This document shows positions 1-64,000 of a stretch of DNA of 64,000 bases, one piece after another. The translations under genes and the position numbers were made by a program. Location of the stretch: positions 37,731 to 101,730 of the forward strand of contig CAMVPC010000007.1 of the NCBI GenBank assembly GCA_947169265.1. Direction: 5' to 3'. Each line of letters starts with the position of its first letter. Positions within the stretch are counted from its first letter, which is position 1. Under the pieces are notes generated by a model. The model did not search any database. It was not told where the DNA came from and saw nothing but the letters and a program-made list of their open reading frames with translations. The DNA is from an uncultured Prevotellaceae bacterium. Lineage in GTDB: Bacteria; Bacteroidota; Bacteroidia; Bacteroidales; Muribaculaceae.

Positions 1-2
1 CC

Positions 3-800
3 GGTGCCACCGGTGTGATGGGCCGCGTCATCGTCAAGCGCCTGGCCGAGCAGGGCAAGCCGCTGCTGCTGGCTTGCCGCAGCATGAAAAGCGGCGAGGA
101 ACTGGCCTCGTCGTTGCGTCAAGAGAGCGGTAACGCCGACATTACGGCGATGTTGCTCGACTTGAGCTCGTTTGCCGACGTCAAGCAATTCGTTGAGCAG
201 GTGCGCAAGATGAACCGCCCCGTGGCGGCGCTCATCAACAATGCGGCCCACCTGTCGCGCAAGCGCGAGAAGACCGTCGACGGCTACGAGCGCACCATCC
301 AAGTGAACTTCCTGAGCACCGCGCTGCTGTCGCTGCTCTTCAAGCCGCTGATGATTGAAAACGGTCGCATCGTGATGACCACATCGCCCACGCGCAATTT
401 CACGTCGCTGCCCTACGAATTTCCGGCCGTGAACAACTATGTGCCGTTCACCACCTTTGCCCAAAGCAAGCTGGCCCTGACGCTGTTTTCCATTTATCTA
501 TCGACCACTTTGCGTCACAGCAGCATCAACGTGAACTGCGCCGACCCCGGGCTAATCAACACGGGCTTGCTGTCGCTGGGCAACTGGATGTACAAGGTGA
601 GCGACCGCCTCAGCCACACGCTCATCCACAATCCCGAGGATGGCGCCATCGCCACGCTTCGCGCGCTGGAATCGAGCGACACCGGCTTCATTTTCAAGGG
701 CCTGGACCGTCAGGTGAAGGTGTCGACGTTGCTCAAGAACCGCGAGGTGTTTGCTAAGCTATGCACCGACACGATGCGCATTCTCAAGAAATACCTCTAA
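3..800 (+). CDS. SDR-family NAD(P)-binding oxidoreductase, 5' truncated by window edge
   Basis: Frame is open from base 3 (GATGVMGRVIVKRL, Rossmann glycine motif); INNAA motif and YVPFTTFAQSKLAL (Y..xK-like) are present; stop at 800. Confidence 0.8.
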   Translation, partial: GATGVMGRVIVKRLAEQGKPLLLACRSMKSGEELASSLRQESGNADITAMLLDLSSFADVKQFVEQVRKMNRPVAALINNAAHLSRKREKTVDGYERTIQVNFLSTALLSLLFKPLMIENGRIVMTTSPTRNFTSLPYEFPAVNNYVPFTTFAQSKLALTLFSIYLSTTLRHSSINVNCADPGLINTGLLSLGNWMYKVSDRLSHTLIHNPEDGAIATLRALESSDTGFIFKGLDRQVKVSTLLKNREVFAKLCTDTMRILKKYL

Positions 801-818
801 CGCAGAACAGCAACTTCA

Positions 819-1463
819 ATGGCGAACAAGATACCGGGAATCAATAATTTACTCTTCGACCAGGGCGGTGTGATTGTGGACCTCGACCGCAACCGGTGCT
901 TGAAGGCCCTCGAGGAACTGGGCATGGAGCACCCCGAGGAGATGATAGGGCTTTACCTGCAGGCCGGCCCGTTCCGGGCCCTGGAGGCCGGCGCGATGAG
1001 CGTGGACGAGTTCCACGCGGCTGTGTCGCCCTATTTTCCCGTCGGCGTGACCACCGAAGCCATCGACGCGGCTTTCTCGTCGTTCATCGTGGGGATTCCC
1101 CGTCACCGCCTCGCCACACTGCGGGCGTTGCGGGAGCGTTACCGCACCTATATCCTGTCGAACACCAACCCCATCATGTTCAACGGTGTCATCGCGCGGG
1201 CGTTTGCCCAGGAGGGACTCGACGTGCACGCTTATTTCGACGGCATCACAGTGAGCTACGAAGCGGGCTACAACAAGCCCGACCGCGGCATCTTCGACTA
1301 CGCGATTTCAACGATGGGCATCGTGCCGGCCGAAACGCTCTTCCTCGACGACGGTCAGGAGAACCTCGACGCGGCGGCGGCGCTCGGTTTCCACACTTTG
1401 CTGGTGCCCGCCGGAGCTGAGTTCGGACATTTGCTGCAGGCGCTCGAGGAACAATCCCGCTAA
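819..1463 (+). CDS. HAD-superfamily hydrolase (haloacid dehalogenase-like)
   Basis: LLFDQGGVIVDLDRNR motif I variant, YILSNTNP motif II, NKPDRGIF and FLDDGQENLDAA motifs. Confidence 0.85.
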   Translation: MANKIPGINNLLFDQGGVIVDLDRNRCLKALEELGMEHPEEMIGLYLQAGPFRALEAGAMSVDEFHAAVSPYFPVGVTTEAIDAAFSSFIVGIPRHRLATLRALRERYRTYILSNTNPIMFNGVIARAFAQEGLDVHAYFDGITVSYEAGYNKPDRGIFDYAISTMGIVPAETLFLDDGQENLDAAAALGFHTLLVPAGAEFGHLLQALEEQSR

Positions 1464-1517
1464 ATCAAATAAATAGTATAGTAATAACCCCCAATTTCAA
1501 AAAACAAGACAAACAAG

Positions 1518-1991
1518 ATGAAAAAATTAGTGATGTTTGCCGTGGCCGTTATGGTGGCCTTCAGCGGCTTGTCGGTTACTCTCGACGACCTGTACAAGTA
1601 TGTGGAGAAATGCGGCGGCTCGGTCATAGAGTTGCCCCAAGAGATGATGGCCATGATGATGCAGCAGCAAGCGGGCAAGGAAGCCCAGGGGCTCAAGGAC
1701 ATCGAAAGCATGAAGATGGGCATGATCGAAAACGCCACCAAGGAGCAGAAAATCGGCCTCAAAGCCATTGTCGACCAGGGCATTGAAGGTTACACCGACA
1801 TGAACGAGATGCTCGCCGCCATGGGACAGAAGAACGACGACGAGAGCGTGAAGATTCTCTTCAAGATGGATCCCAAGACCGAGAAGTTCACGAGCTTTGT
1901 CATTGTCACGCTCGAAGACCAGGACAACTCAATAGGCGTGGTCCAGATGGACGGACAGCTTACGCTCGACGATCTGTCGAAGATGAAATAA
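1518..1991 (+). CDS. Small exported protein, DUF4252-like
   Basis: N-terminal signal-like segment MKKLVMFAVAVMVAFSG; Met-rich short protein. Family assignment is tentative. Confidence 0.45.
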   Translation: MKKLVMFAVAVMVAFSGLSVTLDDLYKYVEKCGGSVIELPQEMMAMMMQQQAGKEAQGLKDIESMKMGMIENATKEQKIGLKAIVDQGIEGYTDMNEMLAAMGQKNDDESVKILFKMDPKTEKFTSFVIVTLEDQDNSIGVVQMDGQLTLDDLSKMK

Positions 1992-2012
1992 GGCTATCGG
2001 CGACCGGTAACA

Positions 2013-3914
2013 ATGAGCGGCATTTCGGTGTTAACCGAACTGCAACGCCAGCGCCGGCTGCTCGTGACCGAACAGGAACACGAGCGGTTGGAATATGCGC
2101 GCCAGGCCGAGCAATGGGGCGTGGAGCGTTGCGTGGCACGGGGTATCGCATGGTACCCCGTGTCGAGCGGTCGTGCCCATTACAATTCGCTCAACCAACT
2201 CGTGGCCGAAGTCACGCGCCCTGTCGAAGAGACCGACGTTCCCGACGATGAGGACGAACAGCAATTTGAGCCGGGCCGCCAGGTGGCGTTTTTCCATGTG
2301 AGCGGCAACGGTGAGGTGTCCTACCTCAAGCCCAAGGCGACGGTAAACTATGTGCGCGGGAACTCGATGGTGCTCGCCATCGACCATGAGGCCGCCACGG
2401 TGCTGAGCAATAACGACGGCCGATTGGGCATCCAGCTCATGGCCGACGAAACCACACACCGCCTCATGCTCGAAGCTATCGACCGCGTGATGGCCGCGCG
2501 CGGCGACCGCCTGGCCTACTTGCGCGACTTGTTCTATCTCACGTCGCCACGCACGGCGCGCTTCTCGTTTGCTCCGATGCGATTTCCGTGGCTCAACGCC
2601 AGTCAGGAGCACGCCGTGAACGAGGTGCTCAGCGCCAAGGACGTGGCCATTGTGCACGGTCCGCCGGGCACGGGCAAGACGACGACGCTCGTCGAGGCCA
2701 TCACCGAGACGTTGCGTCGCGAGAGCCAGGTGCTGGTGTGCGCGCAGAGCAATATGGCCGTCGACTGGATTAGCGAGAAACTGATGGAGCGCGGCATCGA
2801 GGTGTTGCGTGTGGGCAATCCCATGCGAGTGAACGACAAGATGCTGTCGCTCACTTACGAGCGGCGCTTCGAGAGCCACCCCGACTATCCGCAGCTGTGG
2901 GCGATGCGCAAGGCGATGCGCTCGATGCAGGGCAAGCGCGGACGAGGAGAGAGCGTGCACCAGCAGCTCGACCGCTTGCGCAACCGGGCCAACGAGATTG
3001 AGCTTCGCATCCACAATTCCATCATGGACCATTGCCGCGTGGTAGCCTCGACACTCGCAGGCAGCGCGAACCGCGTGCTCGACGGCACGACCTTCGGCAC
3101 ACTGTTTATCGACGAGGCCGCGCAAGCGCTCGAGGCGGCATGCTGGATTGCCATCCGCCGTTGCCGGCGCGTGGTGCTCGCCGGCGACCACTGCCAGCTT
3201 CCTCCCACCATCAAGAGCGTGGAAGCCCTCAAGGGCGGGCTGGGAACGACGCTCATGGAGCGCGTGGTGGCGACGCACCCCGAGGCCGTAACGCTGCTGC
3301 GCGTGCAGTACCGCATGCATGAGGCCATCATGCGTTTCTCGAGCGACTGGTTCTACGGGGGCCGCGTCGAGGCGCATCCGTCGGTGAGAAACCGGAGCAT
3401 CCTCGACTACGACACGCCCGTCGAATGGATTGACACCGGCGTCACCGCCGACGAGGACGAGGACTTCAAGGAAGACGTGGTGAACGCCACCCGGGGGCGC
3501 ATCAACCGCGGCGAGGCGGCGCTGACCATCGCCACGCTTGAGGGCCTCGTGGAGCGCCTCGGACGGCACCATTTCGTCGAGGAGCGCATGGACGTGGGCA
3601 TCATCTCCCCCTATCGCGCCCAGGTGCAGTACCTTCGCCGCTTGCTCAAGCACAGCGCGGCGCTCAAGCCGTTGCGACAGTACATCACCGTCAACACGGT
3701 GGACGGCTTCCAGGGACAGGAGCGAGACATCATCGTGGTGAGCCTCGTGCGGAGCAACGAGCAGGGCCAAATAGGTTTCCTGCGCGACTTGCGGCGCATG
3801 AACGTGGCTATGACGCGCGCCCGCATGAAACTCATCGTGCTGGGCAACGCCACCACGCTTCGCCGCCACGGTTTTTACCGCAAGCTCTACGACTACATTC
3901 GCGGTTTGCAATAA
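2013..3914 (+). CDS. SF1 DNA/RNA helicase, IGHMBP2/AAA_11-AAA_12 type
   Basis: Walker A HGPPGTGKTTT, FIDEAAQALE, LAGDHCQLPPTI, VNTVDGFQGQERDIIVVSLVRSN, NVAMTRAR. Confidence 0.93.
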   Translation: MSGISVLTELQRQRRLLVTEQEHERLEYARQAEQWGVERCVARGIAWYPVSSGRAHYNSLNQLVAEVTRPVEETDVPDDEDEQQFEPGRQVAFFHVSGNGEVSYLKPKATVNYVRGNSMVLAIDHEAATVLSNNDGRLGIQLMADETTHRLMLEAIDRVMAARGDRLAYLRDLFYLTSPRTARFSFAPMRFPWLNASQEHAVNEVLSAKDVAIVHGPPGTGKTTTLVEAITETLRRESQVLVCAQSNMAVDWISEKLMERGIEVLRVGNPMRVNDKMLSLTYERRFESHPDYPQLWAMRKAMRSMQGKRGRGESVHQQLDRLRNRANEIELRIHNSIMDHCRVVASTLAGSANRVLDGTTFGTLFIDEAAQALEAACWIAIRRCRRVVLAGDHCQLPPTIKSVEALKGGLGTTLMERVVATHPEAVTLLRVQYRMHEAIMRFSSDWFYGGRVEAHPSVRNRSILDYDTPVEWIDTGVTADEDEDFKEDVVNATRGRINRGEAALTIATLEGLVERLGRHHFVEERMDVGIISPYRAQVQYLRRLLKHSAALKPLRQYITVNTVDGFQGQERDIIVVSLVRSNEQGQIGFLRDLRRMNVAMTRARMKLIVLGNATTLRRHGFYRKLYDYIRGLQ

Positions 3915-3928
3915 ACTATTTACGGAAC

Positions 3929-5284
3929 ATGCAGCGCGACGCCATTGATTTCGGGAAAACGAATGTCTCCCGGCTCTTTGCCAAGATGTTCTTTCCCACG
4001 CTCATGGGATTGCTCTTCGGCTCGTTGCTCAATATTGCCGACGGCATCTTTGTGGGGCGAGGCGTGGGGAGTGACGCGCTTGCAGCCATCAATGTCGCGG
4101 CACCCGTGTTCTTGATAACGACCGGCGTGTCGCTGATGTTTGCTACGGGAGTGAGTATCGTGGCCTCCATCCACATGTCGCGCAAAAATTTCAAGGCGGC
4201 CAACATCAACATCACCCAGGCGCTCACGGTTCCGTTACTGCTCATGACAATTGTCCTCGCCGTCATCGACTGTTTCCCGAGGACTGTCACGTTTCTCTTC
4301 GGCGGGTCGGAACGATTGGTCCCGCTGGTGACCGACTATCTCATCTGGGTGTCACCATCGATGCTGATGTGTGTTGTCCTGTTTGTGGGCATGTTTGCCG
4401 TCAGGCTCGACGGCTCGCCCAATTTTGCCATGGCGGTCAATATCTTTGAGGCCGTGCTCAACATCATTCTCGACTATGTGTTTGTCTTCCCGCTGGGCAT
4501 GGGCATCAAGGGGGCAGCCATCGCCACCAGCATCGCGTCGATACTCTCGGCCGCCCTGGTGCTGGTGTATATGTTCTTCTTCACCAAAACCATAGGGTTC
4601 TATCGGCCCAAGTTCAGCGCCAAGGCCATTCGGCTTACCGCACGCAATGTGGGCTACATGTGCAGGATGGGCTTCTCCACATTCCTGGGCGAGACGGCCA
4701 TTTGCTGCACGATGATAGTGGGTAATTTTATGTTTATGCGCTATTTGCGAGAAGACGGCGTGGCGGCCTTCTCGGTGGCGTGCTACCTGTTCCCGCTGGT
4801 GTTCATGGCCGGCAACGCCGTGGCGCAGTCGTCGCAACCCATCATCAGCTACAATCACGGCCAGGGCAACAAGGAGCGCGTGCGGCGCACGTTCAAGATA
4901 GCGCTCATCGTCTCCAGTGTGATGGGGGTTCTCATCACTATCTTGGGCGTCACGGCGAGTCCCCTGCTCGTGGATATGTTTCTTGAGCCGGGCATCGCGG
5001 CGTGGAAGATCGCGGTCGACGGTTTCCCGCTTTACGCCACCTGTTTTGTGTTTTTCACGCTCAACATTGTGCTCATCGGCTACTTCCAGAGCATTGAGCG
5101 GTCGAGGCGCGCCACCTTGTTCATGCTGTTGCGGGGATATGTGCTCGTCATTCCCAGCTTCCTGATTCTGCCTCGGCTGCTGGGCCCGGCGGGGCTGTGG
5201 CTCGCCATCCCCGTGGCCGAGACACTCACGTTCGTCACCACTATCATCACCATGGCGTTGCCGCTAAAACACCACTCTCGATAG
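3929..5284 (+). CDS. MATE family efflux transporter
   Basis: About 12 hydrophobic segments; FPTLMGLLFGSLLNIADGIFVGRGVGSDALAAINVAAPV is typical of MATE N-termini. Confidence 0.9.
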   Translation: MQRDAIDFGKTNVSRLFAKMFFPTLMGLLFGSLLNIADGIFVGRGVGSDALAAINVAAPVFLITTGVSLMFATGVSIVASIHMSRKNFKAANINITQALTVPLLLMTIVLAVIDCFPRTVTFLFGGSERLVPLVTDYLIWVSPSMLMCVVLFVGMFAVRLDGSPNFAMAVNIFEAVLNIILDYVFVFPLGMGIKGAAIATSIASILSAALVLVYMFFFTKTIGFYRPKFSAKAIRLTARNVGYMCRMGFSTFLGETAICCTMIVGNFMFMRYLREDGVAAFSVACYLFPLVFMAGNAVAQSSQPIISYNHGQGNKERVRRTFKIALIVSSVMGVLITILGVTASPLLVDMFLEPGIAAWKIAVDGFPLYATCFVFFTLNIVLIGYFQSIERSRRATLFMLLRGYVLVIPSFLILPRLLGPAGLWLAIPVAETLTFVTTIITMALPLKHHSR

Positions 5285-5300
5285 TGCTCCATAGAACTAA

Positions 5301-5338
5301 TGAGGCGGGAGTGGGTCACTCGGCCCGCTCCCGCCTCA
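5301..5338. terminator. Bidirectional intrinsic terminator/hairpin between convergent genes
   Basis: TGAGGCGGGAG...CTCCCGCCTCA 11-bp inverted repeat between MATE (+) and the dockerin protein (-). Confidence 0.6.
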
Positions 5339-5356
5339 ATCGTTATTGTCTCATTC

Positions 5357-8300
5357 CTAATTGAGCAGAATGTTATAGAGGGCGGTCACATCGGCACCGC
5401 TCACGACACCATCGCCGTTCACGTCGGCATCGCCGCTTACGATGGCGTTATCAAGCAGCACGTTGTAGAGAGCCGTCACGTCGGCACCGCTCACCACGCC
5501 ATCGCCGTTCACGTCGCCGCGCAGGACGGTTGAACCCGTAATGCCTGTCACATAGACGTAGGCGTTGGTGACGAAGGTGCCGAGATTATTGGGACCCACG
5601 GCAACCCATCCGGTGGTGGGGTTGAGCACGGCGCCCGCTGGTTGTGTAATGGTGCCGAACAGGTTCTCATAGACGTACATCGAGGCTTTTTTGTAGCTGT
5701 TAGCTTGCACCGCGGCATTGTCGCCGGCCACGGTGAGGTTATTGGCGACGAAAGCTGGGGCATTGCACCAGGTGCGGATAATCACCGAGCCGTCCACGGT
5801 AAGATTCTTGGCGACAAATGCCGATGTGGTGCTGCCGCCAATCGTGGACTCGAAGAGTCCGTCGCCCGTGAAGTAAGTGTCATCGCCATCAAAGCGCGCG
5901 CCGCCACTCACGGCGATGGCCGAGCGCACATCGACCACGAGTGCGGGAATCTCGCTGAGGATGCTGCCAGTGATGGAATTGCCGCGCAGCGTGAGCGTGC
6001 CACCCTGCGAGTTGCCGACGTAGGTCACTGTTCCGTCACCCAGCACGTCGGCGGCATTGTTCGTGTTGACTTGTGTGCCGGCAATCCACAACGGGTATCT
6101 TTCGCCGTTCACCGTCACGCGGCAGGTGGCTTCCACGCCGTTCACGTTGAGGGTGATAACGGCGCTCTCGCCCATCATGTCCTCGTTGTCGGTCATCGTC
6201 ACCACATAGGTGCGCTTGTTGTTGTCGTAGGCTACGGTGGCCACCTCCTCGTTGCTGCTCGTCACGGTGGTGCGCCCGTCGGTGTTATACTGGCGCCAAG
6301 CCTCTTCCATGTTGCTGGTGATAGTCAGGTCGAGGGTGCCTCCCGGTGCCACTTCGGCCTCGGCGGGCTCGATGTTCAAGCTGTAGATTGGTTTTTCCAC
6401 CACCCGCACTTTGAGGTAGTCATATCCTTGTGTTACGCCGTTCACCTCGTGGTACACGGTGAAGGAATAGGTGTGGTTAGTGAGCATTTCGCTCGTGCCG
6501 GGTATGAGCGTGATGGTGCGATTGGCCTTATCGACGGTGAACGAGGGTAGTCGTGCAGCCTGGCCTGCATAAGACGGGAATGGACCCTGCACCGTGTAGT
6601 ACTTCACTTTCACGTCGCCGGGCAGCGTGGCGCGCGCCGGGAACACGGTGAAGGGTATTCCTTCCACTTTGTTGTTGTAGTTGAAGAGGGTATCGCGATT
6701 GTTGACGAAGAGCTGGTAGGGCAGGAATGAACCGTCGTCCTCGCTCACGTTAAGATATATCTGTTGGCCGCGCACGACGGGGTCCTCGCCGCCGTCGGCA
6801 AAGAGATCCACAATCAAGGCCAGCTGGTTAGAGCCGCTAATGAGCGGTTTCATATACACGGTGGTGTAGCGCGTGTTGTCGTTCAGCGGCGTCGTGCAAG
6901 CCGAGTTGGCGTAGAGTGCGCAGTAGTTGTGACTCGTCGAGCCGTCGTAGTAGGCCGAGATGCTGAAATCCTTGCCGCGGATGCCGGGGAAGTCGGTGGC
7001 GTTGGCCGGCACGGGGTTGACGGTGAGCTTCACCACACCATTTTTCTTCGTGGTGTAAGTGACGTGCCCATCCAGGTACTCCATCTCCACAAAGTTGCTG
7101 CCCATGGGCGTGAGCGTCACATTGAGGCCCTTGGTGAGCGTATTGGTGTCAAACAATATTGTGTTGTAAGCGCGCCGGTATCCGGCCAAGTAGGTCGCCG
7201 TCTTCTTGAATCGCGTCACCACATAGTTGATGGCCCCCTGCGTACCGCCGTTGAGCGTCAAGGAGCCGTTGCTGGTGGGCGACACGGCATTTTGCCACCA
7301 ACTTTCGTCATAAGACGCTCCGACGAACTGGTCGAACTGCGTTTCGTTCAGCAAGATGTACTCCTGGGAGGAGCGCGCGTTAGTCACGTTAATCTTTCCG
7401 GCGCTCAGCGCCAGCGTGGGCTTGACGGGGTCGTTCCAGTTTTCGAGCTTGTGCACATAGTACTGTTGCGTTGCCAACTCGCCAAGATAACCATCGACCG
7501 TCACTTCGGCTGTCATATAGCAGTTCACGTCCTGCTCGGTGAAGGTGTAGCTCCACACCGAGCCGGCTACCTCCTCCTCGGCCACGACTGCGCTGGTACC
7601 GGTGGTGGGGTTCCGCCTGACGACCCTCACGGTCTTGGCGAGTGTCTCGTAGGTGGTATAGACGTAAGGCAACAGTGGCGACAAATTCACCTGCATGGTG
7701 TCGCCCGGCACAGCTTCCTTGGTGCCTCCGCTACCCGCTCTAAGGAGAAATGGGTTGTTGGCGCCTGTGATAGTCTGGATATTAGGTTTCCTTAGCCTCA
7801 CGTAGTTGCTGAACGGCGTGCCGCTATGCAGGCCGAAGTACTCGAAGTCGTCATGGACCACTTTCACGCCGGGAAATATACCTTCATGCCCCGACAACAT
7901 ACCGTAAACCTCGGTGGGGCGCAGCAGGTTGATACTCGGCTCGTGAATGTCACTTTCAGTCATATACTTGGCGAGAATCGGGAACTGTGTGCCGTAAGCT
8001 TCGTAGATACTGTTGTCGAGCGAGGGAGCGATGTTGATGGTTAGCGCCGTGATGCCGTTGCCGTTATTGCCCCGTGCAACGAGCTTGTAGCCGCCCAAGA
8101 TGACGGTGCGCGTATTGATGCCGTCGATGCCGCCCACGGCCAGCACGTTGCTTTGCATCGTGGTGCCCTCGAGTTTCACGGTGCCGGTGTGCTTGTTGCC
8201 CATGATGCCGTAAGAACTCTGGCCTATGGTCCGCACATTGGCATGTTGCAGCCTAAGCATGTCACTGCAATAGATGCCCGTCTGGATGCCGATGACCTCA

Positions 8301-9091
8301 AGCGTGCAATTCGAGGCATTAAAGTCATGGCACGAGACGCAGGCATAGGTGCTGCGCTGGTGGTCTTCAGTCACATAAATCCTGCCGCCCGTGAAATTGA
8401 TGTCCTGGTTGGCCGAGATTGCCGGGCCTTCATAGTTGTCAATCTGGTTGTAGTAGCCACCGCCTATGTTGACCGTGTTCACGTTCCAGATGGGACCTTT
8501 CACGATGGTGTTGCTGTTGTCGCCATCGACGCTGAACAAGTTGATGGTGTGGCCTTCCTCCCACGAGTCAACGGCGGCCTTAGCTCCCTCAATGTTCACT
8601 GCGCTGTTCGAGAAAGTGATATACGAGCCGTTCTTGGCCACGATGGCGTCCTCGGTGAGTCCCTTGAACGTCGCCGAGCTGTTTTCCACCACCAGTTGCC
8701 CGCCATGCAGACCTAAGGCGTAGGTGCTGCCGATGACATTGACATAACCGTTGCCGCGAATGACCAAGCTCTTGGCGTTCACGGCGGTCATAAACCGTTC
8801 GTCTTGGCTCACGATAAGCTTGGCACCATTGTTGACTATGATGGTCACCTCGGTGTTAGGGGCGTAAACCTCGGCAAGGTTCACGTTGTTGTAGATGTTC
8901 ATTGTGAATGCATTGCCCTCGATTTTCACATGCTTGCCCGAGCAGTTCGCATTCAAATAATCGGAAGTGCAGCCCGTGCCGCTCAGCGTCACATATTCAT
9001 AGGCATGTGCGGCCTGACTTGCGAAACAAACCAGCATGGCTGCCAAAAGCATTGGTAACCAGTGTTTTCGGTGTTTGTAATCCTGTCCCAT
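5357..9091 (-). CDS. Large secreted protein with C-terminal dockerin-like (EF-hand pair) module
   Basis: Signal peptide MLLAAMLVCFASQAAHA; beta-helix-like N-terminal half; C-terminus GDVNGDGVVSGADVTALYNVLLD...DVNGDGVVSGADVTALYNILLN. Confidence 0.8.
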   Translation of the reverse strand: MGQDYKHRKHWLPMLLAAMLVCFASQAAHAYEYVTLSGTGCTSDYLNANCSGKHVKIEGNAFTMNIYNNVNLAEVYAPNTEVTIIVNNGAKLIVSQDERFMTAVNAKSLVIRGNGYVNVIGSTYALGLHGGQLVVENSSATFKGLTEDAIVAKNGSYITFSNSAVNIEGAKAAVDSWEEGHTINLFSVDGDNSNTIVKGPIWNVNTVNIGGGYYNQIDNYEGPAISANQDINFTGGRIYVTEDHQRSTYACVSCHDFNASNCTLEVIGIQTGIYCSDMLRLQHANVRTIGQSSYGIMGNKHTGTVKLEGTTMQSNVLAVGGIDGINTRTVILGGYKLVARGNNGNGITALTINIAPSLDNSIYEAYGTQFPILAKYMTESDIHEPSINLLRPTEVYGMLSGHEGIFPGVKVVHDDFEYFGLHSGTPFSNYVRLRKPNIQTITGANNPFLLRAGSGGTKEAVPGDTMQVNLSPLLPYVYTTYETLAKTVRVVRRNPTTGTSAVVAEEEVAGSVWSYTFTEQDVNCYMTAEVTVDGYLGELATQQYYVHKLENWNDPVKPTLALSAGKINVTNARSSQEYILLNETQFDQFVGASYDESWWQNAVSPTSNGSLTLNGGTQGAINYVVTRFKKTATYLAGYRRAYNTILFDTNTLTKGLNVTLTPMGSNFVEMEYLDGHVTYTTKKNGVVKLTVNPVPANATDFPGIRGKDFSISAYYDGSTSHNYCALYANSACTTPLNDNTRYTTVYMKPLISGSNQLALIVDLFADGGEDPVVRGQQIYLNVSEDDGSFLPYQLFVNNRDTLFNYNNKVEGIPFTVFPARATLPGDVKVKYYTVQGPFPSYAGQAARLPSFTVDKANRTITLIPGTSEMLTNHTYSFTVYHEVNGVTQGYDYLKVRVVEKPIYSLNIEPAEAEVAPGGTLDLTITSNMEEAWRQYNTDGRTTVTSSNEEVATVAYDNNKRTYVVTMTDNEDMMGESAVITLNVNGVEATCRVTVNGERYPLWIAGTQVNTNNAADVLGDGTVTYVGNSQGGTLTLRGNSITGSILSEIPALVVDVRSAIAVSGGARFDGDDTYFTGDGLFESTIGGSTTSAFVAKNLTVDGSVIIRTWCNAPAFVANNLTVAGDNAAVQANSYKKASMYVYENLFGTITQPAGAVLNPTTGWVAVGPNNLGTFVTNAYVYVTGITGSTVLRGDVNGDGVVSGADVTALYNVLLDNAIVSGDADVNGDGVVSGADVTALYNILLN

Positions 9092-9209
9092 AATAATCTG
9101 TATTTAAGTGCAAAACAATTCCAATGCGCTAAAATAGTAAAAAACACACAAATATCCTATAAAAATGCATAAAAAATATATACCCGCTCAGTCCTCCCGC
9201 CGCCCTAAA

Positions 9210-9254
9210 CGACTACGTGCGGCACATCGTCGATAATGTGCCGCACGTGGTCGT
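9210..9254 (-). terminator. Intrinsic terminator-like hairpin downstream of the nuclease gene
   Basis: CGACTACGTGCGGCACAT-N8-ATGTGCCGCACGTGGTCG inverted repeat directly after the stop of the minus-strand gene. Confidence 0.6.
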
Positions 9255-9280
9255 TTTCGTGCTTTATCGCGGGAATGTCG

Positions 9281-11080
9281 CTACCGGTTTAGTGCGGCGC
9301 CTTGCCGCCACCAATTGGTGTTGAGCGCCGCCTCCACGCTGTTTTCGATGTTGTCGGGTAGGTTGCAAAAGAAGTCGATTCCCGTGCGCCGCTCGAGTTC
9401 GTCGATGGTGATATACTCGGCTTTCTCGCTATTGATAACGGGCCAGTCGAAAGTGTCGTAGCCGTTGGCACCGATGACGCCGTCGTTGTAGTGCTTGGTC
9501 CAGATGCCCATGGCGTAATAGGTGTCCGAGCTGCGGTTATAGGCCAGCAATGCCATGTAGAAGTACTTGGGCACGGGAAGCACGCCCTTGCAGCGGAGGT
9601 CGCTGTAGTAGGTGCCGTTGTAAGTGGTGCTGTAATACCCGCTCTCAGTGGTCCCGTTGAGGGTGATGTCGTCGATGGTGGCCGCCTTGACGACATAGAG
9701 GGTGTCGCAACGCTTGGCCCACTTGCGCACGTCGCTCTCAAGATACATCCACTGCCCTCCGTTGTGCTCTTGCCACTGCGGTTGCATGTTGCTCAGGTAG
9801 TAAGTGAGCGACTGTTGTTCTTCGTTGGCGAGACGGTCGGCGCTGGGGCACAGGTGTCCGCGGGCATACCCGCTACCGCTGTAGTTGCGCAGAAACGAGC
9901 GGGAGGAGTAGGGAATTTCTTCATCTTCTTTGTAGGAATCAACGCGCGTGACGTTTTGCTCGGTGTTCTTGTCGTCGAGGTAGTAACATGAGAAGCGGTT
10001 GGCCTTGAGGGTGTTGTCCCACTCCAGCTCGTAGGCCAAACCATATTCCGCCTCGCTCTTGGCCAGCCACGTTTGGCTACCGGTTTCCTTGATACGCGGC
10101 CATTCGAGGCGGTACATGTATTTCGAGGCGTTATATTTGCTCGAGAGCGAGTTTCGGTTGGCGTTGTCATTGGTGGGCAGCACAGTATAGGTGGCGGTAG
10201 TCACCGGGCTCACCTTACCATCAAGCACGGCAATCGCCTTGAGGGTCATCGTGAAGCCCACGGTGACGATGTAAGGCGAGAGTGCGCGGTTGAAGTAGTG
10301 GGAGAGCGTGGGGGTGCTGCCATCGGTGGTGTAATAGATTTCGCTGCCTGCGGGACCGGTGATAACCACCTGTCCGGCCACATAGAACGTGGTGCCCGAG
10401 GGCTCGCTGAACGTGGGAGCCGACACACCATCGCCACTGCCATTGAGCAGAATTTCGTAGAGGGCGGTCACGTCGGCGCCGCTGATGACGTTGTCGCCGT
10501 TCACATCGGCGTTACCCGCCACAGCTTTGTTGTCGAGCAGGTGTCCGTAGAGTGCCGTCACGTCGGCGCCGCTGATGACGTTGTCGCCGTTCACGTCACC
10601 CTTGAGCGTGGACGTGGTCACGTCGTAGGTCACAGTCATCGTCAAGATGCTATTACCGCCGGTGCCCGTGAACGTCACCTTATTGGCCGAACCGCTCCAG
10701 TAGGTGTTGCCGCTGTCGAAGCCCGCGGGGCTCGCCGTGAGGTTCTGGCGGGCATAGAAACCGTTGAATTCCACCTTGGTGATGGTCACGTTATCGTCGC
10801 CCACAAACGAGAAGCTTTCGCCACTGCGGCTATAGAAGGTGTACTGTCCGTTGTAGTAAGTGGAATGAGGAGGCGTGGTGCCCGGCACAAGCCTGATGTC
10901 GTTGATGCGGATCTCGCTGGGGAGATTGCTCCACGAACTGCCTGGGACGGTGATGCCCATCGCCTGCAGCGACTCAGGGGTGTTGAAAGCGAAAACCACA
11001 CTTTTCGTTACGGCGAATGAGGTCGCGTAACAAGCTGTAACGCAAACTATCATCGCTAAAAGGCGGGTAATTTTATTCAT
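9281..11080 (-). CDS. Secreted DNA/RNA non-specific endonuclease (NUC1-like) with internal dockerin pair and CHB_HEX_C-like domain
   Basis: Signal peptide; GDVNGDNVISGADVTALYGHLLD...DVNGDNVISGADVTALYEILLN; EIYYTTDGSTPT; ARGHLCPSADR matches the DRGH-type motif; NMQPQWQEHNGGQWMYLE. Confidence 0.85.
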   Translation of the reverse strand: MNKITRLLAMIVCVTACYATSFAVTKSVVFAFNTPESLQAMGITVPGSSWSNLPSEIRINDIRLVPGTTPPHSTYYNGQYTFYSRSGESFSFVGDDNVTITKVEFNGFYARQNLTASPAGFDSGNTYWSGSANKVTFTGTGGNSILTMTVTYDVTTSTLKGDVNGDNVISGADVTALYGHLLDNKAVAGNADVNGDNVISGADVTALYEILLNGSGDGVSAPTFSEPSGTTFYVAGQVVITGPAGSEIYYTTDGSTPTLSHYFNRALSPYIVTVGFTMTLKAIAVLDGKVSPVTTATYTVLPTNDNANRNSLSSKYNASKYMYRLEWPRIKETGSQTWLAKSEAEYGLAYELEWDNTLKANRFSCYYLDDKNTEQNVTRVDSYKEDEEIPYSSRSFLRNYSGSGYARGHLCPSADRLANEEQQSLTYYLSNMQPQWQEHNGGQWMYLESDVRKWAKRCDTLYVVKAATIDDITLNGTTESGYYSTTYNGTYYSDLRCKGVLPVPKYFYMALLAYNRSSDTYYAMGIWTKHYNDGVIGANGYDTFDWPVINSEKAEYITIDELERRTGIDFFCNLPDNIENSVEAALNTNWWRQGAALNR

Positions 11081-11135
11081 AAGCTGTACTTTTTATTTAA
11101 GATTATAATTCGGTTCAATTGTCAAAAAGGAGCTG

Positions 11136-11166
11136 CAAAGATACGATTTTTTGCGCCTTTCACAAA
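11136..11166 (-). promoter_or_regulatory. Bacteroidetes-type promoter (TTTG-N19-TATCTTTG) for the nuclease gene
   Basis: Minus-strand -7 TATCTTTG (11143-11136) and -33 TTTG (11166-11163). Confidence 0.6.
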
Positions 11167-11171
11167 TTTTT

Positions 11172-12740
11172 TCAAGCGCCGGCCACTTTCCACTCTTTTA
11201 GGGTGCGGGCCTCGGGGTCGACGACGACGCCCACCTTGACCTTGCGGCGGCGGTCGTTCCAGTAGGGGATGAGGTAATCGCGCTCGTTGATTTGGGCCAG
11301 GGCATCGTCGACGGTAGCCGCGCCGTCGATTTTGAGTTCGAGCACGTAGATGGTGTGCCGGTTCTTGAGCGTGACGTCGCAGCGGCCACGCGCGTTACGC
11401 ACCTCGGTGAGCGTCTCGATGCCCACGCAGTCAAACACAATCTTGAGTATCGTCTCGAAATCGCGTTCCGTCTTGTTGCTCAAGTCGTAAGGCAGCGACG
11501 ACATGTAGCTCTTCACGGCCTCGAGCGCGGCGTCGATATCGTCGTCGAGGATGGCGCGCTGCACTACTCTCACCAGGTGTCGGTTGTCGTTGACATTCGG
11601 GCTGAGGTAACGTGGCATGAGGGTGCGGAAGAGCCCGCGGCTCACTTCGCCGTTGGGGATACCTAAGGTGTAAAGTCCGGTCGGTTTCTCGTAATCCTTG
11701 ATGGTGAGATAACCACTCTGGTAAAGGATTGCCACGGCGCTCTCCATGTTGTCGAACGGCTGGTCGAAATCGTAGTCGTACATTTTGGTCTGCTCAAGAT
11801 CAGTAATGCTGAAGTTATACACTTCGAGCACTTTGAGTAGCGCCGAGGGCGTCGCGCTCGAAAACCAATAGTCCTTGAGCATGAGTGATTGGAACACGTT
11901 CACCAGGCTGAACGGGTTGTAGATTTCGGTCATTCCGGGGCCGAAACGGTAGCCGTCGTAGCGCTCGCGCAGCATTTCGAGCATCTCGTCGTAGTCGACC
12001 TCATATTCTTGTGCCATAAGCGCGATTTCGGGCTGGAAATTGTCCTCCAGCTCCCGCTGCGTGATGCCGCACAAGCCTTCCATATCACGGTTCATCGAGA
12101 TGTTCGAGAGGTTGTTGATGGTCGAGAAAATAGACATTTGCGAGAACTTGGTGATACCCGTGAGGAAGACGAAACGCAGGTGCTCGGCCATGTTTTTCAC
12201 CGGGCCGTAGAACGTGTTGTAAATCGAGCGGATAACTTGCAGCTTCTCGGGCTCGTTGATGACGTTGAGCACCGGCGAGTCGTACTCGTCGAAAATCAGC
12301 ACCGCACGATGCCCCGTGCACTCGTGCGCCGCGATGATGAGCATTTTCAGGCGGTCACCGTAGCTGAGACCCTCACCCGATAAGCCATAAACTTTTTCGA
12401 AATTCTTCAGTATCAGGTCTAATGAAACCGCCACCGCATTGGGGTCGTCGTTCTTGCATTGCGACATGTCGAAGTGGAAGACGGGGTATCGCGTCCAGTC
12501 TTTCTCGAGGTCGGCGATAGCCAAACCTTCGAAAAGGTCCCTGCGGCCCAGGAAATAGTGTTTGAGCGTGGAGCACAGCAATGACTTGCCGAAACGCCGC
12601 GGCCGGTTCAAGAATATCGCGTCGCCGTAGTGGTTGGCCAAGCGATAGATATACTCGGTTTTGTCAACATAGACAAAACCGCCGCTGCGAATTTTCTCAA
12701 AGTCCTGCACGCCGGCAGGGAAACGTCTTCTTTCTATCAT
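11172..12740 (-). CDS. AAA-ATPase-like protein with C-terminal PD-(D/E)XK nuclease domain (PF09820/PF08011 type)
   Basis: FPAGVQDFEKIRSGGFVYVDKTEYIYRL, NRPRRFGKSLLCSTL Walker A, VLIFDEYDSPV, C-terminal YVLELKIDGAATVDDALAQI. Confidence 0.92.
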   Translation of the reverse strand: MIERRRFPAGVQDFEKIRSGGFVYVDKTEYIYRLANHYGDAIFLNRPRRFGKSLLCSTLKHYFLGRRDLFEGLAIADLEKDWTRYPVFHFDMSQCKNDDPNAVAVSLDLILKNFEKVYGLSGEGLSYGDRLKMLIIAAHECTGHRAVLIFDEYDSPVLNVINEPEKLQVIRSIYNTFYGPVKNMAEHLRFVFLTGITKFSQMSIFSTINNLSNISMNRDMEGLCGITQRELEDNFQPEIALMAQEYEVDYDEMLEMLRERYDGYRFGPGMTEIYNPFSLVNVFQSLMLKDYWFSSATPSALLKVLEVYNFSITDLEQTKMYDYDFDQPFDNMESAVAILYQSGYLTIKDYEKPTGLYTLGIPNGEVSRGLFRTLMPRYLSPNVNDNRHLVRVVQRAILDDDIDAALEAVKSYMSSLPYDLSNKTERDFETILKIVFDCVGIETLTEVRNARGRCDVTLKNRHTIYVLELKIDGAATVDDALAQINERDYLIPYWNDRRRKVKVGVVVDPEARTLKEWKVAGA

Positions 12741-12903
12741 TTCTGCGCTACGATTGTAGGTAAATTCGGTTTTAACCTACAAATTTACAAAACAATTTGC
12801 AATTTTGCAAATCGAAGGCCGTCGGCCCGACATGAGCACCCGAAATAATGCACATCTATAGCCAAAATCTTTCCCTACCTCGCAATCATTTCCACATCAA
12901 AAT

Positions 12904-12934
12904 TTGCCCATATCAAGATTTATTGCGAAATTTG
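12904..12934 (+). promoter_or_regulatory. Promoter upstream of thyA: TTG-N20-GAAATTTG
   Basis: TTG at 12904-12906, 20-nt spacer, GAAATTTG at 12927-12934; start codon at 12963. Confidence 0.5.
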
Positions 12935-12962
12935 CGTTAAGTAACGAACGTAATCTCACCTA

Positions 12963-13757
12963 ATGCGACAGTATCTCGACCTTTTGCAACACGTGCTCGA
13001 CAACGGAACCGACAAGCACGACCGCACCGGCACCGGCACCCGAAGCATCTTCGGCTACCAGCTGCGTTGCGACCTGAGCAAGGGATTCCCACTGCTCACC
13101 ACCAAAAAACTTCACCTCAAGTCTATCATCTACGAGCTGCTTTGGTTCCTCAAGGGTGACACCAACGTCCACTACCTCCAGCAACACGGAGTGAGGATTT
13201 GGAACGAATGGGCCGACGAAAACGGCGACCTCGGACCCGTCTACGGGCACCAGTGGCGCGCCTGGCCCGACTACCACGGCGGCGCAATCGACCAGATGGC
13301 CGACGTCGTGGAACAAATCAAGCGTAACCCCGACTCGCGGCGGCTCATCGTCAGCGCATGGAACGTCGCCGACGTGCCCACCATGAAACTCCCTCCGTGC
13401 CACTCTCTCTTCCAGTTCTATGTCGCTAACCGACGACTGAGCCTGCAATTGTACCAGCGCAGCGCCGACCTCTTTCTGGGTGTGCCCTTCAATATCGCCA
13501 GCTACGCCTTGCTGCTCGCTATGGTGGCCCATGTCACCGGACTCGAGCCGGGCGAGTTTGTGCACACCTTTGGTGACGCCCACATCTACCTCAACCACTT
13601 CGACCAAGTGCGCGAGCAGCTCACGCGCGAACCGCGCCCGCTTCCGCGACTCATCCTCAACCCCGACGTCAAAGACCTCTTCAGCTTCGACTACGACGAC
13701 ATCAAGGTCGAAGACTACGACCCCTGGCCACTCATCAAAGGCACAGTCTCGGTGTGA
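12963..13757 (+). CDS. thyA: Thymidylate synthase
   Basis: [47 protein letters not shown] active site; [11 protein letters not shown]. Confidence 0.98.
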
Positions 13758-13792
13758 ATGTTATGTGTAAAGTGTTAAACATCTAACCTCTT

Positions 13793-14284
13793 ATGTCCCT
13801 TCACGCCATCGTAGCTATCGACGAGGCCGGAGCCATCGGGTTCAACGGGCAACTCTTGTGCCACCTCCCGCTCGACCTCAAGCACTTCAAGGCTCTCACC
13901 ACGGGCCACGCCATCGTCATGGGCCGAAAAACGCTCGAGAGCTTCCCCCGCGGCCCCCTGCCGGGACGGCAAAATATCGTCCTGTCGCGTAACAAGGATT
14001 ATGCGCCGCAAGGCGTGACTGTCGCCGCCACTATCGCCGCCGCACTCAAGGCCGTCGACATGCCGCAACCGGTCTTCGTCATTGGCGGCGCGCAAATCTA
14101 CCGCGCCACCTTCCCGCGCGTTACCACCCTCCACCTCACCGTCATCCACCACACTTTCGCTCAAGCCGATACCTTCTTCCCGACCATCGACCCAGGCGAA
14201 TGGCACCTGCTCGACGAAGAGCGCCACGAACCCGACGAACGGCACCCTTACGCCTTCACCTTCAAAACACTCACGCGACGATAA
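13793..14284 (+). CDS. folA: Dihydrofolate reductase
   Basis: LHAIVAIDEAGAIGFNGQLLCHLPLDLKHFKALTTGHAIVMGRKTLESFPRGPLPGRQNIVLSR; VIGGAQIYRATFPRV; follows thyA. Confidence 0.96.
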   Translation: MSLHAIVAIDEAGAIGFNGQLLCHLPLDLKHFKALTTGHAIVMGRKTLESFPRGPLPGRQNIVLSRNKDYAPQGVTVAATIAAALKAVDMPQPVFVIGGAQIYRATFPRVTTLHLTVIHHTFAQADTFFPTIDPGEWHLLDEERHEPDERHPYAFTFKTLTRR

Positions 14285-14373
14285 CCCCCGCAGGGGTGCT
14301 GTGTGACGTGTCGCGCCGCCCCCCGCGCTGAGCCTCAAGCTCAACCCAAAAACAACCTATTCTCGGCTTGGGC

Positions 14374-16314
14374 TTAACGCTCCAGCCCCGAGTACAGCTC
14401 GTGGTACTTGCCGCCGAGCGCCATCAGTTCGTCGTGCGAGCCCCGCTCGATGATGCGGCCGCGCTCCAGCACGATGATGATGTCGGCATTGCGCACCGTA
14501 CTCAGCCGGTGAGCTATCACAAACGATGACCGGCCCTCCATGAGCGAGTCCATACCCTGCTGGATAAGGCGCTCGGTGCGCGTGTCGATGCTGCTCGTCG
14601 CCTCGTCGAGGATCATCGCGGGCGCTCCCGCGACGGCCGCGCGCGCGATGGCGATGAGTTGACGCTCGCCCTGGCTCAAGTTGCCGCCGCTCGCGTCAAT
14701 GCGCGTGAAATAGCCGTGCGGCAGGCGGCTGATGAAGTCGTGAGCGTGAACCAGCTTTGCCGCGGCTATGCACTCGTGAAGCGTCGCTTCCTGACGCCCG
14801 TAACGCAGGTTCTCCAGCACCGTGCCGCTGAACAGGTAAGTCTCTTGCAGCACCATCCCCAGCGACCGGCGCAAGTCGCCGCGATAGATGTGCGTGATGT
14901 CGATGCCGTCATACAGGATTTGACCCTGCTGAATATCGTAGAACCGGTTGATGAGATTTGTAATCGTCGTTTTGCCGGCGCCCGTGCCGCCCACGATGGC
15001 CACCTTTTGGCCCGCCTCGGTGTCGAGCTCGATGCCGTGAAGCACGATTTTTCCGGCTACATAACCAAAGTCGACGCCCGCAAAGTCCACCTCGCCGCGT
15101 TGCGGCGTGAGCGTGAACGTGCCGTCGCCGTTGTCGCGCTTCCACGCCCACCGGCCCGTGCGACTTTCACTCTCCACCAGCGTGCCGTCTTCCGTGGTGT
15201 CGGCGTTGACCAGGGTTACACACGCCGCGCGGTCCTCTTCCACTTCCTGGTCAAGGATGTCAAACACACGGCTCGCGCCGGCCACACTCATTATCACGCT
15301 GTTCACCTGCTGGCTGATTTGCGACACAGGTTGCGTGAAGTTCTTGATAAGCGTCAGGAACGACACGATGGTTCCCACCGTGAGCGTGCCCTCGCCGCCC
15401 AGCGCTATCATCGCGCCCACCGCGGCACACAACACATATATCAGGTTGCTCAGGTTGCCGTTCACAGGCATCACCACGTTGGCCACCTGGTTGGCTTTGC
15501 ACGCGCTCTCGCGCAGCGACGCGTTAAGCGACGAGAACTCCTCGATGGCCCTTCGCTCATGGTTGAAGGTCTTCACCACTTTGAGGCCCGTCAGCATTTC
15601 TTCCACATAGCCGTTCATCGCGCCCAGCGACGCCTGTTGCGCCGTGAAGTGGCGCGCCGAGATATTACCCAGCCACCGTGTCACCACCACCATCACGCCG
15701 GTCATCGCCACCGTGAGCAGCGTCAGCTGCCAGCTCAGCACCACCATGCTGCTCAGTGTCGCCACGATGGTGATGAGCGATGAGAACGCGTTGGGCAGCG
15801 ATTGGCTTATCGACTGCCGCAAGGTGTCCACATCGTTGGTGTAAACGCTCATCACGTCGCCGTGAGCGCGGCTGTCGAAGAAGCGCAGCGGCAACTGATC
15901 CATGTGCTCGAATAGCTCCAGGCGCAACCGCTTGAGCATACCCTGGCTCACGTTGATCATGAGCATGCTGTTCAGGTAAGCGCACACTATGCCCACCGCC
16001 AGCACCCCGCCAAGTTTCAGCAGCGCCGTGGCGAGCGGACCGAACGACGGATTGCCCGACGACTGCAAGGGCAGGATGTAGTCGTCAATCAGGCTGCGCG
16101 TGAACAACGTCGACGCCAGCGTCGTCACCGACGTCACCACGATGCACAACGCCACTACCAGTAGCGACCACTTGTAACGGCTCAGCACAAGCTTGATAAG
16201 CCGCCATGCCGTCTGCTTGCCGCCCTCGGGTAGCTTCGCGCGCTGGTGCCGGCCCGCGCCACCGCGTCCGCCCCCGCGTCCTCCGGGGCCCATATTCATC
16301 ATCGGTCCTGCCAT
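14374..16314 (-). CDS. ABC transporter, fused transmembrane and ATP-binding domains (exporter)
   Basis: Walker A VGGTGAGKTT; signature LSQGERQLIAIARAAV; ILDEATSSIDTRTE; six-TM N-terminal domain. Confidence 0.94.
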   Translation of the reverse strand: MAGPMMNMGPGGRGGGRGGAGRHQRAKLPEGGKQTAWRLIKLVLSRYKWSLLVVALCIVVTSVTTLASTLFTRSLIDDYILPLQSSGNPSFGPLATALLKLGGVLAVGIVCAYLNSMLMINVSQGMLKRLRLELFEHMDQLPLRFFDSRAHGDVMSVYTNDVDTLRQSISQSLPNAFSSLITIVATLSSMVVLSWQLTLLTVAMTGVMVVVTRWLGNISARHFTAQQASLGAMNGYVEEMLTGLKVVKTFNHERRAIEEFSSLNASLRESACKANQVANVVMPVNGNLSNLIYVLCAAVGAMIALGGEGTLTVGTIVSFLTLIKNFTQPVSQISQQVNSVIMSVAGASRVFDILDQEVEEDRAACVTLVNADTTEDGTLVESESRTGRWAWKRDNGDGTFTLTPQRGEVDFAGVDFGYVAGKIVLHGIELDTEAGQKVAIVGGTGAGKTTITNLINRFYDIQQGQILYDGIDITHIYRGDLRRSLGMVLQETYLFSGTVLENLRYGRQEATLHECIAAAKLVHAHDFISRLPHGYFTRIDASGGNLSQGERQLIAIARAAVAGAPAMILDEATSSIDTRTERLIQQGMDSLMEGRSSFVIAHRLSTVRNADIIIVLERGRIIERGSHDELMALGGKYHELYSGLER

Positions 16315-16463
16315 AATTCAAAATCAAGTTTTGCGAGCTGTAAACAGGCTCGCTGTTTAATGTCTAAAAGTTTAATGGGAAAAAGCGGAAAATCGCTGAT
16401 TATCATACCCCTATAACCCATAACCTCTAATCTTCATGTTGATAATCATCAACCTGAATAAAA

Positions 16464-18200
16464 CTAATCAAAATCGGGGTCGGCCTGCGTTTGCATCTCC
16501 CACGTCTCGCGATACAGCGCGCACTGCTCCAGCAGTTCCTCGTGGCGGCCTGTGGCCACGATGCGGCCGCTTTCCATCACCACAATCATGTCGGCGTCGA
16601 CAATGCTGCTCAGGCGTTGCGACACAATCACTTTCGTCACACCGCTCACTTCGCGCGCCAGCGCGCGGCGGATGTGGGCGTCGGTCGCCGTGTCACACGC
16701 GCTCGTGCTGTCGTCAAGAATGAGCACCTGCGGGCGCTTGAGCAACGCGCGCGCGATACACAACCGTTGGCGCTGCCCCCCGCTTAGGTTCGTCGCTCCT
16801 TGCTCCAAGTGCGTGTCGAGGCCTTCGGGCAACTGCTCCACAAACTCGGTGGCGCACGCGATGTCGCACGCCTTCATGCACTCCTCGCGCGTCGCGTCGT
16901 CGCGACCCCAGCGCAGGTTGTCGAGCACCGTGCCGCTGAACAGCACGTTCTTTTGCAGCACCATCGACACCGCGTCGCGCAGTGTCTCGAGCCGGTAACG
17001 CCTCACGTCGGCGCCACCCACGCTCACCACGCCCTCGCTCGCGTCGTACAGACGTGCGATGAGCGCCGCAAGCGTACTCTTGCCGCAACCCGTGGGCCCC
17101 ATCACGCCCACCATGCTCCCGCTCGCGATGTGAAGGTCGATGTGGCTGATGGCCATCTCGCTGCCTTCTTTATTATAGGTGAAACTTACGTCGTTGAAGT
17201 CGATGCTGCCGTCGGCCACCTCGGCCACGGCACCTTCGACAGGGTCGGCGATGTCGGCGCGCTCGTCGAGTACCTCGGCGATGCGGCGAGCGCTCGCCGC
17301 GCTCATCGTCAGCTGCACGAATATCATCGACAGCATCATCAGCGACATCATGATGGTCATCACATAGGCGAAGAGCGATGTCAGCTGACCCGTCGTCATC
17401 GTGCCGCCCACCACCAGGTGAGCGCCTATCCACGAAATCGCGATGATGCAACCGTACACCACCAGCATCATCAGCGGGTGGTTCAACGCCTGCAGGCGCT
17501 CGGTGCGCACAAACAGCCGGTAGAGCTGTTCCACCGCGCGCCCGAACTTGCGGTTCTCGTGCTCCTCGCGCACAAACGCCTTCACCACCCTGATGGCCGC
17601 CACGTTTTCCTGCACCACGCGGTTCACGTCGTCGTAGCGCTCAAACACCTGGCTGAACAGCCTCACCGTCTTGCGGATGATGAAAAACAGCGACACGCCC
17701 AGTATCGCCAGCGCCACAACAAATACCAGGCTCACTTCCTTGCTGATAAACAGGCACATCAGCACGCTCGTCACCAGGTTCAACGGCGCGCGCACGCTCA
17801 CCCGCAACAGCATCTGGAACGCGTTCTGCAGGTTGCTCACGTCGGTTGTCATGCGTGTCACAAGCCCCGATGTGCTGAATTTGTCGATGTTGGTGAACGA
17901 AAACGTCTGGATGTTGCGGAACATCGCCTCGCGAAGGTTCGATCCGAAACCCGTCGACGCCAACGCCGAGAAGCGACCCGCAAGCACGCCCATCAGCGTG
18001 CTCACCGCCGCCAGCGCCAGCAGCAGCCCCCCGTAGCGATACACCGCGCCCAGGTCGTGGCCCAGCACGCCGCGGTCGATAATCCATGCCGTTACATAGG
18101 GGATGAGCACCCCCATCAGCACCTCGAGCGCTGTGAACACCGGCGTGAGCGCCGTCGCCGCCTTGAAGCGCCCTATTTGCTTGAATAATATCTTAAACAT
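16464..18200 (-). CDS. ABC transporter, fused transmembrane and ATP-binding domains (exporter)
   Basis: Walker A MGPTGCGKSTL; LSGGQRQRLCIARAL; ILDDSTSACDTATD; tandem with the 14374..16314 gene. Confidence 0.94.
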   Translation of the reverse strand: MFKILFKQIGRFKAATALTPVFTALEVLMGVLIPYVTAWIIDRGVLGHDLGAVYRYGGLLLALAAVSTLMGVLAGRFSALASTGFGSNLREAMFRNIQTFSFTNIDKFSTSGLVTRMTTDVSNLQNAFQMLLRVSVRAPLNLVTSVLMCLFISKEVSLVFVVALAILGVSLFFIIRKTVRLFSQVFERYDDVNRVVQENVAAIRVVKAFVREEHENRKFGRAVEQLYRLFVRTERLQALNHPLMMLVVYGCIIAISWIGAHLVVGGTMTTGQLTSLFAYVMTIMMSLMMLSMIFVQLTMSAASARRIAEVLDERADIADPVEGAVAEVADGSIDFNDVSFTYNKEGSEMAISHIDLHIASGSMVGVMGPTGCGKSTLAALIARLYDASEGVVSVGGADVRRYRLETLRDAVSMVLQKNVLFSGTVLDNLRWGRDDATREECMKACDIACATEFVEQLPEGLDTHLEQGATNLSGGQRQRLCIARALLKRPQVLILDDSTSACDTATDAHIRRALAREVSGVTKVIVSQRLSSIVDADMIVVMESGRIVATGRHEELLEQCALYRETWEMQTQADPDFD

Positions 18201-18215
18201 GTGTCCTTTAAGTCC

Positions 18216-18716
18216 TCACTGTTGTAAAAATATCGCCACCATCAGTGTCACGAACGACAGCGACAACAACACAATCAACGTTATCAGGAAACGACGCGTC
18301 GCGGGACTGCCCATCACGGTCCCGTAGTCCTGCGGCAGGCCGTGAATGAGCGGCATCCTCAGCCTGAGGCGGCTCGCGCTTTCCTCGCTTGCGCCCTTAG
18401 GGGGCGGCACCGCTTGTGCCGCGGCAGCGGCGTCTTCTTCGGCCGTTGCGGCGCCCGTCAGTACCTTGGCGAGCGACACGCCGCAATAGGGGCAATATTT
18501 CAGGCCCGGTTGCGGCAACCGATGGCCGCAGTCGTGGCAGTAAAGCGCCTCTACGGCCTCTTCGGCTTCCACCGCGGCGCGCGCCGGCAACAGTTCCACG
18601 CCCTCGGCGCGAAACTCGTGAAGGCATTGGGGACACACCACCACGCCGCCGGCCACCGACAGCTCCTCGAGGCTCATCTTTATCGTTTTACCGCATTGCT
18701 TGCACGTTAGTTCCAT
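18216..18716 (-). CDS. Zinc-ribbon membrane protein
   Basis: MELTCKQCGKTIKM...VVCPQCLHEF and CHDCGHRLPQPGLKYCPYCG zinc ribbons; C-terminal TM. Start set at 18716; the longer track ORF (18866) runs through a heptad tract. Confidence 0.7.
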   Translation of the reverse strand: MELTCKQCGKTIKMSLEELSVAGGVVVCPQCLHEFRAEGVELLPARAAVEAEEAVEALYCHDCGHRLPQPGLKYCPYCGVSLAKVLTGAATAEEDAAAAAQAVPPPKGASEESASRLRLRMPLIHGLPQDYGTVMGSPATRRFLITLIVLLSLSFVTLMVAIFLQQ

Positions 18717-18815
18717 CGTCGTTTTCTTGCTTGTGGATAAGGCCGTTTGCACATATCCGTGGGCAAAGATAAAAATTATTTGCAACAAATTAAAACACTT
18801 ATCCAAGAAAAATAT

Positions 18816-18823
18816 TAACTTTG
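18816..18823 (+). promoter_or_regulatory. Candidate -7 element TAACTTTG upstream of the LolD-like gene
   Basis: Exact TAnnTTTG match about 50 nt before the ATG at 18875; no good -33 was found. Confidence 0.4.
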
Positions 18824-18874
18824 TAATTTCTTTTAATAACTCAAAAGCTCGCGGCTCAACGCTCAACGCTCAAT

Positions 18875-19537
18875 ATGATTCAGGCTAACAATATCATCAA
18901 GTGTTACGGCGACCTCAAAGTGCTCGACGGGGTTTCGGTCGCCATCAACAACGCCGAGATCGTCGCCATCGTCGGTGCCAGTGGCGCCGGCAAAACCACG
19001 CTGCTCCAGATTCTCGGCACCCTCGACAGGCCGCAACAGGGTCAGGTCACCTACGACGGCGTCGATGTGCTCGCCATGCGCGAGCGCGAACTCGCCCGGT
19101 TCCGCAACCGCCACATCGGCTTCGTCTTCCAGTTCCACCAGCTGCTCCCCGAGTTCACCATGCTTGAGAATGTCGCCATGCCCGCGCTCATCGGCGGCGA
19201 CAAGCGCGCCGACGCTTACCGCCGCGCTACCGAGTTGCTCGAGTTCATGGGACTCGCCGACCGGCTCGAACACAAGCCGGCACAGCTCAGTGGTGGAGAG
19301 TGCCAGCGTGTGGCTGTCGCCCGCGCCCTCGTCAATAAGCCCAGCGTCGTCCTCGCCGACGAGCCCAGCGGCAGCCTCGACACCGCCAACAAGCGCGACC
19401 TCCACTCGCTCTTTTTCAAGATTCGCGACGAGTTCGGCTCCACCTTCGTTATCGTCACCCACGACGAGGAACTCGCCCGCGGTACCGACCGCGTTATCCA
19501 CCTCAAGGATGGCAAAATCGTCGGAAAATCCGCTTGA
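18875..19537 (+). CDS. ABC transporter ATP-binding protein, LolD/MacB-like
   Basis: [67 protein letters not shown]. Confidence 0.93.
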
Positions 19538-19610
19538 CGCAAATTTCCAGAAATCTTCCGAAAAATCGCCGAAAATCATCTATAAAATCTATAAAATAAT
19601 CAACCGAATT

Positions 19611-19925
19611 ATGGCTAACGAAAAAAAGAACCAAATCCAAATCGAAGTCCCACAAGAGGAGATGCAGGGACACTACGCTAACCTCGCCGTCATCGCACAC
19701 ACTCCCAACGAATATGTGCTCGATTTCGTCTTCATGGCTCCCGGTACGCCCAAGGCGCGCGTGCAGAGCCGCGTCGTCATGACCCCCGAGAACGCCAAGC
19801 AGCTTCTTTACGCGCTCAAGGAAAATATCGACAAGTATGAGATGAACTTCGGCGAGATCAAGCCCCGTCGTCCGCGTCAGGGCGACGAAATCCTCGACTT
19901 CACCCAAGCCCGCGGACAAGCTTAA
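19611..19925 (+). CDS. DUF3467 domain protein
   Basis: [73 protein letters not shown]; in the 18975..19925 frame with start at 19611. Confidence 0.88.
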
Positions 19926-19936
19926 CGCCACCTGAT

Positions 19937-21556
19937 ATGGAAAATAACCTCTTCATTTACAATACGCTCACGCGCCAAAAACAGCTCTTCAAGCCCATCA
20001 ACGAGGGGCGCGTGGGCATGTATGTGTGCGGTCCCACGGTCTATGGCGACCCGCACTTGGGACACGCGCGACCGGCCATCACTTTCGATGTCCTCTTCCG
20101 CTACCTGCGTTTCCTCGGCTACAAGGTGCGCTACGTGCGCAATATCACCGACGTGGGACACCTCGAGCACGACGCCGACGAGGGTGAGGATAAAATCGCC
20201 AAGAAAGCACGGCTCGAGCAGCTCGAGCCCATGGAGGTGGCCCAGTTTTTCACCAACCGCTACCACGATGCCATGCGCGCGCTCAACGTGCTGCCGCCCA
20301 GCATCGAGCCGCACGCCACGGGCCACATTATCGAGCAGGAGAAACTCGTCGAGCAAATCATCGACAACGGATATGCCTACGTCTCTCACGGTAGCGTCTA
20401 CTTCGACACCGAGGCCTACAACCGCGACCACCGTTACGGCATTCTCTCGGGGCGCAACCTCGACGAGACCCGCGACGCCAGCCGACAGCTCGACGGAGTG
20501 GGGGAGAAGCGTAACCAGGCCGACTTCTCACTGTGGAAGGCCGCGCAACCCGAGCACATCATGCGATGGCCCTCGCCTTGGAGCGACGGTTTCCCCGGCT
20601 GGCACTGCGAGTGCACCGCCATGGGACGCAAATACCTCGGCGAGGAATTCGACATCCACGGCGGCGGCATGGACCTCGTCTTCCCCCACCACGAGTGCGA
20701 AATCGCGCAGGCCGTTGCCGCCCAGGGCAAGCCCATGGTGCGCTACTGGATGCACAACAACATGATCACCATCAACGGGCAGAAAATGGGCAAGTCGCTC
20801 GGCAATTTCATCACGCTCGAGCAGTTCTTCACCGGCGAGCACCCCACGCTCAACCAGCCTTACTCGCCCATGACAGTGCGCTTCTTCATCCTCCAGGCAC
20901 ACTACCGCGGAACCGTCGACTTCAGCAACGACGCGCTGCTCGCCGCGCAAAAGGCCTACGAGCGTATCATCGACGCATGGCACCGACTCCAGGCTCTCCA
21001 GGCCGCTTCCCCCGCCGGTCCCCCGTGCGCCGCCGCTTCCCCTGCCGGTTCCCCGTGCGCCGCCGCTTCCCCCGCCGGTTCCCCGTGCGCCGCCGCTTCC
21101 CCCGCCGGTTCCCCGTGCGCCGCCGCTTCCCCCGACGGTTCCCCGTGCGGCGACTCTGTCGCCGCCACTATAGCCGCCTTGCGCGGCCGCTGCGCCGACG
21201 CCATGAACGACGACCTCAACACCGCCCAGGTCATCGCCACCCTCTTCGACGCTTGTCGACTCATCAACCAGGCCCACGACGGCAACCTCGCGCTCAGCGA
21301 CGACAACATCAACGAGCTCAAGAGCCTCTTCGGCGACTACCTCTTCGACATCCTCGGCATTCGCGACGACGCCGCGGGTGGCGACAACATCGACCTCACC
21401 CCCTACCGCAAGGCCGTCGACCTCCTCCTCGAGCTCCGTCTCAACGCCAAGCGAAACAAAGACTGGGCCACCGGCGACCTCATCCGCGACCGCCTCAACG
21501 AGGCCGGCTTCAGCGTCAAGGATACCAAAGACGGCTTCGAATGGAAACTCCAATGA
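19937..21556 (+). CDS. cysS: Cysteinyl-tRNA synthetase (with repeat-encoded linker insertion)
   Basis: [77 protein letters not shown]. Confidence 0.98.
21001..21150 (+). repeat. 30-bp x 5 tandem repeat inside cysS
   Basis: Five consecutive 30-bp units cgccgcttcccccgccggttccccgtgcgc with a few substitutions; encodes (A)SPAGSPCAA repeats. Confidence 0.97.
21147..21165 (+). repeat. Hairpin repeat GCGGCGAC-TCT-GTCGCCGC in cysS
   Basis: Perfect 8-bp inverted repeat directly after the 30-bp tandem array. Confidence 0.8.
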
Positions 21557-22602
21557 GCCTAAAGCTCAAAGCCCAAAGCTCAAAGCTCAAAGTCGCCGTC
21601 GTCGTGCCGGCTTACAACATCGAGCCGTACCTCGGCGACTGCCTCGACTCGGTGCTCGCGCAGACCTATCGAAACCTCGACATCATCGTCGTCGACGACG
21701 GCAGCACCGACGCCTCCGGCGCTGTCGCCGACGACTACGCCCGTCGCGACTCCCGCATCCGCGTCATCCACAAACCCAACGGCGGACTCAGCGACGCGCG
21801 CAACGCCGCCCTCGACACCCTCTCCACCTCTCTCTCCACCTCCCTCTCCACTACACCCTTCGTCACCTTCCTCGACGGCGACGACCTCCTCCACCCCCGC
21901 TTCGTCGAGACACTCCTCGACGTCGCCACCGCCACCGGCGCCCCCATCGTCATCGCCGACTGGCAAAAATTCACCGCCGAGGTTCCCGCGAGCCGCAAGA
22001 CCGGTACTGTGGGCGGCGACACTGTCGCCGCCGCTCAAGGCTCAAATGGTTTGCGTAGTTCGAGGCTCTGCCTCGAAGCCCAAGCCGCCCTCAACGACAT
22101 CTTTTACCAGCGACGCCTCACCAACAGCGCCTGCGCGCGACTCTTCGACACCGGCCTCTTCGCCCACATCCGCTTCCCCAAGGGGCGCCTTTACGAAGAC
22201 ATCGCCATCGTCTACGACCTCGTCATGCGCGCCGGCAGTGTCGCCCACGTCCCCGTGCCACTCTACTATTACCGCCAGCGACGCGCCGGCTCCATCACCA
22301 ACGTCTACACACCCGCGCGATACGACATCGTCGAAATCCTCGACGACCTCTATGACCGAATTTCTTCGGAAAATCCGCCACTTTTGCCCGCCTTGCGAAG
22401 CCGACGCGTCAGTGCCGCCTTCAACCTCATCCAGCTCATGCCGCCCACCGAAAACGACCGCATCCGCCACTGCTGGGACATCATCACCGCCGCTCGCGCC
22501 GCCTGCCTCCGCGACCCCCACGTCCGCCTCAAGAACAAAGCCGCCCTCCTCCTCTCCCTCCTCGGCAAGCCCCTCACCACCCGCCTCCTCCGCACCCTAT
22601 GA
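21553..22602 (+). CDS. Glycosyltransferase family 2
   Basis: [66 protein letters not shown] overlap with the cysS stop. Confidence 0.92.
21555..21596. repeat. Heptad tract at the cysS stop / GT2 start
   Basis: 7-nt phased: gagccta aagctca aagccca aagctca aagctca aagtcgc (reverse complement contains GAGCTTT repeats). Confidence 0.75.
22012..22077 (+). repeat. Two adjacent perfect hairpins inside the GT2 ORF
   Basis: GGCGGCGAC-ACT-GTCGCCGCC (22012-22032) and TTCGAGGC-TCT-GCCTCGAA (22059-22077), separated by gctcaaggctcaaa. Confidence 0.8.
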
Positions 22603-22608
22603 CCCCGC

Positions 22609-22699
22609 GAGCTTAGAGCCTCGAGCCTCGCCCCACGAGCCCCGAGCGAAGAGCCTCGAGCCGCGACCCGCGAGCCATGAGCTTAGAGCGAAGAGCAGC
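22609..22699 (+). repeat. GAGCNNN heptad tract, 13 units
   Basis: gagctta gagcctc gagcctc gccccac gagcccc gagcgaa gagcctc gagccgc gacccgc gagccat gagctta gagcgaa gagcagc, uninterrupted 7-nt phase. Confidence 0.93.
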
Positions 22700-22857
22700 G
22701 AGTGCGTAGCGAGTAACGCCGAAGGCGTGCCAAGGCCAGCGGCCTTGACTTGAACGAAACCCCACGGCGCGTAGGCCGAAGGCCTGCGTGGCGTGGGGCA
22801 TAGTGCCGCACTCTCACGAAGAGCCCCGAAGGGGGTCACAAACAGCGAATCGGCTTC
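22700..22857 (+). repeat. Multi-hairpin repeat core, copy 1a
   Basis: gagtgcgtagcgagtaACGCCGAAGGCGTgcCAAGGCCAGCGGCCTTG...CCCCACGGCGCGTAGGCCGAAGGCCTGCGTGGCGTGGGG...CCCCGAAGGGGG... Confidence 0.95.
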
Positions 22858-22885
22858 GAGCCATGAGCAGTGAGCCGTGAGTCTC
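22858..22885 (+). repeat. GAGCNNN heptad tract, 4 units
   Basis: gagccat gagcagt gagccgt gagtctc. Confidence 0.9.
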
Positions 22886-23040
22886 GAGTGCGTAGCGAGT
22901 AACGCCGAAGGCGTGCCAAGGCCAGCGGCCTTGATTTGAACGAAACCCCACGGCGCGTAGGCCGAAGGCCTGCGTGGCGTGGGGCATAGTGCCGCACTCT
23001 CACGAAGAGCCCCGAAGGGGGTCACAAACAGCGAACCGGC
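22886..23040 (+). repeat. Multi-hairpin repeat core, copy 1b
   Basis: Near-identical to copy 1a. Confidence 0.95.
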
Positions 23041-23084
23041 CCCAAGTCAGGAGCCTCGACCCACGAGCCATGAGCCACCCAAAC

Positions 23085-23234
23085 AAAAACTCCTCAAACT
23101 CTGTAGACTTTTTAACCTCCGTAACCCCATCGATCCTCGAGCCTAAATAATTCGTTCAATTCGTTCAATTTGTTGTTCTTCTTCCCGGAGGCAAAAAACT
23201 CCTCAAACTCCTTAAACTCCGTAGATTCTTTTTT
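23085..23234. repeat. Second-type intergenic direct repeats (CTCCTCAAACTC...GTAGA...TTTTT) and TTCGTTCAA 9-mers
   Basis: aaaaactcctcaaactctgtagacttttt (23085-) and aaaaaactcctcaaactccttaaactccgtagattctttttt (23193-), with ttcgttcaattcgttcaattt between. Confidence 0.7.
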
Positions 23235-23304
23235 CCCGTAGACCCCAAAAAGCCCTCACGTGCGCTCCATGCGCATTCCTTAAAAGAAAAATCCGTAAAA
23301 AAAC

Positions 23305-23335
23305 TTGCCCATATCAACCAAAATATTTAAATTTG
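23305..23335 (+). promoter_or_regulatory. Promoter TTG-N20-TAAATTTG upstream of the ATPase/partner cassette
   Basis: TTG 23305-23307, 20-nt spacer, TAAATTTG 23328-23335; start codon at 23392. Confidence 0.65.
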
Positions 23336-23391
23336 CCCAATTTTTATACAACAGACTATCGCACGCCTCTAACCAATATGCTTCATACACG

Positions 23392-24546
23392 ATGATTGAG
23401 CAGCTGTCCATATCAAATGTAGGCCCTATTGCCAACGCTTCGGTGTGCTTTGGCGACCTCACCATTCTCGTGGGGCCACAGGCAAGCGGCAAGAGTATTT
23501 TTCTCGAAACCCTTAAACTCGCCGCCGACCGCGGCTACATCATCGACGCGCTCAACCGCTACGGATATGTCATAGGACGACATTCTCACAACATCCTCAA
23601 TGGTTTCTACGGCGAAGGCCTCTCTGCCATTTGGCGGAAAGGAGCCTCTGTCACGCTCAACGGGAACAAAATCACTCGCAAGTCGCTCTCGCAGGCCACG
23701 CAACAGCCTCAGGGCGAAACCCTCTACTACATCCCTGCCCAGCGCATACTCTCAATTGACGATGGGCGGCTGCGACAGTTCTCCGAGTTCAGCTACGCCA
23801 CCCCCTTTGTGCTACGACGCTTCAGCGAGACGCTGCGAGTCTTTATCCAGCACGAAACAGGACAGAACAATGTACTTTTCCCGCCGCGCTACCGCCTCAA
23901 GGGTGATAGCTGCAAGCCGCTCAACGAGAGTATTTTCCACGACGCTCGCGTCGCCATGGAAGAACAGATGGGGCAAAAACGCATGATACTCACCATCGAT
24001 GGCGCGCGCTTGCCCTTCATCACTTGGAGCGCCGGACAAAAAGAGTTCATGCCACTGCTGCTCGCTTTCTACAACCTCACTACCAAGTCGCGGCTTGTCA
24101 AGCAAGAACCTTATAGCACCGTCGTCATCGAAGAGCCCGAGATGGGACTGCATCCGCAGGCCATCGTTCACACCATCCTGCTTGTGTGCGAACTCTTACA
24201 AACCTACGATTACCGCGTCGTCATCTCTACCCACTCGCCCATCTTCCTCGAGTTCGCGTGGGCTTTCAATTTCCTGCGGCACCGGCGCGACAAGGCCCAT
24301 CAGGCCATCTGCGAAATATTCAACGTCACGCCCGATTCAGCCATTGGGCAAATGCTCAAAGGGCTTGAACAGCGAAACATCAACACCTATTATTTCTCGA
24401 GGCGCAAACTCGACAACCGCGTCACCGCACGCGACATCAGCTCGCTCGACGCCCAAGACGACGACATTATCGCCGACTGGGGCGGTATCACATCCTTCGC
24501 TTCACGGCTCGGACAAATTGTTGCAAAGTATGCCACGCAACAATAA
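23392..24546 (+). CDS. ABC/SMC-like AAA ATPase (AAA_15/AAA_21 type)
   Basis: ISNVGPIANASVCFGDLTILVGPQASGKSIFLE; WSAGQKEFMPLL; TVVIEEPEMGLHPQAI; VVISTHSPIFLEF. Confidence 0.88.
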   Translation: MIEQLSISNVGPIANASVCFGDLTILVGPQASGKSIFLETLKLAADRGYIIDALNRYGYVIGRHSHNILNGFYGEGLSAIWRKGASVTLNGNKITRKSLSQATQQPQGETLYYIPAQRILSIDDGRLRQFSEFSYATPFVLRRFSETLRVFIQHETGQNNVLFPPRYRLKGDSCKPLNESIFHDARVAMEEQMGQKRMILTIDGARLPFITWSAGQKEFMPLLLAFYNLTTKSRLVKQEPYSTVVIEEPEMGLHPQAIVHTILLVCELLQTYDYRVVISTHSPIFLEFAWAFNFLRHRRDKAHQAICEIFNVTPDSAIGQMLKGLEQRNINTYYFSRRKLDNRVTARDISSLDAQDDDIIADWGGITSFASRLGQIVAKYATQQ

Positions 24547-25024
24547 ACATATCGATAACATCTGTTCCCCGATGCAGGCTGCCGCCTGCCACACTCCCCA
24601 CGTTGCGCACGCCTGGAAACCCGGGCTTCGCGCTATTAAAAATGTTGAACGACAAAAGTTTGTCATCAAAAAAGGAAATAACATCGACGGCTCAATCGAC
24701 ATCGATGCCGCCACTAAAGAACTCTATCCTAACGACTACCGATGGGACTACGCCATCGGAGTCAACGGAAAAGTCTTCTTCGTCGAGATTCACCCGGCTA
24801 CCGAAAGCGAGGTCGATACTGTCATCTGCAAACTCAAGTGGCTCAAACAATGGTTGAACAATAAGGCACCATGCATCAAGGCACTACAGCATCCCATTGC
24901 CCCTTTCTTTTGGCTTTTCACCAATCGAAACATGATTCCAAAAAACTCAAAAAAACTACGTGCTCTCGCCCAAAACGGCATACCGCAGCCCACCTTACAG
25001 TGGCACTACGAACAAATCAATTAA
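24530..25024 (+). CDS. Conserved hypothetical partner, possible divergent PD-(D/E)XK-like fold
   Basis: Start overlaps the ATPase stop; YRWDYAIGVNGKVFFVEIHPATESEVDTVICKLKWLKQWL resembles D-x(n)-ExK nuclease geometry with H in place of K. Confidence 0.6.
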   Translation: MPRNNKHIDNICSPMQAAACHTPHVAHAWKPGLRAIKNVERQKFVIKKGNNIDGSIDIDAATKELYPNDYRWDYAIGVNGKVFFVEIHPATESEVDTVICKLKWLKQWLNNKAPCIKALQHPIAPFFWLFTNRNMIPKNSKKLRALAQNGIPQPTLQWHYEQIN

Positions 25025-25068
25025 TATCAAAATAAATTTATTCACCCTTTTTAAAAAACAAAAAGCTT

Positions 25069-28000
25069 ATGAAAAAACTTCTAACAATTTTATTCACAAC
25101 GCTGCTCGCCTACGCCGTAGGATTCGACGTCGGCTGGGCAGCAGAGAAAACCATTACCCTTGACTACAGTTCTTTTGGACTAACAACTTCCTATGCACTA
25201 AAAACTGCAACTGTTGATGGATTCGGTTTTACCGTTAACCAGGGTTATAAAGGCACTGGAAATTCAATCCAAATGAACTCGTCGAAAGGTAGCGGAATTT
25301 TGTATAATACAACAGCCATTCCTGGCTTGAAATCGATAGAAGTGAATGTGTCTTCTGGTAATAAAACTTATACCATAACCACAGGAACTTCACAAAATCC
25401 GACTGCAAATAGCCAAACAGGAACAACAGGAGGTACTTATAACGCAGTAAGTGGAGATACTTACTTTCAGTTAAAAGTCTCTGGAGCAAGCTATTTTTCG
25501 TCAATAGTTATCACTTACGATGACGGTGGCTCCACCCCCGAGCCTACGACTTACTCGCTGACTTTGCCCACCGGGCTTACCGGCGGTACTGTCACGAGTG
25601 ATCAATCTGACAATAGCGCTATTGTTGCCGGTACATCGGTAACTGTTACCGCGACTCCCGAAACCGGCTACGAACTTGATTGGATGAAAGCTAACGGCAC
25701 CGATGTGACGAGTCCTTACACTTTCAATATTAATGCAAACACAACCATCACTGCAGCCTTCAAGGAGACACAAGTAACGCCCCCATCAACTGATCAATAT
25801 CAATTAGTTACAGATGCTTCACAACTTGCGGCGGGTGACAAAATCATCATCGTCAACACCGGCACTGATGGTTCGGGAAAAGCAATGAGCACTACGCAAA
25901 ACGATAATAATCGTGGTGCGGCAGATGTAAGTATTAGTAACTCCATCATTACTCCTGGAAGTTCAGTGCAAATTATCACACTGGAGAAAGATGGTGACAA
26001 CTGGCTCTTTAATGTTGGGAGTGGCTACCTTTATGCGGCCTCTTCAAGTAAAAACTACTTGAGGACTGAAACTGATCCAGATGCCAATGCAAATGCTACA
26101 ATCTCTATTAGCAGTGGCGCGGCAACTGTTAAGTTCCAGGGTACAAACACCCGCAATTTGTTGAAGTATAATTCAAACAGTGATATTTTCTCTTGCTATG
26201 CAAGCGGTCAACAAGATATTTTCATCTATAAGAAAGTGGAGGCCGCTGTTGACAAGGCTTACGACGTAACCGTGGCAACCGGGCTTACCGGCGGCTCCGT
26301 TGATGCCGATCCTAAGGGCACGAAGGTCGTCGACAGCGGCGATGAAATCACCGTGACCGCTACGCCCGCCACCGGCTACGACCTGAGCGCGTGGAACATC
26401 ACCGGCGTGAGCGAAAGCATGACCTCGCTGGGCACCACCAATCCCGCTACCGTCACCGCTACTGGCAACGTCAACGTATCGGCCAACTTCACCCAGCACA
26501 ACTACACGATTTCTACGGCTGTTAACCCGAGCAATGCCGCTACCGATGGCAATTCCTGCGCTGTGTGGATGCAGAGTGGCTTCACCTTAATCGAAAACGT
26601 GGCTACCGCAACCTATGGCGCCACGGTTTCGGTTAAGCTGCACACCAGCAACGGATGGATGGTGGATGGTATCAGCATCACCGGCGTTAACGCCAATGAT
26701 ATCACGCTTACCAACACCGAGGACGACGGCAAGACCTACTCGTTCCCGATGCCGGCACAGGATATCACCATCACCGGTAACTTCACGCCTTACCGCCCCA
26801 CGCTGAGTATGGCAGGCCGTTTCAACGGCAACACCAATTGGCGCACAAGCGGAGGCCCCGAGTTCACCTATAACAGCTCCAACGACGAGTACACCCTCGA
26901 CGTGTACTTCACCGGCGAAGGCGATGGCAACTACTTCTACTTCAGGGCCGGCAACAGCGACCTCAAGGCCGCCAACGGCAATGAGAGTAACTATGGCATC
27001 AACGACAACAACATGAGCCAGACCCACAGCCTGGGCGGTAGCCGCAACTTCGAGATTCTCTCGGGCGTCTATACCTTCACTGTGAATGGTGCTCTCACCA
27101 CGCTCAACGTCACGCCTAAGACCTACACCATCGCCTTCTCGCCCGCAAGCGGAAGCGAAGTGGAGCAGGGTACCCAGGTCACCGCTTCGTGCGCCCTTGA
27201 AAGCGACATCAACGCTATCAAGAACACCGACAGCGGCGCCGCGGGCGACGTGACTGTGACTTGCAACCCGTCGACGCTGAACACCGTGGGCGCCAACCAG
27301 CAGGTCACCGCCACCGCCACCATCGGCAATTACAGCGTCCCCGGCAACGCCACTTACACCGTGGTGAAAGCCAACTTGAGCAAGACGTATCGTCGCACAA
27401 ATACTCTTACGGTAGGAAAGAAGTATATTATCGTAAATGAAGCCGCCGCGGTAGGTTTCAAGACTGGTGGATATGAAGAAACAATTACTATCAATGACCA
27501 CCAAACGACCTTGGCTGATGGTAGCACGGTAATTGAGTTTACTCTGGGTGGACAGGCCGGCGCCTACACATTCATGAGTGGTTCTAAATATCTGCAGAAT
27601 CCCAGTGGCAATACGGTGAATGTGGCTTCCGACGAAGCTAAGACTTGGGATGTGTCAATCGACGGAAGCTATGACGCCACAATGAAGGCTAATGCGACCA
27701 ATTATTATTTACGATATAATTCCGGAGCAAGCAATAATAGGTTCCGCGCTTATGCAAGCAATTCTACCGCTGCTGCTGTTCAACTCTATGAGCAGGCGGT
27801 TGAGGAGGAGAAGGACTACACGATCACTTACGCTGAGGTGACCGGTGGTAGCGCTACCGGCGCCGCGGGCGCCAACGAGGGCGAAACCGTCACCGTCACC
27901 GCGACGCCCGCCAGCGGCTACGCCTGCACCGGCATCACCGTCAACCCGACCGCCACGGTCACCGACAACGGCGACGGCACCTACTCGTTCACCATGCCCG

Positions 28001-31000
28001 CCGCCAACGTCACCGTCACCCCGACGTTTGTACAGGCCTACGCCATCACCTACGTGGCCGAGCCCACTGCCGGTGGTACCGTCACAGGTGTTGCCAGCGC
28101 TGTGGAAGGCTCGACCGTCATTGTTACCGTAACTCCCAACGCCGACTACCAAATCAGCTCGGTGGTTTACAGCTGGGGTAGTGCCCAAAGTTCAGTGAAT
28201 GTGCCCATCGTCGATGGCAACTATCAAATCACCATGCCCGGTTCGGCGACCACCGTCACCGCTACTTTCGAGAAGATTCCTCACACGTTCACCGTGGTAA
28301 GCGCAAACGGTGAGGTGACCGGCTTGCCCGAGACGGCCACCAGCGGAACATCCGTGACATTCACCGTGACCCCGCACGCCGGCTACGTGGTGAGCAGCGT
28401 GAGCGGTACGTTCAATAACGGCAACAGCAGCCTCAATATCACTGACAATGGCGACGGCACCTACAGCTTCAACATGCCCGCCAGCGACGTGGCCATCACC
28501 GTGACCTACTTCGCCAGCGAGGACTATGAGTTGCTCACCGACCTGGCCGACATCAATGAAGAGGATACTTACCTGATTGTGGGTGGTCCAGCAAGCGATT
28601 TGACATCTATAACCCATGTTATGGGTAACACTTATGCTAATACTCGCCTTAATGCTATTGAGCTTACCGAAAACATTTATGACAATGAGACTGGTGTCAT
28701 CACTTCAACAGCCAACATGTCTATTGTGAACTTTGTTCCTGGCTCGGGCGAAAATGAAGGCAAGTGGGCGATACACAATGCTGCAGGTTATCTCTACAGC
28801 AACAGCAGTGGTAGCCTTTCTATAGGTTCTACTCCTTATTATGCTGAAATCTCTCTTGATGAGAATTCATCCCGTGCTTATATGACCATTGGCTCTGTTT
28901 CGTTGACCTTTAACAGCAATTCACCAATGTTCCGTTTTTACAGCCAGCAACAAGGAGCTGCTTACATCTTCAAGCTGGCCAACAAGAACAAGGTGAAGCG
29001 CCCGAGCATCACCGGCGCTGCCGGCGAATACCTCGGCCTGTACAACTTCATTGGCAAGGACAATGTGAGCATGGCTTGCGCTACCGATGGCGCCACTATC
29101 GAGTACAGCCTCGACGGCGGCAACACCTGGCTGAGCTACAGCGAAGCAGTTGAAATCACGACCAACGCCGCAGGCAACACCGTTGTCGTGATGGCCCGCG
29201 CCACCAAGACCGGCATGGAGCCCAGCGATGCAGTAACCGCCACCTTCACCTGCATCAAGCCCACTGCTCCCACCTTTGGAACAAACGAGGCTGGTGCCTA
29301 CGTGAACCCCGTGTTTGTCTATCCCAAGAGCGCACTCAACGACCGCCGCGCCTATGGTGAGGAGAGCGTAAGCTTCTGCTACACGACGTCAGGTGAAGCC
29401 GACGCTTCAAGCCCTGCAGTAACCACTAGCAACAGCAATGGTTACTACATTGTGCTTGACGACAATGCAACATTGAGCGTGGTTACCGTTATCAATGGCA
29501 TCGCCAGCGATCCTGCAGGCGGTGAGTACACCTTCAGCGTGGATGCTCCCACATTCTCGCTCGCAGGTGGCAACTACGACGGCAACCAGCAGACGCGCCT
29601 GAGCACCAACACCAAGACGCAGCAAAACAACCTCTCGTGGAACACGGTGATTTATTACACCACCGGCAACACCGAGTTTGCGTTCGATGCTACTACCGGT
29701 GAGGTGACCAGCGAGGGATGGGTGGCCTACGACCCCACCAACAGTCCTTATCTCGACATCCTCGCCGCCAATGGTACTACCACCATCAAGGCTGTGACGC
29801 TGAGTAACTACTTCAACGGCCAGACCGAGTACCGCGTCAGCGACGTGACAACCGAGACCTACGTCTTGACGGCCGCTAACCTGGCCATCACCGTCAGCCC
29901 TGCCGCCGGTACCTACGTGAACGCGCAGAGCGTGACCCTCGGCGTGAAGAACGAGATTGGTGACTACACGATTTATTACACAACCGATGGCTCAACGCCT
30001 TCGGCAAACAGCACGCCTTACGCCGGAGCTATCACGGTGGACCACGACATGACTATCAAGGTTTATGCCGTTGATAGCCGCACGGGCGAGGGTGGCACAG
30101 CCACTGCTGAGGCCGTCTATAAGATTGGCATCCAGCCTGTGGTTTACTCGCCGTTCCCCGGCACCATCTACAAGGGTGCCGATGACGACATCGACGTGGA
30201 GATGTTCAGCGTTACGCCTAACGCCAAGATCTACTACACCGTAGCCGAGGGCGAGGACAACTATCCCGACGACCCAACCACAGCATCCACTCTCTACAGC
30301 ACTCCCGTGCCTCTGGAGACCGGCAAGACCTACAACTTCAAGGCCATCGCTGTGATTGGCAGCCTGGTAAGCACTGTAACTCCCGGCACGTTCACCGTCC
30401 AAGCCAAGGGCTCCGGTTGGCTCAACGTCAACGAGATGGCAAATAGCTCAGATGGTACTAACAAAACGCTCGATAACCCCGTGCAAATCGTCTACATGAG
30501 CACGTGGCGCCACAATGGTGAAAAGCCCGAGTTCGCGTTCGTTCGCGACAACAGCGGCTATGGTCTTATCTACTTCGGTGGCAGCGGTGTCACTAAATAC
30601 AATGACTGGACCAAATTCGAGATGGGCGACTGGCTCGCCGGCGGTACTATCAAGGGTACCATGGCTCAATGGGATAATAGCTTCATCAACGAGCTTGGAG
30701 GAAGCACCGGCACGCTCAACACTTGGCCTGAGACAGCTTTGGGCAACACCGCTATCCTGCCCGAGGAGACTACCAACCAGGCAATCAAGGACGGTTGGAC
30801 CTACGAAGGCGCTTACACCGGCAGTGACTACGCCAGCTATATCGACCCCGACAAGAACCTGTTCGGCCACTATGTGCACATGCGCAAGAACACCATCAGC
30901 AACTTGTCGCTTACAAGCTCGAAGTATCTGGGACAAATCACCGACCAGAGTGGTGTGGCCCTGAACTACTACGATGGTTTGTACCTGTTCTCAGGTCACA

Positions 31001-33159
31001 ACGGACGTCCCACTTATGACCAAACGTTCTTCGACAACATCCAGAACAAGGGCGGTACGTTCGACGTCTACGCCATCGTTTACTTCTATGGACCGAATGC
31101 CCATAACGCGGCTTACAGTAATGCTCCTTACGAAATCTTCCCGATTGACTTCGAGTGGATTTATAAGCCACTGTTCAACATCGAGACTGGTACTTACCAC
31201 GAGACTCAGACCATCAGCCTCACTTGTGAGACCGAGGGCGCTCAAATCTGGTACAAGACCAGCGAGATGGAGGCCTATGAGCTTTACACTGGCGCTTTTG
31301 AGGTGGATGCCACAACCACAATCGAGGCTTACTCGACGCTGCCCAGCAAGTATGGCGACCAGCTCGAGAGCGTGATTAACAGCATCACCGTCACAATCGG
31401 TACTGTGGAGGCTCCTGTGATTACCGAGGTGAGTGTGGTTAAGACCGTGGGCGAGAGCGTGACTACCGACATCACCTGCACTACCGAGGACGCTACCATC
31501 TACTACACTACCGATGGCAGCGACCCCAAGACCAGTGAGACTCGCATTGAGTACACCCTGGGGCAGCAACTCACTTTTGAGGAGACTACCACGGTTCGTG
31601 CTATCGCAATGCAAGATGGCTACTACAGCGTTGAGGCCGAGAGCCGCACTTACACCTTCGTGAAGTCGAATGGTATTGAGTACACTCTCGTGACCGAGGC
31701 CAGCCAGCTCAACGAGAACAGCGTCTATGTTATCGTCAACAAAGCCAACAACATGGCAATGAGCACCAACCAGAAGACCAACAACCGTGACGCTGCTGGT
31801 GTGATGTTCAAGAATGCCGACAAGACCATCGTCTATGGCAATGATGACTTGGCACAGTTCACTCTCAAGAAGACTGGTAATAACTGGTACATCCAGACCA
31901 ACAACAGTAGCAAGAACGGCTATCTGAGTGTGGGCAACGGTAATACCCTGCTCACCCAGGCTACTGCCGACGGCAACGCCGAGGCTTCCATCACCATCGA
32001 TGGCACCAACGCCGACGTCGACAAGGCCAACGAGGCCCACATTAGTTTCATCTACAACAATGAGACTACCCGCTACATGCGTTACTGGAACCGTGACCAC
32101 CTGTTTAACACTTACACCACCGAGACCAACGCGCCGGTATTCCTGTACTACGTTGAGGCTACTCCGCTCGCTACCATCGAGAAGGAAGGCACCACCGATA
32201 AGCAGTACACCGTGGCCGATGAGCTCGTCGTTGTGCATGCCTTTGGCAACAAGCTCTGGGTCAAGGACCAGGGCGACTTGTCGATTGCAAAGCGCGAGAA
32301 ACCCGAAGGCCAAATCGACTACATGCGCGAAACAGCCGCCAGCGGCACCACCAACGGCGTGACCGTGCTCAAGCAGGAAGGCGAATGGGACCAGAGCAAC
32401 TGGGCCATCATCGAGTTCCTTAACAGCGACATGACCGAAGACGTCGTTGCTGGCTATAAGGGCAAGTTCATCAAGCCCGCATCGCTCACAGGTATCTATA
32501 GCGACAACTTGAATTACACCATTCAAGTGCCCGCAACCGTGAGCAAGAACGAGGTGGATGCCTGGATTGGCGACGCTGCCGAGTATACGCCCAACGTCTT
32601 TAGCCCGTCGAACTTCCTTGACGCTAACCTTACCGACGAAGGCGTCACCAGCACCGTCAACAACGTCACCTACTTCTTCATGAATCCCAAGGTGCAGGAG
32701 GTGGCTACGATCACTTACGCTGTGTGGGACGGCTCGAAGTTCGTCGTGCCCGCCAAGTATAACGAAGTGCTCAACGGTGCCGACCTGCCCGGCGCATTCA
32801 CGCCCGAGTGGACCTACAACCCCGGCGGAAAGCCCGAGCTCACCGTGGGTGAAGCCTACCAGTTCCTCGCTGTGATGAACAGGGTGCCGCAAGGTGGCGG
32901 CAACGGCGCTCCCCGCAAGGTGAACGGTAAGGAAGGCAATGCCGACACTAACAAGGTTGTCATGCCGCTTAACCTGAGTGGCGGCAACGGCAATGTCGTC
33001 ACCGCTATCGACGACGTCAACACCGCTAACCGCGAGGTAGTGGGCGTTGAGTACTACAACGTGGCCGGACAGCGCAGCGACCGTCCCGTCGAGGGCGTCA
33101 ACATCGTGGTGACGCGCTACAGCGACGGCAGCACGAGCACCGCAAAGGTCCTGAAATAA
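25069..33159 (+). CDS. Giant secreted multidomain repeat protein (InlB-like beta repeats, CHB_HEX_C-like repeats)
   Basis: Signal peptide; repeated YxVTVATGLTGGxVxxxPxGT...TVTATPATGYDL and IYYTTDGSTPS; C-terminal YYNVAGQRSDRPVEGVNIVVTRYSDGSTSTAKVLK. Confidence 0.85.
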   Translation: MKKLLTILFTTLLAYAVGFDVGWAAEKTITLDYSSFGLTTSYALKTATVDGFGFTVNQGYKGTGNSIQMNSSKGSGILYNTTAIPGLKSIEVNVSSGNKTYTITTGTSQNPTANSQTGTTGGTYNAVSGDTYFQLKVSGASYFSSIVITYDDGGSTPEPTTYSLTLPTGLTGGTVTSDQSDNSAIVAGTSVTVTATPETGYELDWMKANGTDVTSPYTFNINANTTITAAFKETQVTPPSTDQYQLVTDASQLAAGDKIIIVNTGTDGSGKAMSTTQNDNNRGAADVSISNSIITPGSSVQIITLEKDGDNWLFNVGSGYLYAASSSKNYLRTETDPDANANATISISSGAATVKFQGTNTRNLLKYNSNSDIFSCYASGQQDIFIYKKVEAAVDKAYDVTVATGLTGGSVDADPKGTKVVDSGDEITVTATPATGYDLSAWNITGVSESMTSLGTTNPATVTATGNVNVSANFTQHNYTISTAVNPSNAATDGNSCAVWMQSGFTLIENVATATYGATVSVKLHTSNGWMVDGISITGVNANDITLTNTEDDGKTYSFPMPAQDITITGNFTPYRPTLSMAGRFNGNTNWRTSGGPEFTYNSSNDEYTLDVYFTGEGDGNYFYFRAGNSDLKAANGNESNYGINDNNMSQTHSLGGSRNFEILSGVYTFTVNGALTTLNVTPKTYTIAFSPASGSEVEQGTQVTASCALESDINAIKNTDSGAAGDVTVTCNPSTLNTVGANQQVTATATIGNYSVPGNATYTVVKANLSKTYRRTNTLTVGKKYIIVNEAAAVGFKTGGYEETITINDHQTTLADGSTVIEFTLGGQAGAYTFMSGSKYLQNPSGNTVNVASDEAKTWDVSIDGSYDATMKANATNYYLRYNSGASNNRFRAYASNSTAAAVQLYEQAVEEEKDYTITYAEVTGGSATGAAGANEGETVTVTATPASGYACTGITVNPTATVTDNGDGTYSFTMPAANVTVTPTFVQAYAITYVAEPTAGGTVTGVASAVEGSTVIVTVTPNADYQISSVVYSWGSAQSSVNVPIVDGNYQITMPGSATTVTATFEKIPHTFTVVSANGEVTGLPETATSGTSVTFTVTPHAGYVVSSVSGTFNNGNSSLNITDNGDGTYSFNMPASDVAITVTYFASEDYELLTDLADINEEDTYLIVGGPASDLTSITHVMGNTYANTRLNAIELTENIYDNETGVITSTANMSIVNFVPGSGENEGKWAIHNAAGYLYSNSSGSLSIGSTPYYAEISLDENSSRAYMTIGSVSLTFNSNSPMFRFYSQQQGAAYIFKLANKNKVKRPSITGAAGEYLGLYNFIGKDNVSMACATDGATIEYSLDGGNTWLSYSEAVEITTNAAGNTVVVMARATKTGMEPSDAVTATFTCIKPTAPTFGTNEAGAYVNPVFVYPKSALNDRRAYGEESVSFCYTTSGEADASSPAVTTSNSNGYYIVLDDNATLSVVTVINGIASDPAGGEYTFSVDAPTFSLAGGNYDGNQQTRLSTNTKTQQNNLSWNTVIYYTTGNTEFAFDATTGEVTSEGWVAYDPTNSPYLDILAANGTTTIKAVTLSNYFNGQTEYRVSDVTTETYVLTAANLAITVSPAAGTYVNAQSVTLGVKNEIGDYTIYYTTDGSTPSANSTPYAGAITVDHDMTIKVYAVDSRTGEGGTATAEAVYKIGIQPVVYSPFPGTIYKGADDDIDVEMFSVTPNAKIYYTVAEGEDNYPDDPTTASTLYSTPVPLETGKTYNFKAIAVIGSLVSTVTPGTFTVQAKGSGWLNVNEMANSSDGTNKTLDNPVQIVYMSTWRHNGEKPEFAFVRDNSGYGLIYFGGSGVTKYNDWTKFEMGDWLAGGTIKGTMAQWDNSFINELGGSTGTLNTWPETALGNTAILPEETTNQAIKDGWTYEGAYTGSDYASYIDPDKNLFGHYVHMRKNTISNLSLTSSKYLGQITDQSGVALNYYDGLYLFSGHNGRPTYDQTFFDNIQNKGGTFDVYAIVYFYGPNAHNAAYSNAPYEIFPIDFEWIYKPLFNIETGTYHETQTISLTCETEGAQIWYKTSEMEAYELYTGAFEVDATTTIEAYSTLPSKYGDQLESVINSITVTIGTVEAPVITEVSVVKTVGESVTTDITCTTEDATIYYTTDGSDPKTSETRIEYTLGQQLTFEETTTVRAIAMQDGYYSVEAESRTYTFVKSNGIEYTLVTEASQLNENSVYVIVNKANNMAMSTNQKTNNRDAAGVMFKNADKTIVYGNDDLAQFTLKKTGNNWYIQTNNSSKNGYLSVGNGNTLLTQATADGNAEASITIDGTNADVDKANEAHISFIYNNETTRYMRYWNRDHLFNTYTTETNAPVFLYYVEATPLATIEKEGTTDKQYTVADELVVVHAFGNKLWVKDQGDLSIAKREKPEGQIDYMRETAASGTTNGVTVLKQEGEWDQSNWAIIEFLNSDMTEDVVAGYKGKFIKPASLTGIYSDNLNYTIQVPATVSKNEVDAWIGDAAEYTPNVFSPSNFLDANLTDEGVTSTVNNVTYFFMNPKVQEVATITYAVWDGSKFVVPAKYNEVLNGADLPGAFTPEWTYNPGGKPELTVGEAYQFLAVMNRVPQGGGNGAPRKVNGKEGNADTNKVVMPLNLSGGNGNVVTAIDDVNTANREVVGVEYYNVAGQRSDRPVEGVNIVVTRYSDGSTSTAKVLK

Positions 33160-33182
33160 ACGCCTCGCGCGTCCCTCAATAA

Positions 33183-33213
33183 AGAGAGCCGGCCCCCACG
33201 GGACCGGCTCTCT
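33183..33213 (+). terminator. Intrinsic terminator-like hairpin after the giant protein
   Basis: AGAGAGCCGG-N11-CCGGCTCTCT followed by a pyrimidine-rich stretch. Confidence 0.65.
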
Positions 33214-33224
33214 CCTTATACTTC

Positions 33225-33266
33225 GAGCAATGAGCTTTGAGCCATGAGCAGTGAGCTTTGAGCCTC
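33225..33266 (+). repeat. GAGCNNN heptad tract, 6 units
   Basis: gagcaat gagcttt gagccat gagcagt gagcttt gagcctc. Confidence 0.93.
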
Positions 33267-33423
33267 GAGTGCGCAGAGAGTAACGCCGAAGGCGTGCCAA
33301 GGCCAGCGGCCTTGACTTGGACTAAACCCCACGGCGCGTAGGCCGAAGGCCTGCGTGGCGTGGGGATAGTAGCCCACACTCATGAGGAGCCCCGAAGGGG
33401 GTCACAAACGGCGAATCGGCTTC
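33267..33423 (+). repeat. Multi-hairpin repeat core, copy 2
   Basis: gagtgcgcagagagtaacgccgaaggcg...gccccgaagggggtcacaaacggcgaatcggcttc. Confidence 0.95.
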
Positions 33424-33472
33424 GAGCAACGAGCATCGAGCCATGACCGTCGAGCTTAGAGCCGCGGGCTTC
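33424..33472 (+). repeat. GAGCNNN heptad tract, 7 units
   Basis: gagcaac gagcatc gagccat gaccgtc gagctta gagccgc gggcttc. Confidence 0.9.
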
Positions 33473-33568
33473 CGCCCATGGTCGTCACTGTCGCCGGAGG
33501 CGACCCCTCGCCCCCGTTCAATGCCAACCAAAACCCCGGTAGACCCCAAAAACGTGTCGCTCCGCTAT

Positions 33569-33599
33569 TGCACATTCAAAGATTTTTCCCGAAATTTGC
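33569..33599 (+). promoter_or_regulatory. Promoter upstream of the ion channel: TTG-N20-GAAATTTG
   Basis: TTG 33569-33571, 20-nt spacer, GAAATTTG 33592-33599; start codon 33630. Confidence 0.5.
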
Positions 33600-33629
33600 A
33601 TTTCAAATAACTCAATCTTTCAAGTCGAT

Positions 33630-34481
33630 ATGAATCCCGTCAAACAATGGTGCAAAGCGCTCGTTGCCAACGCCTGGTTCCAGCACTTCATCACCTTCAT
33701 CATCATCCTCAACTGCCTCTTCATCGGCATCGAGACCTACACCACCATCCCGGCCATCACCGTGTGCCAGCACATCATCCTGGCCATCTTCACCTTTGAG
33801 ATAATCGTGCGCTTTATCGCCGCCGACGGCCTGCTCAACTTCCTCAAGAGCGGATGGAACATCTTCGACTCCTTGCTCGTCATCATCAGCTTCATTCCCG
33901 AGGACATCTTCGGCGGAGGCTCGTCCCTGCTCGCCCTGCGTGTGCTGCGCGTCTTCCGCGTGCTGCGACTGTTGCGGAGCGCTAAAGAAATCCGCCTTAT
34001 CATCACCGTCCTCGTCAAGTCGATGAGCGCCCTGTTCTACAACGTCATCTTCTTCTTCATCTTCGTCTATCTCTTCGCCATCATCGGTGTGGGCATCTTC
34101 CGCCTGCCCGACCCCGAGACGCTCGACGACGCCGGCAAGGCCAAGCTCGAACTGTATCAGCAGATAGCACCCAACGCGCCCTCTAACAGCCCCGACCCCT
34201 TCGGCACCCTGGGCGAAGCCTTCTTCACCCTCTTCCGCGAGCTCACCGGCGAGGACTGGACCGACGTGCGCTACAACCTCGTCACGGCCTCCGACATGGG
34301 CCTCATCAAGGTCTCACCCACAGTCATCACCACTTACCATGTGCTGTGGTTCATCCTATCGGCCTTCCTGCTGCTCAACCTCGTCGTGGGTGCCATCGTC
34401 AACAACTACCAGATAGTGATGGAAAAAAGCCGCGACGAGCACGACGACGAACCGCAACCCGAATCCCCGCAGCAAGAATAA
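33630..34481 (+). CDS. Voltage-gated-like cation channel (Ion_trans family)
   Basis: S4-like LRVLRVFRVLRLLRSAKEIR; pore FTLFRELTGEDWTDVRYN; S6 FILSAFLLLNLVVGAIVNNYQ. Confidence 0.93.
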   Translation: MNPVKQWCKALVANAWFQHFITFIIILNCLFIGIETYTTIPAITVCQHIILAIFTFEIIVRFIAADGLLNFLKSGWNIFDSLLVIISFIPEDIFGGGSSLLALRVLRVFRVLRLLRSAKEIRLIITVLVKSMSALFYNVIFFFIFVYLFAIIGVGIFRLPDPETLDDAGKAKLELYQQIAPNAPSNSPDPFGTLGEAFFTLFRELTGEDWTDVRYNLVTASDMGLIKVSPTVITTYHVLWFILSAFLLLNLVVGAIVNNYQIVMEKSRDEHDDEPQPESPQQE

Positions 34482-34501
34482 CCCCGCCGCCCCGCATCGC
34501 T

Positions 34502-35413
34502 ATGGCACGAAACCTCATCTACCGCTACATTTGGCTCATCGACACCATCGAGCGCTATGGCTCGCTCTCGCTCACTCGCCTCAACGAACTGTGGGTCAAC
34601 TCCACCGTGGGCGACAAGAACCCCTTGCCGCGACGCACCTTCTACAACCACCGCCGCGCCATCGCCGAGACCTTCGGCATCGCCATCGAGTGTGACCCCC
34701 GCACCTACGAGTATTTCATCGACCGCGAGAACACCGAGCTCGACCTGCGCCGCCAGCAATGGCTCCTCGACTCCATGTCGCTCAGCGGCATGCTTAGCGA
34801 CGCCGGCGACGTGAGCACGCGCATCGTCCTCGAGAACGTGCCCAGCGCCAGAAAACACCTGCCCCTCGTGATCGACGCCATGCGCCAGAACAAGCGCATC
34901 AGCTTCAGCTACAAGCCCTATACGCGCCTCACGGTCACCCGCAACGTCGTCATCGAGCCTTATTTCGTCAAAATCTTCAGGCAACTGTGGTACGTCGTGG
35001 GATACAACGTGCGCGACGCCCGCGTCAAGACCTACGCCCTCGACCGCATGAGCGACCTCTTGCTCACCTCCACCACCTTCAGCCTCCCCAAGGGATTCGA
35101 CGCCCAGTCGTTCTTCAAAGACTGCTACGGCATTGTCACCAGCCACGCCGAGCCTAAGCGCATCGTCATCCGCGCCAGTGCCACCCAGGCCAAGTACTTC
35201 CGCGCCCTGCCGCTCCACCCCTCGCAGCAAGAAGAGGTGCACGACGCTTACTCCATCTTCACTTACCGCATGTACAACACCTACGACCTGCGCGAGCGAC
35301 TGCTCTCCCACGGCGCCAACGTCGAGGTCATCGCGCCGCCCGAGCTGCGCGCCCAAATCGTCGACGAACTGCGCAACACCATCAAAAATTACGAGCCTAC
35401 CCGCAAAAATTAA
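34502..35413 (+). CDS. WYL-domain transcriptional regulator
   Basis: MARNLIYRYIWLIDTIERYGSLSLTRLNELW N-terminus; IDAMRQNKRISFSYKPYTR...PYFVKIFRQLWYVVGYN...YALDRMSDL WYL core. Confidence 0.9.
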   Translation: MARNLIYRYIWLIDTIERYGSLSLTRLNELWVNSTVGDKNPLPRRTFYNHRRAIAETFGIAIECDPRTYEYFIDRENTELDLRRQQWLLDSMSLSGMLSDAGDVSTRIVLENVPSARKHLPLVIDAMRQNKRISFSYKPYTRLTVTRNVVIEPYFVKIFRQLWYVVGYNVRDARVKTYALDRMSDLLLTSTTFSLPKGFDAQSFFKDCYGIVTSHAEPKRIVIRASATQAKYFRALPLHPSQQEEVHDAYSIFTYRMYNTYDLRERLLSHGANVEVIAPPELRAQIVDELRNTIKNYEPTRKN

Positions 35414-35458
35414 CATAATTGCACAACGAGCGGCAAGAATATGACACACCCCGCGCCG

Positions 35459-35466
35459 TATCTTTG
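35459..35466 (+). promoter_or_regulatory. Candidate -7 element TATCTTTG upstream of bcp-recA
   Basis: Exact TAnnTTTG match 38 nt before the bcp ATG; weak -33. Confidence 0.45.
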
Positions 35467-35503
35467 CCCTCGCGATTCAACCTCAAAAAATAAAAATAAC
35501 GAT

Positions 35504-35965
35504 ATGAACATTGGCGATAAAATTCCCCACAGCCTGGGACGAGACGCGCAAGGACGCGAACACACCGCCGACGAATACGCCGGCAAGCGACTCATCATCT
35601 ATTTCTACCCCAAGGACAACACCCCGGGGTGCACCGCCGAGGCTTGCTCGCTCGCCGATGGCTACGAGCGACTCATGGCCGCCGGTTTCGCGCTCCTGGG
35701 CGTGAGCCGCGACAGCGCCGACAGCCACCGCCGCTTCGCCCAAAAGTACAACCTGCCCTTCCCACTCATCGCCGACGAAGACCTCGCCCTGAACAAGGCC
35801 TTCGGCGTGTGGCGAGAGAAAAAAATGGCCGGACGAACCTACATGGGAACCGTGCGCACAACCTTCATCATCGACGACCAAGGACGCGTCGAGCACATCA
35901 TCAGCAAGGTCAACACCAAGGACAGCGCCCGACAAATTCTCGACATCATCAACCACAACGACTAA
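35504..35965 (+). CDS. bcp: Thiol peroxidase, BCP-type peroxiredoxin
   Basis: IYFYPKDNTPGCTAEACSLADGYERL; GVSRDSADSHRRFAQKYNLPFPLIADED. Confidence 0.95.
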   Translation: MNIGDKIPHSLGRDAQGREHTADEYAGKRLIIYFYPKDNTPGCTAEACSLADGYERLMAAGFALLGVSRDSADSHRRFAQKYNLPFPLIADEDLALNKAFGVWREKKMAGRTYMGTVRTTFIIDDQGRVEHIISKVNTKDSARQILDIINHND

Positions 35966-35992
35966 ATAATCATCTAAAATAACTACCGCACT

Positions 35993-37090
35993 ATGGAAGA
36001 AGAACTCAATTTCAACGAAAATCAGCAGCCGCAAGCCGCACCCGCCGCACCCAAGAAGGTGGAGAAGGTCGCACCTTCGGCCGAGAAACTCAAGGCTCTG
36101 CAAGTGGCCATGGATAAAATCGACAAAACCTACGGACACGGCTCCATCATGAAGCTCGGCGACGACCACATCGAGAATGTCGACGTCATACACTCAGGCT
36201 CCATCGGACTCGACTACGCCCTCGGCGTGGGTGGATACCCACGCGGACGCATCATCGAAATCTTCGGTCCCGAGTCGAGCGGTAAAACCACACTCGCCAT
36301 CCACGCCATCGCCGAAGCGCAAAAGGCCGGCGGTATCGCCGCTATCATCGATGCCGAACACGCATTCGACCGCTTCTATGCCGAAGCCCTTGGCGTCGAC
36401 GTCAACAACCTGTGGATCGCCCAGCCCGACAACGGCGAGCAAGCACTCGAAATCGCCGACCAGCTCATACGCTCCTCGGCCATCGACATCGTCGTCATCG
36501 ATAGTGTCGCCGCACTCACCCCAAAGGCCGAAATCGACGGAGATATGGGCGAAAACAAAGTGGGACTACAAGCGCGACTCATGTCGCAGGCACTGCGCAA
36601 GCTCACCGCTACCATCTCTAAGACTAACACCACCTGCATCTTCATCAACCAGCTGCGCGAAAAAATCGGCATCATGTTCGGAAACCCCGAAACCACCACA
36701 GGCGGAAACGCCCTCAAATTCTACTCCTCGGTGCGTCTCGACATCAGGCGCACGGGGCACCTCAAGGACGGAGAACGCGTCTTCGGTGCCACCACGCGCG
36801 TCAAGGTCGTCAAGAACAAGGTGGCGCCTCCCTTCCGCAAAGCCGAGTTCGAAATAATCTACGGCGAAGGCATCAGCCGTACATCCGAAGTCATCGACCT
36901 CGGCATTGCCTTCGGCATCGTCAAGAAGAGCGGATCATGGTTCAGCTACGGCGACACCAAGCTCGGACAAGGACGCGACGCCGTCAAGAAACTCCTCGCC
37001 GACAACCCCGAACTCGCCGACGAAATCGAAGCACGCATCTTCAAAGCCATGGACGAAGGCGTCGCCCCGGCCTACGCCACCAAGAAATAA
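35993..37090 (+). CDS. recA: Recombinase RecA
   Basis: [87 protein letters not shown]. Confidence 0.99.
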
Positions 37091-37099
37091 CCGCGCCCC

Positions 37100-37183
37100 G
37101 AGCGATGAGCCATGAGCACTGAGCATCGAGCCATGACCGTCGAGCTTAGAGCCGCGGGCGTCGAGCTTAGAGCCGTGAGCCTC
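37100..37183 (+). repeat. GAGCNNN heptad tract, 12 units
   Basis: gagcgat gagccat gagcact gagcatc gagccat gaccgtc gagctta gagccgc gggcgtc gagctta gagccgt gagcctc. Confidence 0.95.
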
Positions 37184-37340
37184 GAGTGCGCAGAGAGTAA
37201 CGCCGAAGGCGTGCCAAGGCCAGCGGCCTTGACTTGGACTAAACCCCACGGCGCGTAGGCCGAAGGCCTGCGTGGCGTGGGGATAGTAGCCCACACTCAT
37301 GAGGAGCCCCGAAGGGGGTCACAAACGGCGAACCGGCTTC
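37184..37340 (+). repeat. Multi-hairpin repeat core, copy 3a
   Basis: 157 nt; same core as copy 2. Confidence 0.95.
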
Positions 37341-37375
37341 GAGCAACGAGCTTTGAGCAGTGAGCAATGAGCCTC
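37341..37375 (+). repeat. GAGCNNN heptad tract, 5 units
   Basis: gagcaac gagcttt gagcagt gagcaat gagcctc. Confidence 0.93.
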
Positions 37376-37532
37376 GAGTGCGCAGAGAGTAACGCCGAAG
37401 GCGTGCCAAGGCCAGCGGCCTTGACTTGGACTAAACCCCACGGCGCGTAGGCCGAAGGCCTGCGTGGCGTGGGGATAGTAGCCCACACTCATGAGGAGCC
37501 CCGAAGGGGGTCACAAACGGCGAATCGGCTTC
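37376..37532 (+). repeat. Multi-hairpin repeat core, copy 3b
   Basis: 157 nt; same core as copy 2. Confidence 0.95.
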
Positions 37533-37602
37533 GAGCAACGAGCCGTGAGTATTGAGCAACGAGCCATGACCGTCGAGCTTAGAGCAGCGAGCGAAGAGCA
37601 CC
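37533..37602 (+). repeat. GAGCNNN heptad tract, 10 units
   Basis: gagcaac gagccgt gagtatt gagcaac gagccat gaccgtc gagctta gagcagc gagcgaa gagcacc. Confidence 0.93.
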
Positions 37603-37621
37603 CGGACGGTGCCCTCTGAGT

Positions 37622-37650
37622 GCCCCCAGTGAACGCGTTTCACTGGGGGC
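37622..37650. repeat. Perfect hairpin between core copies 3b and 3c
   Basis: GCCCCCAGTGAA-acgcg-TTCACTGGGGGC, 12-bp stem. Confidence 0.8.
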
Positions 37651-37709
37651 TGCGCTCGCATCCGCCACTGTCGCCGTAGGCGCCCCCCTCGCCGCTATCC
37701 GTGAGCCTC

Positions 37710-37866
37710 GAGTGCGCAGAGAGTAACGCCGAAGGCGTGTCAGGGCCAGCGGCCTTGACCTGGATGAAACCCCACGGCGCGTAGGCCGAAGGCCTGCGTG
37801 GCGTGGGGATAGTAGCCCACACTCATGAGGAGCCCCGAAGGGGGTCACAAACGGCGAACCGGCTTC
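37710..37866 (+). repeat. Multi-hairpin repeat core, copy 3c
   Basis: 157 nt; minor substitutions (gtgtcagggcc, cctggatgaaa). Confidence 0.95.
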
Positions 37867-37922
37867 GAGCAACGAGCTTTGAGCAGTGAGCAATGAGCGC
37901 TGAGCGATAAGCGATAAGCACC
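37867..37922 (+). repeat. GAGCNNN heptad tract, 8 units
   Basis: gagcaac gagcttt gagcagt gagcaat gagcgct gagcgat aagcgat aagcacc. Confidence 0.9.
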
Positions 37923-37955
37923 CGGAGGCGACCCCCTCACCCCGAGCCCCCCACG

Positions 37956-37995
37956 AAAAAAGGATTGCCCCAAACAACCGGGGCAATCCTTTTTA
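37956..37995 (-). terminator. Intrinsic terminator downstream of the amylase gene
   Basis: AAAAAGGATTGCCCC-N7-GGGGCAATCCTTTTT. Confidence 0.8.
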
Positions 37996-38013
37996 GCGAT
38001 TTGGCGACAGCCG

Positions 38014-41000
38014 TCAGCGCAGCTGCTTCACTACCTCATGCGAACCATCATCGTAGTACGTCACGATGATATTCACACCGGCGTGAGGCTTATCGCTGCC
38101 CACACCCATCAGGTTGTAGTAGCGAACTCCCGTCACATGCTTGTCGGCAACGCGGTCGGTGATATCTTCCACACCGGTAATCGTGCCCTTGGTGCCCACG
38201 ATGTCGATCGTGTAGCCGCCCTGCGACTGAGAGCGCGCGTGAAGTGCCGCTCCCGACTGTACTGCCGGACGGCTGCCGCTCTTCTTCACAATCACCGTCA
38301 TCTCCTCATAGCCGCGGAGCTTGCCGCCCTGCGTGGGCTGCGGCGCCGTGAACGTGCCGTTATAGTAATTCGTCGTGTAAGCGACGCCTACTTCGTCGTT
38401 GAAGTCCTTGATGGCGTTCTCGTGCATATACACGCGCCCGTCGGTGCCAAACACCGCATACTTCAGCTTTGCCACCTCGTTGGGCTGCGGGTCGACGAAG
38501 AACAGGTCGCCACGCTCGCTTTGCGTCATGAAGTTGGCCACCAGGTAGTTGTTCTGGCCCGTGTGCTGGCTCGTGCGCACCGAGCTCGTGAGCGGCGCAT
38601 AGTTCGTCACGATTTTCTTGTTCTGGCCTTCGAGCACCAGCGTGCCGTTGAGCGTGCCGCCCACGATGGCCATGCCTTCATATTCGGCGGCGGTGGGCGT
38701 GATGCCGTTCATCTCAATCTCCACCCAGTCGTCTTGGTTGAAGTTGGCCACTGAGTCAAACTGCTCCTGGTTGGCGCCCGGCTTCGACGCGAAGGCCGCG
38801 CCGCGGTCGGTGCGCGCGAAGATTGTGTGGCTCCGCGGGTTCACCATCTCCACAAAGAGGTCGTTGCTCACCACATACTGCGTGTTGTCGTCGCCGCTCA
38901 GCGCGAGCTCCGACAGCTGACGTTGCGGCGTGCCCGTCACCACCGTCTGCGTCGCCGGTGTGTAAGCCGTCGGCGTCTCGGTCGTGAGATACTGTGAGTA
39001 ATCGCTTGTGACATCCTCTCCACTCCAGTTATTATCGGTAGTGCCTAAGAAGTAGAACTTATCGGTCGATACATTCTCTTGTGTCAATCGTTGCGAATCG
39101 TTACCCTTGTTAAAGACTATGATATTATAGGGCGTTTGGTCAAAGAATGTGACAATGTTCCAATCCATGTTATTGACCTTTCCATAAGCCATTTTGCCTG
39201 TTTTTATTTTATCGGAGCTCCAGGTGCGGTCGCTATAAAGAGGTTGGTCATTTTTATAGACATAAATGCCCGCATTTTCAGTGCCCCTAAAGTAGATGGT
39301 TGTGGCATTTTTGGTCGTGGATAGGTTTGAGGAATTGGTGACATCAATGTGACGTTCGCTTAATAAATAAGCACCTGGATAATAGTAGAAGTAGTAATCG
39401 CCTTCAGCGGTAATGCTGATGTTTTCCGTTTTGTCAATATCAGCACCATGCAAATTGATAATGCAGTCAACGTCTGTGCGGTCGATATGCCACTTGTACC
39501 ACGTCTGTCCCGCGATTTGACCGTTCTGCTGCGTCATCGCGGTGCCGGGCCATGCGCCGTTGAGCTCGGTCTGGGTGCCGTCTATCCAAGCATAGAGGTT
39601 AGGAGCATCGGTCGTGGTCATGTTTTTGACGTAAATATTGATGCCGCCGGGAAGCGTGCTCAGCGTGCCGCTTATCCAGTAAGTGCGCTCTTGCGAGTCG
39701 ATGATTTGGCCGTCTTTCACCAGGATGGCCTTGAGCGTGTGTGTGCGCTTGCCGTTGTTTGTGTTGTGCGTGGCGTCGAATATCACGCTCGCCCCGCCGG
39801 CGCCGTTCACCACGTAGGTGCCTTGGCTGGCGTTAGCCGTCGTGCCCGCCGTGAGAACCACGTCGGGCTGGTCCACGCAGTAGATGAGCTTCGTGTTGCT
39901 GTCGCCGCCGGTGATGGTGGCCTTCACATAGCCCTCATACTCGCCTGTCGCCTTGTCAATCTCCAGCGGCGTGTCGGTCGTCGTGGCCGTACCATAAGCG
40001 CTCGCCAGGTGGGCCGGCGTCACGTCGGTGGGAATATTGCCGGCAAGTGTGTAGAACACATCGTTGGTGATGCCGCGGATGTCGCTCTGCTTGCTCGCGT
40101 CGGTACCCCAGTTGAGTTGCAGACACAGCTGCTTGTCGGCAGCCACCGGGTCAACGGTCTTGTAGTACCACTTGATGCCATCGATAAACTTGGTGCCGTC
40201 GCTTTTGCCGCCCGGCCAGTTGCCGTTCAGGTTGGCCTCCCACGCGCCTTCGGCGCTCTCGCGCCACAAGTAGAAGTTGGGCTCGTCGTCGGCCTTGACA
40301 AATATCGTGATTTTCCCGTCCACATAGTTCGTGTGGTCGGTGATATAGGTGCGCTCTACCACATCGCTCACATGGTTACCCGTGAGCACGCCCACCTTGA
40401 GCGTGGTGCTTTCGCTGAAGGTCAGCGTCGTGGCGCCCGTGAGCTGCGTGCTGCTCTGCGTGGGCACGCTACCGTCAACGGTATAAACCAGCCGCGTCTC
40501 GGGGCTCGACGGCGACACCGTCACCGCCACGCCGCCCTGATACGAGCCGCTGGGCTTGTCCACCACAGGGTACCCCACGGGTTGCGTCGGCTTCGCGTAG
40601 TTCTGCCTGAGCGAAGCCCACGACTGGCCCCCGAGGGCCGTCGTCTCAACGCTCATGCGCGCCACGTCGCCCTCGTACACCACCGTGTAGTCGCCGCCCG
40701 GCTGATGGCTCTTGCCGGCCGCATCGCCCAGTTGAAGCAAAATTTTGCCGTTGTTTCCCTGAATCTTGAATTCCACGCCGTTGTTATCCACATCGGTGGT
40801 CTCCACAATCGAGCTGGTGTTGGTCACGCCGGCCACGTGGCGAGCCACAATCATGTCCTGGATATATCCCTTCCACGTGGGGTGCATGTAGTGAGGCCAG
40901 AACAGGCACGGAGTACCCGGCATCGACAGGATGAACGCGTTGGCCTCCACGATGTGGTTGTTAGTGCGGTGCTGGTAGGCATAGTTGCTGCCGTCGGTGG

Positions 41001-42231
41001 GCAGGTCCTTGAACGTGTCGTGGTTGTCGATGAATGTCACGGCATAGCGCTTGTAAGTCTCGTCGGCTATCAGGCCCGCACCCTTGAGGCCGCGGTAGTT
41101 GCCGTTGTTGAACGCCTGGTTGATGGCATACATCAGCGGGAAGTCGAACGCCGCGCTTTGGACGGCGCCCTCGGCGTAAGTGTTCTTAATCCAAGTCTTG
41201 ATTTCGCCCAAATCGCCCCAAAATTCGCCCACACTGAAGGCCGGACGAACGGCCGTGTTGTAGTCGCCGAAGTGACGCTCCTCAAAGCCGCGAGCATAGT
41301 CATAACGGAAACCGATATAGCCTAGGTCACTCTTGAGGAAGTCGAGGAACTTCGCCATCTTGGCGCGGGTGGCGGCGCTGTGATGGTCCATGTCGCGGGC
41401 CCACGTGCCACGGCCGCCACAGTCGGGGTTACCCGTTCCCTGGCCGCTCTCGTCGTCGTTACACACGTCGGCCTTGGTCCATTCTATCACCTCGCTGCCG
41501 TAGTACTCGCTCGGGAACTCCACCGCTTGGTCGGTGTTCCCGTTCCATGTGCCGAAGGCACCGCGGTGGTTAATCACCACGTCCTCAATGGCGCCCGTGC
41601 CGGCCGCCTTGAATTCGCTGATAAGCTGTCGCAATTCGGCCTCGGTGCCGTGATACGACTTCGGTGTCCACACGTTGTCTTTGCTGTCGGTATAGGTCCA
41701 GTCGTGGTCGCCGTCTTTCACCAGGCCGTGGTGGAAGTAGAACACCGGCACAAAGCCCATGCAGTCGGGGTTCGTGATGATGTTCCCGTCGTTGTAGTTC
41801 CACGTGCCGCCGTTGCGCCAGGCGCGCACGCCGCCGCGGCCGCTGTCGTCGTTACTCTTGTAGTAAGTCGTCGTCGGGCCGCAAATCGTGCTGCCGCTCT
41901 GTGCCAGCCACAACAAGTCGATGTAGTCGGTGATTTGGGTGCCGCAGTTGCGAAGGCTGCTCCATGTTGTCACCGGTACCTGCCACTCCTCGCCTGTGGC
42001 CCAGCCGGCGCCGTACATCGTTGCCCACGTGTAGCCGGGCTGGTGCGTCACGCCTGCAGGCCATGAACCATACTGCTCGGGACCATGGGGGGAGCAGTCA
42101 GGAATTTCCTTGTAGCTGTCCCAAAAGAATCCTTGCAGCATCACGCCGCCATAGTTGGCGGGCCAACCTTGCGCCAGCGCCGAGGCGCCGGCAAAGGCGA
42201 TTGCCAAGAATAGTAATACTTTCTTCATCAT
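38014..42231 (-). CDS. Secreted GH13 alpha-amylase with CHB_HEX_C-like and CBM26-like starch-binding modules
   Basis: GFRYDYARGF, FSVGEFWGD, FIDNHDT catalytic motifs; RLVYTVDGSVPT; two xFYLW/NLYAW...NGxWPG modules; C-terminal YYNLMGVGSDKPHAGVNIIVTYYDDGSHEVVKQLR. Confidence 0.93.
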   Translation of the reverse strand: MMKKVLLFLAIAFAGASALAQGWPANYGGVMLQGFFWDSYKEIPDCSPHGPEQYGSWPAGVTHQPGYTWATMYGAGWATGEEWQVPVTTWSSLRNCGTQITDYIDLLWLAQSGSTICGPTTTYYKSNDDSGRGGVRAWRNGGTWNYNDGNIITNPDCMGFVPVFYFHHGLVKDGDHDWTYTDSKDNVWTPKSYHGTEAELRQLISEFKAAGTGAIEDVVINHRGAFGTWNGNTDQAVEFPSEYYGSEVIEWTKADVCNDDESGQGTGNPDCGGRGTWARDMDHHSAATRAKMAKFLDFLKSDLGYIGFRYDYARGFEERHFGDYNTAVRPAFSVGEFWGDLGEIKTWIKNTYAEGAVQSAAFDFPLMYAINQAFNNGNYRGLKGAGLIADETYKRYAVTFIDNHDTFKDLPTDGSNYAYQHRTNNHIVEANAFILSMPGTPCLFWPHYMHPTWKGYIQDMIVARHVAGVTNTSSIVETTDVDNNGVEFKIQGNNGKILLQLGDAAGKSHQPGGDYTVVYEGDVARMSVETTALGGQSWASLRQNYAKPTQPVGYPVVDKPSGSYQGGVAVTVSPSSPETRLVYTVDGSVPTQSSTQLTGATTLTFSESTTLKVGVLTGNHVSDVVERTYITDHTNYVDGKITIFVKADDEPNFYLWRESAEGAWEANLNGNWPGGKSDGTKFIDGIKWYYKTVDPVAADKQLCLQLNWGTDASKQSDIRGITNDVFYTLAGNIPTDVTPAHLASAYGTATTTDTPLEIDKATGEYEGYVKATITGGDSNTKLIYCVDQPDVVLTAGTTANASQGTYVVNGAGGASVIFDATHNTNNGKRTHTLKAILVKDGQIIDSQERTYWISGTLSTLPGGINIYVKNMTTTDAPNLYAWIDGTQTELNGAWPGTAMTQQNGQIAGQTWYKWHIDRTDVDCIINLHGADIDKTENISITAEGDYYFYYYPGAYLLSERHIDVTNSSNLSTTKNATTIYFRGTENAGIYVYKNDQPLYSDRTWSSDKIKTGKMAYGKVNNMDWNIVTFFDQTPYNIIVFNKGNDSQRLTQENVSTDKFYFLGTTDNNWSGEDVTSDYSQYLTTETPTAYTPATQTVVTGTPQRQLSELALSGDDNTQYVVSNDLFVEMVNPRSHTIFARTDRGAAFASKPGANQEQFDSVANFNQDDWVEIEMNGITPTAAEYEGMAIVGGTLNGTLVLEGQNKKIVTNYAPLTSSVRTSQHTGQNNYLVANFMTQSERGDLFFVDPQPNEVAKLKYAVFGTDGRVYMHENAIKDFNDEVGVAYTTNYYNGTFTAPQPTQGGKLRGYEEMTVIVKKSGSRPAVQSGAALHARSQSQGGYTIDIVGTKGTITGVEDITDRVADKHVTGVRYYNLMGVGSDKPHAGVNIIVTYYDDGSHEVVKQLR

Positions 42232-42480
42232 TCGGTTAATTTAATTGGATGTATTTTGTTTAATCTATTTTCCCTCAGGGCCTTCGCGCGCATGCCTTAT
42301 AGCAAGGTAGCCCACGCGTCCTTCAAACATGCAAAAATAATAAAAAATGCGTTCCCCAACGCATTTTTTCAATAAATTTCCAAAAAATCAACGCCAAGCA
42401 GCCGAGAGCCGCTTCCGCCCATAGTCGTCGCTGTCGCCGGAGGCGACCCCCTCGCCGCGACTTGCGAGCCGCGCGGCTCG

Positions 42481-43962
42481 TCACGAACGCTTCTTGTGGT
42501 GGAACTCCTTGAGGTAGATGACCGCCATAAACACTACCACCAGCAACGTGTTGAACACCAGCGCACGGACCGGCTCGGCAAACGGCTGCCACAACATCGC
42601 CCCGTAGAGCGCCGCCGCAAGCAGTGTGTAGAACGTTATCGACTTGAGTGGATAAGCGATGGGATAATAGTGCTGACCGATAAAGTAACTCAGCACCATC
42701 GCCGTACCGTAGCCCGCGAATCCGCCCCACGCGCAAGCCATGTAGCTATAGCGAGGCACGAATATCACGTTCACGGCAATCAGCACAGCACAACCTATCC
42801 CCGACAATATCGCTCCCCAAATCGTGCGGTCGCTGAGCTTGTACCAAAACGACAGGTTGAAATACACACCCATCATGATCTCGGCTGCCATCACTATCGG
42901 CACCACACGCAGGCCGGCCCAATAGTCCTCGCCGATGATATATTTGAGCACGTCGAGCCACGCCACCACGCCCAGGAACGCCAGCAGCGTGAAGATGATG
43001 AAATATTTCATCGCCCGCGAGTAAGTCTCTTTGTTGTCCTTGTCACGACTCTTGCCGAACACAAACGGCTCGTAGGCATAGCGGAACGCCTGCGTGATCA
43101 TCGCCATGATCATCGCTATCTTCACCGCAGCGCCGTAGATCGCCAACTGCTCCTTGGCGTCGTCCCCCGTCGCGATATAAGGGAACATGATTTTGTCGCC
43201 GTGCTGGTTTATCACCCCCGCGATGCCCAGCACAAGGATGGGCCAGCCGTAGCTCAGCATCTGCTTGAGCAAGCGCCAGTTCACCGTCTTGAGCGACACC
43301 TCGCGCCATTCGGGAAGGAATAGCAACGTCACTATCGACGTGCACACCAGGTTCACATAAAACGCGTAACCCGCCTTGTCGGCGTCGCTCACGTTCGGGT
43401 CGTAAATCGACTCCACCAGGTGAGGCATCGTCGCGTAAAGCGCCGGCAAACCTACGAAATACAGCAGGTTGAGCGCGATGTTGAGCACGATAAACGTGAT
43501 TTTTAACGCCGCGAAGCGCAACGGGCGCTTCTTGTAGCGAAGGAACGCGAACGGTATCGACTGAATCGCGTCCTGCGCCACCACAAGCGCCATCACGCTG
43601 ATATACGCCGGATGAACGTCGTATTGCATCAAGTGAGCAAGCTGAGGCAGGAACGCCAGCACCAATCCGGCAAAAGCCAGCGAAACCACGCCAACGGCGG
43701 TCACAGCCGTCGAGTAAACCGCGCGCGGATTCTCATTCTCTTTGTTGGCAAATCGGAAAAACGCCGTCTCCATGCCGAAGGTGAGCAACACCAGCAGCAG
43801 ACCCACGTTGGCATACATGTTGGTGATGTCGCCGTAGCCGCCGCTCGCCGCGCTTATCTTCGCCGTGTATAACGGCACCAGCAGGTAGTTTAGAAAACGA
43901 CCCACTATACTGCTCATCCCATAGATGGCGGTCTCTTTGACGAGCGACTTCAAGCTGGCCAT
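42481..43962 (-). CDS. Polysaccharide/oligosaccharide flippase (MOP superfamily)
   Basis: LKSLVKETAIYGMSSIVGRFLNYLLVPLYTAKIS start; about 12-14 hydrophobic segments. Confidence 0.92.
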   Translation of the reverse strand: MASLKSLVKETAIYGMSSIVGRFLNYLLVPLYTAKISAASGGYGDITNMYANVGLLLVLLTFGMETAFFRFANKENENPRAVYSTAVTAVGVVSLAFAGLVLAFLPQLAHLMQYDVHPAYISVMALVVAQDAIQSIPFAFLRYKKRPLRFAALKITFIVLNIALNLLYFVGLPALYATMPHLVESIYDPNVSDADKAGYAFYVNLVCTSIVTLLFLPEWREVSLKTVNWRLLKQMLSYGWPILVLGIAGVINQHGDKIMFPYIATGDDAKEQLAIYGAAVKIAMIMAMITQAFRYAYEPFVFGKSRDKDNKETYSRAMKYFIIFTLLAFLGVVAWLDVLKYIIGEDYWAGLRVVPIVMAAEIMMGVYFNLSFWYKLSDRTIWGAILSGIGCAVLIAVNVIFVPRYSYMACAWGGFAGYGTAMVLSYFIGQHYYPIAYPLKSITFYTLLAAALYGAMLWQPFAEPVRALVFNTLLVVVFMAVIYLKEFHHKKRS

Positions 43963-43983
43963 GATGCCCTACCTTTCAGCGTT

Positions 43984-44688
43984 TTATTCCGGAAACTTCG
44001 TGCGGGCAACTTCCATCATCCGCTTCACGTCGAAGTAGAAATCTTTCGTCGATCCGTCGCTCTGGCGCTTTGCCGTGATGCAGTCTATGTCGCCCGGTAT
44101 CTCTTTTTGGCTCGTCGCCACATAGCCCAGCGTGTTCACAATGTAGTATTCATGGTCGGGGAAAAGCACCACCCACGGCTCGTCTTTCGTCCCCTTCCCG
44201 CTCGACATGATTGCCGCTATCAACCGGTCAAGACGGAACTGACGCACGGCCGCACGCGCATATTTCTTCTTCGCCTTGAGCGCGTAGATGTAATATTCCA
44301 TCTGGTCGAAGTCGAAGATGTGGTCGTTCAGCGACAACTCGGCATATTTCTCGATGCTGTCACACTCCGCACGCGACAACGGCTGCTTGTAGTACAGCTG
44401 CTCCACCTTGTTCGAGAACTCGCTCTTGCGGAACGGATTGTAGTCCTCCTGGAACACGAAGCCGTAGTACAGGTCGCGATAGGCCTCGAAGTTCAGCGTC
44501 GTGTCGTTGCTGCGGAACGACTGCATCAGGTTGGGGTAATAGAAGCGCGCTTTGGGGTTCAGCGTGATGCTCTTGACTTTGTCAAAGTCCACCTTGCGAA
44601 CCTCAAACTTGTTTTGGGCTTGGCCGGTCAGCGCCACGCCAACGACGGCCAGTAGCAGCAAAATATCTCGCATTACTCTCATTATCAA
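43984..44688 (-). CDS. DUF4919-like exported protein
   Basis: Signal peptide; ARFYYPNLMQSFRSNDTTLNFEAYRDLYYGFVFQEDYNPF. Confidence 0.65.
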   Translation of the reverse strand: MIMRVMRDILLLLAVVGVALTGQAQNKFEVRKVDFDKVKSITLNPKARFYYPNLMQSFRSNDTTLNFEAYRDLYYGFVFQEDYNPFRKSEFSNKVEQLYYKQPLSRAECDSIEKYAELSLNDHIFDFDQMEYYIYALKAKKKYARAAVRQFRLDRLIAAIMSSGKGTKDEPWVVLFPDHEYYIVNTLGYVATSQKEIPGDIDCITAKRQSDGSTKDFYFDVKRMMEVARTKFPE

Positions 44689-44697
44689 TTTGTTTTA

Positions 44698-45210
44698 TTA
44701 AGGTAAAAAGCCCTCGACTGCAATGCCTATCATCGAGGTGGCGACAACAGCTTGCAATCCGCGGGCACAAAAGTAGTGAATAAAATCGACACTGGGAAAT
44801 TTTAGCCACTGTCCGTGAGGCGTACGACCAAAGGCCAGCTCGCCAAACAAGCAGCCCAGCAACACGCCCAGCATCATGAAGCGCGCGCCGGCCATCATGC
44901 CCACCAAGCCGCCCGCAAGCGCACCAAGCCCCAAATACAGGTTGCCCGTGTTGCGACCGTCGGGCTCCCCTTTGGGCGACAATACGGCGATAGCTATCAC
45001 GATGGCGGTCGCTATGCCGTAAAACACCAGCGTCCACGACGGCAACGTCGTGAACGTGCTCGCGTGAAGCGACACTATGCCACAGTAGGCAGGCAACGAC
45101 GCCACCACCCACTGCGGCTGTTTCTTCAGCCAGCGAGGACGCAACAAGAGCGCCAGCGACAAGGCCACCAGCATCCATCCCAGCACAAGTAATGTATAGT
45201 TCAGTGCCAT
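44698..45210 (-). CDS. Hypothetical integral membrane protein
   Basis: Several TM segments; start set at MALNYTLLVLGWMLVALSLALLL. Confidence 0.6.
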   Translation of the reverse strand: MALNYTLLVLGWMLVALSLALLLRPRWLKKQPQWVVASLPAYCGIVSLHASTFTTLPSWTLVFYGIATAIVIAIAVLSPKGEPDGRNTGNLYLGLGALAGGLVGMMAGARFMMLGVLLGCLFGELAFGRTPHGQWLKFPSVDFIHYFCARGLQAVVATSMIGIAVEGFLP

Positions 45211-45345
45211 TACATTATATAAACAATGCCTCACCCCCTTTTATTGTGCCGTTAATCTTTTTTAAGCAACAGCAGGTTGTCTGCCCGCCGCGGTCACCCG
45301 TGCGGCGGCTTTGTCGCCGCAAGCCCCGCCCCGCTTTTAACACCG

Positions 45346-45376
45346 GCGGGCGGCTACCGCACCGGTAGCCGCCCGC
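45346..45376 (-). terminator. Strong hairpin downstream of the LRR gene
   Basis: GCGGGCGGCTACCG-N-CGGTAGCCGCCCGC inverted repeat. Confidence 0.5.
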
Positions 45377-45429
45377 AGTATTAGGGAGGCGCTGACGACG
45401 GCGACACATTGCCGCCTGCGCGCGAGTAA

Positions 45430-48400
45430 TTATCGTATCATCACCTTCTGACCATTCACGATGTAGATGCCGGCGGGCAGCGAAATCTCGTTCACGCCCT
45501 CGGCGAGCACCTCGCGACGTACCTCGCGGCCCTGCAGGTCATAGATGCCCAGCACCTGGCCGGCTGTCGCGCCGTTCACGATGAGGGCGCCTTGGCCGGC
45601 CACGACCACGCCGCCGCCCGTTGCCGGGACGTCGTCGATGCCCGTGAACACCGTGGGATTAGCCGTCCAGTCGAGGTAGAAGTTGCTCGTGATGGCGCTG
45701 TTGCCGTTGTTATACTCATAGTTGGCGCGCCCGCTCGCTTGCGTCGAGCTCTCGCTTGTGGGCGTCAGCACGGCGATTGTGCCGTACACCTTGTTGGCGT
45801 TCACATCGTCGGCGGTCGCCGCCACTTGGTTCGGGCGGCTCACCGTCGCGCTTGCCCACTTGCTCGCGTCAAAGCCGTCGACGCCCAGCACGCGCGTCAC
45901 GTTCTCGTGGTTCTCGCTGTCGGTCGACGTCTCGTTGCTCACCCACTTGCCGTAGGTCCCCTCGTCGCCGTTCACCAGCTGGAAGTAGTACAAGTCTTTC
46001 TCCACGCCGCCCTGGTTGGGCTTGTCGGTGTAGAAGCGCTGGTGGTTGGCCGTGATTTGGCGACCGTTGTTCGTGTCGTCATAGTTCGCCTGTGTCAGCG
46101 ATGTCGCGCCCGCAAGGGCGATGCCGTTCACGTGGTTGTTGGCAAAATTGAGCTCCACCAGGTTGGGGTGGTTGCCGCTCACGTCGAGCTTAAACAGGTC
46201 GTTGTCGTTGGCGTTCACCTTCTCGAGCTGCGAGGCGCCCGCAAGGCTGAGGTCCGCGATGAGGTTGTTGTCGCAGTTGAGGTGGCGCAACGCGGTGTTG
46301 GTGGCCAGGTTATCGCCCTTGCTCAGGTAGAGCAGGCGGTTGTTGTCGCACAGCAGCGAGTCGAGGGCGGCATAACCGCTCACATTAAGATCCTTGTCGC
46401 TGTTCAGGTCGCCCAGGTTGTCATTGCTCACCCACAGCGTCTTCAGGTAACTGCTCGTGGCGGGCAGCGTCAGTTTCGTGTCGGTCACGCCAAACTGCGG
46501 GTTGTTCTGCGCGTGCAGGCGCTCCAGCTTCGTGTTGGCCGTCACGTCGAGGCCCGCCATCGCCGGGTCGTCGTTCACCCACAGCGTGTGAAGCTCGGTG
46601 AGCGTCTCTAAGCCCGTCACGCCGGGCAAGCTGCTGTTGTGGTCGATATACACCTGGTTGATGTCGCTCGCCGCGTGTTGAGTCAGGTCCACGGCGGTAA
46701 GGTTGTCGAGGTTCTCGGCCACTATCACTTGCAGCTTGGGGCAGTCTTGCGCCATGAGCGTCTCGAGCTTGCTGTTCACGTTCACATTCAGCTGGAACGG
46801 GTTGCCGCCCGTGGTGTAATCCTCACCGTTGACGGTGCAGTGCCACTTTTTGTCGCTGCTATTGTAGGTGTACTGGTTCGTCGAGTTGTAGTTGCCGCTC
46901 ACATTGAGATACTTGAGGTTGGCGCCGTTGGCGGTGCCTATGTAGTCAAAGCCGCCGTCGCTCACGTCATAGTACCACACGTTAGGCGTCCGCACGCTCA
47001 CGTTCAGCTCACCCTTCATGATATTCGGGTCTTGTCCGCGCGCACCCTTCACGCTCACTATCTCCAGCTTGGGACAACCGGTAACCCATTCCACGCCGCT
47101 CACGCCGTTCTCGGTGTAAGTGTGTGTGCCCACTTCGGCGTTACCGCTGCCACGGCTGTTATAGCATGTGGTGCGCGGTACCGACCCCACACCCAGCGAC
47201 TTCATGCCGTTGTTGTCGGCGCGGAACTCGAGCAGTTCCTTGCAGCGGTTCACCAGGATATAGTGCGGCACCTTCTCGGGGTGAGCGTTGGCGTCGCTGG
47301 TGCCCGGGTTGTCAAAGTTGCACATGAAGTAGTGGTCCATGGCCGTGTTCTGGATGGCCGTGTTGCTGATGTTGATATATTCGAGCTTCTGATTCCAGAA
47401 CAGGTCCAGCATGCGCAGGCCCAACGTGTCGTTCAGGTCGCCCGTGTAACGGTCGGCCACCATCGTTGCCCATTCGGCCGTGCTGCCGTCGCCCTTGCGA
47501 TACACGCGCTTGCTGCCGGCGGCGCGCTGCGTGATAGTGCGGTTATTGCTCAAGTCAAGGTACTTGAGGTTCTTGTTTTTCCACAGGTGGACCGAGTCGC
47601 ACAACTGGTTGTCATTGAGCTTGAGCGTTTCGAGCGCCGTCAGGTCCTCGAGCGTCGAGAACGTCGGGTTCGCCGCGCGCGCGTTCGACACTACGTTGCC
47701 GTTGTAGTACTTGGCGGGTATCGCCGTCTTGTTCGAGAATGTGTAGAGCGCGTTGTGGCTCGCGTCAAGCGTCTTGACAGCGCTCAGACCGGTCGTCGAG
47801 CCATCCTGGCCGAATTTCGCAAACGCGTTGTGCGAGATGTCAATCGTTTCGAGCGCGCTCAATCCCTTGATATAAAGACCCTTGCCGGCTGCCGTCGTCA
47901 TGTCGGCGTTGCTCGCCGTCTGCGTCAGACCCGTGAAGTGGTTCACCTTGAGCGTCTTCAGCCCCGTGTTGCCGTCAAGGTTCAGCGCCTCGAGCGTCGT
48001 ATTGCTGCCGCTCGTGGTCAGCGACGTAATCGGGCTTGCCGTGCTCTTGTTACTCAACGCCACGCCCTTATAGGTTACCGACGAGCCATCCAGCGTCAAG
48101 TCGCTGGCAAACTCGTTGTTAAGCAGGTACAAGTAAGCCACATTCGACGGCGCCGACGGAATCGCGCTGAATCCGTTGTCGTTATACTTAAGCACCGCGT
48201 CGGCCGTCGTCCAGCCCGTAATCGTGGGCACATGGCTGCTCGTCAACCCGTTCGACGACAAGTCGATGGTCGTCAGCCCGGTCTCGCCCGTCACGTCCAC
48301 CGTCTCCAGCAACGGCGACCCGGTGATGCTCACGCTGTGAGTGCTCTTGGTATCATCGAAGTTGCCGCTCAGGTTCACCGTCTTGAGATTGGCAAGTCCG

Positions 48401-50868
48401 CTGGTCTCAAACAGGTGGAATGCCTGGGCACTCGTGCCCGTGCCGTTGGTGTTGTTGCTCAAATCGACGCTCTCAAGCGCAGTGAGTGCCTGCAAGTTGG
48501 AATATTGCGTGCTCGAAGCTATCGAGTATATCTGGTTGTTAGCCAAGTTGAGTGCCTTGAGGCTCGTCAAGTCGCTCAAGATAGTACCCACACCGAAGCT
48601 CGTGAACTTATTGTCGCTCAAGTTCAGCGTCTCAAGGCTCGTTAAGTCGGCCACAGCACCATTATTGCCAAAGGTGGACATATTGTTGTGGCTCGCGTCA
48701 AGGCTCTCAAGTGAGGTGCAGCCTCCCACATACAGGCAGTAATTACTCGTGCTCGTGAAATTGCCGTCATTATAATTACCGGCCGTGGTGTTGAGCAGGT
48801 TGCCGCTCACGTTGAGCGTCTTCAGTCCCGAGCAGTCTTTGAGGAAGACTGTTTTAAGTTGGTTACCGCTCAGGTCTATCGAGGTGAAGTTGGGGTTATT
48901 GCTCAGCTCGATGCGCTCGGGCACGCTGTGGCCCGTGTAGGTCAGCGACGTGTTGGCCGCAATGTCCTGGTTCATCAGGTACAGTTGCGGCAGGCTGCTC
49001 ATGTTCTCCAACCCGGCAAGCGACGACACCTTATTATTATTCAGTTTCAGCGTCTTCACGCTCACGCCGGCAAGTGCGGCGCCGGGAACAGTCGTGAACT
49101 CGTTGTCACTCAAGTCCAGCACGACGTTGCTCGCGCTCAGCCCCGTGAGAGTGGGCATCGGTTGCGTGGTGTTATTATAACCGTTGTTGGTCAGCGTCAC
49201 CGACGTCAAGCCCGTGTCACCTGTGAAGTTGATTTCCTCGAGTGACGGACAGTTGCTCACCGTGAATCCCGTCATGGAGTTGTTGCCGCTCACGTCGATA
49301 TTCTTCAGGTTCTGGAAACCCGTCACGGCACCGGCAGCACTACCTATCTTTGCCGAGCTGATTACCAGCGTCTCCAAGTTGGGGTTATTGCTCGCCGTGA
49401 GGCTCGCCAGCTGGTTGTTCGTGTTGAAGTACAGGTCACCATGGCTGATATCGTAATACTTCAAGTTGTGAAGCGCGCTCACATCGGCATAACGCAACGA
49501 GCTGTTGCTCGCCAAAATCAGCGTCTCAAGATTACCCAAGTTAGTGAAAATAGGCTTGTTTGTACCGTTATAATTCAACCCGCAGTTCGACATGTCAAGA
49601 TACGTCAAGTGAGTCATGCCCTCAATGTCGCTCTTCCAACCCATACTCGTATTGCCGGCCAAAATAAGCGTGTTGAGCACCGACGAGCCATAGTTCTTGA
49701 GTGCGGCAAGGTACATTTCATTGGAGGATGTGTTGCAGTTCGAGAGATTCACATACTCAAAGGGAACACCACCGGTCGAGATTTTGAGAATGTGATTGGA
49801 TGTACTTGGCGTGCCGGTTCCCAATCCCTTCAAGCCGCTGTTCCCGCTCATGTCAAGATAACGCAACTGAGTCATGGCCGAAATATCGCCATAGGTGGTT
49901 ATATTATTAGCTGCCTTGAGCGTTTGCAGCAACGACATCGTCTTGATTTTATCAAAGTTATTGGGGCCAATGCCATTGTCGCTGAAATCAAGAGAACGAA
50001 GGTTAGAGAAATCGGTCAAATTTTGGAAAACTTCAATCGATTTGCCGCTCAAGTCGAGGCTCAGCGCCGTCGACGTCGTGATGAGGTTCGTGCTGCTGTC
50101 GTAGTAATCGGCGGCACACTCCTTGAGCGCGTTCACCAGCGTCGTATTGTTGTAGCGCGTCGTGTTAAGTGTCCATCCGTCAATGATAAGACTGTGCTTC
50201 CAAGTGCGATGATAGGGCGAATAATAACCGTAGTTCTTATAGGCGTAGGTACCTACCTGCTGGCCGTCCACCCAAAATAGAATTTCGGCATTGGCGATGT
50301 TGTTCCAAAATCCAAAATTCGACGTGGGACCAAAATTGATGCGGAAAATCTTATGGCCCGCACCGTCAACGCCCACTTTTTCCATGGCAGTGACGGCGGT
50401 CCAGTCAGTACTGCTGCCGGGCACGCGTACTTGTGCGGTAACATTTTCGCTCTGCGACGCGCTCGCATAATAGGCCACCACATTCGAGCCGATATATTTC
50501 ACCTCGGGAGGAATGATGCCGAACGCCGTCTCGTAGTTGTCATACTGGTAATAAACCGTACCCGTCACTCCTTCAATATTGTTCGTCTTGGTGTCATCGC
50601 CGTTACCGCCGTTGGTGAAAATCATGTTGATTTCGTTAACGCCGCTGAACACCTTTTTCCAGTAGTACACGCCATTGATGTTCTCAATGGTCGTGAGCTG
50701 TTCCCCTGGCCAAGACGTCAGGTCGCCGCTCGACGTCCACGCGTGGACACACGGCGCGCCGCTCTTGGTCAGCACATACACCGTCACGTCGGCACGGGCC
50801 GGCATGGCGAGCACGCACGCTACCGCAACGAGTAGCATAACGCGCATACTGAGTAGTAGCTTTTTCAT
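45430..50868 (-). CDS. Giant secreted leucine-rich-repeat protein with CBM26-like N-terminus and T9SS type-A-like sorting domain
   Basis: Signal peptide; many LxxLxLxxNxL repeats; C-terminus VLGIYDLQGREVRREVLAEGVNEISLPAGIYIVNGQKVMIR. Confidence 0.9.
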   Translation of the reverse strand: MKKLLLSMRVMLLVAVACVLAMPARADVTVYVLTKSGAPCVHAWTSSGDLTSWPGEQLTTIENINGVYYWKKVFSGVNEINMIFTNGGNGDDTKTNNIEGVTGTVYYQYDNYETAFGIIPPEVKYIGSNVVAYYASASQSENVTAQVRVPGSSTDWTAVTAMEKVGVDGAGHKIFRINFGPTSNFGFWNNIANAEILFWVDGQQVGTYAYKNYGYYSPYHRTWKHSLIIDGWTLNTTRYNNTTLVNALKECAADYYDSSTNLITTSTALSLDLSGKSIEVFQNLTDFSNLRSLDFSDNGIGPNNFDKIKTMSLLQTLKAANNITTYGDISAMTQLRYLDMSGNSGLKGLGTGTPSTSNHILKISTGGVPFEYVNLSNCNTSSNEMYLAALKNYGSSVLNTLILAGNTSMGWKSDIEGMTHLTYLDMSNCGLNYNGTNKPIFTNLGNLETLILASNSSLRYADVSALHNLKYYDISHGDLYFNTNNQLASLTASNNPNLETLVISSAKIGSAAGAVTGFQNLKNIDVSGNNSMTGFTVSNCPSLEEINFTGDTGLTSVTLTNNGYNNTTQPMPTLTGLSASNVVLDLSDNEFTTVPGAALAGVSVKTLKLNNNKVSSLAGLENMSSLPQLYLMNQDIAANTSLTYTGHSVPERIELSNNPNFTSIDLSGNQLKTVFLKDCSGLKTLNVSGNLLNTTAGNYNDGNFTSTSNYCLYVGGCTSLESLDASHNNMSTFGNNGAVADLTSLETLNLSDNKFTSFGVGTILSDLTSLKALNLANNQIYSIASSTQYSNLQALTALESVDLSNNTNGTGTSAQAFHLFETSGLANLKTVNLSGNFDDTKSTHSVSITGSPLLETVDVTGETGLTTIDLSSNGLTSSHVPTITGWTTADAVLKYNDNGFSAIPSAPSNVAYLYLLNNEFASDLTLDGSSVTYKGVALSNKSTASPITSLTTSGSNTTLEALNLDGNTGLKTLKVNHFTGLTQTASNADMTTAAGKGLYIKGLSALETIDISHNAFAKFGQDGSTTGLSAVKTLDASHNALYTFSNKTAIPAKYYNGNVVSNARAANPTFSTLEDLTALETLKLNDNQLCDSVHLWKNKNLKYLDLSNNRTITQRAAGSKRVYRKGDGSTAEWATMVADRYTGDLNDTLGLRMLDLFWNQKLEYINISNTAIQNTAMDHYFMCNFDNPGTSDANAHPEKVPHYILVNRCKELLEFRADNNGMKSLGVGSVPRTTCYNSRGSGNAEVGTHTYTENGVSGVEWVTGCPKLEIVSVKGARGQDPNIMKGELNVSVRTPNVWYYDVSDGGFDYIGTANGANLKYLNVSGNYNSTNQYTYNSSDKKWHCTVNGEDYTTGGNPFQLNVNVNSKLETLMAQDCPKLQVIVAENLDNLTAVDLTQHAASDINQVYIDHNSSLPGVTGLETLTELHTLWVNDDPAMAGLDVTANTKLERLHAQNNPQFGVTDTKLTLPATSSYLKTLWVSNDNLGDLNSDKDLNVSGYAALDSLLCDNNRLLYLSKGDNLATNTALRHLNCDNNLIADLSLAGASQLEKVNANDNDLFKLDVSGNHPNLVELNFANNHVNGIALAGATSLTQANYDDTNNGRQITANHQRFYTDKPNQGGVEKDLYYFQLVNGDEGTYGKWVSNETSTDSENHENVTRVLGVDGFDASKWASATVSRPNQVAATADDVNANKVYGTIAVLTPTSESSTQASGRANYEYNNGNSAITSNFYLDWTANPTVFTGIDDVPATGGGVVVAGQGALIVNGATAGQVLGIYDLQGREVRREVLAEGVNEISLPAGIYIVNGQKVMIR

Positions 50869-50959
50869 ATTCAATGCGTATTTATTTGGTTTTTAACAGT
50901 TTACTTTTCCCTATGGGTGCACTTTAATAGGATATGCCTTCACACGGCGTACCAGCCTG

Positions 50960-50967
50960 CAAATTTA
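50960..50967 (-). promoter_or_regulatory. Candidate -7 element TAAATTTG for the LRR gene
   Basis: CAAATTTA on the plus strand; CAAA at 50985-50988 could be the -33, but spacing is 17. Confidence 0.4.
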
Positions 50968-51074
50968 CAAAAAAAATTGACCTTCAAAAGAAAAACACAC
51001 CTTTTTTTCAATAAATCCTCATAAAAATTACCGAAAAACAACCAAAAAACAACCAAACCGCCACATGTGCGGTG

Positions 51075-51094
51075 GGCGGCGACGTGTCGCCGCC
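51075..51094. repeat. Hairpin repeat GGCGGCGAC-GT-GTCGCCGCC
   Basis: Perfect 9-bp stem, same motif as in cysS and GT2. Confidence 0.8.
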
Positions 51095-51096
51095 AA

Positions 51097-51138
51097 AACG
51101 AGGGCGACCCCCAAAAAAACGAGGGCGACCCCCAAAAA
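51097..51138. repeat. 21-bp direct repeat x2
   Basis: aacgagggcgacccccaaaaa repeated in tandem. Confidence 0.85.
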
Positions 51139-51175
51139 AAGGATCGCCCCATATCAAAAGCCCAAAGCTCGCAGC

Positions 51176-53188
51176 TCAACGCCTTCTCTTGCGCTTCGAC
51201 GTGCCTGTCGAGCCGCTGTTCTTCTTGTTGCCCCCCGACTTATTCACCTTCAGGTTTTGGCCCGGACGGATGACATCGCCCTTGAGGTTGTTATCCTTCT
51301 TGAGCTGATCCACCGTGGTGCCGTTCTTGCGGGCGATGGTCTCCAGGTTGTCGCCGCTCTTCACGGTTACGTTAGTCGTCTTGGGTGCCGTGTTCTGCTT
51401 ATTGTTACGTTTGTTCTTCTTCGTCGTCTGCGTCGTCGCGGCTTGTTGCTGGTGATGACGACCTCTGCGCGACGTCGTCTGCGCCGGTTGGGCCGCCTGT
51501 GCCGTGTGACGGCTCGACTGCGACGCCTGGCTATGCGTCGAGGCGGGCACCGGCTGTTGCGTCGTGGCCGCCTGCGAGTGCGACTGTGCGGGACGCTCGG
51601 GAACAGTCTGGCGCGTCGTCGTCGACTGTGCCGGTTGCTGACGGCGCTCGGGAACCGCGGCCGTCGACGATGCCGGCTGCGTGCGCGACGTGCTGCCATA
51701 GTTGTTGCTCGAGCGCGAACTGCTCATCGCCATGTCGCCGCTGTGGCGTCCCGTGGCGTTCGCGCCGCCGCCGCCCGTGCCGTGCTTCTCCACCTTGAGG
51801 ATTTGGTTGGCGCGCACCTGGCTCGACGTGAGGCCGTTAAGTGCCATCAGGTCATCGGCGCTCATGCCATAGTTCTCGGCTATCGTCTCCAGCGTCTCGC
51901 CGCGTTGCACCTTGTGGAAACCCGTCGATGCGGCGCTGCTGCCGCCGCCCGTGCTGCCCGGGCGCGGCGGAATCGTCGCCGATGCCGCCGTCGACGCGTG
52001 GGTCGTCGCGCTCGACGCCACCAGTTCGGTGGTGGGCTGGCTGTCGCCTATCGTCGCCTCAGGGAAAATGTCGTCCTCGGTAATCTCATAGTCACCCGTA
52101 CCCGGCTCCACGCGGCCGCGACGGCCATACTGCTCCTGCTGGTAGCGCGTGATGCGGTCCTCGGCCATGATGTAGCTGTAGATTTGCTGCGACGGCAGGA
52201 TTAACCGGTAAGGGTGAAGGTCGCCGGGAATGATGTCGCGGCGATATTGAGGATTGAGCACACGCAGTTCGTCGATGGGAATGTTGAGCACACTCGCGAT
52301 TTGGTTGAAATGCACCCGGTGGTTCACCGTGATCGTGTCGGTAATCAACGGCTTGCGGGCCTTCGCCGGACTGATGTTGTGTTGCTTGTAATAGTTCATG
52401 ATATAGGTGGCGGCGATGAAGGCCGGCACATAGCCGCGAGTCTCCTTGGGCAGGTAGTTGTATATCGTCCAAAAGTCGGCGTTGTCGTTACCCGAGCGCA
52501 CTATCGCCTTGTTCACGTTGCCCGGGCCGCAGTTATAGGCCGCGATACACAGCGACCAGTCGCCGTACACCTCATAGAGCTGCTTGAAGAACTTCGCCGC
52601 GCGGTCGCTCGACAGATAAGGGTCCCGACGCTCGTCGACGAGCGTGTTCACCTCCAAGCCCAGACTCTTGCCCGTGGCGGGCATGAATTGCCACAGGCCT
52701 GCGGCTCCCACCGGCGACGTCGCCTCGGGGTTCATCGCGCTCTCGATGATGGGGATGTATTTCAATTCCAGCGGCAGGCCCTCGCGCTCGAGCGCCTCCT
52801 CGAAGATGGGCATGTAGTACAAGCTCATGCCCAGCATTTGCTCCACCAGAGCCCGGCTCTTCACATAGCGGTCGATGTGGGCGCGCACCACCTGGTTATA
52901 AGGCAGCTCAACCGTCGTGGGGATGGCCTTGAGACGGCGGATATACTCCTCCTCGGTCACCACGCCCGGCGAGCGCTTGTCCACGTCCTTGTCGAGCACC
53001 GCGTAGTTTTGCAGATACCAGTTGTTCATCATGGCATGAGTGTCGGTCATGAAGCTGTAAGGAAACACGATGTCGTTATCGGTAATGCTTTCCTTGAGCG
53101 TGAGCACGTTCTGCTTGGTCGCCGCCTGGCCCACGGCCGATACGGTCAACAGCATCATCATCAGCGTTACTTGTAAGATTTTCTTCAT
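51176..53188 (-). CDS. LysM-domain lytic murein transglycosylase (MltD-like)
   Basis: ESAMNPEATSPVGAAGLWQFMPATGKSLGL; YNCGPGNVNKAI; LysM repeats HKVQRGETLETIAENYGMSADDLMALNGL and VKSGDNLETIARKNGTTVDQLKKDNNL. Confidence 0.95.
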   Translation of the reverse strand: MKKILQVTLMMMLLTVSAVGQAATKQNVLTLKESITDNDIVFPYSFMTDTHAMMNNWYLQNYAVLDKDVDKRSPGVVTEEEYIRRLKAIPTTVELPYNQVVRAHIDRYVKSRALVEQMLGMSLYYMPIFEEALEREGLPLELKYIPIIESAMNPEATSPVGAAGLWQFMPATGKSLGLEVNTLVDERRDPYLSSDRAAKFFKQLYEVYGDWSLCIAAYNCGPGNVNKAIVRSGNDNADFWTIYNYLPKETRGYVPAFIAATYIMNYYKQHNISPAKARKPLITDTITVNHRVHFNQIASVLNIPIDELRVLNPQYRRDIIPGDLHPYRLILPSQQIYSYIMAEDRITRYQQEQYGRRGRVEPGTGDYEITEDDIFPEATIGDSQPTTELVASSATTHASTAASATIPPRPGSTGGGSSAASTGFHKVQRGETLETIAENYGMSADDLMALNGLTSSQVRANQILKVEKHGTGGGGANATGRHSGDMAMSSSRSSNNYGSTSRTQPASSTAAVPERRQQPAQSTTTRQTVPERPAQSHSQAATTQQPVPASTHSQASQSSRHTAQAAQPAQTTSRRGRHHQQQAATTQTTKKNKRNNKQNTAPKTTNVTVKSGDNLETIARKNGTTVDQLKKDNNLKGDVIRPGQNLKVNKSGGNKKNSGSTGTSKRKRRR

Positions 53189-53246
53189 CGTTCTTGCTAT
53201 TTTTTTAGTGATTATTTTCAAGTTTGATAAGGCGAAGCGTCACAAC

Positions 53247-54068
53247 CTAAAATGTTACCGCGCAACGCATGCCCACCGCCAGACGGCGACTTTCGCCGTC
53301 GGGCTGCTCGAGCACCTTGGGACCAATGCGCAACGACAAGTCGTCGCTCACGTCGAAGTGGGCCAGTGACGCGTCTACATAGGCGTCGACAATGGCCAGC
53401 AGATACACGCCCACCATGCCTATGATGCACAGGTCGCGGTAGCGACGGTAGTAGCTCTTCTTGTTCTTGAGCGACTTCTCGAGCCACGACTTGTCAATCG
53501 AGCTCTCCTGCGTCGTGGGCGGATAAAAGTTCATGTAGCTCCGTGTCGAGGGGTCGTTGTCCATCAAGTCGCTGTAAGCCTTGGTGTAGTCGCGAAGCAT
53601 ACGGTTGTTCCACGACGTGCCGTAGCCCAGCCCCACGAAGGCGCCCGCAACAATGGGCAACTTCCAGTAACGGCGGTTGTAAATCTGGCCCAGGCCCGGA
53701 CACAGCGCGCTCATCCACAACGCCCGGGTGGGGTCGGGGTTGAACTCGCGCTTGTGACCCAGTAGTGGGTCATAGTCGACGCGCGGCGACACCACCGAGT
53801 CGGCGCCCTCAAAGTAGCGCAACGTGTCGCCGTCGAGCGCGTGCGCCACGCTCACGCGGTGGCCGTCGCCACGGCGGTCGCTGCCCCTCTCCAGCGTGTC
53901 GGCATTCGTGCCGCCTCCTGTCGTCACGCGGCGACGCTGGTAGCGCTCGCCGGGAGTATTGGGGTCATCGTCGGCCGTAGCGGCCAGCGCGGGGCACACG
54001 GCGAGCATGGCCATGAGCCACACCGCCACGCCCACAAGCGTGGTTGCCGATACCCTTATGTGTCGCAA
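53247..54068 (-). CDS. DUF5683-like membrane protein
   Basis: DPTRALWMSALCPGLGQIYNRRYWKLPIVAGAFVGLGYGTSWNNRMLRDY; between the LysM and parB genes. Confidence 0.85.
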   Translation of the reverse strand: MRHIRVSATTLVGVAVWLMAMLAVCPALAATADDDPNTPGERYQRRRVTTGGGTNADTLERGSDRRGDGHRVSVAHALDGDTLRYFEGADSVVSPRVDYDPLLGHKREFNPDPTRALWMSALCPGLGQIYNRRYWKLPIVAGAFVGLGYGTSWNNRMLRDYTKAYSDLMDNDPSTRSYMNFYPPTTQESSIDKSWLEKSLKNKKSYYRRYRDLCIIGMVGVYLLAIVDAYVDASLAHFDVSDDLSLRIGPKVLEQPDGESRRLAVGMRCAVTF

Positions 54069-54115
54069 CGTCTCGATAATCGCCTTTTATTTATAATATA
54101 TCTAAAATCTAAAAT

Positions 54116-54988
54116 CTACGACAACTTCAAACTGTCGAAAATCGAAATGATTTTCTCCAGTTCGGCCTCGCTGCCGAACGGGAACGTGATTTTCCCCTTT
54201 CCCGTGCTGTCGCACGCAAATTTCACCGGCACGCCAAACGCCGACGACAGGTGGCGACGAAGCACCTCGTAGTCGCGACTGCGCGACGTCTTCTTGGCCG
54301 CCGGGGCCGCACCCTGCGCCAACTGCTGGTACTCCTTGGCGCGACGCTCCACCTCGCGCACGCTCAAGCCTTTCTTCACCGTCTCGTTGTAGAGACGGAG
54401 CTGCAGCGACGGACGCTCCAGCGACAGCAACGCGCGCGCGTGGCCCATGTCCACAAGTTTGTCGCGAAGACCCAGCTGCACCTCGGCCGGCAACTTGAGC
54501 AACCGCAGGAAGTTGGCAATCGTCGCACGGTTCTTCCCTATGCGCTCGCTCAGCCGCTCCTGCGTCAGGTGATACTGGTCGATGAGCTTGCGGAACGCCA
54601 GTGCTATCTCTATCGCGTTCAAGTCCTCGCGCTGGATGTTCTCGATGAGCGCCATCTCGGTCATCGTCGTGTCGTCGGCACTGCGCACATAGGCCGGCAC
54701 GGCCGTCAAGCCCGCCAACTTTGCCGCGCGGTAACGACGCTCGCCGCTGATAATCTGGTAATTGTCGCCGCCCACGCTGCGCAACGTCAACGGCTGGATG
54801 ATGCCCAGCTCACGTATCGACATGGCAAGCTCCTCGAGCGCCTCGGCGTCAAACGTCGCCCGCGGCTGCTCGGGATTGGGGGTGATGCGGTCTATCGCTA
54901 TCTCGTTGATGGCCGACGAACCGCTCGTCACGATGTCGTCCATCGATATCAAGCTTCCCAGTCCGCGGCCTAATGCATTGCGTTTCAT
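54116..54988 (-). CDS. parB: ParB/RepB/Spo0J family partition protein
   Basis: RNALGRGLGSLIS; ITPNPEQPRATFDAEALEELAMSIRELGIIQPLTLR; ISGERRYRAAKLAGL; ENIQREDLNAIEIALAF; helix-turn-helix. Confidence 0.96.
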   Translation of the reverse strand: MKRNALGRGLGSLISMDDIVTSGSSAINEIAIDRITPNPEQPRATFDAEALEELAMSIRELGIIQPLTLRSVGGDNYQIISGERRYRAAKLAGLTAVPAYVRSADDTTMTEMALIENIQREDLNAIEIALAFRKLIDQYHLTQERLSERIGKNRATIANFLRLLKLPAEVQLGLRDKLVDMGHARALLSLERPSLQLRLYNETVKKGLSVREVERRAKEYQQLAQGAAPAAKKTSRSRDYEVLRRHLSSAFGVPVKFACDSTGKGKITFPFGSEAELEKIISIFDSLKLS

Positions 54989-55015
54989 TTTCGTCTTTTC
55001 AATTTTTTGCAACCA

Positions 55016-55023
55016 CAAAATTA
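55016..55023 (-). promoter_or_regulatory. Candidate -7 element TAATTTTG for parB
   Basis: CAAAATTA on the plus strand 28 nt before the parB start; no clear -33. Confidence 0.4.
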
Positions 55024-55160
55024 CACATAATAATTGAAAGCGCTACCTCATGCCACGCTTTGTTAAGGTGATTTAACGAAACTCCCCCATCATTAACATT
55101 TTAGTGGAATAGCCTCGCGCATGCTACTATGGGCGGCGATGTTGTCGCCGCCACGGGTCG

Positions 55161-56990
55161 TCACCGCCGGCGGTACAGCCGCCACATGTGTCCATCCTCG
55201 CTGCGCGCGCTGTCGACGGCAACGTAGCGCGTGTGCTCCAGTGGCGACTGCTCGGTCACCACCCACGCGGCACGGCCCGCGTCGAGAAACGCACGCTGGC
55301 CGGCCTCCATCTCGGGCCAGTCGAGGTTGAACGTCCCGAAGAAGCGGCACTGCGGCACCTGACCCAGCACGGTGTAAAAACCGCCGTCGAGCGTGCCATA
55401 GTTGAGCAACGTGCTGTCGCCGCCCGCTGCCGTGATTTCGCGCGCGAAACGATACTGAGGCAATTCGTCGCGGCTGTCACACAGGTGCCGCACGTTGGGC
55501 GACAACGCCACCAGCGCCACGCAACACGCCGCCACGGCCGCACGCGCCGGCAACGGCGATGTCTCGCCGCCCACACTGCGCCACAGCGCGTTCAGCCCCG
55601 CAGGCACGAATACCGCCAGCGCCAGCGCGTAGTATACATAGGCCTCGGGACGGCAGTAGAGCAGTAACAGCGAACTTACCACGCTAAGCCGCATCAGCCA
55701 CGTCACGTCGCGCCGCGGATAGCGCGCCAGCAACGACGCTATCACGGCCACAAACACCACCGGACTCAGCGTCGCCGCGTTGCCTATGCCGTAGAGCCAC
55801 ACCGACCACAGCGGCCGCGTCGTGGCGTGATAACGCGTCAGGTTATTCGTGAAATAGGCCTCCACAAGGTCGCCTACCGCGCCGTGGGCCTCAAAATAGG
55901 CTATCACGGGAATCGTGACCAGCAACATGCCCACGGCGGCTATCACCACGCGCAACAGCAAGCCCTTCACGCGGTGACGGCGCCACATGAGCACAGCCAT
56001 GAACAGCCCCCAACCCACATAAAAGCCAAGCATCGTGTATTTTATCCATAGCACGGCGGCAGCACCGGCTCCCACGGCAAGCCATTGCCACAACGGCACG
56101 CGACGCTCTTCCATCACGGCCCTCACCGCTACCCACAGCGTGCCGGCGAGCACCGGCAGGCACAACTCCTCGGCGCTGTCGCCATAGCTGAAGCACGGCG
56201 AGCAGTACACCACCACGGCGAGCACCGCCAGCCGCCCGGCGCCCGAGCCCCCCAGCAACCGCATCGTCAGGTGACTGAAGTACAAGAATCCCCACGCCGC
56301 CGCTACCTCGAGCAGCCACACGCCCGTGAACGTATCGTAGCTCACCAGCGCCGCGCCCGTGTGAAGGAAATAGAGCAGCGGACCCTTTTGCTCGTACAGG
56401 TCACGGTAGGGCACCACGTCGTCGAGCACACCCTTGCCCACTGTGAAAAAACAATGAGGGTCGCACCAGATGTTAAACGCGTAGAGTGGCGAAGAGCGCG
56501 AAAACAGCGTGATTGCCGCCACGGCCAGCACAAGCGTGCCCAGCGCCGACACCCAACCGGTGCGCGACGCGCGGTACCCCGCGCCCTCGGGCACCGCAAG
56601 CGGCACCAGGTAACGCTTCGACAGGCGCAGCAGTGCCGGCAACGACACGAGCGCGAGCGCCCACGACGCCAATATCGACGCGCTGCGACCACTCATGTGG
56701 CACAGCGTGCCCACCCGCGCGGCCATTTCGCTGTCTTTCCACCTGATTTGGAACATGACCACCAGTAGCATGACTACCACCCCCGCCACGACTGCCAGAC
56801 GCCGGCGGTCGTCGTAACGCCACGGGTTGTCCCATCGCCTGCGCGACGACGACACCCACAACGCTACCGCTGCCACGGCCACCACGGCGGCCCACCACCA
56901 CGTCGCCGGCACGCACAACGTCACCAGCGCCGCCAGCGACACCACGCCGCCCATCAGTGCCAATATCTCTCGCATTTTCCTCATCTTCAC
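55161..56990 (-). CDS. Integral membrane glycosyltransferase (GT39/ArnT-like)
   Basis: Multiple TM segments; loop motif CDPHCFFTVGKGVLDDVVPYRDLYEQKGPLLYFLHTGAAL. Confidence 0.75.
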   Translation of the reverse strand: MKMRKMREILALMGGVVSLAALVTLCVPATWWWAAVVAVAAVALWVSSSRRRWDNPWRYDDRRRLAVVAGVVVMLLVVMFQIRWKDSEMAARVGTLCHMSGRSASILASWALALVSLPALLRLSKRYLVPLAVPEGAGYRASRTGWVSALGTLVLAVAAITLFSRSSPLYAFNIWCDPHCFFTVGKGVLDDVVPYRDLYEQKGPLLYFLHTGAALVSYDTFTGVWLLEVAAAWGFLYFSHLTMRLLGGSGAGRLAVLAVVVYCSPCFSYGDSAEELCLPVLAGTLWVAVRAVMEERRVPLWQWLAVGAGAAAVLWIKYTMLGFYVGWGLFMAVLMWRRHRVKGLLLRVVIAAVGMLLVTIPVIAYFEAHGAVGDLVEAYFTNNLTRYHATTRPLWSVWLYGIGNAATLSPVVFVAVIASLLARYPRRDVTWLMRLSVVSSLLLLYCRPEAYVYYALALAVFVPAGLNALWRSVGGETSPLPARAAVAACCVALVALSPNVRHLCDSRDELPQYRFAREITAAGGDSTLLNYGTLDGGFYTVLGQVPQCRFFGTFNLDWPEMEAGQRAFLDAGRAAWVVTEQSPLEHTRYVAVDSARSEDGHMWRLYRRR

Positions 56991-57037
56991 GTCTTTCTCG
57001 GTTTTTCGACTCGCGACTCAATCGCTATAAGTTACCG

Positions 57038-57072
57038 CAGGGCGGTGCGTGGACTTGCCGCGCACCGCCCTG
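57038..57072 (-). terminator. Hairpin downstream of porU
   Basis: CAGGGCGGTGCG-N11-CGCACCGCCCTG inverted repeat. Confidence 0.55.
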
Positions 57073-57088
57073 AAAGTGGTTTTCGGTC

Positions 57089-60000
57089 TCAGTTACTGCT
57101 GTGGTAAGGCTCCACCACGATAAGCTCCTGGTAGGCGGTACCGCTCGACGACACACCCGAAACGGCCGTCGCCGCGACCTTATACACGCCGGCGGGAACA
57201 CGCTGGCCGTTGAGGTCCTTGAGGTTCCACTGCAGCGGGAACTGCGCGTTCTCGGCTTTCCACACCAGGTTGCCCACGTTGTCGAGCACCTTCACGGTCA
57301 CCGTGCCATCGAGCGATGTCGTGTAGTTGAACGTGGCCTGCGTCGATGCCGGATTACGCTCCACGGTGAGCGCGTTGTCAAACTGTGTGCCCACATAGAA
57401 CGTCACGGCCTTCGAGGCCTTCTTGCCCATCACGTCATACACCGTGTACTGCAACGTGTGCTCGCCCGCGCTCAAGCCGCTCAGCGGCATCGTCACCTCG
57501 GCGCGACGGCCGTTATCGCTCGTCCTCACGCAGTCATATACCTTGGGCGAGCTCACCTTGCCGTCAATTACCAGCAGCATGCTACCGCTCACAGCTCCCT
57601 GCGACGTGTTCAGCGCCAGGTCGTCGTGCGCCTTGATGCGCAACGTCACGTTGGCGTCAACCAGGTCGCCGCTCTCAAACTGCGGCGCCTCGTCGAAGTA
57701 AAGCGCGTCAATCACCGGGGCGGCATCGTCACTCACCGCCTTCTCGGCATCGTAGCTCTCGAGTATCAGGTTCGTGAAACGGCCGTTCACCATCTCGTCG
57801 CTGTCGTCGCGATGGGCATACATCTTGATGGCGCCCGCCGTGCCGCTCACCGTCACGCTCGTGGGGACGATAATCGAGCCTTCAAACACGCCGTTCACCA
57901 CGCGGCCCTCCACTTGGGCAATTTTCTCGCGGGGGTAGTGTATGTCGCGCGTCACCGTCGTGGTGCGGCCGTTCACAATCACGTTTTGAGTGAGCGAGCG
58001 GTCGTAGGCCTCCTCGCCAAGCAGCGTGGCCACGCCGTCGCCGTTGAAGCTCGTGTCAATCTCGTTGGTGCCGGGCTTGTACACATGCGCCACGATGTCG
58101 AGACGCTGCATCACGCCCGTCGTCACCGTGGCGTCGGCGCGCAACGCCTCGCCGTTAAGACTCACCACCTTGAACAGTTCCTTGGGATACTTGAAACGAA
58201 TCGCCGGGTCGCCAAGCAGGTTGAACGTCAGCTTATTCGTGTTGGTTCTCGTGCCAAACGAGCGCTTCGCCGCCTTGTAGGCCTCACCTAACGTCTTGAA
58301 CTCGCCGTCTTTCTCGTAGCTGAACAGCGCGTCGATAAACGCACTGTTGAGCGCGTCGTTGTCGGTGGCGATACACGACCGGCCCGAGCTCATCACTGCT
58401 ATCGCGCCGCCGTCGCTCTTGTGCAACATATTCTCGGCCATACCGATAAAGTCGCCGGCATTATCCCAGCGCGCAGTGTTACAGCACGCCATCGACACCA
58501 CCGGCAGGTGCTCGTAGCTTGTCGACAGGATGCGAACGTTGTTCCACATACCCGATTTCTTCGTCAGGCCGCCGGCGCCGGCGTGACCCACGTAGGTCAT
58601 AAGGAATTGTCCGTTCTGCAGGTGCGAGCGCACGGCCTCGGTCGACTGCACGCACTTGCCGGCGTCCTGCCCTTTCGTGGCATAGTCGGGACGGTAGAAC
58701 TGGCGCAGGAACACGCGGTTGTTGACCATCGTCGAGTCGGTGTTGGCATCCACAATGTTGCTCAATCCCTCGGCTTGGAACTCATGCAGACCATTGTCGT
58801 AGTCATCGCCCATTACCATCACCTCGTTGCGCCACGAACCGTAGTCGGGCGAACGAAGGTAACGCTCTATCTTGTCGATATCGCTCTTGCACTGCGCCGG
58901 CGACGTGCTCGTGATGCGGCCCACACCTATCGAGAGCAACGATTGTGCCACATTCTCGCCGCTGTTGTCGTCGAGCATGCCGAAGAAGTCGTCGCTCGCA
59001 TAGGTGCTCGTCTCCACGCTGCTCTCGTCGCTCTCGTAGCTCAGCAACGAGCACTCGCGCTTGTTGAGCAACTGGCGGTTGTCGTAGCTGCCCGTGCCCA
59101 GCAACAGTAAGTTCTTGAACTTGACATTGTCGCGGTCGTAGAGCATCTTGCAAAGCAGGCGGTAAGCCATCACATCGGGAGCCCCCGACGAAAATTCGTT
59201 GAACACCTGTTGCTGGTCGACTACGGCCACGTCGATGCCGTCCACATCGCGATGGATTTGTGCCAGACGTTCGGCCTGGTCCATAATCGAGCTGTCGGTG
59301 ATAATCAGCAGGTCGGGAACAGCCATCCCGTGTAGGTTCTGGTTCGCCACAGGCTCGTAGCCGCTCACCTTCATCAAGGTCTTCGACGGGTCGAGGGCTA
59401 CATACATCTTGGCCGATGACAGCGTGTTAGGAGCAAACGCACGCACCCCGTCGCCCACATCCATGAGGCTGTAACGCATCGGGTCGAGCGCGTTCGACAC
59501 TTCCCACACCTCGGCTTCCTCGCCGGCGCCGCTCAGCAGCACGCGCTCGTCGATCTCCAGGCCCGTCAAGCCCATGCGCAACTGGTTCGACTCTTCGTCG
59601 CCCGGAAGCTCGTTGCGCTGCTTGTAAGTCAATATCGTGTAGTCGAGAAGTCCTATCTTGAGGTTGCCCGACGTCAGGCCCACTTTCAGCGTCAAGTCGC
59701 CGCCGGCGCTCGCCGTGGGAGTGATGAAGCCCACCGGCGCCTTTATGTCGTAGTAGGTCTCGTCGGCACTCCAGGGCACGCTGAACGTTTTAGAACCGCT
59801 ATAACTGGCCACTCGCGTGCCGTTAATCTCGTTGATAAGCTCAACGGTGCCTTCGTTTACCAGCGCGGCTACACTCGACTGCACCGCCATCGCCGTGTCA
59901 ACCTTGATGCGCGGGTTGTTGAGCGTAACCGTGTAGCCGTCGCCCAGCAGATTCTCGCCCAGCATCACCTTGCCGCTCAGGCTCGGCGACACGCGGTCGA

Positions 60001-60520
60001 CCTCGTGATAGTAGTAGTCGAGGCTATAGGCGCGGTCGCGGCTCGCGCTGCTGCTGTTCTCGCCCTCAAGCATCGTCAGTTCATCGCGGTTCTCCTCGGT
60101 GAGGAAGTAATAGCCGGCGGTCGTGTAGGTGTTGAGCGTGCGCGTGAAGTAGTCGCTGTTGCTGTTGCGCATCAGCGTGAACGACACCGGGCCTAACCCG
60201 TAGAAACAAATCTTGTCGTGCGCGCGAAGCACCGGCACGAGTTGCAGGTCGTCGATGAAGCTGCCATCGAGAATCTCGCTCATCACGTTGCCGCCGTGCC
60301 CGTAGACGCGCACCGCCTCAGGATTGCTGAAACCCATCTCGCGCAACTCATCGTAAGTGAGCTCGTAGGCACCCGTCGTGGGAACAGTCACTTTCACCCA
60401 CTTGCCGCTCGCCAGCTTCGACGTCGTGACGAATTGCGACGTGGGAAACGCCTGGCACACCGCGCCACCCAGGGTGATGGCGAGCGCCAAGCCGATTGTT
60501 TTGATAAATAAACTCTTCAT
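57089..60520 (-). CDS. porU: Type IX secretion system sortase PorU (C25-family)
   Basis: C25-like YVGHAGAGGLTKKSGMWN...VVSMACCNTARWD; LLLLGTGSYDNR; C-terminal T9SS-like domain VKVLDNVGNLVWKAENAQFPLQWNLKDLNGQRVPAGVYKVAATA. Confidence 0.9.
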   Translation of the reverse strand: MKSLFIKTIGLALAITLGGAVCQAFPTSQFVTTSKLASGKWVKVTVPTTGAYELTYDELREMGFSNPEAVRVYGHGGNVMSEILDGSFIDDLQLVPVLRAHDKICFYGLGPVSFTLMRNSNSDYFTRTLNTYTTAGYYFLTEENRDELTMLEGENSSSASRDRAYSLDYYYHEVDRVSPSLSGKVMLGENLLGDGYTVTLNNPRIKVDTAMAVQSSVAALVNEGTVELINEINGTRVASYSGSKTFSVPWSADETYYDIKAPVGFITPTASAGGDLTLKVGLTSGNLKIGLLDYTILTYKQRNELPGDEESNQLRMGLTGLEIDERVLLSGAGEEAEVWEVSNALDPMRYSLMDVGDGVRAFAPNTLSSAKMYVALDPSKTLMKVSGYEPVANQNLHGMAVPDLLIITDSSIMDQAERLAQIHRDVDGIDVAVVDQQQVFNEFSSGAPDVMAYRLLCKMLYDRDNVKFKNLLLLGTGSYDNRQLLNKRECSLLSYESDESSVETSTYASDDFFGMLDDNSGENVAQSLLSIGVGRITSTSPAQCKSDIDKIERYLRSPDYGSWRNEVMVMGDDYDNGLHEFQAEGLSNIVDANTDSTMVNNRVFLRQFYRPDYATKGQDAGKCVQSTEAVRSHLQNGQFLMTYVGHAGAGGLTKKSGMWNNVRILSTSYEHLPVVSMACCNTARWDNAGDFIGMAENMLHKSDGGAIAVMSSGRSCIATDNDALNSAFIDALFSYEKDGEFKTLGEAYKAAKRSFGTRTNTNKLTFNLLGDPAIRFKYPKELFKVVSLNGEALRADATVTTGVMQRLDIVAHVYKPGTNEIDTSFNGDGVATLLGEEAYDRSLTQNVIVNGRTTTVTRDIHYPREKIAQVEGRVVNGVFEGSIIVPTSVTVSGTAGAIKMYAHRDDSDEMVNGRFTNLILESYDAEKAVSDDAAPVIDALYFDEAPQFESGDLVDANVTLRIKAHDDLALNTSQGAVSGSMLLVIDGKVSSPKVYDCVRTSDNGRRAEVTMPLSGLSAGEHTLQYTVYDVMGKKASKAVTFYVGTQFDNALTVERNPASTQATFNYTTSLDGTVTVKVLDNVGNLVWKAENAQFPLQWNLKDLNGQRVPAGVYKVAATAVSGVSSSGTAYQELIVVEPYHSSN

Positions 60521-60562
60521 TGTATCTCTCTTGTTTTTATTGTTTTTTCGCATTTTTTTTCG

Positions 60563-61126
60563 TTATCTGATGGCTATCTCGAGCAACAACGAGCCGTCAA
60601 GGTAGCCCTCCAGGCGGTCGCCCACCTGCAACGGCACGTCAACCTCGCTCACATCGCTCAACAGCAGGTCGCCCGTCTTGAACGTGAAGTGCCGGCTCAG
60701 CTGCGACAGCTGCGAGGCGAATCCGCACGACAACCCGCCGGTCGTCCCCGAGGCCACCTCCACGCCATTCACACGCAGCGACAGCGCTTGCGAACCCATT
60801 ACGTCGACAGGCGATTGACCTCCCAGCAGCAGAGAGCCGTCGAACGCCGTCATGCGCGCGTCGGGCCATCCGAAACCCGCGTCTCCGTGAGCCGTGACCA
60901 GCACCGACGGCGATGCCGCCTGGCAGTAACGCGACGCGAATCGCTCGCCTATCGTCTTGCCCACCAGCGCGATGTGCCACGCTATCGACAGCCGCGCCGT
61001 GCAACTCGACGCGAAATGGGGCACATAGAACGCGCGACCCGTGCGCGTCACGCTCGTGTCGGCCGCCATGTGCGTCGCCTGTGGCGACGAGTGGGTTACA
61101 TTGCCTGTGCTCACAATAATCTTCAT
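60563..61126 (-). CDS. Fumarylacetoacetate-hydrolase-fold-like protein (degenerate)
   Basis: GRAFYVPHFASSCTARLSIAWHIALVGKTIGERFASRYCQAASPSVLVTAH aligns by eye with Bacteroidales FAH-family proteins. Confidence 0.6.
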   Translation of the reverse strand: MKIIVSTGNVTHSSPQATHMAADTSVTRTGRAFYVPHFASSCTARLSIAWHIALVGKTIGERFASRYCQAASPSVLVTAHGDAGFGWPDARMTAFDGSLLLGGQSPVDVMGSQALSLRVNGVEVASGTTGGLSCGFASQLSQLSRHFTFKTGDLLLSDVSEVDVPLQVGDRLEGYLDGSLLLEIAIR

Positions 61127-61130
61127 GGGG

Positions 61131-61802
61131 TCATTGCAACTGAGGGGTGTTATTATATAATCCCGCGTCAATGCGGTTGTACATCACTGCCAGGTGCGCG
61201 TAAATCGACGTATTCTCAAGCACCACGCCGGCCGGCACCTTGATGCGGTAGGGCGTGAAGTTCCATATCGCCTTGATGCCGCTCTCCACCGCAAGGTCGG
61301 TCACCGCTTGCGCGTCCTCGACGGGAACCGCAAGCACAGCTATCGTCACGCCGAGCGCCCGTTGACGCGCCCCAAGCTCCTCGATGCCGTAGATGGGTAT
61401 CTCGCCCACCTTAGTGCCTACCAATGCCGGGTTCACGTCAAAGCCCGCCACAATGTGCAGCCCGTACTGCAACAGGCCCACATCGCGCATCAGCGCCGAG
61501 CCCAGCGACCCCGTACCGATGATAAACGCGTTGTGGCGGTGCTTGAAGCCCAGGAAGTCGGTCAACTCCTTCACCAGCGAGTGAACCTCGTAGCCTATGC
61601 GCGTCTTGCCCTTGATGCTCAAGAACGACAGATCCTTGGCGATTTGCGACGCCTCCACGTTGATTTTCTTCGAGATTTGCGTCGACGACACGTGCTCCAC
61701 GTGATGCGCGTCGAGCATCTTCACGTAGGCCAAATACCACGGCAACCGCCGTAGCGTGGGCTCCGGCAGCACCTGCTTTCCACTATGTTTCGACTCAGTC
61801 AT
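61131..61802 (-). CDS. rex: Redox-sensing transcriptional repressor Rex
   Basis: PEPTLRRLPWYLAYVKMLDAHHVEHVSSTQISKKINVEASQIAKDLSFLSIKGKTRIGY; GTGSLGSALM; IPIYGIEELGARQRALGVTIAVLAVPVEDAQ. Confidence 0.95.
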   Translation of the reverse strand: MTESKHSGKQVLPEPTLRRLPWYLAYVKMLDAHHVEHVSSTQISKKINVEASQIAKDLSFLSIKGKTRIGYEVHSLVKELTDFLGFKHRHNAFIIGTGSLGSALMRDVGLLQYGLHIVAGFDVNPALVGTKVGEIPIYGIEELGARQRALGVTIAVLAVPVEDAQAVTDLAVESGIKAIWNFTPYRIKVPAGVVLENTSIYAHLAVMYNRIDAGLYNNTPQLQ

Positions 61803-61839
61803 CAAGTTCTTTTCACCCAATTGCGGCTTTTACAACCTG

Positions 61840-61871
61840 CAAAAATAATATTTTTTTATCAATATCACAAA
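61840..61871 (-). promoter_or_regulatory. Promoter of rex: TTTG-N20-TATTTTTG
   Basis: Minus-strand TTTG (61871-61868) and TATTTTTG (61847-61840). Confidence 0.6.
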
Positions 61872-61878
61872 CTTTTAT

Positions 61879-61886
61879 TAACTTTG
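61879..61886 (+). promoter_or_regulatory. -7 element TAACTTTG of the metal-sulfur protein gene
   Basis: Exact TAnnTTTG match 30 nt before the ATG at 61916; divergent from the rex promoter. Confidence 0.5.
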
Positions 61887-61915
61887 CGCCGCAAAAACTA
61901 TTTGACTTCACTACT

Positions 61916-62236
61916 ATGGACCAGAATACAAGACTCCGAATCGAAGAGGATATCGTCAAAATGCTTAAAACGGTGTTCGACCCCGAAATGCCCGTCGATA
62001 TCTACAACCTGGGGCTCGTCTATAAAATCGACTTGCAGGACAACGGCAATGTCGACATCGACATGACCCTCACCGCACCCAACTGCCCCATGGCCGATTT
62101 CATCTTTGAGGACGCCAAGCAAAAAATCGCTTCGATCGACGGTGTCAACGACGTCAACGTCAACCTCGTCTTCGAGCCCGAATGGGACATCACCATGATG
62201 AGCGACGAGGCCAAGCTCGAGCTGGGAATGATGTGA
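61916..62236 (+). CDS. MIP18/DUF59-family metal-sulfur cluster assembly factor
   Basis: IVKMLKTVFDPEMPVDIYNLGLVYKIDLQDNGNVDIDMTLTAPNCPMADFI. Confidence 0.95.
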   Translation: MDQNTRLRIEEDIVKMLKTVFDPEMPVDIYNLGLVYKIDLQDNGNVDIDMTLTAPNCPMADFIFEDAKQKIASIDGVNDVNVNLVFEPEWDITMMSDEAKLELGMM

Positions 62237-62262
62237 GCCGCGAGTAATGAGCTTTGAGCCGC
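62235..62262 (+). repeat. GAGCNNN heptad tract, 4 units, starting in the TGA stop codon
   Basis: (T)GAGCCGC gagtaat gagcttt gagccgc. Confidence 0.88.
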
Positions 62263-62396
62263 GAGAGTGTAGGGACTAATGCCGAAGGCGTGCCAAGGCC
62301 GGCGGCCTTGACTTGAACGAAACCCCACGGCACTGCGTGGCGTGGGGGATACTGCCGCACTCTCACGACGAGCCCCGAAGGGGGTCACAAACGGCG
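62263..62396 (+). repeat. Multi-hairpin repeat core, copy 4 (internally shortened)
   Basis: gagagtg...gccgaaggcgtgccaaggccggcggccttgacttgaacgaaaccccacggcactgcgtggcgtggggg...cactctc...ccccgaagggggtcacaaacggcg. Confidence 0.92.
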
Positions 62397-62526
62397 TCCC
62401 AGTCCTCCCAGATTCCCCCGGTAGCCTCGAGCCGCCTCCGGTAAGAAAAAAAATCGCCTAATTCACGAATTATTCGTTGCGACTGCCGATTTTTTTGTCG
62501 GTTTTTAAAAATTTACTTGAGAAAAG

Positions 62527-62557
62527 TTGCATTTCGTCATTTTATTGCGTATTTTTG
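62527..62557 (+). promoter_or_regulatory. Promoter TTG-N20-TATTTTTG
   Basis: TTG 62527-62529 and TATTTTTG 62550-62557 upstream of the ATG at 62635. Confidence 0.65.
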
Positions 62558-62634
62558 TGGATTGTTTTTCCTTTTGCCTGAAGATGGATATTTTACAATT
62601 AACCATTTATATTAACCCTTAAAAAACTACGCGT

Positions 62635-64000
62635 ATGAAGAAATGCTTGACTCTTCTGTGTGCGGCTCTGTTGAGCGTCGCGGCGTGGGCCACCGAGGTT
62701 ACTTACACCTTCGGTTCCAACAACTACGACATCACAGCGGCCACTACTACGGTGAAAGGTGACTTCGAGTTCTCGTTCGACGGCGACTGGAACGTGCAAA
62801 ACGCACAGTTCCGCCCGAACAAGAATGCGAGTATGACCATCACATCTTCCACCGTACTCATCAAGGGCGTGGTGCTCACCGCCTCGAGCGACACCTATGC
62901 CTTTACTGTCGACGGAACTACGTTCACCGATGGCACTAACGTCATCGGAACCTACGATGGATCCGCTTGGACCGACTCTACTGGCACCGGCAAACTGGTT
63001 ATCACCAACACGACGACCCAGCGCCGCCTCAAGAGTATCACTATCACCTACGATGAAAGCGGGACGCAACCCGTCACCGTGGCCGCCCCGACGTTCGACC
63101 CGGCCGCCGGTGTTGTCGCCAAGGGCACCGTGGTGACCATCACGGGCGCCGAAGGCACGTCGATTACTTACACCGTCGACGACACCGACCCCATTGAGAG
63201 CGGAACGGCTCTCACCGTCGACGGCAATGTGGCTACCGTCACCGTCAATGAGGACATGATTATCCGCGCCGTGGCTATGGACGCCGACCTCAACATCAGC
63301 GAGGTGGCCGAGGCCGCTTACACCATCAAGAGTGAGCCCGCGGGCGACTACGTGTTCTATGAGTCGTTCGACGGAACCGAAGGCACAGGCGGCAACGACG
63401 ACCTGTGGAGCGGACAAATCGCCAGCAGTACAGTGGTTTATGACAACGAAGGCTGGACCGTCGAGAACGGCTATGGCGCCAACCAATGCCTCAAGCTGGG
63501 CGCGGGCAGTAAGCTCGGTGTCGCCGAGACGCCCGCCATCACCCTCGAGGCCGGCAAGACTTACACGCTGACCTTCAAGGCCGGCGCGTGGAACACCGCC
63601 AACGAGAAGACCGCCGTCAACCTGAGCGCCACCGGCGCCACCTTGAGCGAGGAGAGCATCGAGCTGGCCAAGGGCGCATGGACCGACTACACCGTGGTCG
63701 TGACCGCTACCGAAGCCGCCGCCAACATCAAGTGGGAAGCCTCCAACGCGTCGAGCAACCGCTTCTTCCTCGATGAGGTCCTCCTCGTCGAGGGTGGCAC
63801 GATGCCCGTCACCGTGGCCGCCCCCACGTTCGACCCGGCCGCCGGCGAAGTCGCTAAGGGCACCGTGGTGACCATCACGGGCGCCGAGGGCACGTCGATT
63901 ACTTACACCGTCGATGGCACTGACCCCGTCGAGAGCGAGACCGCCCTCACCGTCGACGGCAATGTGGCTACCGTCACCGTCAACGAGGCGTTGACCATCA
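62635..64000 (+). CDS. Secreted repeat protein with CHB_HEX_C-like modules, 3' truncated by window end
   Basis: Frame from ATG 62635 is open to the window end: MKKCLTLLCAALLSVAAWATEVTYTFGSNNYDI...; absent from the ORF track because no stop is in the window. Confidence 0.85.
   Translation, partial: MKKCLTLLCAALLSVAAWATEVTYTFGSNNYDITAATTTVKGDFEFSFDGDWNVQNAQFRPNKNASMTITSSTVLIKGVVLTASSDTYAFTVDGTTFTDGTNVIGTYDGSAWTDSTGTGKLVITNTTTQRRLKSITITYDESGTQPVTVAAPTFDPAAGVVAKGTVVTITGAEGTSITYTVDDTDPIESGTALTVDGNVATVTVNEDMIIRAVAMDADLNISEVAEAAYTIKSEPAGDYVFYESFDGTEGTGGNDDLWSGQIASSTVVYDNEGWTVENGYGANQCLKLGAGSKLGVAETPAITLEAGKTYTLTFKAGAWNTANEKTAVNLSATGATLSEESIELAKGAWTDYTVVVTATEAAANIKWEASNASSNRFFLDEVLLVEGGTMPVTVAAPTFDPAAGEVAKGTVVTITGAEGTSITYTVDGTDPVESETALTVDGNVATVTVNEALTI
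63071..63253 (+). repeat. Near-identical direct repeat within the secreted protein (second copy 63805-64000)
   Basis: cccgtcaccgtggccgccccgacgttcgacccggccgccgg... recurs at 63805 with few changes; encodes VTVAAPTFDPAAGxVAKGTVVTITGAEGTSITYTVD. Confidence 0.9.

Follow-up and report, generated by a model that had tools for sequence, protein, structure and literature searches.

Intergenic arrays of 7-nt units in which the first four positions are fixed and the last three vary (GAGCNNN) lie at gene margins in the genome of a gut-type Bacteroidales bacterium, which contains the 64,000-nt stretch of DNA analyzed here (the window). This design of a fixed tetramer and a variable trimer is widespread in Bacteroidales, with a tetramer that varies by species (GAGC, TTAG, and others). 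Because relatives use the same design with other letters, the arrays represent a type of satellite DNA that is widespread but has rarely been described. In the window, they share intergenic space with a structured core repeat that forms a second, independent repeat family. Heptamer repeats are over-represented in bacterial intergenic DNA, and we know of no accepted reason for this over-representation. All genomes compared were draft MAGs, among them the window's own genome (G000) and a sister genome (G322). An identical contig shows G322 to be RGIG10137, a Muribaculaceae MAG obtained from yak rumen, and the window can thus be assigned to the GTDB genus of that MAG.

Arrays and cores in the window

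Phased GAGCNNN heptads were present at every position claimed in the earlier note, and their 7-nt phase was confirmed. Two minus-strand arrays (18844-18871 and 21561-21588) were additional to those reported earlier. Arrays and cores occupied the following positions in the window:

18844-18871, minus strand: GAGCNNN array, antisense, ending 3 nt ahead of the gene that starts at 18875
21561-21588, minus strand: GAGCTTT-type array, antisense, at the extreme start of the GT2 gene; 10-residue translation
22609-22699, plus strand: GAGCNNN array after the GT2 stop; 13 heptads in perfect 7-nt phase
22700-22843, plus strand: core 1, predicted to be a terminal inverted repeat belonging to a Y1-transposase element
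22858-22885, plus strand: GAGCNNN array flanked by cores 1 and 2; 4 heptads
22886-23029, plus strand: core 2
23051-23078, plus strand: GAGCNNN array; 4 heptads
33225-33266, plus strand: GAGCNNN array preceding core 3; 6 heptads
33267-33409, plus strand: core 3
33424-33472, plus strand: GAGCNNN array following core 3; 7 heptads, the last ones degenerate
37093-37183, plus strand: GAGCNNN array, beginning 2 nt past the recA stop (recA, 35993-37090)
37184-37326, plus strand: core 4
37341-37375, plus strand: GAGCNNN array flanked by cores 4 and 5
37376-37518, plus strand: core 5
37533-37602, plus strand: GAGCNNN array following core 5
37710-37852, plus strand: core 6
37867-37922, plus strand: GAGCNNN array following core 6
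62235-62262, plus strand: GAGCNNN array, TGA/GC fusion with the stop codon of the gene at 61916-62236 (the slash marks the end of the stop codon)
62263-62392, plus strand: core 7, shortened, part of the central hairpin missing

In the tract at 22609-22699, 11 of the 13 units carried GAGC, while one was degenerate (GCCCCAC) and one read GACCCGC. Mononucleotide-shuffled versions of the window contained 0 arrays. Across the complete genome (2.9 Mb in 74 contigs), a pattern of four GAGC heptads had 56 exact hits, whereas its reversed version had none. The phasing therefore lay above both controls, and the limited trimer vocabulary that the earlier note had described was also borne out: 37 distinct words were counted, with TTT, TGT, CGC, TAT, and CAT as the most frequent. 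Entropy across heptads of this genome was 0.21-0.44 bits at positions 1-4 and 1.5-1.9 bits at positions 5-7, the low values at positions 1-4 being partly due to ascertainment, since arrays were found via GAGC. Two long arrays, G000:C8:643-695 and G322:C98:11872-11987, consisted of two alternating words (TGT/TGC and TGT/ATT, respectively), which make up a higher-order 14-nt unit. Elsewhere in the window, the cysteinyl-tRNA synthetase gene (19937-21556) contained a 30-nt in-frame tandem repeat of approximately 5 copies at 21002-21149, encoding 10-residue units.

The core repeat and its relation to the heptads

The seven window cores were approximately 143 nt long (130 nt for the last one), and each had GGGGGTCACAAAC at its end. 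The genome contained 27 core DNA matches. Folding of the core yielded several hairpins, with a z-score of -4.0. The sequence GGGGTCAC, which represents a GGGGWSAS motif, was present in 7/7 window cores, and GTAG was found ahead of the central palindrome in 6/7 copies. An Rfam search with the core returned no family above the gathering score (best score 9.1 bits, a chance value), in line with the earlier note, whose author could name no family for the repeat.

In congeners, cores were arranged as inverted pairs and, at several fetched loci, a small ORF was located between the members of a pair. This ORF corresponded to an IS200-like Y1 transposase (PF01797, E ~1e-21). The same arrangement of a core repeat, a 148-aa Y1_Tnp ORF (PF01797, E 3.9e-21), and an inverted core repeat was found in the window's genome (contig C8, ~31.3-32.1 kb), where the predicted translation of the ORF contains HVH and the Pfam domain is complete. 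Inverted cores around Y1_Tnp genes were also detected in G327, G302, and G313. Interpretation of the core as a novel ncRNA was dropped after these inverted cores had been found. In TIRtrons, a tyrosine transposase is flanked by long inverted repeats, which form dispersed repeat families and carry a GGGGWSAS motif (Di Nocera et al., 2013, PMC3733652). Because inverted cores flank Y1 genes, and dispersal as well as the GGGGWSAS motif are shared, the core was assigned to this group; judged by sequence, it is predicted to be the terminal inverted repeat of a TIRtron-type element with an IS200-like (Y1) tyrosine transposase.

As in TIRtrons/TIRYT elements (PMC3733652), the core forms inverted repeats around a Y1/RAYT-like tyrosine transposase and is dispersed as singles and clusters that carry GGGGWSAS. 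No notable difference was found for the core, whereas the heptads fall outside that system. With REP/BIME elements that carry a GTAG tag, the core shares this tag and the occurrence of intergenic hairpins near gene 3' ends. However, REPs measure 20-40 bp, as compared to approximately 143 nt and several hairpins for the core, which is not a 20-40 bp palindrome with an unpaired GTAG at one end. Additional families of hairpins (CCCCCAGTGAAACGCGTTTCACTGGGGG, CACCCGGAGGGTGCC, and GTCGCCGGAGGCGACCCCCTCGCC) were observed at 37603-37710 of the window and at loci L005, L008, L012, and L028; they recur beside heptads and cores in intergenic mosaics.

Many array loci in the genome were devoid of any core, and cores occurred genus-wide in congeners without GAGC heptads. 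Moreover, Y1_Tnp genes were equally common in genomes with and without GAGC heptads, and two heptad carriers, G079 and G031, had no Y1_Tnp genes. Since core-free arrays and heptad-free cores exist, and the presence of Y1 genes does not follow that of GAGC heptads, the heptads are independent of the core, and the single mosaic system around a core that the earlier note had envisaged could not be maintained. A model in which the Y1 (IS200-like) transposase spreads the heptads along with its terminal repeats would be consistent with the presence of heptads on at least one side of every window core, and on both sides of nearly all, and with the multi-heptad blocks common to core-linked loci. The separate occurrence of cores and heptads nevertheless renders such spread very unlikely, and the transposase was rejected as the cause of the heptads on the basis of the distribution of Y1_Tnp genes across genomes.

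Heptads at gene edges and in other Bacteroidales

Placement was analyzed with simple gene predictions of our own, which were uncurated (85% coding). According to these calls, 0/44 arrays in this genome and 0/22 in G322 were located inside genes. Many arrays began in sense at a stop codon (TGA/GC, TAG/AGC), and the offset of GAGC relative to the stop peaked at +1, +8, +15, +22, and +29. TGAGC was found at 30 of 244 stops in this genome and 7 of 96 in G322, as compared to 3 of 277 in heptad-poor congeners without GAGC arrays (Fisher p = 6e-8 and 0.004, respectively; p-values given here and below are nominal, with many tests made and tracts within one genome not fully independent). When tracts were oriented by their G-rich strand and pooled for the genus, the 5' end was nearer to the ORF edge in 61/78 (p = 6e-7); for G000 alone, this was the case for 16/22 (p = 0.05). 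A stop edge within 15 nt was found for 40/54 on the 5' side of tracts versus 5/38 on the 3' side, and the corresponding numbers for start edges were 11/28 and 5/44. The recA 3' end carried an array in both sister species, while array positions were mostly unlike between them.

Two further observations were made at gene edges of congeners. In G328 (L317:17318-17420) and G319 (L435:1344-1461 and 2597-2709), a sense array past a stop faces an antisense array ahead of a start at co-directional genes, and these facing arrays can pair into a long RNA hairpin. Many congeners, among them G304, G315, and G316, had an additional recA-like match whose C-terminus differs (GAWFSWQDMRLGQGREAAKQFL...) and which apparently represents a recA paralogue.

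At the ends of the alaS (AlaRS) and PFOR genes of congeners, other heptads (TAGCNNN, TAGGCTT, TTAANNN, and others) directly followed the stop. An unbiased search for period-7 tracts in 789 kb of congener DNA identified 37 noncoding tracts and 1 coding tract; other periods in the same DNA yielded 0-4 noncoding tracts (periods 4, 5, 6, and 8) or 7 (period 9). The sample from this genome contained 26 noncoding period-7 tracts and 1 coding one, while 0 were found in 238 kb from two other genera of the family and 2 in 272 kb from other families. TTAG and AGTT were the commonest periodic tetramers, each in 18/37 tracts (column-shuffled maximum, 10). Whole-genome scans for five consecutive TTAGNNN units were positive in 44/61 congeners and 75/296 Bacteroidales genomes, with almost no control matches in most genomes of the genus, and TTAGNNN arrays among the matches listed had limited, shuffled trimer vocabularies resembling those of GAGC arrays. 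GAGC heptads specifically occurred in 2/61 congeners, which would be wrongly read as near-absence of heptads, since other tetramers are used there. The reversed control, five units of GATTNNN, gave more than 100 matches in several Bacteroidales genomes (e.g., G176, G258, G252, and G194). Its abundance in some other families made it unusable as a null there; GATT probably represents a further fixed tetramer of this class. A view of GAGC heptads as ordinary tandem repeats only was rejected: in an all-prokaryote scan they were mostly monotonous, yet multi-word arrays clustered in Bacteroidota.

Origin, possible roles, and known heptamer repeats

The heptads may well be slippage-driven satellites confined to gene margins, with a tetramer that is needed for their propagation or by a putative binder, a reading that we adopt tentatively. 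An array would be inserted or born at a gene margin and would then lengthen by 7 or 14 nt at a time, through replication slippage or short duplications. Units with an intact tetramer would continue to propagate, or remain bound by a putative factor, while drift of the trimer would lead to a limited, shuffled vocabulary and coding sequence on the 5' side would limit the extent of the arrays. After PFOR, the first hairpin lay 75 nt from the stop in one array carrier and 104 nt in another, as compared to a median of 26 nt in 21 others. In G322, trimer words repeated at lag 2 in 70/173 cases, a level reached in 0/500 shuffles, which is a mark of 14-nt duplications. The longer PFOR spacers, known from two loci, and the lag-2 words together favor growth by slippage or short duplication. 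Overwriting of flanking DNA by arrays was disfavored, as spacers with arrays are longer. An origin by copying of the stop codon was also rejected: TGA/GC fits it in this genome, while authentic stops in congeners, read by eye, were usually out of phase with the array.

Plain slippage should homogenize and mutate all seven positions alike, and the 4/3 split therefore needs selection or a propagation rule; it is this split that suggests a tetramer requirement for propagation or binding. Slippage does not account for the start of arrays at the stop codon rather than elsewhere in the 3' UTR, and word repetition in G000 did not exceed chance at lag 1 or lag 2 (that at lag 3 alone was reached in 18/500 shuffles). 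Occupation of the recA 3' end in both sister species could, moreover, mean long-term retention and function. A functional 3'-UTR element, in which tetramers are repeated sites for an RNA- or DNA-binding protein just past the stop and affect termination, mRNA stability, or the distance that separates the last ribosome from the terminator hairpin, would agree with this recA occupancy, as well as with sense arrays that, at several genes, extend exactly from the stop codon toward the terminator hairpin and with a strongly conserved tetramer next to a drifting trimer. Most such heptads in Xanthomonas are, in addition, transcribed (PMC4692102). We nevertheless regard this role as unlikely, albeit worth serious consideration: tetramers differ by species at the same gene ends (AlaRS, PFOR), most congeners lack an array at any given gene, array-bearing genes inspected shared no theme, and some arrays are antisense to genes or distant from them. 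It is rather improbable that a dedicated, putative machinery recognizes the species-specific tetramer and builds or edits arrays at stop and start edges, which would then be addressed gene-boundary marks in Bacteroidales.

With a 7-nt period, 21 nt suffice to place a stop in all three frames, which could provide a fail-safe translation stop behind genes. Stop-anchored congener tracts contained 1.01 sense stops per unit versus 0.67 after column shuffling (maximum of 200 shuffles, 0.86), 16/16 of them closed all frames, and the median distance to all-frame closure was 19-34 nt with arrays versus 83-93 nt without. However, the T needed for TGA was kept in 52% of heptads of this genome and the C of GAGC in 92%, so that the stop is not the conserved feature here. 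In start-anchored arrays, the sense strand was not favored (0.75, as compared to 0.81 antisense), stop codons are absent from the published GGGNATC heptads, and a survey reportedly found no selection for additional stops in eubacteria (PMC6764699). Such a fail-safe is thus improbable. Translation of the arrays, whose 21-nt period would yield a 7-residue peptide repeat (e.g., KLKAQSS), could explain why the array at 21561-21588 lies within the N-terminal part of the GT2 gene as called, and the extension of some called C-termini by arrays, but is extremely improbable in view of the 0/(44 + 22) arrays inside genes and the frequent sense-strand stop codons.

Slippage-driven satellites, like any other explanation, must cover together why units split 4/3, why the step is 7 nt, and why arrays are anchored, and sister-species pairs with different tetramers make such explanations testable. 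The design is order-wide: the fixed tetramer is specific to the species, the trimer drifts, and the ORF-edge polarity also holds for Xanthomonas and Nostoc. For annotation, a warning is in place: arrays displace called gene starts and ends, and are likely to break assemblies.

The earlier view that no known family could be named applies in part. Heptameric intergenic repeats at ORF edges have been published (PMC4692102), while the open-access papers searched contained no description of the fixed-tetramer/variable-trimer form for Bacteroidales; this form and the exact stop anchoring appear to be new. In Xanthomonas and Nostoc, heptads of the type GGGNATC or GGGGA(C/T)T have the 5' end of their G-rich strand toward the ORF edge (Rehm et al., 2015, PMC4692102). 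The heptad class has a precedent because these repeats follow the same polarity rule as the Bacteroidales tracts (61/78); in both, moreover, the noncoding 7-nt period is far above other periods. In contrast to the G-tracts and G-quadruplex-forming units of the repeats described by Rehm et al., GAGCNNN and TTAGNNN have no fixed GGG tracts, and their three variable positions compare to one or two. Furthermore, 90% of the Xanthomonas repeats are located between the same genes, whereas Bacteroidales array positions mostly differ between sister species.

TAACTGA direct repeats occur in Beggiatoaceae, Cyanobacteria, and some Bacteroidetes (MacGregor, 2015, PMC4679880). They resemble the heptads described here as intergenic heptamer arrays that are patchy among species and present in Bacteroidetes, and a further likeness is that TAACTGA arrays differ between close strains by indels in 7-nt steps. 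Their unit is, however, invariant, whereas the GAGCNNN unit is half-variable, and in Beggiatoa they are mostly in forward orientation just upstream of start codons, while GAGCNNN arrays mostly follow stops.

Follow-up and report, generated by a model that had tools for sequence, protein, structure and literature searches.

The PARIS sensor, an ABC ATPase, keeps hold of a nuclease effector until a phage trigger releases it (PMC12409363). WonAB pairs an OLD-type ABC ATPase with a PD-(D/E)xK variant; its activation leads to inhibition of translation, overproduction of WonB is toxic only in the presence of active WonA, and a simple sequestration model was excluded (PMC12137116). In addition to such described systems, the PADLOC database carries PDC-x models, described as candidates from Payne et al. 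2021 that are unpublished (PMC11811056). Here we analyzed a pair of overlapping genes on the same strand of a 64,000-nucleotide stretch (the window) from an uncultured Prevotellaceae bacterium, a gut-type member of the Bacteroidota, encoding a 384-aa ATPase (A) and a 164-aa partner (B). The pair resembles WonAB, which is known here by its published description, in having two genes, an OLD-type ABC ATPase without a Toprim domain, a small nuclease-like partner, and carriage on a phage element; however, the catalytic residues of WonAB are E300 and H333 of WonA and K71 of WonB, whereas the corresponding residues here lie at other positions, E247/E248 and H281 in A and an E-x-H motif plus K101 in B. 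In PARIS, too, the ABC ATPase is accompanied by a small effector that is a protein of its own, and the AriA models match A more weakly, as the next PADLOC hit (4e-21); but its AriB is a Toprim tRNase, and B had neither an AriB nor a DUF4435 match in Pfam and PADLOC. Septu shares the layout of an ABC ATPase with a small partner, and PtuA ATPase domains match A weakly, but its PtuB is an HNH nuclease, whereas B matched only PDC-M56B in PADLOC (E up to 1), with no match to PtuB and no HNH domain in Pfam. Gabija was also rejected, as the UvrD-like GajB partner is absent and B showed no helicase match in Pfam and PADLOC. By analogy, the best reading is that the pair would work like the PARIS, Septu, and WonAB sensor-effector systems, although its type of partner sets it apart from Septu, PARIS, and Gabija.

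As searched against PADLOC-DB 2.0.0, A matched the model PDC-M56A (E 6e-143) over residues 3 to 382 (model positions 2 to 379 of 382), and B matched PDC-M56B (E 3.5e-47) over residues 15 to 154 (model positions 8 to 145 of 151). Because both matches are nearly full length, the pair belongs to an already catalogued kind and is not a new system: judged by sequence, it is PDC-M56, a candidate phage-defence pair, whose two models are matched by adjoining genes nearly end to end, with no difference found. The first-pass annotation had proposed a two-gene defence cassette and had taken it as unclassified; the latter was thus incorrect, while the former agrees with the PADLOC matches, the conserved pairing, the patchy distribution, and the mobile contexts described below. 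The catalogue entry is itself a computational candidate, and the literature searched yielded neither the name PDC-M56, nor an experiment on it, nor a published description of its effector class. PADLOC also reported mad3 matches for ABC transporters in the window, which were disregarded as generic ATPase matches.

Table 1. Features of the gene pair (positions in the window)
Feature	Position	Strand	Description	Basis
PDC-M56A	23392..24546	+	384-aa OLD/ABC-type ATPase without Toprim domain	PADLOC, Pfam, motifs
PDC-M56B	24530..25024	+	164-aa probable effector	PADLOC, conservation in 19 homologues
A/B overlap, 17 nt	24530..24546	+		ORF coordinates; spacing in homologous pairs
Probable Bacteroidota-type promoter, CTTG-N20-TAAATTTG	23304..23335	+		Consensus match only

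As shown in Table 1, both open reading frames of the predicted overlapping layout are present. The start of A was placed at the ATG and not at TTG 23305, because homologues begin in register there with MIEQLSISNVGPI; B also starts with an ATG. The overlap of the two genes suggests translational coupling. The promoter that had been claimed for the cassette is supported by a consensus match, since the putative element has one mismatch against the Bacteroidota consensus TTTG/TAnnTTTG and its match quality was equalled in 2 of 2000 mononucleotide shuffles. The cassette had further been described as less GC-rich than its neighbours. This holds against the upstream cysS (64%) and GT2 (65%) genes, compared with 55% for A and 48% for B, but the giant gene downstream is itself at 54%. 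The names cysS, GT2, and DUF3467 are presumptive ones that we took from reading the sequences and not from a family search.

A carries the Walker A motif GPQASGKS, the signature WSAGQKE, VVIEEPEMGLHPQ, and the switch STHS, with VVIEEPEMGLHP as its Walker B, and the Walker A, ABC signature, Walker B, and H-switch motifs were invariant or nearly so among 22 homologues. In Pfam, A matched ATPase families only (AAA_15, 1e-17; AAA_21, 6e-17), with no Toprim domain in its 384 residues; an OLD, Gabija GajA, or other Toprim-bearing ATPase with a fused Toprim was thus rejected. Profile matches were obtained to solved OLD, PtuA, and GajA ATPases, including the OLD-family structure 6p74 (E 9e-14). With all four motifs and this match, A is placed among the OLD-clade ABC ATPases, in agreement with its earlier identification as an ABC-type ATPase and with its PDC-M56A assignment.

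Twelve residues of B, namely G32, A35, S55, D59, W72, D73, Y74, E86, H88, K101, L109, and W128, were invariant in 19 homologues. They include the WDY and ExH that had been noticed at first reading, and add D59 and K101 to that D...ExH pattern; because WDY, ExH, and K101 are all invariant, the motif is not a chance one. A canonical PD-(D/E)xK motif reads D ... (E/Q)xK, and the core fold of this group is alpha-beta-beta-beta-alpha-beta. In B, the invariant D73 and E86-x-H88 would correspond to this motif with H at the position of K, and the motif lysine might be supplied from the next helix by K101, which is also invariant. Two AlphaFold runs, whose models were built from three sequences in a shallow alignment, were of low confidence (mean pLDDT 53 and 44). 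Both low-confidence models show a beta-hairpin in which D73 opens one strand and E86 closes the next, followed by a long helix bearing K101 and one more strand, an order that appears compatible with that expected of a PD-(D/E)xK core.

Searches for relatives of B gave mixed results. Nothing significant was found in Pfam, NCBIfam, or PHROGs, and neither a PDB profile search nor a BFVD fold search returned a match; the earlier observation that B is not obviously HNH-, Toprim-, or UvrD-like was borne out by Pfam, PADLOC, and further family searches. Weak fold matches (Foldseek, VIA) to XisH, EndoMS, and Card1/Can2 were tied with metallo-beta-lactamases. Kinship with Uma2 (PF05685), an idea that came from a D...E...ST...K pattern, was rejected at an hhalign probability of 0.1, no better than reversed controls, and kinship with XisH, taken up from the Foldseek result, gave no profile signal with the single comparison sequence available on the XisH side. 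The resemblance of B to D...ExK with H for K therefore stands as an invariant pattern, while a nuclease fold is not established by it or by the structure prediction that had been suggested as a check. Taken on motif and models, a PD-(D/E)xK-like nuclease is plausible.

Within the family, 8 of 198 and 15 of 397 sampled genomes had a match to B, as did 6 of 395 in the phylum, in samples that overlap and in which a few matches are fragments; among the sampled genomes of its own genus, the genome of the window is the sole carrier. A directly precedes B, in the same order, in 19 loci, 18 of these pairs being spaced at −29 to +6 nt and the remaining one at 197 nt, confirming the conserved gene pair. 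The A and B trees showed no supported conflict, the B tree being poorly resolved. The homologues extend to Candidatus Kapaibacterium (L009), to a tailed-phage contig (L017), and to a mobilizable plasmid of the Opitutaceae bacterium TAV5 of the Verrucomicrobiota (CP007054.1, L035), where the pair was located via A. The PDC-M56B gene of this plasmid (L035:8243-8740) is missing from the PLSDB gene table of CP007054.1. Phage and plasmid records, when queried with the B protein, returned no match, and an IMG/VR search by degenerate DNA patterns yielded L017 as a real hit and otherwise chance hits.

The neighbours of the pair differ between the examined loci; for the most part they are housekeeping genes rather than defence islands. 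On the phage contig (L017:5172-6802), the pair lies on the opposite strand inside a tailed-phage head-tail structural module, with the major head protein on one side of it and a protease-like gene on the other. A small defence island was found in a relative (L015:2968-11206), where DUF3990, a TOTE primase-helicase, and a retron-like reverse transcriptase, which scored best against RT_VI (E 1.1e-76), a model of type VI retron-like enzymes, precede the PDC-M56 pair. Two PADLOC neighbour counts, for PDC-M13A and PDC-M13B, could be traced to no gene in follow-up scans. The pair is real and mobile. In the host genus, a DUF3467-cysS-GT2 block is conserved, and the cassette sits at the variable boundary after GT2; because the genes that follow GT2 differ across the genus, an empty-site comparison could demonstrate no clean insertion site. 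The repeat island that had been taken to suggest acquisition does exist beside the cassette, as a tandem 186-bp unit in 1.8 copies (22699-23040), but its core recurs in 16 copies over several contigs of the genome, 15 of them exact, so that proximity to it does not by itself indicate acquisition. Within the window, this dispersed intergenic repeat family occurs at 22699-23040, 33384, and 37301-37858.

Other features of the window lie nearby. Directly downstream of the cassette, a giant 2696-aa protein (25069-33159) combines InlB-like repeats with chitobiase C-terminal domains, and the cysteinyl-tRNA synthetase gene upstream contains an in-frame 30-bp tandem repeat of 4.9 copies (21002-21149). 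A WYL/WCX-domain protein is encoded about 9 kb downstream of the cassette (34346-35413); regulators of this type are frequent near defence genes.

Decay of the pair was one-sided. In four loci (L019, L025, L105, and L109), A was intact and B was frameshifted or truncated, whereas the reverse, B intact and A broken, occurred in none of the loci examined; a further locus (L022) lacked A and retained a B that is cut at its N terminus. The loci with a broken B are few, and some of the breaks may be draft-assembly errors. This pattern suggests that B is the harmful effector and that A is tolerable alone.

The PADLOC matches, the OLD/ABC motifs, the conserved pairing, the patchy carriage, the phage and plasmid contexts, the decay pattern, and the analogous systems all count in favour of defence, a function that we infer, as we do the nuclease chemistry, target, and trigger of the pair. 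We consider it probable that PDC-M56 is a phage-defence sensor-effector pair acting through abortive infection, with B most likely a nuclease. A would dimerize or oligomerize upon ATP, sense infection, and hold or activate B. The most likely role of B would be that of a metal-dependent nuclease whose PD-(D/E)xK-like centre comprises D73, E86-x-H88, K101, and possibly D59; once triggered, B would cut a nucleic acid, which by comparison with similar systems may be tRNA or rRNA, and the cell would be arrested before phage maturation. Against this explanation stand the H for K, the low pLDDT, the mixed fold matches, the Uma2 and XisH negatives, and the housekeeping neighbourhoods. Of the first-pass proposal of a defence nuclease system, then, the defence part has gained a match in a catalogue of defence candidates and evidence of mobility, but the nuclease part lacks an established fold.

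Several of these points bear on an alternative, a sensor-effector defence pair with B as some other enzyme or as a binding protein, its D/E/H/K residues making up a different active site. By sequence, B matched no nuclease family and no solved nuclease, unrelated folds appeared among the weak matches, and motif III has H instead of K; yet the spacing of D73, E86-x-H88, and K101 and the strand order fit PD-(D/E)xK, and related ABC-ATPase defence pairs use nuclease effectors, so we regard this as possible but unlikely. It is rather doubtful that B belongs to a lineage of nucleases, or to another enzyme fold, unrelated to those described, which would combine an E-x-H motif with a lysine shifted to the following helix and be controlled by an OLD-type ATPase, with tRNA or rRNA as possible targets during infection.

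A toxin-antitoxin-like module, in which A restrains the toxin B and any phage defence is secondary, would be in line with the tight coupling of A and B, with B never being intact without A, and with at least four loci that keep A although B is lost. It is nevertheless improbable, since A differs from typical antitoxins in being a complete ATPase whose catalytic motifs are conserved, and in the analogous WonAB the toxicity of WonB required active WonA (PMC12137116). Least credible, and very improbable, is a housekeeping or DNA-repair operon without a defence role: its neighbours are often housekeeping genes, but they differ at each examined locus, the pair also occurs on a phage and a plasmid, and carriage is confined to 1.5–4% of the sampled genomes and to one sampled genome in the genus, which is not the distribution of a ubiquitous core operon.

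With PDC-M56 read as a probable sensor-effector pair, an anonymous gene pair becomes a defined defence candidate that can be tested, and its candidate catalytic residues are named. Its homologue list now spans phage, plasmid, and chromosomes, and the decay pattern yields a prediction of which gene is the effector. The pair would thereby join the growing group of systems that couple an ABC-ATPase sensor to a nuclease effector.

Follow-up and report, generated by a model that had tools for sequence, protein, structure and literature searches.

REP sequences of E. coli serve as substrates for the transposase TnpAREP, whereas their complements do not, and conserved mismatches within REPs are needed for TnpAREP activity (PMC8266576). 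Cellular roles of REPs and BIMEs have also been summarised (PMC8266576). In TIRtrons, a Y1 gene (TIRYT) is bounded by long inverted repeats that are self-complementary in part and also form repeat families (PMC3733652). A C-terminal HTH-like domain characterises subclass 2.1, to which most TIRYTs belong (PMC6006769). The transposases of TnpAY1 subclass 1.2 are listed as 'no' for REP and are generally without IS200-type ends (Quentin et al. 2018, PMC6006769). Among open-licence papers we found no report on REP-like ends for subclass 1.2, or on the repeat described here.

We analysed a 64-kb stretch of DNA (the window) that carries copies of a repeat with a four-hairpin core. The core is very probably a solo, dispersed copy of one structured end of a small mobile element of the IS200-like, single-strand DNA type, similar to a REPtron or TIRtron.

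Structure and covariation of the four-hairpin repeat

Four hairpins, three of them with GAA triloops, were found at 37184-37340 on the plus strand, where a first-pass annotation of this DNA had placed them. Its account of H3 (17 of 18 positions paired, two of them as G-U wobbles) also proved accurate, the sole non-pair being G·G 37251/37275. The features are as follows.

37184..37340, plus strand: hairpin end element, copy 1; numbered from the outside (position 1) to the side that faces the transposase in the parent element (position 157)
37200..37212, plus strand: H1, ACGCC-GAA-GGCGT, outer hairpin; 87.8% of cells paired (the alignment begins inside the stem)
37215..37231, plus strand: H2, CAAGGCC-AGC-GGCCTTG; 99.1% of cells paired, with both-side changes in 6 of 7 pairs
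37244..37282, plus strand: H3, 39-nt imperfect hairpin; invariant G·G mismatch 37251/37275 and conserved G·T wobble 37253/37273
37304..37320, plus strand: H4, inner hairpin GAGCCCC-GAA-GGGGGTC; conserved G·G mismatch 37306/37318

The plus strand had been proposed as the better folder, and this was borne out by the predicted energies: -77.9 kcal/mol for the plus strand (z -4.66; 0 of 200 shuffles equally good) and -70.8 kcal/mol for the minus strand (z -3.01; 1 of 200 shuffles equally good).

Covariation among copies had been suggested as a check on the structure, and the signal was strong. In an alignment of 47 divergent group-A copies, 97.0% of paired cells were kept, compared to 88.2% in shuffles, and 140 cells were changed on both sides, compared to 36. 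Compensatory both-side changes occurred in 20 of 33 pairs, and the covariation score of 0.335 exceeded both that of shuffles (0.165) and that of slid pairings (at most 0.083). The mispairs were likewise retained: the H3 G·G in all 47 copies, the H4 G·G in 45 and the H3 G·T wobble in 39. In a second sequence group (group B) the ends differ in primary sequence but follow the same plan, and these covary too. The long imperfect hairpin of group B carries an invariant T·T mismatch and an internal loop, its apical stem has been swapped wholesale with compensation, and an inner hairpin with a mismatch lies next to it.

The window holds seven copies of the 157-nt element, all on the plus strand. Besides copy 1, these are:

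37376..37532, plus strand: copy 2, 99% identical; direct tandem with copy 1 at 192-nt spacing
37710..37866, plus strand: copy 3, 97% identical
33267..33423, plus strand: further copy, 99% identical
22700..22857, plus strand: further copy, 92% identical
22886..23040, plus strand: further copy, 92% identical
62263..62396, plus strand: further copy, 78% identical; lacks the apical part of H3 through a deletion

The genome from which the window derives (G000) contains more than 20 copies, 22 of which match the 18-nt left arm of H3 exactly. Divergent copies (74-87% identity) were detected in 15 of 36 congeners, and none in the 24 genomes that represented other families of this order. Copy number and position vary between congeners. 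One of these (G035) carries four near-identical, gene-less inverted dimers with unrelated flanks, and another (G005) has 13 copies with recurring borders and different flanks. On the six contigs with clear skew the elements are always on the C-rich strand, but coding strands are C-rich too, which confounds this comparison as a test of replication strand.

Some copies have other structured sequence nearby. At four G005 loci (L087, L091, L095, L098), group-A solo ends adjoin stretches resembling the group-B inner hairpin (AAGTTCCTCTTCGAGGC), suggesting nested or chimeric elements. A perfect hairpin, GCCCCCAGTGAA/TTCACTGGGGGC, is present in the window at 37622-37650, and similar hairpins adjoin element copies at L027 ~4697-4745 and in L029.

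The cognate Y1 transposase

In congeners, inverted copies of the element flank a 148-aa ORF encoding a Y1 (IS200-like) transposase. A single close copy of this gene lies in the window's own genome (contig C8:31505-31948), with a plus-strand element copy (88%) just upstream and a minus-strand copy (94%) just downstream. Most congeners also have a single close copy, and G035 has three. Just outside the upstream end of the own-genome gene, at L027:3400-3640, is a tandem array of ~38-bp units, each containing an H1-like hairpin (ACGCC-GAA-GGCGT) and GCGGATACCGC.

The assignment to the Y1 family was supported by both profile and structure comparisons. A congener protein 71% identical to the own-genome transposase matched Pfam Y1_Tnp with an E of 6e-21; no other Pfam domain was found in the 148-aa protein, and the C-terminal HTH-like extension of subclass 2.1 is absent. 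The own-genome transposase scored 60.4 bits against the NCBIfam IS200 model, above its cut-off of 55, and the score for REP_Tyr (REP_Tyr_transpos) was 26 bits, below the cut-off of 80. The family profile matches the solved ISDra2, IS608 and Sulfolobus transposases. Similarly, Foldseek with the family's AlphaFold model (pLDDT 86.5) gave 30 matches in the PDB at E <= 1e-3, every one a Y1 transposase (ISDra2, IS608 and others), including 4er8, a RAYT bound to a REP hairpin. H53xH55, Y114 and Y114xxxQ118 are invariant across the family, and the Y---NP motif of TnpAREP (class 2) is absent from it.

A collection scan identified homologous transposases at 80 loci, all in Bacteroidales MAGs and mostly in gut and rumen Muribaculaceae. 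For the 69 loci with enough flanking sequence, the upstream 300 nt were compared with the inverted downstream 300 nt, and inverted-repeat flanks were scored where the match was beyond all 30 dinucleotide shuffles. Such flanks were present at 67 of the 69; the two exceptions are Bacteroidaceae. Element and enzyme also co-occur: the element was found in 8 of 8 genomes with a group-A transposase and in 8 of 29 without one (Fisher p 3e-4). Counting against the transposon-end reading, a close cognate transposase is absent from 8 of the 16 copy-bearing genomes, which may reflect MAG gaps or loss.

The strand asymmetry (G·G mismatches and G·T wobble) faces inward at both ends of the element, and mispairs are retained equally at the upstream (6) and downstream (7) ends of transposase genes. 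Given the opposite orientation of the two ends, the asymmetry reads as sense on one side of the gene and as antisense on the other side, and is thus a property of the element end rather than of a transcript. It is what a strand-specific HUH enzyme binding the hairpin of one strand would select. Strong covariation with a G-U strand bias is not by itself proof of RNA, as an identical signal arises from strand-specific DNA hairpins.

Putative insertion sites and the recA locus

Many copies in the window's genome lie against degenerate heptad arrays, three of which surround copies 1 to 3.

37100..37183, plus strand: degenerate (GAGCNNY)n heptads flanking copy 1 on its outer side; putative insertion target
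37341..37375, plus strand: array separating copies 1 and 2, its heptads in phase with those on either side
37867..37922, plus strand: heptad array after copy 3

Further arrays were seen in the window at 22609-22699, 22858-22878, 33225-33266, 33424-33444 and 37575-37602, and on the minus strand at 18844-18871. The (GAGCNNY)n arrays mostly adjoin element copies, and some stand alone. Abutment on a heptad array was observed for 15 of the 22 copies in the window's genome, compared to 2.6% of random positions, and in all 15 cases array and element are on the same strand. The usual border is GAG|TGCG...CGG|CNNC-GAG, so that removal of the element restores in-phase heptads with no duplication, and no target duplication is visible at the window copies in heptad arrays. 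Insertion after GAG without duplication, as read from these junctions, would fit a Y1 enzyme that inserts behind a short motif. In some cases the heptad flank may have been copied along with the element, and then perhaps only about five heptad junctions are independent.

An orthologous site empty of the element was found behind recA in a closely related congener (G027), with the order of recA and its downstream gene kept and a heptad array present. The element was not found at the 29 other congener recA loci. In the window, a terminator-like hairpin (37957-37994) follows the copies behind recA.

Origin of the repeat and comparison with known systems

Taken together, we propose that the parent element consists of the 148-aa HUH/Y1 transposase gene between two inverted ends. 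Each end would fold as a single strand into H1 to H4, with the invariant mispairs in H3 and H4 marking one strand. By analogy with IS608 and the REPs of E. coli, the transposase would bind and cut the marked, folded strand, with H3 as the probable recognition hairpin, and would act in trans to mobilise inverted dimers as well as solo ends. On this view the copies in the window would have been pasted after GAG into pre-existing (GAGCNNY)n arrays, on the same strand and without target duplication. A broader version, which we put forward as possible but doubtful, is a distinct Muribaculaceae Y1 system in which subclass-1.2-like transposases act on composite four-hairpin ends with two mismatch-marked hairpins each, solo ends insert strand-specifically after GAG within degenerate heptad arrays, and the host's intergenic heptads serve as safe landing pads.

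The first-pass annotation took the structure to mean action as RNA, that is, a cis-acting element that would serve the upstream gene as 3' UTR stabiliser, as riboregulator or by attenuation. The conserved structure, its asymmetry and its covariation all stood and would suit such an element, as would the better fold of the plus strand. As a primary explanation, however, RNA action is quite improbable: the identical structure forms both inverted ends of a Y1 gene, one of them on the antisense side, and gene-less inverted dimers present both strands. A relaxed threshold gave only sub-threshold Rfam matches and no family. The copies behind recA precede a terminator-like hairpin and so may be transcribed, but the link to recA is not conserved (0 of 29 other congener loci), nor is any association with a single gene class. 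The annotation had also reasoned that a functional RNA should not occur equally in both orientations relative to adjacent genes. Solo copies lie 3' of genes, in convergent (11), tandem (8) and divergent (2) contexts, so that regions with divergent promoters are avoided. Only the tandem contexts are informative, as the other two carry no orientation information. There the copies were indeed unequal, 7 co-directional versus 1, but the numbers are small and the strand of the heptads (15/15) explains the orientation too. A related reading keeps the mobile origin and supposes that the solo copies have since come to stabilise mRNA 3' ends or to serve as gyrase/IHF-like sites, as has been reported for REPs and BIMEs of E. 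coli. Their position between gene 3' ends, the weak co-orientation and the known cellular roles of REP/BIME (PMC8266576) speak for it, while no particular gene association is conserved and copy number and position differ among congeners; we consider this exaptation rather unlikely. A secondary effect on mRNA 3' ends, as for E. coli REPs, is possible.

In G035 the units also lie inside elements with other termini. DDE-type termini were recorded at L069, L071-L077, L127, L128, L134 and L137, with 8-bp target duplications beside GGYTCACC.. termini and 9-bp duplications beside CATTACTGTCCGG.. termini. We considered target duplication as a property of the Y1 element and rejected this: there are two outer termini, each with its own duplication length and each also found on unrelated sequence, which indicates DDE-type ends wrapped round the units. 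The REP-like dimers of G035 were apparently captured as MITE cores, although a search for an autonomous DDE gene for these ends identified none. These loci would also agree with the whole repeat being a MITE of a DDE transposase with incidental hairpins, given that they carry GGYTCACC or CATT.. as terminal repeats, with duplications of 8 or 9 bp. We regard this as very improbable: of the congeners examined only G035 has these termini, the window copies lack them, and the only feature common to all genomes is a hairpin end tied to a Y1 gene. The end of a Y1 element remains the preferred identity of the repeat, although the G035 duplications, probably from DDE-type ends, mean that not all dispersal is due to the Y1 enzyme.

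Compared to IS200/IS605 elements (IS608, ISDra2), the catalytic fold and the strand-specific imperfect hairpins are shared, as probably is a mode of insertion that follows a short motif and leaves no target duplication, judging from the window copies. The transposase has the IS200 score, the HUH motif with catalytic Tyr and the Y1 fold of that family. The element itself differs, with two long inverted ends in place of small subterminal hairpins, and usually one gene copy per genome and many gene-less ends in place of many near-identical full copies.

By motif, length and phylum the transposase appears subclass 1.2-like: it resembles TnpAY1 subclass 1.2 in its 148 aa, invariant Y---Q--HH, Bacteroidetes host and low copy number, but has NH[IV]H for DH[IV]H and WG for WQ, both invariant here, and is accompanied by long hairpin ends and dispersed copies. 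That subclass was reported without REP or IS-type ends and its role was left open, whereas many of the relatives found here have covarying single-strand flanks. These flanking structures also spread without the gene, and they give defined substrates for binding, cleavage and mobility assays.

The long flanking inverted repeats form a repeat family as in TIRtrons, although the protein, at 148 aa, is without the C-terminal HTH-like domain of most TIRYTs. With the TnpAREP/REP systems of E. coli and Pseudomonas (RAYT, REPtron, REPIN) the element shares a Y1 gene between inverted palindromic ends, dispersed and mostly intergenic copies, inverted dimers and strand-marking stem mismatches; as for canonical REPs, the dispersed palindromes are cognate to a Y1 transposase gene that they flank. 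It differs in its ends of ~130 nt with four hairpins, compared to 20-50 nt for REPs, in having no conserved GTAG/GTGG, the GT[AG]G foot of canonical REPs, at either foot of H3 in the 47 aligned copies, and in a protein without Y---NP that scores under the REP_Tyr cut-off. The element is thus a variant of the REP/REPtron (or TIRtron) kind, neither a canonical REP nor a standard IS200, and it extends REP-like systems to gut Bacteroidales.
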